Source: a virus
IMG/VR virus record: IMGVR_UViG_3300025030_001838
Coordinates: 1 to 27,551 of that record
Length of the DNA stretch: 27,551 bases
Direction: 5' to 3' (one strand)
The notes beneath the pieces are model-generated. The model did no database searches, was not told the origin of the DNA, and saw nothing but the letters and a program-made list of their open reading frames with translations. Below are positions 1-27,551 of this stretch, in pieces. Position 1 is the first letter of the stretch. The number at the start of each line of letters is the position of its first letter. Made by a program: the position numbers and the translations under genes.

Positions 1-434
1 CTATCCCGTGTTACGCGGGCGTAACCGCCGGGGGCGCGTCGTCCGGCGGTGATGGCTGTGATGCATCCCCCGGCGATCAGCGTATAGACATGGTACTGAG
101 AGCAGCAGAACATCCGCTGCAGCTCGGTCGATTTGATCTCTGCCAGCGAGTGCGGGAAGAGCGCGGAGATAGCACACTCTGGCTGGCCCGCACCGGTCCG
201 ATCGCTGAGCCATCCCAGCAGGCTCTCCCGCCAAATGCGGATCTCGCGCCGTTCCGCGCTCGGTGCGCGGATGTCCCACGCCCAGGCGATCTGCCCGCTC
301 TGGACCAGCTCCAGAGCGTCATCCTCGTGGAGATCCCCGAGCGTCATCAGCACCTCTACCGGCACCAGCGGTCGCGCCGCCGGGATGAGCAGGCCGCACT
401 GGCCAAAAGTGAGCTGAGCGGTCATGGTGGTCAT
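1..434 (-). CDS. Helix-turn-helix protein (excisionase/MerR-like HTH), 3' end outside window
   Basis: The reading frame opens at an ATG that overlaps the stop of the previous minus-strand gene (ATGA) and stays open for 144 codons to the window edge, so the C-terminus is missing. The first ~90 residues are unfamiliar. Residues about 93-144 read as a small helix-turn-helix: a helix with KSTELQRMFCCSQYHVYTLI, then a glycine turn and GRRAPGGYARVTRD, the layout of excisionase-type domains (ELA.LLGVS..TVYRLI...GRR...R). I infer DNA binding, possibly in regulation or in recombination directionality. It is the last visible gene of a minus-strand cluster that probably continues leftwards. There is no recognisable ribosome binding site, so it is probably translated by coupling. 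I recall similar proteins in verrucomicrobial prophages but cannot check. Confidence 0.7.
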   Translation of the reverse strand, partial: MTTMTAQLTFGQCGLLIPAARPLVPVEVLMTLGDLHEDDALELVQSGQIAWAWDIRAPSAERREIRIWRESLLGWLSDRTGAGQPECAISALFPHSLAEIKSTELQRMFCCSQYHVYTLIAGGCITAITAGRRAPGGYARVTRD

Positions 435-661
435 GGTTGATGCGTGGGAAGAGAGCCGCCGCCTGTGGCGCATTGGATGCGCGTTTCCTCTTCAGCCTCC
501 TGGCAGCGCTGCAGGAGGGCTATGACATGGTCCACCCATCGGGCTTTGGACCTGTGCGCCTCGGCATCCATGGCGCCCACGAAACGTGCGAAGAGCGAAG
601 CCATATTCCGCTCGGCTTGGGCGCGAGCGAAGATCGCCTCTAGTCGGGCTCGATTGCTCAT
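431..661 (-). CDS. Small helical protein of unknown function (76 aa)
   Basis: The 76-residue frame starts at an ATG that overlaps the stop codon of the upstream gene by one base (TGATG) and ends overlapping the next start (ATGA). It is thus the third link of a tightly coupled four-gene minus-strand cluster. A purine-rich stretch GAGAGGGGA lies about 8 bases before the ATG and is a plausible ribosome binding site. The protein is alanine/arginine/glutamate rich and predicted almost fully helical to residue ~62 (ARLEAIFARAQAERN, HVIALLQRCQEAEEET), with a glycine/proline tail. No domain is recognised. I do not assign a function. The overlaps on both sides are the best evidence that it is real. 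Confidence 0.65.
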   Translation of the reverse strand: MSNRARLEAIFARAQAERNMASLFARFVGAMDAEAHRSKARWVDHVIALLQRCQEAEEETRIQCATGGGSLPTHQP

Positions 662-981
662 CACGCCATCCCCTCTCTGCGCGCGCCCGCGCGGACACCG
701 GTGGGCCGGCGCATCTGCAGATCCTCGCCCCCCATCGTGAGCCAGAGCGCGCAGCCCATGGCCACCAACAGGGTGATACCCTTGCGCCGCCGCCGCGCCT
801 CGATGATGGCCTTGGCTAATTCCGGACGATCCAACGCCAGCCCGCGCACGAAATAATGGCGAATAAATCCGCCCACAGATTGATCCGACTCGAATGCGGC
901 CCGCCCGAGCAGCCGCCGCTCCTCCTCCGACATGTTGACCGGGAAATTGATCATCCCCGGCAAAAGACAATTACTTGGCAT
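661..981 (-). CDS. Small protein with RHH-like N-terminus and one hydrophobic segment (106 aa)
   Basis: The start at 981 is supported by a strong Shine-Dalgarno, GGGAGGAG, five bases before the ATG. The gene overlaps the upstream RHH gene by 11 bases and the next gene by one. Residues ~10-48 (FPVNMSEEERRLLGRAAF, then VGGFIRHYFVRGL) resemble a ribbon-helix-helix fold: a beta-like strand followed by two helices. Residues ~67-86 (KGITLLVAMGCALWLTMGG) form a hydrophobic stretch, preceded by an arginine cluster, that could be a membrane segment. A DNA-binding-like domain tethered to a membrane would be unusual. Equally, the hydrophobic stretch may be a buried helix. The function is unknown. Confidence 0.7.
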   Translation of the reverse strand: MPSNCLLPGMINFPVNMSEEERRLLGRAAFESDQSVGGFIRHYFVRGLALDRPELAKAIIEARRRRKGITLLVAMGCALWLTMGGEDLQMRRPTGVRAGARREGMA

Positions 982-1123
982 GTTTCTCCTCCCGTTCTGC
1001 TAACCACATTCGGACCGCGTCTTCGGCTACCTGCCACAACTTGCGTTGCTGGCGCGCCGCGGCTGCTTTGAGCCGGGCGTGCAGCCGACTGTCCTTGATG
1101 ACCAGCAAATTTTGTTTACTCAT
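971..1123 (-). CDS. Ribbon-helix-helix (CopG/Arc-type) small DNA-binding protein (50 aa)
   Basis: This 50-residue protein starts MSKQNLLVIKDSRLHARLKA and continues through AAARQQRKLWQVAEDAVRMW, the strand-helix-turn-helix pattern of CopG/Arc/MetJ repressors. Such proteins dimerise and bind short operators through the paired beta strands. It is the first gene of the minus-strand cluster, just downstream of the promoter at 1143-1170, and TAAG boxes lie in and beside that promoter, so autoregulation is a natural inference. The frame is open upstream for about 100 more codons in low-quality sequence that crosses the promoter. I chose the ATG at 1123 because the RHH similarity begins there. An in-frame ATG at 1147 overlaps the -10 box and is unlikely. 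Confidence 0.75.
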   Translation of the reverse strand: MSKQNLLVIKDSRLHARLKAAAARQQRKLWQVAEDAVRMWLAEREEKHAK

Positions 1124-1126
1124 TAA

Positions 1127-1222
1127 CACTAAGTTAACCGCAATCATAGTGAGTCTTACTAAGGCGTCAACACGAAAATAAAAAAATATATTTTCAGGGA
1201 GAAATTTGCTAAGGTTTAACCG
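1127..1222. promoter_or_regulatory. Divergent control region with three TAAG boxes (candidate operators)
   Basis: Three related boxes lie between the two divergent ribbon-helix-helix genes. CACTAAGTTAACCG (1127-1140) sits just upstream of the minus-strand start. CTTACTAAGGCG (1155-1166) sits inside the minus-strand promoter. GCTAAGGTTTAACCG (1208-1222) abuts the plus-strand ATG. The outer two are direct repeats of CTAAG(G)TTnAACCG. Short repeated boxes at both start codons fit a ribbon-helix-helix regulator controlling both directions. The region is AT-rich, with a TATATT at 1187-1192 but no good -35 for the plus strand. Confidence 0.45.
1143..1170 (-). promoter_or_regulatory. Sigma70-type promoter for the minus-strand cluster
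   Basis: On the minus strand, TTGACG (complement of 1165-1170) is followed by a 16-base spacer and TATGAT (complement of 1143-1148). Each box matches the consensus at five of six positions. Transcription would start about 12-14 bases before the ATG at 1123. The spacer contains CCTTAGTAAG, a near palindrome that could be an operator. This is the clearest promoter I found in the window. Confidence 0.7.
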
Positions 1223-1669
1223 ATGGGAAGAATTGGCGGCAAAACTGAAAATCTGACACTGAACCGGCTCCGCGATGAGGTGGAGGTGATTCGGGAAATT
1301 GTCCGTGGCAAAAAAACTGTCAGCACATTCGTGTGGGAAACGTTTATGGCGGGACTCCGGTTTACCCACCCCGAAGCTGTGCAGAGGATCGAGCGGTACC
1401 GTATCGAGTATGACCTTGAAAAACGGCACGAGAGGATCCGTATGCAGGCTGAAAAGAAGGGCGCTTCATATGCCAGCCCTAACTTAGGGGCGGCTTTTCC
1501 GGGTGGTACAGCGGGGGAGGGCAGTCAGATTTCTCCAATCGAAGAAAGAGCGAGGACAGCCGCAGCTGCTTTGCCCATTGCTCAAAAATACAGGCCAAAA
1601 GCTCCCGCTCATCCGCATTCATCGGGGCAGCGACCGACTCCAAAGCAGCATCAAAAACGATCTTCATAA
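1223..1669 (+). CDS. Small RHH-like protein, C-terminal part doubtful (148 aa)
   Basis: The gene opens the plus-strand block, with AAGG eight bases before the ATG. Residues ~10-50 (LTLNRLRDEVEVIREIV, then VSTFVWETFMAGLRF) have a strand followed by two helices and resemble the ribbon-helix-helix fold. Residues ~55-80 are a highly charged helix. From about residue 84 the sequence becomes rich in A/P/S/Q and looks like the shadow of an open frame on the other strand (1479-1667), which reads better as protein. Either the gene really has a disordered tail, or a sequence change has removed an earlier stop. The function is probably DNA binding or regulation, by inference only. Confidence 0.55.
   Translation: MGRIGGKTENLTLNRLRDEVEVIREIVRGKKTVSTFVWETFMAGLRFTHPEAVQRIERYRIEYDLEKRHERIRMQAEKKGASYASPNLGAAFPGGTAGEGSQISPIEERARTAAAALPIAQKYRPKAPAHPHSSGQRPTPKQHQKRSS
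1479..1667 (-). CDS. Possible antisense gene inside the 3' half of 1223-1669 (62 aa)
   Basis: This frame gives a balanced 62-residue protein, MKIVFDAALESVAAPMNADE..., with an amphipathic helix (RELLACIFEQWAKQLRLSSL) and codon choices more like the rest of the window than the plus strand here. No ribosome binding site is evident at 1667. It would be divergent from the gene at 1740, with the palindrome at 1711-1724 between them, an arrangement that makes sense for a regulated gene pair. The two strands cannot easily both be under strong coding selection over 190 bases, so one of the two calls is probably wrong. No family is recognised. Confidence 0.33.
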   Translation of the reverse strand: MKIVFDAALESVAAPMNADERELLACIFEQWAKQLRLSSLFLRLEKSDCPPPLYHPEKPPLS

Positions 1670-1710
1670 AGCAAGAACACTTGAATATCAAAGGATTGCA
1701 TTTAAGCACT

Positions 1711-1724
1711 TTGACCTGCGTCAA
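1711..1724. promoter_or_regulatory. TTGAC-N4-GTCAA palindrome (CRP/FNR-type operator shape)
   Basis: TTGACCTGCGTCAA is a 5-4-5 inverted repeat sitting 15 bases before the ATG at 1740. The half-site and spacing are those of CRP/FNR-superfamily sites (TTGAT-N4-ATCAA), so a host regulator of that family could bind here. It also lies between the gene at 1740 and the possible divergent gene starting at 1667. A chance palindrome is not excluded. Confidence 0.35.
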
Positions 1725-1739
1725 GCATAGGAAAACCTC

Positions 1740-2438
1740 ATGGACAAACGGCGAAGATTATTAACGATCATCGCATCGCTAAGCGCGATCATCTGCTCGT
1801 TTGGGGGGCAATTATTTTGGACCGCCCCCGATCCCCGGATTGGCCTAACACACATGATCATTTCCCATCCGCCAGGCAACAAACCCGACTTGGTTTTTGC
1901 CCGCGCCAGCCCCCCAAGCAATTTTGTGGGCGTGGCTCGTTGGCAATTCACGACGAATTTCAACCGATGGATTGATGCCGATCATCGGGTGATCTTTGCC
2001 GCGAAAGCCAATGCAACGGTCTCTCTGCGATTGCCGAACTCATCCGTACCGACCACTCTCTTCGCCAATGAATTTTTTCGGGTCATTTGGGATCGTCGCA
2101 CGCTTGCCATGGCAACAAACTGGAACATTATTGGTGTCGCTGGAAATCGGATATGGGAATGCACTCCACAGGTGTTTGTGATAGGAGATGACGTTGCCGC
2201 ACTGCTCAAGGTGCGGGTAGTTGTGAAGCCAGTGCAGTTGGCTGATAATCCTCCCACATTTGAGGACACGAATGGGCGATTGGCTATCGAAATCGATAAC
2301 AGTCAGGTAAAAACTGAGCGGATGCATCTCGGCGCACCGGGATATCTTATTGAAAGAAATTACGAATTTGTTTTGGCACCCTCATATCACAAAACCCAAT
2401 TCATTGTGGTGCGTGCTGAATTTTACGAGGATTTATGA
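1740..2438 (+). CDS. Exported or membrane-anchored protein of unknown function (232 aa)
   Basis: The protein starts MDKRRRLLTIIASLSAIICS: a basic N-region followed by a hydrophobic stretch to about residue 22, which would be a signal peptide or a single membrane anchor. The remaining ~205 residues look like a globular, mostly beta-strand domain (for example ARWQFTTNFNRWIDADH and ATVSLRLPNSSVPTTLF). I recognise no catalytic motif and no family. AGGA lies eight bases before the ATG. The gene is noticeably less GC-rich than its neighbours, which suggests separate acquisition. It overlaps the next gene (ATGA) and is probably co-transcribed with it up to the terminator at 3014. The position fits an accessory or lysogenic-conversion gene. 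Confidence 0.7.
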   Translation: MDKRRRLLTIIASLSAIICSFGGQLFWTAPDPRIGLTHMIISHPPGNKPDLVFARASPPSNFVGVARWQFTTNFNRWIDADHRVIFAAKANATVSLRLPNSSVPTTLFANEFFRVIWDRRTLAMATNWNIIGVAGNRIWECTPQVFVIGDDVAALLKVRVVVKPVQLADNPPTFEDTNGRLAIEIDNSQVKTERMHLGAPGYLIERNYEFVLAPSYHKTQFIVVRAEFYEDL

Positions 2439-2905
2439 AATGCCGATGCAACAATTGTCCGGCGGAGATTGAGTTCGAGCAGGGGCGGGCGGGTGAGACC
2501 GTAGCTTGCCCCGAGTGTGGTATGGACACCGTTCTTTATGTGCCATCCGGCGTCGGGGGTGGTGTTGTGCGTCGAAACCAATCGACATCGGTTCCACCGG
2601 TAGTGCTGCCAGAGGTCCTTTCTCCCGCACCCGTCGCGTCGGCGCGCACACTCGTCCTGGAGGTGATCCAGCCCGGAGGCTCAGCGCGGATCGAGCGCGC
2701 TCGGCGTACGAACCTGGGCGGCCTGGCCATCGAAGTGCTCGGGCTGTGTCTGCTGCTGTTCTGGCCGCTGGGCACGCTCGTCGGACTGATCCTCTTGGTT
2801 GCCGGGCACCAGGCGAGCAAAGCCTGGCGCTGCGGCGCCTGCCGTAATTTTGTGGCGGACAGCAAGGTGCGGATCTGCGCATCCTGCCGCGCCCACTTGC
2901 GCTGA
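2435..2905 (+). CDS. Two-ended zinc-ribbon membrane protein (156 aa)
   Basis: A zinc ribbon at the N-terminus (MKCRCNNCPAEIEFEQ, then CPECGMDT) uses a CxxC pair and a second CPEC pair. A second ribbon at the C-terminus uses CGACRNF and CASC. Between them lie a proline-rich linker (~45-65) and a hydrophobic hairpin at ~95-128 (GLAIEVLGLCLLLFWPLGTL, then VGLILLVAGHQ), so both ribbons should face the same side of the membrane. GAGG stands seven bases before the ATG, and the start overlaps the previous stop (ATGA). N-terminal ribbons of this type with CPxCGMDT are, as I remember, common in Verrucomicrobiota. The function is unknown; zinc-dependent protein contacts at the membrane are an inference. 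Confidence 0.75.
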   Translation: MKCRCNNCPAEIEFEQGRAGETVACPECGMDTVLYVPSGVGGGVVRRNQSTSVPPVVLPEVLSPAPVASARTLVLEVIQPGGSARIERARRTNLGGLAIEVLGLCLLLFWPLGTLVGLILLVAGHQASKAWRCGACRNFVADSKVRICASCRAHLR

Positions 2906-3306
2906 TGTCCGATTGAGGATGGATGCGGATCAGGCGCGGTTGTTCTGCGGGCAATGGCCCGACGGGCCGCAGCCGGACTGATCGTCGAGATCAGCCCCTT
3001 ACAAATGCGTTTCACCCCGCCTAACCGCGGGGTTTTTTGTTGCCCTTCGGTCTTAGTCTCAGCCCATGTTTTTCTTCGTGCGGCGTATTTTGCGGGCCAC
3101 TGCGATTTCTCCCGCGGCGGGCTATTCACAGCCGGGGGGGCGCGCATACTGCGCGCGTGATGCGGACAGTAATATTCATCTTAGATCGTGCCGGCGGCTC
3201 GCGTCCGCCTTCGGTGCCTGGAGCCTCCTCCTGCTCCAGAAGTGTCCAAATCACACGGCCCGAGTCCGCCGGCTTCCTTTCCGAACCAAAAGCTCGAAAC
3301 AAAAAC
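2906..3306. other. 401-base gap without a convincing gene
   Basis: The gap holds the intrinsic terminator at 3014-3038. A GCGCGC-ATACT-GCGCGC hairpin lies at 3140-3156. At 3069-3097 there is a stretch resembling a decayed copy of the TTTCGTG...TTTCGCGGGCC repeat family found elsewhere in the window. A 20-codon frame at 2919-2981 is too weak to call. A promoter for the late genes that follow would be expected between 3040 and 3306, but I see no pair of boxes good enough to mark. TAATAT at 3171-3176 is the only -10-like hexamer of note. Confidence 0.5.
3014..3038 (+). terminator. Intrinsic terminator after the zinc-ribbon gene
   Basis: ACCCCGC (3014-3020) pairs with GCGGGGT (3027-3033) around a six-base loop and is followed by TTTTT, the classic stem plus U-run. 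It lies 109 bases after the stop at 2905 and separates the 1223-2905 block from the late genes. Confidence 0.85.
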
Positions 3307-3672
3307 ATGAAATATCTCCGCGCAATACTCTTTCTCACGCTGTGCTGCCTGCCGGCTCTCGCTGCCGGCACGAACGATGTGGTCAGCCCTGGCGCGGCTA
3401 CCCCGCCCGCTGCGGGGCAACTGAGCCTCTGGCAGATGGCGATTGTGGTTTTGGTGCCGGCCATTATCGCCGGGGTGAAGCTACTCTTGCCGCGTCTGCC
3501 GCGATGGGTGCTGCCGCTCCTGGCGCCGCTCATCGGTGTGGCGCTGGACCAACTGGGCAGGATGACGCTCGGGACCGACAGTAATGGGTGGCTGGCGATG
3601 GTGTTGGGTGGAGCGGGAACGGGGTTGCGGGAGATTGGTGACCAGCTCAAGAAAATAAAACCGGCGCCCTAA
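3307..3672 (+). CDS. Holin-like membrane protein with signal sequence (121 aa)
   Basis: The N-terminus MKYLRAILFLTLCCLPALAA is a good Sec signal, with cleavage expected after ALAA. Two or three hydrophobic helices follow: ~42-60 (WQMAIVVLVPAIIAGVKLLL), ~66-84 (WVLPLLAPLIGVALDQLG) and a weaker one near 95-105. A basic C-terminal end (QLKKIKPAP) follows. Size, helix count and charged tail fit phage holins, and the next genes look like spanins, so I place it in a lysis cassette. A cleavable signal on a holin is unusual but has parallels in phages that use signal-arrest-release or Sec-dependent lysis proteins. The ATG at 3307 is chosen because the signal peptide starts there. There is no Shine-Dalgarno. 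Confidence 0.6.
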   Translation: MKYLRAILFLTLCCLPALAAGTNDVVSPGAATPPAAGQLSLWQMAIVVLVPAIIAGVKLLLPRLPRWVLPLLAPLIGVALDQLGRMTLGTDSNGWLAMVLGGAGTGLREIGDQLKKIKPAP

Positions 3673-3681
3673 CATGAAAAT

Positions 3682-3993
3682 ATGGCCACAACAATCCTCG
3701 CCGTCCTGGCCGCATTGCTCGGGCTCCTCGGCTGGTGGCTCAAGCGACAATATAGCCCGACTGCCACCGAGCGCGCACGGGATGCGGATGCGCGGCTGGA
3801 GCGTGACCTTGTATCGCTCATTCACGAAATTGCTGAGCGGCGCAGGCGCGCCGATCATGCTGGCGCCGATGCTCTGCGTCGGCGGCTGCTCGATCATCAG
3901 ACCGGACGGCCCGGCGCCCTCGGTCCACCAGGGGCCAATGGGCAACGCGATCCTCGCGACTCTCCCGGCGGGAACAATGATTCGGCTCGATGA
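3682..3993 (+). CDS. Candidate inner-membrane spanin (Rz-like), 103 aa
   Basis: One N-terminal membrane helix (residues ~4-20, TILAVLAALLGLLGWWL) is followed by a long charged helix to about residue 72 (ERARDADARLERDLVSLIHE, then IAERRRRADHAGADALRRR), likely a coiled coil. That is the Rz (i-spanin) plan: anchored in the inner membrane, periplasmic coiled coil, acting in outer-membrane disruption at the end of lysis. The last ~30 residues are glycine/proline rich where the gene shares DNA with the out-of-frame lipoprotein at 3782-4297. It starts nine bases after the holin-like gene. No sequence-level similarity to a named Rz is claimed. An alternative is an unrelated small anchored coiled-coil protein. 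Confidence 0.55.
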   Translation: MATTILAVLAALLGLLGWWLKRQYSPTATERARDADARLERDLVSLIHEIAERRRRADHAGADALRRRLLDHQTGRPGALGPPGANGQRDPRDSPGGNNDSAR

Positions 3994-4297
3994 TCCGGCC
4001 AGGCAGGCCCAGATGCGAGCATTGTTCGTGAACGAGGTTGCACAGCAGGCAGACAGCGGCAATGGCGAGATGACACTTCGGGTCGAACTCCTGATTTGCA
4101 CTCCGGCTTACATCGCGGAGCGGGACGCAGCGGAGTTGCGACTCTGGCATCAGATCCAGCGCCTCAGCCCCAGCGGCACGAATGACATGACCATTCCGCA
4201 ATCGGAACTCCGCAGTCCACAATCATACGACTGGCGCCCGCCACCGGGTTGGCCCAAGCCCGGAGAATTGCCCGCGGCTGAATTACTGATCCACTGA
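3782..4297 (+). CDS. Candidate outer-membrane spanin (Rz1-like lipoprotein), embedded start, 171 aa
   Basis: This frame is +1 relative to the gene at 3682 and overlaps its last 212 bases. From the ATG at 3782 the protein has a basic N-region (MRMRGWSVTLYRSFTK), a hydrophobic core and the lipobox VGGC with the lipidated cysteine at residue 36, followed by a proline/glycine-rich stretch (IIRPDGPAPSVHQGPMG). This matches an outer-membrane lipoprotein whose gene starts inside the i-spanin gene, as Rz1 does in Rz. At about 135 residues after cleavage it is longer than Rz1, within the range I know for separate o-spanins. The frame is open back to 3674, but those earlier codons would place the lipobox too deep. 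Confidence 0.55.
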   Translation: MRMRGWSVTLYRSFTKLLSGAGAPIMLAPMLCVGGCSIIRPDGPAPSVHQGPMGNAILATLPAGTMIRLDDPARQAQMRALFVNEVAQQADSGNGEMTLRVELLICTPAYIAERDAAELRLWHQIQRLSPSGTNDMTIPQSELRSPQSYDWRPPPGWPKPGELPAAELLIH

Positions 4298-4299
4298 CT

Positions 4300-4446
4300 A
4301 TGCTCTGGCTCTCCTTACTCACCATCCTCACTCACCTGGTCGCGCTCGGGATCGGGGTGCTGTTTGGTGTGCGGATAACGAACAAATCGTGGCAGGAGGA
4401 GACAGCCACCAGGCCGAGCAGTGTGATTCCATTTCCAAAACAATGA
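4300..4446 (+). CDS. Very small single-pass membrane protein (48 aa)
   Basis: The protein begins MLWLSLLTILTHLVALGIGV and its hydrophobic run continues to about residue 25, then turns polar and ends SSVIPFPKQ. It starts two bases after the lipoprotein gene stops and overlaps the next start (ATGA), so it is embedded in the cassette. One membrane segment is clear. It could be a holin partner or antiholin by position, but nothing in the sequence proves this. No Shine-Dalgarno is visible. Confidence 0.55.
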   Translation: MLWLSLLTILTHLVALGIGVLFGVRITNKSWQEETATRPSSVIPFPKQ

Positions 4447-4724
4447 ATCCAGATCCTGTCATCAGTTGGAACGTCGTTTTGACGATCGGGCTGCTGCTCA
4501 ACATCACGCTGGCGGGCGTGAGTCTGATAAGATCGAAACAGAGCCAGAGGCGGGAAGTATCTTTCGCGGACACGTACGCGTCGCGCGAGGAAATGTCCGA
4601 GATCAAAACGGAGGTCAGGAATCTCCGGATGGAATTCAAGGGGGATGTCAGAGGTGTCCACTGCCGGATTGACGAGGTGCTGGCCGCCGTGTCGCGGCTG
4701 GAAGGGGAGATCAAACATATATGA
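4443..4724 (+). CDS. Small membrane-anchored coiled-coil protein (93 aa)
   Basis: Residues ~7-28 (ISWNVVLTIGLLLNITLAGV) form one membrane helix. Residues ~45-93 are a heptad-patterned charged helix (EEMSEIKTEVRNLRMEF, then VLAAVSRLEGEIKH) expected to be a coiled coil. The start overlaps the previous stop (ATGA). Small anchored coiled-coil proteins of this kind occur beside holins in many phages (the hemolysin XhlA type has the reverse order), so a lysis-accessory role is plausible. It is the last membrane protein before the packaging genes. Confidence 0.6.
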   Translation: MNPDPVISWNVVLTIGLLLNITLAGVSLIRSKQSQRREVSFADTYASREEMSEIKTEVRNLRMEFKGDVRGVHCRIDEVLAAVSRLEGEIKHI

Positions 4725-4736
4725 ACACTGAAATGC

Positions 4737-4785
4737 ATTCCGCATTCCGCATTGCGCATTCCGCATTCCGCATTGCGCATTCCGC
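4737..4785 (+). repeat. Heptanucleotide repeat ATTCCGC/ATTGCGC, seven copies
   Basis: Seven heptamers run in the order ATTCCGC, ATTCCGC, ATTGCGC, then the same three again, then ATTCCGC. This gives a 21-base higher-order period. A degenerate eighth unit ends on the A of the ATG at 4792. The reverse complement of the same family lies at 14735-14764. The array fills the whole gap between the membrane protein and the winged-helix gene. I recall this repeat (read as NAECGMR in protein) from many verrucomicrobial genomes. Confidence 0.85.
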
Positions 4786-4791
4786 ATTGGC

Positions 4792-5037
4792 ATGAACCTC
4801 GACCCCGCCAAACGCCTGGCACTCCGCGCGCTCTCGCGCATGGGGGATCAGCCAATGCCCGCGGATGCGCTCCGCGATTCCATCCGGATCATACATCCGC
4901 AACTCACCGCTGGGGATGCGGATCGAGCCGTGCGCGACCTGGAGGCGGATGGCTACATCGCCGGCACCCATGTGGACCTGGTGGGCATCCTCTGGAGTCT
5001 CACGCCCAAGGGCGCGAGCAAAGCCAATCAATTATGA
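4792..5037 (+). CDS. Winged-helix protein before the terminase genes (81 aa)
   Basis: The sequence from residue 5 to 78 (KRLALRALSRMGDQPMPADA, then DRAVRDLEADGYIAGTHVDL, ending WSLTPKGASKANQL) has the helix-helix-helix-wing pattern of small winged-helix domains, including a typical RDLEADGYI recognition helix and a TPKG wing. It lies directly before the small terminase. In Mu-like phages this slot holds small proteins of the gp25-gp26 region, so a role in packaging or late control is possible. The ATG is chosen because the homology-like pattern starts at once. It abuts the heptamer array and has no Shine-Dalgarno. Confidence 0.65.
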   Translation: MNLDPAKRLALRALSRMGDQPMPADALRDSIRIIHPQLTAGDADRAVRDLEADGYIAGTHVDLVGILWSLTPKGASKANQL

Positions 5038-5057
5038 GGATCTGCACTCCCAAATGA

Positions 5058-5621
5058 ATGAAGACACGGCCCAGCAAGCTCGATCAATTCACCGACCGAA
5101 TCGAGGAATGGTTTGGGGCGGAAAAGATCACGATCGCCGCTGCGCGCGATCGGCTAGCGGGCTTGGGCTGTCACGTCTCCTCGGGTCGGCTCTCGCAGTG
5201 GTGGTCTGCGCGGCAGCAACGAGCGATGGAGGATCAATTGCTGGCGCGAGTGGCCAGTGGCGCGCAACTGAGCCGCGAGATCGAGTCCAGGTTCGCACGC
5301 AATGCGCCGCCGGAAGTCAGCACGATCATCCAGCTGCTCCAGACCATCATCCTCCAGCTTGGGGTCCAGGGCACAAGCGACGAGCGGCTATTGCTCATCG
5401 CAAGCAATCTTCTCAGGCCCGTCATGGAGTGGCAAAAGCTGGAGCAGAGCAAAGCCGAATTTGGTTTGGCCAAGGAACGGTTCCAGCGCGAGACATGCGA
5501 GCTGTTCGTCCAATGGGCCGAGGATCAGCAGGCCAAAGATATTTTGAGCGCGGGCAACAAATCGAACGAGGAAAAGATCGCGGCGGTCTACCAGCTCATG
5601 TTTGGGGGACAGAAGAAATGA
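5058..5621 (+). CDS. Small terminase subunit, Mu gp27/DUF3486-like (187 aa)
   Basis: The N-terminal ~50 residues (KLDQFTDRIEEWFGAEKITI, then LGCHVSSGRLSQWWSAR) look like a helix-turn-helix with the recognition helix near SSGRLSQWW. A long helical region follows (~60-160), as in DUF3486 proteins, and the C-terminus is basic. Its position directly before the large terminase, with an ATGA overlap, is that of Mu gene 27. The role expected from the family is recognition of phage DNA and recruitment to the large subunit for packaging. The match to DUF3486 is by layout and position rather than by strong sequence motifs. Confidence 0.7.
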   Translation: MKTRPSKLDQFTDRIEEWFGAEKITIAAARDRLAGLGCHVSSGRLSQWWSARQQRAMEDQLLARVASGAQLSREIESRFARNAPPEVSTIIQLLQTIILQLGVQGTSDERLLLIASNLLRPVMEWQKLEQSKAEFGLAKERFQRETCELFVQWAEDQQAKDILSAGNKSNEEKIAAVYQLMFGGQKK

Positions 5622-7510
5622 GCAGCCCGCGAAATACACGAAAGAATCTGTCCAATGCGCAACCCCAGAAGAAAAGGGGCCGCAGCAACGCGGCAGTGCA
5701 AGCAAGGCCAAGTGCTGGCTCGGTAGCCAATGCCTCGACCGGTCTGTCCGGTGAATCCGCCTCTGACGAGCGCGAACTGCAGAGTAAGCCGGAGTGTGTG
5801 GCTGCTCCTGAATCCGCGCCCCAGGCTGGCAGGCAGACTACGGAGTTCGCGAAAAGCACTCCACTGGCTGGACGTGAGACATCGCGGTCCGGCGGTGAAT
5901 CCAGCAGCAACCTTGCTTCTGCCGCGCCGAGTGCGGCCCCACCTTTTGGCATCCGGGCCGGCCAGCGCGAGCTCGAGCGCGGCATCGACGAGCACCGCAT
6001 TGTGGGGTTCCTCACCCGCCGACAGTACGGCAAGACCACCGAGGCCGCGCGCATCGCGCTCAAGAAAATGATGCGCATCGCCGGGCATGACGTCGTATTC
6101 GGCTCGGTCAAACTGGACCTCGGCCGCGAGATGGTGCGAAAGGAAGCGGCCCAGATGCAGCGGGCCTTCGCTCTTCTGGCCGCCCAGGCCGCGGCGGCGC
6201 AGACCCTGCTCGATGTCGTGGACCCGCTCAAGCATCGGTCCGTGGCGGGCATCCATGTGGATGACTGGAGCGAGCTCTACGAGCAATCCCGGCTCGAGTT
6301 CCGGCTCTACCACAGCCGCACGATCTACAGCCGCACCAAGGTGGTCGCTCTCACCCCGGATGCGGTCGGTGAGACGGGCGACCTGATCCTGGACGAGGTT
6401 GGGCGCGTCAAGCATTTCCGGGCGGTGTGGGAAGCCGTCAAACCTATCATATCGAGCAATCCTCAATTCCGTTGCCTGCTCACCACCACGCCGCCGCCGG
6501 ATGACTCGCATTATTCGTTCGAGCTGCTCGCGCCGCCGGTGGGCGAGGAGTGCCCGGTCCGGCCCGAGGGCAACTGGTACCGCAGCGAGCTCGGGGTCTG
6601 GGTCCTGCGCGTCACGGCCTGGGATGCGTATGCGGACGGCATCCCGCTCTACGACGATGACACCGGCGAGCCGCTGGATCCGGATGCCAGCCGCGCTCGG
6701 GATCACGACAAAGAAGCGTGGGACCGCAATTACGGTGTGAAATTCATTTTCGGCGGTACATCGGCCTGCAGCTTCATCGCGCTCGACACGGCCCAGAAGC
6801 GGGGGGTTGGGCAGTGTGGATATTTCAATATCCAGAGCGACTCGGATTTTGGTCCCGCACTCGTGTGGCTCGGACACCATCTCGGTAATGGACCCATCGG
6901 CCTGGGCTGGGATCTGGCCACCACCACCAAAGCCACCAGCAACCCGAGCGCGTTGTGTGTCATGGAACGGCAAGGGGCGGAGTACATTCACCGCGCGATT
7001 GTCACGTGGAAAACTGCTGACCCGGACATCGCCATCGAGCGCGCGATGCGTATCGCGCGGGTGGTCCGCAGCCGTCCCGCAGGCCCGGCGCGGCGGCTCT
7101 GCATCGACGCCACGAACGAGCGCTACTTCGCGCAGAGTGCGCGCAAGGAGCTGGGCAGCGAGGTCCCGGTCGAGCTGGTGGTGGGTAGTGAGACGACGCA
7201 ACGGCCGGGCATGGAGGAGCCGCTGACGATGAAGCAATATTTAGGAGGCCTGCTCGTGGGTGAGCTGGACGATAATCATCTCCTGCTGCCGCCGGAGCGC
7301 TACGTGCGCGAGGATTGGCGTCTGGTGCGCAAGGAGCGCGGCCAATTCGTGTGCGAGCCGGACGTGGATGGCAAGCATGGGGACACGTTTGATGCGGCCA
7401 AGCTCGCACTCCATGCGCTCACGGGCAGCGGCCCGTTTTTCTGCCAGCAGGTCAAACCACGGAAACAAGACCATCGGCGAATCGAGCGGACGAAGGGGGT
7501 GCTGGTATGA
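5618..7510 (+). CDS. Large terminase subunit, Mu gp28-like ATPase/nuclease (630 aa)
   Basis: This is the packaging motor. Walker A is at residues ~131-141 (LTRRQYGKTT), Walker B at ~255-260 (DLILDE), and a coupling motif LLTTTP at ~287-292. The RNase H-like nuclease half has the expected acidic residues: GLGWDLATTT (D432), LCIDATNERY (D497) and the HGDTFDAAKLAL motif (D589/D592). The first ~110 residues are low-complexity (S/A/P/R/E-rich) and should be disordered. Codons 3-9 come from a dispersed repeat at 5626-5644. The start overlaps the small terminase stop, and there is no other ATG until residue 151, beyond the Walker A motif. GGGGGA stands about nine bases upstream. Confidence 0.95.
   Translation: MSSPRNTRKNLSNAQPQKKRGRSNAAVQARPSAGSVANASTGLSGESASDERELQSKPECVAAPESAPQAGRQTTEFAKSTPLAGRETSRSGGESSSNLASAAPSAAPPFGIRAGQRELERGIDEHRIVGFLTRRQYGKTTEAARIALKKMMRIAGHDVVFGSVKLDLGREMVRKEAAQMQRAFALLAAQAAAAQTLLDVVDPLKHRSVAGIHVDDWSELYEQSRLEFRLYHSRTIYSRTKVVALTPDAVGETGDLILDEVGRVKHFRAVWEAVKPIISSNPQFRCLLTTTPPPDDSHYSFELLAPPVGEECPVRPEGNWYRSELGVWVLRVTAWDAYADGIPLYDDDTGEPLDPDASRARDHDKEAWDRNYGVKFIFGGTSACSFIALDTAQKRGVGQCGYFNIQSDSDFGPALVWLGHHLGNGPIGLGWDLATTTKATSNPSALCVMERQGAEYIHRAIVTWKTADPDIAIERAMRIARVVRSRPAGPARRLCIDATNERYFAQSARKELGSEVPVELVVGSETTQRPGMEEPLTMKQYLGGLLVGELDDNHLLLPPERYVREDWRLVRKERGQFVCEPDVDGKHGDTFDAAKLALHALTGSGPFFCQQVKPRKQDHRRIERTKGVLV
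5626..5644 (-). repeat. Dispersed GTGTTTCGCGGG-family repeat inside the terminase start
   Basis: CCCGCGAAATACACGAAAG is the reverse-strand form of the repeat seen at 9391-9401, 11660-11679, 13908-13936 and 19188-19217. Here it is translated as residues 3-9 (SPRNTRK) of the large terminase, five bases after the A of the ATG. Confidence 0.65.
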
Positions 7511-7769
7511 ACGGTCGCAAATGGCAGATGGCAGATGGCAAATGGCAAATGGCAAATGGCAAATGGCCTCGGTTGGCAACCCTTTTTCCGCCGTTGGTTC
7601 GTGAAATTTCGTTTGTAAGGCTGCGTATAGGCGTTTGGGCACATTCCTACCGGGTGGGTGCAAAAACCTCCTATTGTACCAATGCAGGCTATTGCAGCCA
7701 TCGTAGTGCGGGACCTGACTCCCCGATCAGCCAAAGTATGAGTCCGGGCTCAGCAACCCTTTTCCGCGC
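7511..7769. other. 259-base gap between terminase and portal, no gene
   Basis: No credible frame is present. The gap opens with the AAATGGC heptamer array (7519-7567), immediately followed by GGCAACCCTTTTTCCGCC near 7575-7591. A similar GCAACCCTTTTCCGCGCG closes the gap at 7753-7770 and supplies the GTG start of the portal. An in-frame stop at 7716-7718 bars a longer portal. The segment between looks like degraded sequence of no clear origin. Confidence 0.5.
7519..7567 (+). repeat. Heptanucleotide repeat AAATGGC/AGATGGC, seven copies
   Basis: Seven uninterrupted heptamers run AAATGGC, AGATGGC, AGATGGC, then four AAATGGC. Because seven is not a multiple of three, the array offers an ATG in all three frames and contains no stop codon in any of them. 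It begins eight bases after the terminase stop codon. It is a different sequence from the ATTCCGC array at 4737 but has the same unit length and copy number. Confidence 0.9.
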
Positions 7770-9350
7770 GTGAACACCACTTCCCAAGTCACTCCAGAGC
7801 TTGTCCGGCGCTCGATCCAGGGCCGGTTCAATCCGCTCCGTGGGCTGACACCGGAGACATTGAGCCAGCAACTGGATTGGTTCCGCGCCGGCTACCTGCG
7901 CCAACTGGCCCTGACCATGGAAGCGATCGAGGAGCGGGATGACATCATTGCGGGAGTGGCGCCCAAAAGGCGAAAAGCGGTGGCTCGCCACGGCTTCGAG
8001 ATACTCACACTACCGAATCTTTCGGACGCGGACAAGACCCGAGCGGACCGGCACGCCGCCGCGCTCCAGTATTTCTACGATCATTGCGAGTGTACTAATG
8101 CACTCGATCTGGACGAGCGCGGATCCTTCAAGCTGCTCGTCCGACAAATGATGGATGCGCCCGGCAAGCGTTGGGCCGCCCATGAGATCCTCTGGCAGCC
8201 ATCGCCCGGCGGGCTGACCGCTGAGTTCCGGTTTGTGCCGCTCTGGTTCTTCGAGCGCATCACGGGCCAGCTGCGGTTCCTCGACATCAATAAGAGTGTC
8301 GAGGGACAGCCACTCGAGGCTGGCGCCTGGATGATCACTCGAGGAGACGGTATCATGATCGCTTGTGCCGTGGCATGGATGTTCAAGAGCATCGGCCTCA
8401 AGGACTGGCTCATTTATAGCGAAAAACATGGGATGCCCGCGCTCCAGGGCAAGACGGATGCCGCCAAGGATAGCCCCGAGTGGACCGCGATGGTGGATGC
8501 GGTCGTGGCTATCGCATCAGATTTTTCGTGTGTGACGTCCAAAGGGGATCTGATCGAGAAGATCGATCTCTCGACTGAGGGGCAACTACCTTATCCGCCT
8601 CTAGTGGAGCGTATGGATCGCGCGCTAGCCATCCTCTGGCGCGGTGGTGACCTAAGCACGTTGTCGAAGGGCGGCGAGGCCGTGGGGTCACAATCGCAGC
8701 AGGGCGAGAGCGAGATGCTCGAAGAGGATGATGCCGGGATGATCGGCGAGACTCTCAATACTTGGATAGATCCATGGGTCATCCGGTACACGGTGGGAGA
8801 TGATCGGCCGTTGGCGTATGTCAAGATCCGGACACAAAACCGGCAAGACACGAAGCTCGAGATCGAGGTGGATAAATTCCTGCTCCAGTCCGGAGCGCCA
8901 CTCTCGGTCGAGAGTACGCTCGAACGCTACAACCGGCCACAGCCTGAGCCGGACGCGCTGTTACTCACGCCGCCTGCCGCCGGTTTCCCTGGCCAAACGC
9001 CCTACCCGGCCCTCGAAAATGAGGCGGTCAATCAACAGCTCCTCAATAATGTCCTCGAAGGCCTCACCGGCGTGAAGGCCCAGTGGCTCGGTGGTGTGAA
9101 ACCGTTCTTTCGCCGCCTTCTTGATGCCGCGCGCGCTCACACACTCTCGGATGCCGATTTCGTGCAGACACTCGACCACGCACAAAGGGAGATACCAGAA
9201 CTATTCTCCAAGCTCGACAAGCAAGCCCTGGCTAACGCGCTCGAGGCGGCCATGGGCGCGGGCGCACTTAACGGCGCGCTCCGAGGCTATATGACGCGGC
9301 CCACGAATGTGGAAAACCAAAAGCGGAAAGCAGAGGCAATCGATGTTTGA
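7770..9350 (+). CDS. Portal protein, DUF935 / Mu gp29 family (526 aa)
   Basis: The protein has the DUF935 layout. The N-terminus has SIQGRFNPLRGLTPETLSQQ and the helix LALTMEAIEERDDIIAGVAP, then KRRKAVARHGFEI. The central domain includes MMDAPGKRWAAHEILWQP, GAWMITRGDG and KSIGLKDWLIYSEKHGMPA (conserved GxP-type region). The C-terminal half has YPPLVERMDRALAILWRGGD and a helical tail. It forms the dodecameric ring through which DNA enters and to which the tail attaches. The start is a GTG at 7770, since an upstream in-frame stop at 7716 leaves no ATG before residue ~50 and the family N-terminus begins right after the GTG. Unlike Mu, no MuF-type minor head gene follows. Confidence 0.93.
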   Translation: MNTTSQVTPELVRRSIQGRFNPLRGLTPETLSQQLDWFRAGYLRQLALTMEAIEERDDIIAGVAPKRRKAVARHGFEILTLPNLSDADKTRADRHAAALQYFYDHCECTNALDLDERGSFKLLVRQMMDAPGKRWAAHEILWQPSPGGLTAEFRFVPLWFFERITGQLRFLDINKSVEGQPLEAGAWMITRGDGIMIACAVAWMFKSIGLKDWLIYSEKHGMPALQGKTDAAKDSPEWTAMVDAVVAIASDFSCVTSKGDLIEKIDLSTEGQLPYPPLVERMDRALAILWRGGDLSTLSKGGEAVGSQSQQGESEMLEEDDAGMIGETLNTWIDPWVIRYTVGDDRPLAYVKIRTQNRQDTKLEIEVDKFLLQSGAPLSVESTLERYNRPQPEPDALLLTPPAAGFPGQTPYPALENEAVNQQLLNNVLEGLTGVKAQWLGGVKPFFRRLLDAARAHTLSDADFVQTLDHAQREIPELFSKLDKQALANALEAAMGAGALNGALRGYMTRPTNVENQKRKAEAIDV

Positions 9351-9370
9351 CACTCAGCCTCAATCTTTCG

Positions 9371-9401
9371 CGCCTGCCTGCGCAGGCAGGTGTTTCGCGG
9401 G
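9371..9401 (+). repeat. Left copy of a 31-base inverted repeat flanking the gpG gene
   Basis: The 31 bases are exactly the reverse complement of 10018-10048. The core CCTGCCTGCGCAGGCAGG (9373-9390) is a perfect 18-base palindrome, followed by the arm TGTTTCGCGGG shared with the other dispersed repeats. It occupies most of the gap between portal and gpG and ends nine bases before the ATG at 9411. The layout is that of REP-type elements. Confidence 0.9.
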
Positions 9402-9410
9402 TCAACAGGT

Positions 9411-10016
9411 ATGATCACCGTCTCTGTCATAGACCAAGCCAGCCCGGAGCTGCGCGCACTCAGTGCGCGAGTCAGCAATCCCATCCCTGGGCTCAAGGTC
9501 GCGGGCCGCGCGGTGGCTAACCTCCTGCGCGCACACTACCGCCGCAAAGATCAGACCGAGCCCAATAAACTCGGCGGACGCCGCACCCACTATTGGAGAG
9601 CGGTTGCGCACAGCGTGCACAACCCGGTCCAGAGCGGCGCCCAGCAAGTGACCGTGAGCATCAACGATCCTACCATTGGCCACAAAATCATGGGGGGACG
9701 CATCACAGCCAAACGCGCCAAAATGCTCACTATACCCGTGCGGGCCGAGGCGCATGGCAGATATGCCGCAGTCCTGGAGCGCGCCCTGGGGATCAATCTG
9801 TTCCTGGTCAAAAAAGGCAGCAAAGCGTTCCTCGCCGGACGGACACAGAACAAGGGCAAGACAGGCGCGCTCAGAATATTTTACGTGCTTAAGCGCTGGG
9901 TCGATCAGCGGGCGGATCCCACGGCGCTCGTGCCCGAACCGCAGATGCGGGCCACGGCCACCGCTTATTTCGGGCGCTGGGTCATGCGCAACACGCGCAG
10001 CACTGGGACAACATAG
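9411..10016 (+). CDS. Phage virion morphogenesis protein, Mu gpG-like (201 aa)
   Basis: The protein starts MITVSVIDQASPELRALSAR and contains VAGRAVANLLRAHYR, a basic RKDQTEPNKLGGRRTHYWR segment and ITAKRAKMLTIPV, with LERALGINLFLV, the arrangement I associate with the Phage_tail_S / virion morphogenesis family (Mu gpG). The role expected is head completion or head-tail joining. It follows the portal as in Mu but without the MuF gene. I prefer the ATG at 9411. A GTG at 9390 in the same frame would add MFRGSTG, encoded by the dispersed repeat. The gene is bracketed by an exact 31-base inverted repeat, so the whole reading frame sits inside a repeat-bounded unit. Confidence 0.85.
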   Translation: MITVSVIDQASPELRALSARVSNPIPGLKVAGRAVANLLRAHYRRKDQTEPNKLGGRRTHYWRAVAHSVHNPVQSGAQQVTVSINDPTIGHKIMGGRITAKRAKMLTIPVRAEAHGRYAAVLERALGINLFLVKKGSKAFLAGRTQNKGKTGALRIFYVLKRWVDQRADPTALVPEPQMRATATAYFGRWVMRNTRSTGTT

Positions 10017-10017
10017 G

Positions 10018-10048
10018 CCCGCGAAACACCTGCCTGCGCAGGCAGGCG
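10018..10048 (-). repeat. Right copy of the 31-base inverted repeat flanking the gpG gene
   Basis: Exact reverse complement of 9371-9401, starting one base after the gpG stop codon and ending 12 bases before the ATG at 10061. It has the same 18-base palindromic core (10029-10046). The outer flanks (CTTTCG on the left, AAAAAG on the right) are also loosely complementary, so the original element was probably a few bases longer. Confidence 0.9.
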
Positions 10049-10060
10049 CAAAAAGAAAAT

Positions 10061-11341
10061 ATGATGCCAGAACCTAAATCCGACGAGACAGAGCAAGAGT
10101 TTACCGCACGATTCATGGGCGATCCAGATATGATGCAGGAATACCCAGATGCAGCGCAGCGCATGGCCATGTGCAAAAAGCAGTGGCAGAAAAGCAGGGA
10201 GATCATGCCCGCCGACAACACACTCGCTACCGGCCTGGCCAATGAATATAGCGTGGGGGCTGATGGATGGGTGCGGATCGCTCCTTATGGGGATCATGTT
10301 AAAGAGCGGACGATTCGCGATACTATCGGCACTCGGCAGGAGACATTGCTGCAGCGGCTGGACCGCGCCTCTGCGCAGGCGATGGTCGATAAATTCCATT
10401 CCTTTTTGGGCCGGATCAAACGGTTCATCGTGGGTGTGCCCATTTTCCGTCGCCACCCGGATCTGGCTGAGCACGCCCCCGACACGGTCGCAGCCATGTC
10501 CAATGATACCAATACTTACGGCATGTTTGCCGCGCTGGAAGCCCGCGAGGATGGGTTCTACGGACGGCCCGTCGTCAGCAAAGACGGCCAGGCCGCAATC
10601 GAACACGAGGGGTTGAAATACCTGTCACCATTTTGGTGGGTGAAGCGCATTGGGGAAAACAATGGGGTTCCTATTGTTTCTCCCACTGAGCTTATCTCCG
10701 CCGGACTCACCAACTCACCTAACATCCCCGGCGGGGAAGCTTTGGCCAACGCCAAAGACAAAATCATGAATCAGACGACGCTCATCGCACTACTCGCAAA
10801 GTTTGGCATCGCGTTGGCCAATGAAGCCACCGACGACCAGATCTCAGCCGAGATAACCAAGCTCGGCCAAAAAGCGCAGGCGGCTGCCGCGCTGGAAAAT
10901 GAAAAGACCACCACGGTCACAGAAATCAACAAGCTCAAAGACCAGGTCAACAGCAAAGAGACGGAGATATCAGCCGGCAAAGTCGCTCTTATGAATGAGC
11001 GAAATGCCCGGATCGAGCTCTTGGTCGATGCCGCGATCCGAGGAGCACGCATCCTGGCCGGCGACCGCCAATCCCGCATCAACGCGCTCAAGTCGGATTT
11101 CGAAGGCGGCAAGACAGCGCTTGAGAATGAGAAGCCGAAAATGAACACCCACTCTCAGGTCGGCGCACTGGGTGCGCGCCTCGGGGAAGGACAACGCAGC
11201 ACCACGGCTCTGAGCGCCATCACCGCTCTCGCCAATGAGCGCCGCGGAAAGAATGGCGGGGATTGGGATGAAGCCTGGGCCTATGCGCTCGAGCAGAAAC
11301 CTGAGCTCGCCGAGCAACTCCACAAACCGGGCGTGAAGTAA
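10061..11341 (+). CDS. Prohead protease with scaffold domain, Mu gpI-like (426 aa)
   Basis: In Mu-like phages this position holds gene I, a maturation protease whose C-terminal part also serves as scaffold. Here residues 1-50 carry an acidic motif (DETEQEFTARFMGDPDMMQE) seen in several phage protease N-termini. Residues ~60-225 form the protease-like domain (GVPIFRRHPDL, GMFAALEAREDGFYGRPVV and LKYLSPFWWVKR are the best landmarks; Mu gpI proteins share the P..WHPD and YxSP.. type blocks). Residues ~236-350 are a coiled coil (KTTTVTEINKLKDQVNSKET) and the end is helical and polar. An in-frame ATG at 10766 (residue 236) would make a separate scaffold like Mu gpZ. No Shine-Dalgarno is visible at either start. 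Confidence 0.87.
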   Translation: MMPEPKSDETEQEFTARFMGDPDMMQEYPDAAQRMAMCKKQWQKSREIMPADNTLATGLANEYSVGADGWVRIAPYGDHVKERTIRDTIGTRQETLLQRLDRASAQAMVDKFHSFLGRIKRFIVGVPIFRRHPDLAEHAPDTVAAMSNDTNTYGMFAALEAREDGFYGRPVVSKDGQAAIEHEGLKYLSPFWWVKRIGENNGVPIVSPTELISAGLTNSPNIPGGEALANAKDKIMNQTTLIALLAKFGIALANEATDDQISAEITKLGQKAQAAAALENEKTTTVTEINKLKDQVNSKETEISAGKVALMNERNARIELLVDAAIRGARILAGDRQSRINALKSDFEGGKTALENEKPKMNTHSQVGALGARLGEGQRSTTALSAITALANERRGKNGGDWDEAWAYALEQKPELAEQLHKPGVK

Positions 11342-11375
11342 TCGCCTCAACAGACGCAACACACAGAAAACTCTT

Positions 11376-11576
11376 ATGACAAAAAATTCACTCGAACAAC
11401 TGCAGGCGGAGAATGACAAACTGCGCGCGGAACTCAAGGACGCCGGGTTGGACCCGGACGCGATCCGCGCCAAGGTCGCCGCCGGCCTCACCAAGGACCA
11501 AGCCATCGAGGTGCTCAAGGCTCAAGCAGCCTGGGACATCGAGCTGGCCAAACTTAACCAACCCAAAACCAACTGA
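11376..11576 (+). CDS. Small coiled-coil protein between protease and decoration genes (66 aa)
   Basis: The N-terminus LEQLQAENDKLRAELKDAG is a short leucine-zipper-like coiled coil, followed by a helix-turn-helix-like stretch (PDAIRAKVAAGLTKDQAIEV) and a short tail. The second half resembles the small domain at the end of some phage head proteins (AG.T..QAI.V). It could be a scaffold-associated or capsid-assembly cofactor by position. No name is warranted. No ribosome binding site is seen. Confidence 0.6.
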   Translation: MTKNSLEQLQAENDKLRAELKDAGLDPDAIRAKVAAGLTKDQAIEVLKAQAAWDIELAKLNQPKTN

Positions 11577-11617
11577 CCACTGACAACGACGATTAACTAC
11601 TGACCAAGGACAAAACC

Positions 11618-12385
11618 ATGTTCACATTCCTCATAATCCTCCTCACCGTTTTAGCGCTCTTTAGCGTGTTTCGCGGGCCAAATCGGATCGCGCTCGCGAA
11701 CATTTCCGAGGGCACGCACCAAGGCACCACCACCAAAAAGGCGGATGGTGTCATCAACCGCAACATCCTCCTCAAGCTCGGCTCCGACGCCAAGCATGTG
11801 ACCATCTGCACCGCCGCCGATATCCCCATTGGCATCTCCGAGGATGAGGCCGACGAAGCTGAGGACCTGCTCCACGTCCATTTCCTTGGGGCGAGCGATC
11901 GCACCAAGGTCATGACCGCATCCGAAGCCATCACAGCGGGCGAGGATGTTTACACGGCCGCCGCCGGCAAGGCCCAGGATCTGCCAGTGGCCGCCGGCAC
12001 CTACTACCATGTGGGGCGGGCGCTCACCGCCGCCACCGGCGACGGCGTCGAGATCGAAGTCGAGACGTGTGTGCCCGAGAAGCTCGTGGTCATTGCCGCG
12101 CTCACCAGTGCCGACACCGACCTGGGTTCACTCACACTCACTGCCCCGGATGCGCTGACTGTCGGAGCTGATATCGGAGTCTTCACCGATCCGCCGAGCG
12201 CGGCGGAAATGGCACTGTTGCGCACCTTCGTGAATGCGTTGAAGGCCGACGTGACCGCCCTCCGCGCCACCGTCAACACGCATAAGACCGAGGGCGAGGC
12301 CATAGCGGACGCCGCCGAGGTGCTGGCGGATGATGTGCGCGAGATCGCCGTGGCTGCCACCGGCGGCAACGTCAAAATCCTGTAA
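11618..12385 (+). CDS. Head decoration protein-like, with repeat-derived N-terminus (255 aa)
   Basis: From residue ~28 the protein reads like a capsid decoration or stabilisation protein (DUF2190-like): IALANISEGTHQGTTTKKAD, ITAGEDVYTAAAGKAQDL and YHVGRALTAATGDGVEIEV, with the repeated gly/ala-rich beta pattern and the phrase DIPIGISEDEADEAED. It precedes the major capsid gene, as expected. The ATG at 11618 has AAGGA seven bases upstream, but it adds a hydrophobic leader (MFTFLIILLTVLALFSVFRG) that no decoration protein needs. The end of this leader is encoded by the dispersed repeat at 11660-11679. A GTG at 11666 inside that repeat would start the protein without the hydrophobic part. The C-terminal ~75 residues are a helical extension. 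Confidence 0.75.
   Translation: MFTFLIILLTVLALFSVFRGPNRIALANISEGTHQGTTTKKADGVINRNILLKLGSDAKHVTICTAADIPIGISEDEADEAEDLLHVHFLGASDRTKVMTASEAITAGEDVYTAAAGKAQDLPVAAGTYYHVGRALTAATGDGVEIEVETCVPEKLVVIAALTSADTDLGSLTLTAPDALTVGADIGVFTDPPSAAEMALLRTFVNALKADVTALRATVNTHKTEGEAIADAAEVLADDVREIAVAATGGNVKIL
11660..11679 (+). repeat. Dispersed repeat TTTAGCGTGTTTCGCGGGC at the decoration gene start
   Basis: TTTAGCGTGTTTCGCGGGC matches the copies at 13908-13936 and 19188-19217. It lies inside the annotated N-terminus of the decoration gene and encodes FSVFRG. Its internal GTG is an alternative start. Confidence 0.75.
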
Positions 12386-12409
12386 TAACATAATCCACAC
12401 GAATCAATT

Positions 12410-13423
12410 ATGAAGCCAACTCAATTCGCACTTTTGAACGAACAAGCCATTCTCGCCGCCGAGGGGATTCTCCCGATGCTGCCGGCCCATCTCGATCACG
12501 GTCAAGTCGCCCTGGCTAACGACACGATGTTAGCCGAAGCTTACTGGAGCGAGGAACTCACCGGGTACTCTGTCGGCTGGAAAGACCAGCGCAACATCGA
12601 AGAGACGCTCGATTTTTGTGCGCCTCCCGTGCCGGTGAACCGGCTCTTCCGCTATACGGAGTTCACGCACGCGGAAGCGTTTCTCGAGGAGCCGAACGAT
12701 GAAGATATCCGCGCCATGAACGCGGATTTCAAAACGGTCAAACCTTACACGGAGACCAAGACGAATGCCGAGACCGAGAACAAAGGGCTCACCATTATCC
12801 TGGATCTCGACCGCGTGCTGCAGAAGCCGAACTGGCGGCAGCGCTACACCGGCAAGCTCACCGAACGCTTGCTCCGCACGGAGCTGCGCCGCGCCGTGGC
12901 GCTCATCTCGGCGGCGGCCACAAACACCGCTGTGACGTGGGACACCACGGCCGGCAAGGACCCGGATCAGGACATCAAGACCGGTCTGCTCGCGGGCGAG
13001 ACAGCCTCGGGCATTTACCCCAACCGCGTCTGCTACGGCGCCACGGCGTGGAACAAGCGTGGCCTGAGCCATCGGGCACAGAACCTCGCCGGTGGCTATG
13101 CCAGCGCCGGGCAAACGCCGGCGCAAGTCGCTGCCTTCCTCGGCGTGGACGCTGTCCACGTGAGTTCCCAACGATACCGGACATCAGCATCAGCCCTGGC
13201 CGAGCTTGTAAACAACCTGGTCTTCGGTTGCTACTGCACGACAGGTGTGGACGAAGATGATCCCGCGAACTGCAAGCGGTTCTTCACCCCGACCGAAGGC
13301 GGGACGAAATACCGTGTCTACGAGCAGCAGCTCAGCGCCAAGCTCTACGCGATCACCGTCGAGCATTACAGCCTGGTGAAGATCACCAGCACACTCGGCC
13401 TGCGCAAGTGGACCGTCTCGTAA
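12410..13423 (+). CDS. Major capsid protein (337 aa)
   Basis: Order (after protease and decoration protein, before the gp36-like adaptor) and content fit a HK97-fold major capsid protein of the Mu gpT/lambda gpE class. Visible landmarks are FCAPPVPVNRLFRYTEFTHA, a central helix KLTERLLRTELRRAVALISA, the typical coat-protein block NRVCYGATAWNKRGL, the segment TPAQVAAFLGVDAVHVSSQR, and a C-terminal strand YAITVEHYSLVKITSTLG. It is short for the fold, lacking a long N-terminal delta domain, which agrees with a separate scaffold in the protease gene. There is no Shine-Dalgarno at the ATG although this should be the most abundant late protein. Confidence 0.85.
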   Translation: MKPTQFALLNEQAILAAEGILPMLPAHLDHGQVALANDTMLAEAYWSEELTGYSVGWKDQRNIEETLDFCAPPVPVNRLFRYTEFTHAEAFLEEPNDEDIRAMNADFKTVKPYTETKTNAETENKGLTIILDLDRVLQKPNWRQRYTGKLTERLLRTELRRAVALISAAATNTAVTWDTTAGKDPDQDIKTGLLAGETASGIYPNRVCYGATAWNKRGLSHRAQNLAGGYASAGQTPAQVAAFLGVDAVHVSSQRYRTSASALAELVNNLVFGCYCTTGVDEDDPANCKRFFTPTEGGTKYRVYEQQLSAKLYAITVEHYSLVKITSTLGLRKWTVS

Positions 13424-13441
13424 CCGCCACACACACCCGCG

Positions 13442-13858
13442 ATGGACTGGATCACACTCACGGAATCGGACCTGCTGACGGTCGTCTCTGACGCTGAGCT
13501 CACCGCCTGGCGCCAGACCGCTCTGGCCGCCGGGCAGGCGGATCCCGTGAGTGCAGTCATGGCTACGGTCGCGCTCCTGGTGCGTGGTTACGCCGCGCAC
13601 CAGGTCACCCCCGGAGCGACCGGGACAATCCCGGACACGCTCACCAGCACCGCCTTGGATCTCGTCGCATACAGACTGCCGCTCCGGGTGGGAGACAAAC
13701 CAACCGAAGCGCGCAAGAACGCATACGATGCGGCCATGGAGCTGCTCCGGTCGTGCGCCAAAGGTGAGTTCAAGCTCGCCGGCGGCGGGCCGGCCCGCGC
13801 CGAGATCGTGACCAGCAGCGACCGGCAGACGAGCCGCGAAAAACTCGAAGGGCTATGA
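13442..13858 (+). CDS. Head-tail connector, Mu gp36/DUF1320-like (138 aa)
   Basis: The protein opens MDWITLTESDLLTVVSDAEL, a form typical of DUF1320/gp36 and related gp6-type connectors, in which small acidic helices bind the portal-proximal neck. It continues with helices (SAVMATVALLVRGYAAH, and ARKNAYDAAMELLRSCAKGE) and ends in a polar tail. It follows the capsid gene as gene 36 does in Mu. The function expected is the adaptor ring between portal and tail. Confidence 0.8.
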   Translation: MDWITLTESDLLTVVSDAELTAWRQTALAAGQADPVSAVMATVALLVRGYAAHQVTPGATGTIPDTLTSTALDLVAYRLPLRVGDKPTEARKNAYDAAMELLRSCAKGEFKLAGGGPARAEIVTSSDRQTSREKLEGL

Positions 13859-13868
13859 AGTCTCCCAA

Positions 13869-13936
13869 CGCGACAAACGCGAAAAAAGCGAAAGTGAACC
13901 AGTTTCCTTTTAGCGTGTTTCGCGTGTTTAGCGGGC
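13869..13936. repeat. Inverted pair of dispersed CGCGTGTTT-family repeats
   Basis: CGCGACAAACGCGAAAAAAG (from 13869, running on to 13893) faces TTTTAGCGTGTTTCGCGTGT (from 13908, running on through TTAGCGGGC to 13936). They are imperfect reverse complements with a 14-base spacer, so the RNA could fold back on itself. The pair fills the gap before the ATG at 13947 and resembles the paired REP elements called REPINs. Confidence 0.75.
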
Positions 13937-13946
13937 TCTTGATTGT

Positions 13947-14210
13947 ATGGCAACCGTGACTGGTACAATTAAGACACCCGAGGATGCGCCCTACACCGGC
14001 CATGTGCGTTTCCGGGCGCTTAGCACACCGCTCGCGGATGCGCCGGACCTGATCGTGGGCAGCGATGTGGTGGTCCAGTGCGATGCGCTCGGACAGTTCA
14101 GCACCACACTCCGGAACGGGCGGTACCAGGTCACCGCGGGCCGGGAGACGGAGACAATCCTGGTGCCGGACGATGCGCTCTCGCATGACATCCTTACGCT
14201 AATCGAGTGA
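13947..14210 (+). CDS. Small beta-rich fibre-region protein, tandem copy 1 (87 aa)
   Basis: The protein TGTIKTPEDAPYTGHVRFRA... is an all-beta domain with regularly spaced strands (TLRNGRYQVTAGRETETILV), the look of a small fibronectin-like or carboxypeptidase-regulatory-like fold. By hand count, about 56 of its 87 residues are identical to the N-terminal 87 residues of the next gene, so the two arose by tandem duplication. It lies just after the head-tail connector. I infer a structural or receptor-contact role linked to fibres. Such proteins are, as I remember, common in verrucomicrobial prophages. Confidence 0.75.
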   Translation: MATVTGTIKTPEDAPYTGHVRFRALSTPLADAPDLIVGSDVVVQCDALGQFSTTLRNGRYQVTAGRETETILVPDDALSHDILTLIE

Positions 14211-14217
14211 CCATGAC

Positions 14218-14730
14218 ATGTCAGTTATCACAGGCACAATCAAGACGCCGGACAATCACCCCTACACCGGGGAGTTGCGGTTCCGGGCGCTCTCGACTCC
14301 CGTGGCTGATGCGCCGGATCTCATCGTGGCTGAAGACGAGGTTGTCTCATGCACGGCAGCCGGGACATTCACAGTCACTTTGCGCACCGGTCAGTACCGC
14401 GTGTGGGTGGGGCGCGAGTCACTCACCATTGCCGTCCCGGATGATAACGCGAGCTATGATATTCTGGAGCTCATCGACGGGGATATCAGCTTTACCGCAT
14501 CCCCGTCCACCAGCGGTTTTTACCGCGCCGATACACTCACCGCGCTCCGGACCGTCGCCAGCGCGGCTGGGAACAAGATCGCTTGGTTGCTCGGAGAAAC
14601 TGCTGCTTGGGATATTGCCCCACCGCGCGTCTACGCCTGGGATGCCGCCAGCATGGATGCCGACGACGGATTGCTCTACGTGCGGCCATCGGACTTCACC
14701 ACCGCAGGACTCTGGAGACAAATATTATGA
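14218..14730 (+). CDS. Fibre-region protein, tandem copy 2 with extra domain (170 aa)
   Basis: Residues 1-87 are the paralogue of the preceding gene (TGTIKTPDNHPYTGELRFRA). Residues ~100-170 are an added segment (FYRADTLTALRTVASAAGNK, then DDGLLYVRPSDFTTAGLWRQ) with the DGLLYVRPSD pattern of phage fibre or tailspike head-binding pieces. It starts seven bases after its paralogue stops and overlaps the next gene (ATGA). The extra domain may attach the beta domain to the fibres encoded downstream. The function is inferred from context. Confidence 0.75.
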   Translation: MSVITGTIKTPDNHPYTGELRFRALSTPVADAPDLIVAEDEVVSCTAAGTFTVTLRTGQYRVWVGRESLTIAVPDDNASYDILELIDGDISFTASPSTSGFYRADTLTALRTVASAAGNKIAWLLGETAAWDIAPPRVYAWDAASMDADDGLLYVRPSDFTTAGLWRQIL

Positions 14731-15374
14731 GAACGCGGAATGGGGAATGGGGAATGCGGAATGCAAAGCGTCTCTCTCTGCGCTGGGTTGTTTTTGCCGC
14801 CGTCGTTTTTCCGCTCTCGCTTGTCGCGGATTTCACGCTAGAAAAATCAACCGCCGCGGATCTGGCATCGACCGCTCCCGGTCTGCACCGGACCTGCATC
14901 TTGAAGGGCTGGTCCACATTGGGCGATGGGCTGGGCGGCGTGCTGTATTACGATCCCGCATCGGATGCGGGGACCAACAGCTATTCAGTCCTCAAGCCCA
15001 ACTCATACTCGGGGCGCTGGCTGCGGCTGACCGTTCCATCGATGCCCTTGGTGCTGTCTGTCACAGCCACCAACACCACTCTCACAGCCGGGCAATCAGG
15101 GGCCTGGGTGCACAACCAGGGCGCCACCAACCTTGTGCAGGTCACGCTCCCGAGCGCCGCAGCCGGGCTGCGGTTCCTCTGCATCAATCTGACGTCGGAG
15201 GGGATGCGGATCGTTCCGGCGGACACCAATACGACCTTGCGGATCAGTGGCACACTCAGCAGTGCCGGTGGATCGATCACCAGCATGCACATGGGAGACG
15301 ACGCAATGTGCCAGGCGATCAATACCACCAATTGGATCATCACACCGAATCTTAGTTTATGGACGATCGAGTGA
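14727..15374 (+). CDS. Signal-peptide-bearing fibre-region protein (215 aa; start may be 14754)
   Basis: The first ATG overlaps the previous stop, with GGAG nine bases upstream, but codons 4-13 are the reverse-complement heptamer repeat (14735-14764). An in-frame ATG at 14754, supplied by that repeat, gives a textbook signal peptide: MRNAKRLSLR, then WVVFAAVVFPLSLVA and cleavage before DF. The mature part has one domain ~30-95 (HRTCILKGWSTLGDGLGGVL, a tailspike-like phrase), then a beta domain with TLTAGQSGAWVHNQGATNLV and LRISGTLSSAGGS. Similar sequences occur in phage tailspike N-termini. An exported protein in a tail cassette is odd; see findings. Confidence 0.72.
   Translation: MRTRNGEWGMRNAKRLSLRWVVFAAVVFPLSLVADFTLEKSTAADLASTAPGLHRTCILKGWSTLGDGLGGVLYYDPASDAGTNSYSVLKPNSYSGRWLRLTVPSMPLVLSVTATNTTLTAGQSGAWVHNQGATNLVQVTLPSAAAGLRFLCINLTSEGMRIVPADTNTTLRISGTLSSAGGSITSMHMGDDAMCQAINTTNWIITPNLSLWTIE
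14735..14764 (-). repeat. Reverse copy of the ATTCCGC heptamer repeat, inside a gene start
   Basis: GCGGAATGGGGAATGGGGAA and the bases after it to 14764 are four to five degenerate copies of GCGGAAT, the reverse complement of the array at 4737-4785. It provides the ATG at 14754 and the residues NGEWGMRNA of the predicted protein. Confidence 0.8.
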
Positions 15375-17815
15375 CGAGGTATTCCCAAATTGCAATCGCC
15401 TGTTGTCTGCTGCCGCTGGCAGCCATGGCCGCCGACATCCGGCCAATCGGCGGCGGTCACATTCAATCGCTGCTCCAGAGCCAGACCAAGCTGGTGGCGC
15501 GTCAAGCCGTCGGAGTTGAAGCCGGCACCTCAACTCAAGTCCTACACGGAAATGCCGGCGGTGACCCAACATGGAGCAGCTTGAGTTTGTCATCCGATAT
15601 CACCGGAACGCTGGGAGCTGCCAACGGCGGAATAGGAACAAACAGCAGCGCTTGGACTGGTTTCCCGCAGATCTCAGCCGGTGTCTGGGCTCAATACGAC
15701 CTGTTTGCCAGCGCGAATATCTGGGGTGGACTGAATACCTGGAATGCTCTTTCCACGATGGCCGGGATTATCCCAGTCAATAGCACGGACGATTTGGGAG
15801 CGATTAATTATCCTTTCGACACTGTGTTTGCTGACAGCCTAGATTCGACTGGTGCTGCTGCTGGCGGTGGTGTCATCTCGACGAAGGTATCCGGAGCAGA
15901 AGCTTACCATTTTTTTCTTTTGTATAACAACGGGGAAATGGCATGGGGTCCAGGCACTGGGACGCAAGATACCACTTTGTCACGCACTGGAGTCAGCACG
16001 CTCTCGCTTGGAAGTGGTGATAGCTTGACCGTTCCGGGGACGATGACAATCGGCACATTAGCCGGCTATCTCAAGGGCACGGCTGGTGTTGTATCCGCCG
16101 TGACTGCAATTCCTGTTAGCGATATATCCGGGAACCCGGTTACAGGCACTGGAACGCAAAATAAATTGGCTAAATTTCTTAGCAGCTCAAGTGTTGGAGA
16201 TTCCTCGATCACGGAAACGAATGGTAACGTCGGCATCGGGACGACGGGACCGGGGGCAGAATTGCACGTAAATAATTCTAGTGGACAAGTTGACTTGTGG
16301 GTTCAGGGCACGAGTAGTGCGATGGTTAATTTGATTTCCGCAGGTGCTGGAAATTCTTATATCAATTTTGGAACTGCTGGAGAAGATTCTAACCTCTACT
16401 TTAGGGGAGACAATGGTGCAAGTGATTTGGTTACTATTTTAGATAGCGGCAACGTCGGCATTAATGATACGACTCCTGATGCGCTGCTGGATATAGCAGG
16501 CACATTGATGGTGGATTCTACTACTCAATTGGGAGGCACCCTTACCGTCAACGCGGAAACCGATCACAATGGCACTGTTACTATGGGATCAGGTTATCAA
16601 ATCGCAGCAACCACTGGCACAGTTGGTTCTCCAGGCGTTGCTTTCAATGGGGATCTAAATACTGGGATGTGGGCGCCATCTGCTGATGTAATCGCATTTA
16701 GCACCTCCGGCGCAGAGCGAATGCGGATTTCGCAGGGTGTCGGAATCGGGACAAATGAACCCATCGGGATGCTCGACATCCGAAGTGAGGATGACTCGAC
16801 CGTTGTCACTGTGGGAATTCGAGCTGTGCAGTCAGAAATTACTGCTTTAGATACTTTCGTCGATTTCCGATCAAATACAGGTTCCGAAGGCTCGATTGCC
16901 GGGACCGCCAGCGCCGGCGTGATCTCATATAATACTTTCACAGCGTCTCATTATTCTCAGATTGTTGATATTGATACTATTCCGGCAGCCGCGCGGATTG
17001 GTGCGTTGATCGAGATTGTTCCCGGAAATCCGTCCTGGCCGAAACGTCTTCGGACGCCAGCTACAACCAACGTCGTTGAAGCCTATGAGAGCTACAAGAC
17101 CAATCGGATTCTCGTAACCAATATGATTTCTAGTGTGGTTACCAATTTCACACCGGTCACCAATTCTTTCCCTGTGGTTGACGGCGCTGGGAATCCGGTT
17201 CTGGAGACGATCCATACCTATCAGTCAGATGAGCAAATTAGCACGAATAGCGTTGTCGTTTATATACGGGATGGAGACCAGTTCCGGCAGCAGACCAATA
17301 CTGTTTACGCGACGAATATCGTCAAAACCGTCTCCGGAACGTCTTTCGAACAAATGATCCATTCCGAGATTGTTCAGCAACCCGATGTCGTGACCAATTG
17401 GATGCAAAACACGGAATGGGAAACCTCCGTTAGCACCAACTATTTCCCAACCACCACAAATGTCGTTGCAGCCACGTATTTCGAGTCATCCGGTAAATCG
17501 CACCTATGGAAATCTCGCTTGGCCCGCGCAATCCCTGCCAACAAGCTCGCCATCGGAGTTTACCTCGGGACCGATAAAGAAGGCCGGGACATGGTCGCGA
17601 GCATCGGGACGTGCGTGATGTGGGTTTCCGATGATGGTGGGGACATCGAGGCTGGCGATTTTCTGATGAGCTCAAGCTCACTCGGGTGCGCCCAACGCCA
17701 AGCAGATGATTTCCAACACAATTACACTGTCGGAAAAGCAACGGAAAACTTGATTTGGGCCGATGAGGGCGGGAAGAAGCGCAAGCGGATCAAGTGCTTG
17801 CTGGTGGGAGATTGA
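15371..17815 (+). CDS. Long tail fibre with GIGTT repeats and a signal peptide (814 aa)
   Basis: The fibre signature is clear: NGNVGIGTTGPGAELHV (~284-300), SGNVGINDTTPDALLDI (~359-375), GVGIGTNEPIGMLDI (~456-470), and VAFNGDLNTGMWAPSADVIA followed by FSTSGAERMRI (~423-453), all known from trimeric phage fibres. The C-terminal ~300 residues have GSIAGTASAGVISYNTFTAS and GGDIEAGDFLMSSSSLGCAQ, like the trimerisation/chaperone ends of such fibres. The N-terminus MTRYSQIAIACCLLPLAAMA, with cleavage expected before ADI, is a clean Sec signal. Residues 24-90 are paralogous to the next gene. I prefer the GTG at 15371 (GTGA overlap); an ATG at 15359 adds four residues. Base composition is clearly more AT-rich than the flanking genes. 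Confidence 0.87.
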   Translation: MTRYSQIAIACCLLPLAAMAADIRPIGGGHIQSLLQSQTKLVARQAVGVEAGTSTQVLHGNAGGDPTWSSLSLSSDITGTLGAANGGIGTNSSAWTGFPQISAGVWAQYDLFASANIWGGLNTWNALSTMAGIIPVNSTDDLGAINYPFDTVFADSLDSTGAAAGGGVISTKVSGAEAYHFFLLYNNGEMAWGPGTGTQDTTLSRTGVSTLSLGSGDSLTVPGTMTIGTLAGYLKGTAGVVSAVTAIPVSDISGNPVTGTGTQNKLAKFLSSSSVGDSSITETNGNVGIGTTGPGAELHVNNSSGQVDLWVQGTSSAMVNLISAGAGNSYINFGTAGEDSNLYFRGDNGASDLVTILDSGNVGINDTTPDALLDIAGTLMVDSTTQLGGTLTVNAETDHNGTVTMGSGYQIAATTGTVGSPGVAFNGDLNTGMWAPSADVIAFSTSGAERMRISQGVGIGTNEPIGMLDIRSEDDSTVVTVGIRAVQSEITALDTFVDFRSNTGSEGSIAGTASAGVISYNTFTASHYSQIVDIDTIPAAARIGALIEIVPGNPSWPKRLRTPATTNVVEAYESYKTNRILVTNMISSVVTNFTPVTNSFPVVDGAGNPVLETIHTYQSDEQISTNSVVVYIRDGDQFRQQTNTVYATNIVKTVSGTSFEQMIHSEIVQQPDVVTNWMQNTEWETSVSTNYFPTTTNVVAATYFESSGKSHLWKSRLARAIPANKLAIGVYLGTDKEGRDMVASIGTCVMWVSDDGGDIEAGDFLMSSSSLGCAQRQADDFQHNYTVGKATENLIWADEGGKKRKRIKCLLVGD

Positions 17816-17838
17816 TCGCAAAATTTAACATTAAACCT

Positions 17839-19164
17839 ATGAAGATGAACAATTCAGATCGAAAACCTCGAATTCTCCTCAGTATCGCACTTGGCCTGCT
17901 CCTCGGGAGCGGCCTCATCGCCACTATCGCCACAAGCCGACCTCTCGGCGGATCGCACATTCGCACATTCCTCGAGTCCGAGGATGCCGCCGCAGCCAGA
18001 GCCGCTATCGGGGCTGGCTCGGGAAGCGGAGGCAATTTCACCAACATCAACATCGTAGGCGGCACCCAAACGCTGTTGACCAACTCCGATCTGACTGCCA
18101 GCCGTGTGGCAGTTTCGGCGGCTGATAAGACATTAGCATCACTCGCCGCGGGCACATCGGCCCAAGTGCTGCATGGCAATGCCAGCGGCCTGCCCACCTG
18201 GTCAGCTCTGAGCCTGACCGCAGACGTCACCGGAACGCTCCCGGTCGAAAATGGAGGCACGGAAGCGACCACGCTGACAGGGATGCTCAAGGGCAACGGG
18301 ACGAGCGCATTCACCGGAATTACCGGGACCCAATATGGTATAGGTTATTGGTCCGATGCGAATACGATCGGAACGAGCGCCGCCGCGGGAAACACCAACA
18401 AATTCCTCCGCGGCGCTCCCTCTGGAGCTCCCACCTGGGAGCCAGTCAACCTAGGCAATGCCGATGTGAGCGGGACGTTGCTAGCCACATCGCTGCCGAC
18501 ATCCGGAGTAACGCCGGCAACTTATGGTGGAGACGCACAGACGACCGTGACGGTCACGGTGGATACGTATGGACGCGTCACGAGCGCTACCGAGAGTGCG
18601 ATAGACGGCCTGGATGCCTCGGCGATTGATACCGGCACCTTAGGTGTCGCCCGTGGTGGCTCTGGTGCGGGGACATTTACTGCTGGTTATCTTAAAGCCA
18701 GCGGCACGAGTGCGTTTACTACTGTTGCCAGTGTTCCGAATACAGACGTGACTGGTCTTGGAACTATGTCAACACAGGCTGCTTCAGCCGTTGCTATTAC
18801 CGGTGGAACAATTGCCGGAACCGCAATCACTGTCCGGATTTATAACAATGATGGATCGGCAACCAATACACTTGTCTCGGCAGATAGCGCCACGCTCTGT
18901 GTTAATGACGCTGCGACTGCGCTGGCAGTTTATAACTTACCTAATGCGACTGCAGGACAGGTGTTTTCTTTTCGGGTAACAGATGATGATGGCATCCAAA
19001 TCAATGCTTTTACTGGTGAGACAATTTCTGTTGGTAACGCAACAACCTCTGCCGCAGGTTATTTGAATTCCACAAGCATTGGAGACCGTGTTACATTGGT
19101 TGCTACGACCTCGACTAAATGGGTGGACGTGGCTAGTTACGGTCAATGGACCGTCAGCCCATAA
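17839..19164 (+). CDS. Second tail fibre, paralogous N-terminus, signal/anchor segment (441 aa)
   Basis: The protein starts MKMNNSDRKPRILLSIALGL, basic then hydrophobic to about residue 31: a signal peptide or anchor. RPLGGSHIRTFLES (~34-47) and AGTSAQVLHGNASGLPTWSA (~103-122) followed by DVTGTLPVENGGT match the previous fibre. Typical fibre repeats follow: GGTEATTLTGMLKGNGTSAF (~139) and ARGGSGAGTFTAGYLKASGT (~281). The C-terminal ~110 residues (YNNDGSATNTLVSADSATLC to the end) are a small beta domain with no chaperone part. It starts 23 bases after the first fibre. The frame is open further upstream (GTG at 17794), but the signal begins at 17839. Confidence 0.83.
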   Translation: MKMNNSDRKPRILLSIALGLLLGSGLIATIATSRPLGGSHIRTFLESEDAAAARAAIGAGSGSGGNFTNINIVGGTQTLLTNSDLTASRVAVSAADKTLASLAAGTSAQVLHGNASGLPTWSALSLTADVTGTLPVENGGTEATTLTGMLKGNGTSAFTGITGTQYGIGYWSDANTIGTSAAAGNTNKFLRGAPSGAPTWEPVNLGNADVSGTLLATSLPTSGVTPATYGGDAQTTVTVTVDTYGRVTSATESAIDGLDASAIDTGTLGVARGGSGAGTFTAGYLKASGTSAFTTVASVPNTDVTGLGTMSTQAASAVAITGGTIAGTAITVRIYNNDGSATNTLVSADSATLCVNDAATALAVYNLPNATAGQVFSFRVTDDDGIQINAFTGETISVGNATTSAAGYLNSTSIGDRVTLVATTSTKWVDVASYGQWTVSP

Positions 19165-19187
19165 CGGCCATGACTCACAGACAAAAC

Positions 19188-19217
19188 CTTTCGCATGTTT
19201 CGCGTGTTTCGCGGGCC
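19188..19217 (+). repeat. Dispersed repeat CTTTCGCATGTTTCGCGTG(TTTCGCGGGCC) before the tail genes
   Basis: Two tandem GTTTCGCGTG/GTTTCGCGGGC units occupy 19188-19217 and end five bases before the ATG at 19223. They fill the gap between the fibre cassette and the first tail gene. Same family as 11660-11679 and 13908-13936. Confidence 0.8.
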
Positions 19218-19222
19218 TCCTT

Positions 19223-19684
19223 ATGCTGACAGCCCTGCGCGATTCCATAGCCACCCGCCTCACCGGTGATACCTACTACTCGACACCGATCGAGATCCCC
19301 GTCCTCACGGAAAGCCATGGGGATATCGAGACTGCCATACGCAAACGCCTCCAGACGGCCGGCATCCTCATTTTTATTTTCATCCCGCGCGTCCAGCCCT
19401 CGCCGGATCTGCGCTACAGCCTGGATGTGCATCTGGTGCTCGATATCATCGAGCGGCCCCGCCTCAACACATCCGCGCATGGGACTGGCAAGCCCGGCAT
19501 CGACATCGGCATGCATACCTATGCGTCACTGGCCGAGTGGGCGCCCAGCGAGGTGTGGACCCCACTGGAAATCCAGGACCTCCAGCAACTCGATGTCGAT
19601 CAGCCGGAGGACGAGCGCGAGGACCTGACCTTCGTCTTCCGCCTCATCGCCAAGACTCACACCGTCCTTACCGTCACACCATGA
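19223..19684 (+). CDS. Probable tail completion/terminator protein (153 aa)
   Basis: The start MLTALRDSIATRLTGDTYYS, the middle AILIFIFIPRVQPSP-type strand (ILIFIFIPRVQPSPDLRYSL) and the beta-rich end (DLTFVFRLIAKTHTVLTVTP) suit the small alpha-beta tail completion proteins (Mu gp37/lambda gpU-like), which cap the tail tube. The position before the tail tube gene agrees. I cannot point to a diagnostic motif, so the identity rests on order and size. No Shine-Dalgarno is present; the dispersed repeat lies directly upstream. Confidence 0.62.
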   Translation: MLTALRDSIATRLTGDTYYSTPIEIPVLTESHGDIETAIRKRLQTAGILIFIFIPRVQPSPDLRYSLDVHLVLDIIERPRLNTSAHGTGKPGIDIGMHTYASLAEWAPSEVWTPLEIQDLQQLDVDQPEDEREDLTFVFRLIAKTHTVLTVTP

Positions 19685-19712
19685 CAGCCCAACACTTCCA
19701 TCTCAAAATCAT

Positions 19713-20159
19713 ATGACATACACAGGATCAGCCACAGTCAAAGGGGTCGATGGCACCGTCTCATTCGCCGGGGTCGCCGTCGCCGCCATTCCGGATTCCG
19801 TCGAGGGCGAGCACACCGCTGAACTGGAAGAGTTCAAGAATGGACTCAATCAGCTCATCGGATTTTCCAAATCGGACGAGCGCTATAGCGTCGATATCGT
19901 CCTTTTCCCCAAGGCCGCCGGCACTGCGGCGGCTCGGGGCGCGCTCACCTATCCGGATGTCCCGAGCAAGGTGACCCTAGCCGGGCTCCCCGAGAGCGCC
20001 GCGCCGGACACAGTCCTCCTCAACGGCGACTACATCTACACCGGCGGCGCCGCGCGCAGCGTGGTGCGCGGCCAAAATGCGCTCCGCCTGCGTTGCTTCC
20101 GCCCGCTCGACCTGCCGGCCGGCGTGACAATTACCACACTCATTGCAGCCGCGGCCTAA
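19713..20159 (+). CDS. Probable major tail tube protein (148 aa)
   Basis: The protein is almost all beta strand with a short helix: MTYTGSATVKGVDGTVSFAG, YSVDIVLFPKAAG, PSKVTLAGLPESAAPDTVLL and the closing LRLRCFRPLDLPAGVTITTL. This is the plan of tail tube proteins of long-tailed phages, and the order (completion protein, tube, chaperone slot, tape measure) is that of siphoviruses. It is small for the class but in range. A phage with a contractile tail would also have a sheath gene here, and none is present, so the tail is probably non-contractile. Confidence 0.65.
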   Translation: MTYTGSATVKGVDGTVSFAGVAVAAIPDSVEGEHTAELEEFKNGLNQLIGFSKSDERYSVDIVLFPKAAGTAAARGALTYPDVPSKVTLAGLPESAAPDTVLLNGDYIYTGGAARSVVRGQNALRLRCFRPLDLPAGVTITTLIAAAA

Positions 20160-20160
20160 A

Positions 20161-20192
20161 ACGTGAGCACGTGAGAATGTGAGAGCCTGAGA
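20161..20192 (+). repeat. Octanucleotide repeat ACGTGAGC/ACGTGAGA, four copies
   Basis: ACGTGAGC, ACGTGAGA, ATGTGAGA and GCCTGAGA follow each other without spacers, and the last A begins the ATG of the next gene. It fills the gap between tail tube and the chaperone-slot gene. It is unrelated in sequence to the heptamer arrays but placed the same way. Confidence 0.65.
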
Positions 20193-20803
20193 TGAGCAGC
20201 TACAGCCAGCGTTATGCCGCCGTGCTATTCCCGGATCGATGGCGCATCCTGGGTGTGCCTCTCCTGCCGCTCACCCTCGGTCACGCGCTGCTGCTGGATC
20301 GGCTGGAGCTGGGCTCGGCAGGCGCGCCGCGGGAGCAAGGACGGAGCCTCCCCGCGACAACGATGCCGGATATCGGTGATCTGCTCCTCTGCCTGTGGGT
20401 ATGCAGCCGTGCATGGGATCGTGCTGCAGCGCATCTGCAGCGCCGGCGCACTCGGTGCGCGCTTAAGCTGTGGGCCTGGCAAATGCGCCTCACATCTCGC
20501 GCTCGCCTCGACGCCGGCCTAACCGCGGCCTGGGCACAATGGCAGGCCTATCTGGCTGCGGCATGGGACGCCCCCAGCGTCTGGGAGCGCGATAAATCCG
20601 CGGCCTCGAGCGCGCCTCTCCTCCAGGTGCTGAAGGTCACACTCATGTCGCGGCTCGGCCACAGCGCGCAGAGCGCACTCGATACACCACTGACGGTCGC
20701 TTTGTGGGATATCTGTTGTTTTTGGGAGACCAAGGGACACATCGAATGGGTCAGCCCGGATATCGATGCCGCGCTGGATAACATCCCCACACCACTACCA
20801 TAA
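20192..20803 (+). CDS. Unknown protein in the tail-assembly-chaperone position (203 aa)
   Basis: This gene lies between the tube and the tape measure, where siphoviruses place the tail assembly chaperones that coat the tape measure. The protein is rich in tryptophan and leucine (WRILGVPLLPLTLGHALLL near residue 17, and LLLCLWVCSRAWDRAAAHLQ near 64), with the segment LRCALKLWAWQMRL-like, and is predicted mostly helical. I see no -1 slippery site leading to a second frame, so a lambda G/GT-type fusion is not supported. The phrase PLTLGHALLLDRLE suits the start of such chaperones. Function inferred from position. The ATG overlaps the end of the octamer array. Confidence 0.55.
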   Translation: MSSYSQRYAAVLFPDRWRILGVPLLPLTLGHALLLDRLELGSAGAPREQGRSLPATTMPDIGDLLLCLWVCSRAWDRAAAHLQRRRTRCALKLWAWQMRLTSRARLDAGLTAAWAQWQAYLAAAWDAPSVWERDKSAASSAPLLQVLKVTLMSRLGHSAQSALDTPLTVALWDICCFWETKGHIEWVSPDIDAALDNIPTPLP

Positions 20804-20805
20804 CC

Positions 20806-21954
20806 ATGGGGGCACCATTCACCATCGATCTGCGGGCCAGTGGGGCCACACAGACGGCTAGCGCGGTCAATCAACTGCGGGGAGCACTCAACCAGACCGC
20901 ATCGAGCACCAGCCGGCTGGGAAGCATCTTCAGTAGATATCTAGGGCCAACAGCTGTCGGATTTGCGCTGCTGGCCAAGACGCGGTCACTGATCGCTTTC
21001 GCCTCTCGCATCCAGGACACATCAGAACGTGTAAACGTGGGCACAGAGGCGCTTCAGGAGTTCGATTATGCCGCCAGCCTGACAGGCGCGTCACTCGATG
21101 ATGTGGGTAATGCACTCAAGCATCTCCAGGTCTCGATGTTAGGTGCGCTCGGCGGCAACAAACCGGATCTCAAAAGCTTCGCGAGATTGGGCATCTCACT
21201 TGACGAATTACGGCAGAAATCGCCGGAGCGCATTTTCCGCGAAATTGCCGATCGTGTCAGCAAGACAAATCCCAGCGTGCAGCAATTGGCTGACATTGTT
21301 AATCTACTCGGTCGGAGCGCGGATCGATTAGTCCCGGCATTTCGCGGAGGTTTCGGGCGCGCAGCAGCGGATGCACAGCGTCTCGGGATCGTCATCGAGG
21401 ATAGCGTGATCAAGAAGGTCGATGCGCTCGGTGACCACTTCGGCCAGCTCGGGCGGCAGTTGCAAAGCGGGTTAGCCGGCCCGCTGACATGGCTCATGGA
21501 CAGGTTCACTGACCTGAGGGCTGGCGTGGCCTTCGTTAGTTCGTTCGTCGGAGCCGAAACGGCCAAACAAGGCGCGCTCCGACGCTATGCAGGCGGGTTG
21601 CTCTCGCCATTTGGGCCAGGTATTGGTACAGCTATGGCCGCAGCTCGAGCTCAACTTGAAAAATTCTCCGCGCTCGAAATCGCCAATAAGGCGATGGAAG
21701 ATGTCTTTGCGGAGCAGCTATTGGTCGGCAGCCGGCGAGGGGTGGTTGGTGGCGATACAGACCGAGCTGTGAGCCCAGCAGCGCGGAAGCTCTCTAGCCA
21801 GAGTGCTACATCCGCCACCACCGCAGACGCGCTCACACGCATTGGCCTTTTCCGCGGCGGCGATACCGCCACCAAGCTCAACAAACAAATTGCGCTCTTG
21901 GAGCGCGTAGATCGCTCCATCCAGAGCCTGCGCAGGGACTTGACTGAGGTATGA
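20806..21954 (+). CDS. Tape measure protein, short (382 aa)
   Basis: Residues 1-45 (TIDLRASGATQTASAVNQLR, then SSTSRLGSIFSRYLGP) and the helical middle (SLIAFASRIQDTSERVNVGT, EALQEFDYAASLTGASLDDV, SPERIFREIADRVSK, and LLGRSADRLVPAF) are typical of phage tail tape measure proteins, including the LGRSADRLVP motif I associate with them. It continues with hydrophobic segments near residues 235-285. At roughly 1.5 angstroms per residue, the length predicts a tail near 57 nm, short for a siphovirus. It starts two bases after the previous gene and overlaps the next (ATGA). Confidence 0.78.
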   Translation: MGAPFTIDLRASGATQTASAVNQLRGALNQTASSTSRLGSIFSRYLGPTAVGFALLAKTRSLIAFASRIQDTSERVNVGTEALQEFDYAASLTGASLDDVGNALKHLQVSMLGALGGNKPDLKSFARLGISLDELRQKSPERIFREIADRVSKTNPSVQQLADIVNLLGRSADRLVPAFRGGFGRAAADAQRLGIVIEDSVIKKVDALGDHFGQLGRQLQSGLAGPLTWLMDRFTDLRAGVAFVSSFVGAETAKQGALRRYAGGLLSPFGPGIGTAMAAARAQLEKFSALEIANKAMEDVFAEQLLVGSRRGVVGGDTDRAVSPAARKLSSQSATSATTADALTRIGLFRGGDTATKLNKQIALLERVDRSIQSLRRDLTEV

Positions 21955-22772
21955 GCTATTACGGATCATCTGGTGTTGTCGAGCTCACTCCCATCCGCAC
22001 ATGGGATCCGCGCACAGGCTGGTCTCTCACGCGCCGATGGCGCGGCACTCCCGCAGCGGTGGACGCCAAACAGAGCGAGGTGAAAGCGGCAGGACTGCGC
22101 TTCCAGCGCGAGGAGGAATCTCTCGGTGGCTATCAGCTTATCAGCGTCATTTACGGCGCGGAGGAGACTCAGGACCCGAACACCCCTGTAGGCGAGAAGT
22201 GGGAGCTAGTCGGCAACGACATGGAAAAATCAATCTGGGAGCTGCCTGCTGTCCAGAACCAGTTTGCGCGGCTCACATCACTGGGCATGAGCACAGCCAA
22301 TCAGATCACATTTATCGCCCGGTTCCGCGCTGACGTCGAGGCGCTCATCCGCGGCGAGAGTATCACGGTCGATGTTAACGGCACCGAGGTAGCGCTCAAC
22401 ACGGATTACATTCTCGACTTTGTCGTAAGGCAGCTCAGGCTAAGTCAGTCTGTCTTTGCAGGCCTGATATTGAGCCTGGCCAAAGGGGTCGAATCCTACA
22501 CAGTCTCGCAGTATGTGCTGCGCCACACACGCGTCGTGGTTAGGCGGAGCAACCTCAAGCCCAGCACCACCAATATCGGGAAAATTTTCGCCACCACCGC
22601 GGATCTGCGCTCGAAGGAAAGTATTCCCACGCTTCTGTTCGATCTGCCCGAGGGGGTCTGGCTCAAGCGCACTCCCACACAGGAGCAAAGCTCAGCCGAT
22701 AAGTACGACATCACCCAGGAATACTGGCACGCGGACTCATACGACACCTTTGTTCACGAGCAGGCCACATGA
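21951..22772 (+). CDS. Distal tail protein of unknown type (273 aa)
   Basis: The start overlaps the tape measure stop (ATGA). The protein begins YYGSSGVVELTPIRTWDPRT and has a mixed alpha-beta layout with RFRADVEALIRGESITVDVN and a late segment SIPTLLFDLPEGVWLKRTPT. The position after the tape measure matches the distal tail protein, which binds the tape measure and starts the tail tip. I recognise no named family. Confidence 0.6.
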   Translation: MSYYGSSGVVELTPIRTWDPRTGWSLTRRWRGTPAAVDAKQSEVKAAGLRFQREEESLGGYQLISVIYGAEETQDPNTPVGEKWELVGNDMEKSIWELPAVQNQFARLTSLGMSTANQITFIARFRADVEALIRGESITVDVNGTEVALNTDYILDFVVRQLRLSQSVFAGLILSLAKGVESYTVSQYVLRHTRVVVRRSNLKPSTTNIGKIFATTADLRSKESIPTLLFDLPEGVWLKRTPTQEQSSADKYDITQEYWHADSYDTFVHEQAT

Positions 22773-22784
22773 TCCAATGTCAAT

Positions 22785-22961
22785 ATGATCGCCAAACTTA
22801 AATCCCGGATCGACCGCCTGGAGCGCGCCCTGGCGCGGCTGCGCCCGTCCAGCTCTCCCAATCTCTTGACATCGCACACCACGCGCGGTGTGGTGCGCCG
22901 ACCGACCAAGTCCGCGAACCACACTGCCTCCAGCACGGACATCGTGCCGCGCTGGGGCTGA
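22785..22961 (+). CDS. Small basic protein ending in TTRGV..PRWG (58 aa)
   Basis: MIAKLKSRIDRLERALARLR is a short coiled coil, followed by a basic, serine/threonine-rich part with HTTRGVVRRPTKSAN and the C-terminus DIVPRWG. I remember small genes of this shape next to tail genes in verrucomicrobial prophages, but no function is known. The start lies 12 bases after the previous gene. No Shine-Dalgarno. Confidence 0.6.
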   Translation: MIAKLKSRIDRLERALARLRPSSSPNLLTSHTTRGVVRRPTKSANHTASSTDIVPRWG

Positions 22962-22989
22962 TATCACAGCAACCTAAAAGCTAAAAACT

Positions 22990-23355
22990 ATGGCCTCTGA
23001 AAAATCATTCTCGATCTCACTCTCCGTGAGCAAAGGGGGAGCCGCCATCAACACCGGCACCCTCAGCAAATCCATCGACATGACCGGCAATGACATGACG
23101 GCCACCACCCAAGCCGTCGGCACAGCCGCCGAGGTCCTGGACATGCCGGCGGATGTCGGCACACCGTTCGATCTGGTGGTCAAAAACAACGACGCCACCA
23201 ATTACGTCGAGCTCTTCCGCGAGGTCGGCTGCACGAATCTGTTGTCCAAGCTCAAGCCCGGCCAGAGCTGCTGTCTCACCGCGCTCGATGTGGTGCCGTA
23301 TGCGCGGGCGAACACCGCCGCATGCCAAATACAGTTCTGGGCCGCGGAAGATTGA
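22990..23355 (+). CDS. Small tail-associated protein of unknown function (121 aa)
   Basis: MASEKSFSISLSVSKGGAAI opens a compact beta-rich protein, with DLVVKNNDATNYVELFREVG, LKPGQSCCLTALDVVPYARA and a short end. It sits between the small coiled-coil gene and the very large tail protein. Four cysteines, two adjacent, hint at a stabilised fold. No family recognised. The gap before it contains CTAAAAGCTAAAAACTA, an 8-base repeat at the start codon like those in other gaps. Confidence 0.6.
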   Translation: MASEKSFSISLSVSKGGAAINTGTLSKSIDMTGNDMTATTQAVGTAAEVLDMPADVGTPFDLVVKNNDATNYVELFREVGCTNLLSKLKPGQSCCLTALDVVPYARANTAACQIQFWAAED

Positions 23356-23398
23356 TTGACCTGTCTCACGGTCTCGCCGTCTTGCAGACTGACAATCT

Positions 23399-26300
23399 AT
23401 GGCTGTCACCTTCACCCGCGCCCCCACCGTCGTCGCTGGTGATCGGATTACCAGCACGCAGCTCGCTACGCTGTCGCGAGCCTTCAATTCCCGGCTGCGG
23501 TCCGGTCTCGGTGACGGCACGTTCCGGATCTTCTACTACATCCTTTCGCTTTTCACTCAGGTGCGTAATCCGGATTCATCAGGTTTTCTTTGGCCCAGCA
23601 AGTCCGAGTTCCTCGAATTTTACGCGCATCTCGACCCTGCGGATGCGCAATGGCCGGCCAGCGGCCCAGGCGACCCGGAGGGTGCGAATCTCACCAACCC
23701 CATCAATGCATTCGTGTTTGGAAACGATGCTATGGGGCTGTATGACGAGGAGACACGCCTCACAGATCCGCTCTTTGGCGGCATCCCGCTCTATATCGAT
23801 GGCCATGCGCCGGCCACGGCGGCGGAAGTATGGCAGGTCGCGAAGATGCAGCGCGGCGCCTATGACCCGGCTAATGGCGCGCTCGGCTCGCCGGCATTCG
23901 ACGCCGCACGGAGTTTCAGCGCCATCCGGTACTCGAACTATTCGCCTCACGGTCGCAGCTATGGGGACTGGATGCCATCGCCGGAGATCCTGCCCGATGC
24001 GTGTGAGGACCCCAACCCAGCCGACGAGATGCCGGCCCCGGTCAACTGGGAGATAAAGTTCACGCCCACCACCGCAGGATCGGCGAAGGGCTTGACGACG
24101 ATCATTTACGACGGCACATGCCAGCCGGCCGACATCGAGCAATACCCAACACACATTGCCGGTGTCGTTTACACGCCTTGGGCTTATTACGTGTTTCTGA
24201 ATGCCGGCACGCTGCAGGTGTTGCCCACCGCCGATTATATCGAGGGTCCTTACACGGGCGCCCCGCGCCTGCGTAAGACAGATGGCCAGCAACTCTTCCG
24301 CGTCCTAAATTGGTTCATCCGGGAGTTCCGCGGCTCAACCGAGCAACGTGCCCAGCCCCGGTATCATTTGCAGGACGCGTTTGATTTTCAGGCTTTTCTC
24401 GCCACACAATATTTCCTGGCGCCGGCCCGTGGGACGGCCACGGCAGACCTCACCGCACTCACTGCGCACTACCCGCTTTTTCGCTTTCACAGCCCACAGC
24501 CGCAGGGGACGCGCGCATCCACGCCCGGAGGCAGCAGCTATCAGTATGCGAGCGGTTTTGCGCTGACTCACGCATGGGTGAGCGGTGCGCTGCTCAATGG
24601 CCCTGTCACTATCGAGATCCTCAATGGCAGCACAGTGATCGACATCATCGATATCGTGCCGGAAGCCGATGGCACAGTCGATCTGGTCACGCCATTGCCC
24701 GTCACGACGGCGCCCTTGGTCTCAGTCCGGCTGCAGACAGATCTGCGCATGCAATCTTCGGACGGGAGTCTCGAGATCGAGCTCACTGAGCTCCTTGATT
24801 ACAAGCCCGAGACACAAGACGCCTATTTGCTGCTCCGTTGCGCTGCCGCTATCCTGAGCGCACCGGACGGCCATGGCAGCCAGGAATCGGGATCTCGCAG
24901 CATCTGGGAGAGCTATCGCGATACCGGCGCTGTGCTCAATCGGCACGGTCTCGCCGGATTGGCCAGCCATCCTGTCACTGTCAATGACAATGCTGTATTT
25001 GAGGCCGCGCGGCAGATGTCCCATTTGGTGCGGTGCATACCGCGCCGCCAATTCGCCGGCTACGCCGTGGTGGGTGGGAAGAGTATCCTCTGGTTTCGGC
25101 GCTATGCCATGGGCATGTCGCACACCGTCCCGCTGGATTCCTTCCACGGCATCGCGCCGTCGCGCGCGGATATTCCATCGGGCGAGCTGGTGCCGGGACG
25201 CACGTATATCGTCCAGGCCGGCGGCATGGTCACGTATGACGGACGGGATTATCGCGCCGGCCAGACATTCACGTCGCTCGCCGGCAAGACCGAATATGCC
25301 GGCGGCGGGACCGTCCGCGAGTATGATGGTATCCGCCACACCGCCGATCATGCCGGACAAACCAACGAGTGGCTGGTCGGATTCCAATTCAAGCCATATC
25401 ACACATCCGACTCGTCGATCTGGAAGCCAGACTCCTATTCCGACTATTGGCCGCTCGTCAACCGATGCCATTTTTACAGCCCCGAGATCGCCAATGACGC
25501 GCCGCTTCTCTGGCACACCAGCTACGGCCAGCGTGTCTCCGGCACATTTGGCGGGGTGCTGAGCCCTGAGTCACCCAGTGGGTACAATTATGCGCGCCTA
25601 AACAGCGCATGGCTCGGACGCCAATCCGTCAACCAGATCGAATGCGCACCAGGTGATACGGCATGCGAGCAAACACGGCTCAACTTTTACCGCTCCTGTC
25701 GCGTCTACGAGCCGGACCCGGAGATCGAGTCTGCCGTCGAAGAGACGGAGGCTGACGGCACTGAGCTAGTAAAACTCACCTTGACCGGACGTGTCCACCA
25801 TTGTGCCACCGCGCCAGCATCCATCGCGCAGGATATCAGCTCGTGGGACTTGCCCGCGCTCACAGCCGAGCCGTACCGCTCGGTGGAGAACGCCCTGCGG
25901 GACTATTTGGTCCAGCAGGCCAACGGGACGACTTGCCCAGTCCGCAATGGGGACAACGCGGCCAACAGCACCGTCCAGAGCAATCCGGACAATCCAGCCG
26001 GGTCATGTTTCCCGCACTGCCTGCTGACCAAGCTCGTGCCGCTACCCTACGACGACGCTAACGACCGCCAGAACAGCCATGACACACCGATTCGTCATGA
26101 TGTCATGTCGCAGATGGAGCTCTATCTGCGCGCAATGTGCGAGGGTTACGTGGACGGGGTCACATCTGCGGATTACGCCTGCGCCTACGGCAGCTACGGG
26201 CTGTATGCGTTCTCGTACGAGAATCTTTGCATGCAGGCTTTGAGCTCACCATGGTTCAAGACTCTACCCTCATCCATCCGCGCGGACGCCCCGCGCGGCT

Positions 26301-27082
26301 TCGGCCCGCTGCCAAACACCATTTGCTATGCGGAGGTGTTCAACCAATTTTCATCGGCCATCAATCTGCTGACCCGCTGCCGCGTCATGTTGCCATTCAC
26401 CATCGAATGTCGAACCGCCTCAGGCAGCGCCACGCGCGATGCCACCGGCGCGCTTTGGCCTGCCGGCGTCGAATGTGTCGGCACTGGTGACATAGACGTA
26501 GTGTGGAAGGGTCAACCTCCAGATGCTCCCGTCGGCGCATATAGTGCCTGGTCGGATTGCGGGGCCGAGATCAATGTTGTGTCATCCGCCCGAATTCTCG
26601 ACACGTGCAATGGGACCGCATTCCAAATCAGCACAGACCGGGAGATCGCCCAATACCAAGTCACGCTGGTCGGGGACGCCGTGCAGGCTGTGCCGGAGAG
26701 CTGGCGCGACCAGATTGCCAGCATTGGGGGATTCTTGGTGCAGCTCAGCACCTATCGCGACCGCGCATGCCTCACGCCCGCCACCGACGCCAGCGACGCT
26801 CTGGAGTGCAGGCTCCCCGGCGATCCGCCCGACACCAACCCACTCTGGGATTATGGAGCAAACAACGGCTGGAAGCTTTGCACCGATGGGTTTATCCTGC
26901 AGAACACCACCGAGTGCCTCCTTCTTGACGCCGGAGCGATCGATCCCGGCACACCCGCAGCCGGAGCCTTCCACATGATGCGCCACTCAGGGGGCCGCGA
27001 GAACCACGGCATCAGTCTGAGCCAGATCATCGTCACCATTCAATCGGACCCCGGCTTCTACGTCTCGATCCCATTGGTATGA
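23399..27082 (+). CDS. Very large Cys-rich tail-tip/central fibre protein (1227 aa)
   Basis: The largest gene of the window lies where siphoviruses encode the central fibre or tail-tip hub. Landmarks: MAVTFTRAPTVVAGDRITST and SKSEFLEFYAHLDPADAQWP in the N-terminus, an acidic beta-rich middle (GALLNGPVTIEILNGSTVID), a segment SGELVPGRTYIVQAGGMVTY followed by DGRDYRAGQTFT near 600-620, and RRYAMGMSHTVPLDSFHGIA. Cysteine is scarce before about residue 740 (five) but frequent after it (about 20 in the last ~480 residues; ECAPGDTACEQ, SCFPHCLL, KLCTDG). I recognise no lambda J domains. The start has no Shine-Dalgarno. Host binding at the tail end is the most likely role, by position. Confidence 0.7.
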   Translation: MAVTFTRAPTVVAGDRITSTQLATLSRAFNSRLRSGLGDGTFRIFYYILSLFTQVRNPDSSGFLWPSKSEFLEFYAHLDPADAQWPASGPGDPEGANLTNPINAFVFGNDAMGLYDEETRLTDPLFGGIPLYIDGHAPATAAEVWQVAKMQRGAYDPANGALGSPAFDAARSFSAIRYSNYSPHGRSYGDWMPSPEILPDACEDPNPADEMPAPVNWEIKFTPTTAGSAKGLTTIIYDGTCQPADIEQYPTHIAGVVYTPWAYYVFLNAGTLQVLPTADYIEGPYTGAPRLRKTDGQQLFRVLNWFIREFRGSTEQRAQPRYHLQDAFDFQAFLATQYFLAPARGTATADLTALTAHYPLFRFHSPQPQGTRASTPGGSSYQYASGFALTHAWVSGALLNGPVTIEILNGSTVIDIIDIVPEADGTVDLVTPLPVTTAPLVSVRLQTDLRMQSSDGSLEIELTELLDYKPETQDAYLLLRCAAAILSAPDGHGSQESGSRSIWESYRDTGAVLNRHGLAGLASHPVTVNDNAVFEAARQMSHLVRCIPRRQFAGYAVVGGKSILWFRRYAMGMSHTVPLDSFHGIAPSRADIPSGELVPGRTYIVQAGGMVTYDGRDYRAGQTFTSLAGKTEYAGGGTVREYDGIRHTADHAGQTNEWLVGFQFKPYHTSDSSIWKPDSYSDYWPLVNRCHFYSPEIANDAPLLWHTSYGQRVSGTFGGVLSPESPSGYNYARLNSAWLGRQSVNQIECAPGDTACEQTRLNFYRSCRVYEPDPEIESAVEETEADGTELVKLTLTGRVHHCATAPASIAQDISSWDLPALTAEPYRSVENALRDYLVQQANGTTCPVRNGDNAANSTVQSNPDNPAGSCFPHCLLTKLVPLPYDDANDRQNSHDTPIRHDVMSQMELYLRAMCEGYVDGVTSADYACAYGSYGLYAFSYENLCMQALSSPWFKTLPSSIRADAPRGFGPLPNTICYAEVFNQFSSAINLLTRCRVMLPFTIECRTASGSATRDATGALWPAGVECVGTGDIDVVWKGQPPDAPVGAYSAWSDCGAEINVVSSARILDTCNGTAFQISTDREIAQYQVTLVGDAVQAVPESWRDQIASIGGFLVQLSTYRDRACLTPATDASDALECRLPGDPPDTNPLWDYGANNGWKLCTDGFILQNTTECLLLDAGAIDPGTPAAGAFHMMRHSGGRENHGISLSQIIVTIQSDPGFYVSIPLV

Positions 27083-27381
27083 TATTTCACGTCACGGCCA
27101 GATTTGTGCCCCCGCGCGGCGCGGCAGAACCTCCGCTACCATCCGTTGCACGCCAAGCGCGCAACGCCGTGGGGGCCATCCTACGCGCAGCGCGGGCCGT
27201 ATCAGTAGGTGATCAGCTATGGCAGACGCCAGCCAAGCGCGATGCGCATCGGGACATTTGTCGCAGGTGCGCTCATTACCGCGCATCGGATGCGCGCTGC
27301 GCTCACCCGGACTGTGGTTGCTTCACCCGCCTCAAGACTCACATCGCCACCGAGCGTTGTCCTGCTGGGCTCTGGGGATGA
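27079..27381 (+). CDS. Small Cys-cluster protein following the tail-tip gene (100 aa)
   Basis: The start overlaps the stop of the 1227-residue gene (ATGATA). The first ~50 residues are basic and unremarkable. The last ~45 hold a metal-type cluster: CRRCAHYRASDARCAH, then DCGCFTRLKTHIATERCPAG. C.RC...C...CGC....K....CP is a layout I remember from small phage and bacterial zinc proteins placed at the end of tail operons. It probably binds zinc, and a role in tail-tip assembly is possible. Confidence 0.72.
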   Translation: MIFHVTARFVPPRGAAEPPLPSVARQARNAVGAILRAARAVSVGDQLWQTPAKRDAHRDICRRCAHYRASDARCAHPDCGCFTRLKTHIATERCPAGLWG

Positions 27382-27551
27382 GTTGCGCCGGTCCCGCGTC
27401 GCTGCTGCAGCGGGTATGCAGCGCTGCTGCCAACCCTTTTTTTTGAGCTTGTTTCGGTTACTCCCTTACCCTTTTCCCCCCTTTTCGGAACCCTTTTCAA
27501 ACTTTCCGCGCGTTTACCGAAGCGGCCCATCCCAGCGCCGCGCCGGCGTTG
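27382..27551. other. 170-base end of window, no gene; possible terminator
   Basis: No credible frame of useful length follows the last gene. GCAGCG (27410-27415 region) can pair with CGCTGC a few bases later, and a run of eight T follows about ten bases further on (27431-27438), so a weak or rho-assisted transcription end is possible. Beyond it the sequence is pyrimidine rich (CCCTTACCCTTTTCCCCCC) and includes AACCCTTTT boxes like those in the gap at 7511-7769. Confidence 0.35.

Follow-up and report, generated by a model that had tools for sequence, protein, structure and literature searches.

Tailed phages are assumed to make their fibres, and to fit them to the particle, inside the cytoplasm, and to our knowledge there is no precedent for periplasmic fibre assembly among these phages. 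T5 Llp is a phage-coded exported protein that masks a receptor. Mu-like phages (Mu, B3, RC1 and others) share a Mu-type portal and a comparable late gene order with the virus described here, but unlike it, the eight examined have no convincing fibre signal. In Bordetella phage BPP-1, the Mtd protein is associated with a DGR that has a variable region with a nearby template, bAvd, and RT. A survey of phage DGR proteins reports them without signal peptides, while bacterial DGR proteins with signals can be displayed at the surface (PMC6199706). Searches of the open-access literature yielded no paper describing tail fibres with signal peptides. Bradyrhizobium phage ppBdUSDA122-1 (OP596612) resembles the present virus in having an annotated tail fibre with a signal, although its phage type and host phylum differ. 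The fibre begins MKLQRLLGAIGAVVMSVSTALA/AEQSS and has a signal score of 8.47. Siphophage particles of this phage are visible by TEM, and the passages of the paper considered here do not mention the fibre signal (PMC10127595).

The window, an entire IMG/VR record of 27,551 bases, contains three consecutive fibre-type genes with predicted Sec signals (Table 1). Its portal places the virus among the Mu-portal phages, and the remaining capsid and tail genes were assigned by gene order. The same virus is present in two further IMG/VR records, the longer of which (L096, 38,344 bases) adds leftward sequence with ORFs at 7469-9745 and 6381-7442 that on reading resemble MuA/MuB. Among viral contigs, these two records are the only close relatives of the window capsid and 170-aa proteins, and the window fibres match records of the same virus and otherwise only at the level of repeats. 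Both of the longest records end at about the same position on the right, so an additional signal-less fibre may exist. No DGR was seen in the window. A lysis-gene-like ORF pair (3307-3672 and 3674-4297) lies 5' of the terminase region; one of the encoded proteins is small and signal-bearing, and the other is lipoprotein-like. Short tandem units of the type GGAATG(C/G)G occur within or beside genes at 4332-4841 and about 14728-14760.

Table 1. Positions of the features of the window that are discussed in the text.
Feature	Position	Strand	Signal (site)	Score	Remarks
Mu-type portal protein	7770..9350	+			PF06074, 6.7e-58
Decoration-like protein	11618..12385	+			hydrophobic N-terminus; directly 5' of capsid gene
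Major capsid protein candidate	12410..13423	+			from position; homologues sit 3' of Mu-type portals
87-aa protein	13947..14210	+	none		weak tail-fibre PHROG match (phrog_14726, 0.0031)
170-aa protein	14218..14730	+	none		first part 64% identical to 87-aa protein
206-aa fibre-type protein	14754..15374	+	14754-14828 (SLVA/DFT)	8.9
Tail-fibre protein, 814 aa (818 from ATG 15359)	15371..17815	+	15371-15430 (AMA/ADI)	8.41	GIGTT-type repeats; score from GTG 15371
Motif RPIGGGHIQSLL	15440..15475	+			directly after signal of 818-aa fibre
441-aa fibre-type protein	17839..19164	+	17839-17931 (TIA/TSR)	9.04
Same motif, RPLGGSHIRTFL	17938..17973	+			in 441-aa fibre
Tape measure protein	20806..21954	+			phrog_9483, 4.3e-18

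The scoring confirms the N-termini of the three window proteins as predicted Sec/SPase I-like signal peptides, beyond chance. The score is rule-based and considers a basic n-region, an uncharged hydrophobic core, and the -3/-1 rule. All three proteins have a basic n-region, a hydrophobic core, and small residues at -3 and -1, and their scores bear out the claim of a sequence-only reading that Sec-type signals are present on three fibre-type proteins in a row. Few whole-protein shuffles reach a score of 8 (4/2000, 0/2000, and 3/2000 for the 206-, 818-, and 441-aa genes, respectively). Of the six classic E. coli signals used as positive controls, OmpA, MalE, LamB, RbsB, and DsbA were recognized with scores of 8.1-9.0, and PhoA was missed. 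In a six-frame scan of the window (ORFs of at least 60 aa), 3 of 183 ORFs score at least 8, and two of these are window fibres; the scan leaves out the gene at 14754, whose start is too deep within its longest ORF. The same criteria called 2 of 139 ORFs in the eight Mu-like phages of other hosts, one of them an internal start in a gene for a central tail fibre J and the other a weak capsid-adjacent case, and a stricter setting called none of 106 ORFs. The start codons affect two of the predictions. The AMA/ADI site, which had been proposed in the same reading, holds from the GTG start but not from the ATG at 15359, where the n-region (MDDRVTR) is neutral and no signal is called. The 206-aa gene, read here from the ATG at 14754, has an alternative in-frame ATG at 14727 that overlaps the preceding stop. 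The 441-aa gene begins with the ATG at 17839. A PEP-CTERM motif and a second hydrophobic anchor are absent from all three proteins.

One of the three proteins is a tail fibre by homology, and a second resembles it. For the 818-aa protein the evidence is a match to tail-fibre PHROGs (3.6e-08). Pfam and PHROG searches gave no family match for the 206-aa and 441-aa proteins. The 441-aa protein resembles the 818-aa protein in two short matches (60% and 34% identity), and the two long fibres have RP(I/L)GG(G/S)HI in common directly behind the signal. The signal-less 87-aa and 170-aa proteins may be adaptors.

Fibre signals are a minority trait among the sampled Mu-portal prophages of one bacterial class. 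The survey was centred on L098, an Opitutaceae MAG that is the single GTDB match of the window portal. PF06074 is present in 87 of the 384 genomes of its class, and the sample comprised 60 regions downstream of portals, several of which stop early or are without tail genes. The window fibres have no homologues among these 60 regions, so fibres were picked by position, composition, and domains. Signal-bearing fibre-type late genes were found in 12 genomes (L131, L136, L139, L142, L162, L163, L166, L174 with two genes, L176, L178, L180, and L189), and their sequences are mostly unrelated to one another. Many other Mu-portal regions of the class have signal-less fibres. The sequence-only reading had proposed a look at related phages, and this was worthwhile, although the signal is not general among these prophages. 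The signals are also not confined to prophages of the class, since they occur in the Bradyrhizobium phage and in the IMG/VR contig L078, which represents a different phage lineage. The latter came from a loose scan of 42 fibre relatives from IMG/VR whose start is complete. The scan called 11 signals, and on reading, only that of L078 is real.

The signals of the surveyed fibres vary in score and sequence. L131 and L180 score 6.6-6.8, the first fibre of L174 scores 5.3, L176 scores 7.1, and the others score 7.8-10.2; L166 was included by reading, as the scorer misses its first fibre. L163 and L166 are 73% identical at the mature start versus 30% in the signals. Signal-bearing ORFs of L155, L169, L171, and L188 were excluded because their neighbourhoods look like host genes. 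An internal restart yielding an unexported form was rejected as a general feature, since on reading a Met is at the site in the window 818-aa gene and L178 but not in most others. No PEP-CTERM was found in the 16 fibres checked, and 15 of them have no other strongly hydrophobic stretch, the exception being a weak one in the first fibre of L174 (1.69), so that an exported fibre would be soluble. Neither the relatives' fibres nor the window proteins have YadA or autotransporter Pfam matches. An anchor of the membrane, YadA, or PEP-CTERM type, as expected of a host surface fibre, was found in none of them, with the first fibre of L174 as a weak exception.

Among the signal-bearing fibres, that of L131 is, as judged from homology, the clearest receptor-binding protein. 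It matches the second domain of Mtd (3.4e-17) and the tail protein family phrog_11262 (2.9e-100), and its identity to BPP-1 Mtd is 40.7% over 248 columns and 49% over 87. Located in an Opitutaceae MAG prophage, the gene has the neighbouring DGR, with bAvd and RT, of an Mtd-type target. All 13 of the 13 changes between the variable region (12043-12147) and the template (12574-12678) are at template adenines. BPP-1 Mtd has no signal by the same score, and the L131 protein, with its predicted signal, is an exception to the signal-less phage DGR proteins reported previously (PMC6199706). The DGR alone is no proof of a virion role, because bacterial DGR proteins with signals can be surface-displayed (PMC6199706). 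In L174, an Mtd_N match slightly under the Pfam cut-off (residues 37-73, 3.3e-05) begins immediately behind the predicted cleavage site; a search of 289 genomes of the phylum gave a single Mtd_N match, which is without a signal. L189 has a tailspike-like K1-lyase C-terminal domain (2e-27), and L142, L162, and L180 match tail-fibre PHROGs. These PHROGs also match L178, for which a head-decoration family is the best match. PHROGs give no support for a fibre in L136, L139, L163, and L166, which are called fibres on position, repeats, and composition.

In the modules scanned, the predicted signals sit on outer add-on parts and not on core parts. In four prophages (L139, L142, L178, and L180) the small gene immediately 3' of the fibre has its own signal. 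That of L139 belongs to phrog_6034 (2.3e-15), and the phiM5 homologue, which is without a signal, comes after a fibre detected in virions. Among 206 ORFs of 13 modules selected for having a signal-bearing fibre, 19 score at least 7. Besides the fibres and their downstream partners, these include three accessory genes adjacent to the capsid gene; the only other case is an internal start, itself implausible, within a large gene at the tape-measure position. Genes for the portal, capsid, tube, or hub do not reach this score. Capsid-adjacent accessory proteins with signal-like N-termini are found in L139 (3899-4948), L176 (4676-5233), and L180 (3214-4029; all in late-strand coordinates).

These results suggest that some phages may export their fibres from the cytoplasm rather than attach them to the particle within the cell. 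The sequence-only reading had stated that Sec signals conflict with cytoplasmic fibre assembly, and we accept this. It had offered display on lysogens, a membrane step, or attachment at lysis as explanations. The balance of the evidence is towards the last of these, with attachment at or after lysis, because there is no surface anchor, the genes are late and belong to a structural operon, domains of the tropism-determinant and tailspike types are present, and the signals are restricted to outer parts and extend to the downstream gene. The three proteins would serve a transposable Mu-portal phage as fibre or receptor-binding components and would have genuine Sec signal peptides at their N-termini. 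While the late genes are expressed, the fibres would be translocated and cut by signal peptidase I. The mature fibres, presumably trimers, would fold in the periplasm, with head and tail assembly proceeding meanwhile in the cytoplasm. Lysis would open the envelope and bring fibres and particles together, and the mature N-terminus would dock onto a tail adaptor, perhaps the 87-aa and 170-aa proteins. We infer this series of steps, from export and cleavage to folding in the periplasm and docking at lysis, from the sequences, and we consider the chances about even that the fibres are exported, cleaved, matured in the periplasm, and joined to virions at lysis. Signal sequences of the expected pattern, the fibre homologies, recurrence on unrelated fibres, signal-typical divergence, the lack of another anchor, and late-operon position support it, as do the signal on the downstream gene and the limitation to outer parts. 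The many regions of the class with signal-less fibres stand against it, as do the lack of a known precedent among tailed phages, the rule-based nature of the predictor, and the chance that a further, signal-less fibre lies to the right of the recorded sequence. The broader proposal, that some tailed phages complete outer virion parts (fibres, their partners, and some decoration-like proteins) outside the cytoplasm by export, periplasmic maturation, and addition at lysis, is put forward tentatively, at somewhat less than even chances.

The main rival to export followed by attachment is that the fibres are free receptor-masking proteins. They would be exported, stay soluble in the periplasm or be released, and never enter the particle, masking receptors of the producer and its debris or blocking superinfection, while another tip protein adsorbs. 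The signals without a second anchor, the large tail-tip proteins present in addition to the fibres, and the example of T5 Llp agree with this. It nevertheless appears unlikely, given the Mtd, Mtd_N, and tailspike-type domains on relatives' fibres and the signal on the downstream gene. Several modules also have a signal-bearing fibre as the sole fibre-type gene seen; on reading, no further fibre gene follows the tail-tip gene in L139, L142, and L178. If lysogens or late-infected cells displayed them at their surface, the proteins would be similar to host surface fibre proteins. Class chromosomes indeed carry many proteins with S74 tail-fibre domains and signals, in neighbourhoods that look host-like, and surface display is known for bacterial DGR proteins (PMC6199706). 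The lack of PEP-CTERM, of YadA or autotransporter matches, and, in 15 of 16 fibres, of another strongly hydrophobic stretch makes display improbable, as does the situation of the fibre genes in late structural modules.

The hydrophobic segment might instead be retained and serve as a tether that keeps the fibres at the inner membrane during a membrane-bound step of assembly. The decoration-like proteins of the window and several relatives also have a hydrophobic start and might tether heads likewise. However, most fibres have A-x-A-type sites, the mature start is kept across diverged signals, and Mtd_N begins directly behind the site in L174, which renders a tether quite improbable. The least probable explanation considered is that the signals are passengers with little phage function, captured by recombination from host surface-fibre genes. 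Signal-bearing S74 proteins are common in class chromosomes, but the signals are found on many unrelated fibres and are maintained as signals despite sequence divergence. In addition, the phage fibres are without the 'YQG' start typical of the host proteins. If some fibres are exported, an extra-cytoplasmic step would be added to their maturation and attachment and to tropism switching by DGRs. A signal peptide would also be less useful as a mark of a bacterial rather than a phage DGR or fibre protein (PMC6199706).

Several minor observations concern host-like genes and head proteins. The chromosomal S74 proteins, which are fibre-type with signals like the phage fibres, are a possible source of phage fibre genes. 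Examples are found in L254-L266, where some are followed by a second signal-bearing gene. In L155, L161, L164, L165, L168, and L177, host-like genes come after the genes for a Mu-type portal, a decoration-like protein, and the capsid, and there are no obvious tail genes, as in domesticated or decayed clusters. In the window decoration-like protein, the hydrophobic start is followed by RIALAN/ISEG, and homologues with a hydrophobic start are present in L131, L160, L162, L173, L178, and L182. The RIALAN/ISEG stretch resembles VALAN/D of the capsid protein and GIALAN/E of the protease protein, and the N-terminal hydrophobic stretch is possibly a membrane segment cut off by the prohead protease.
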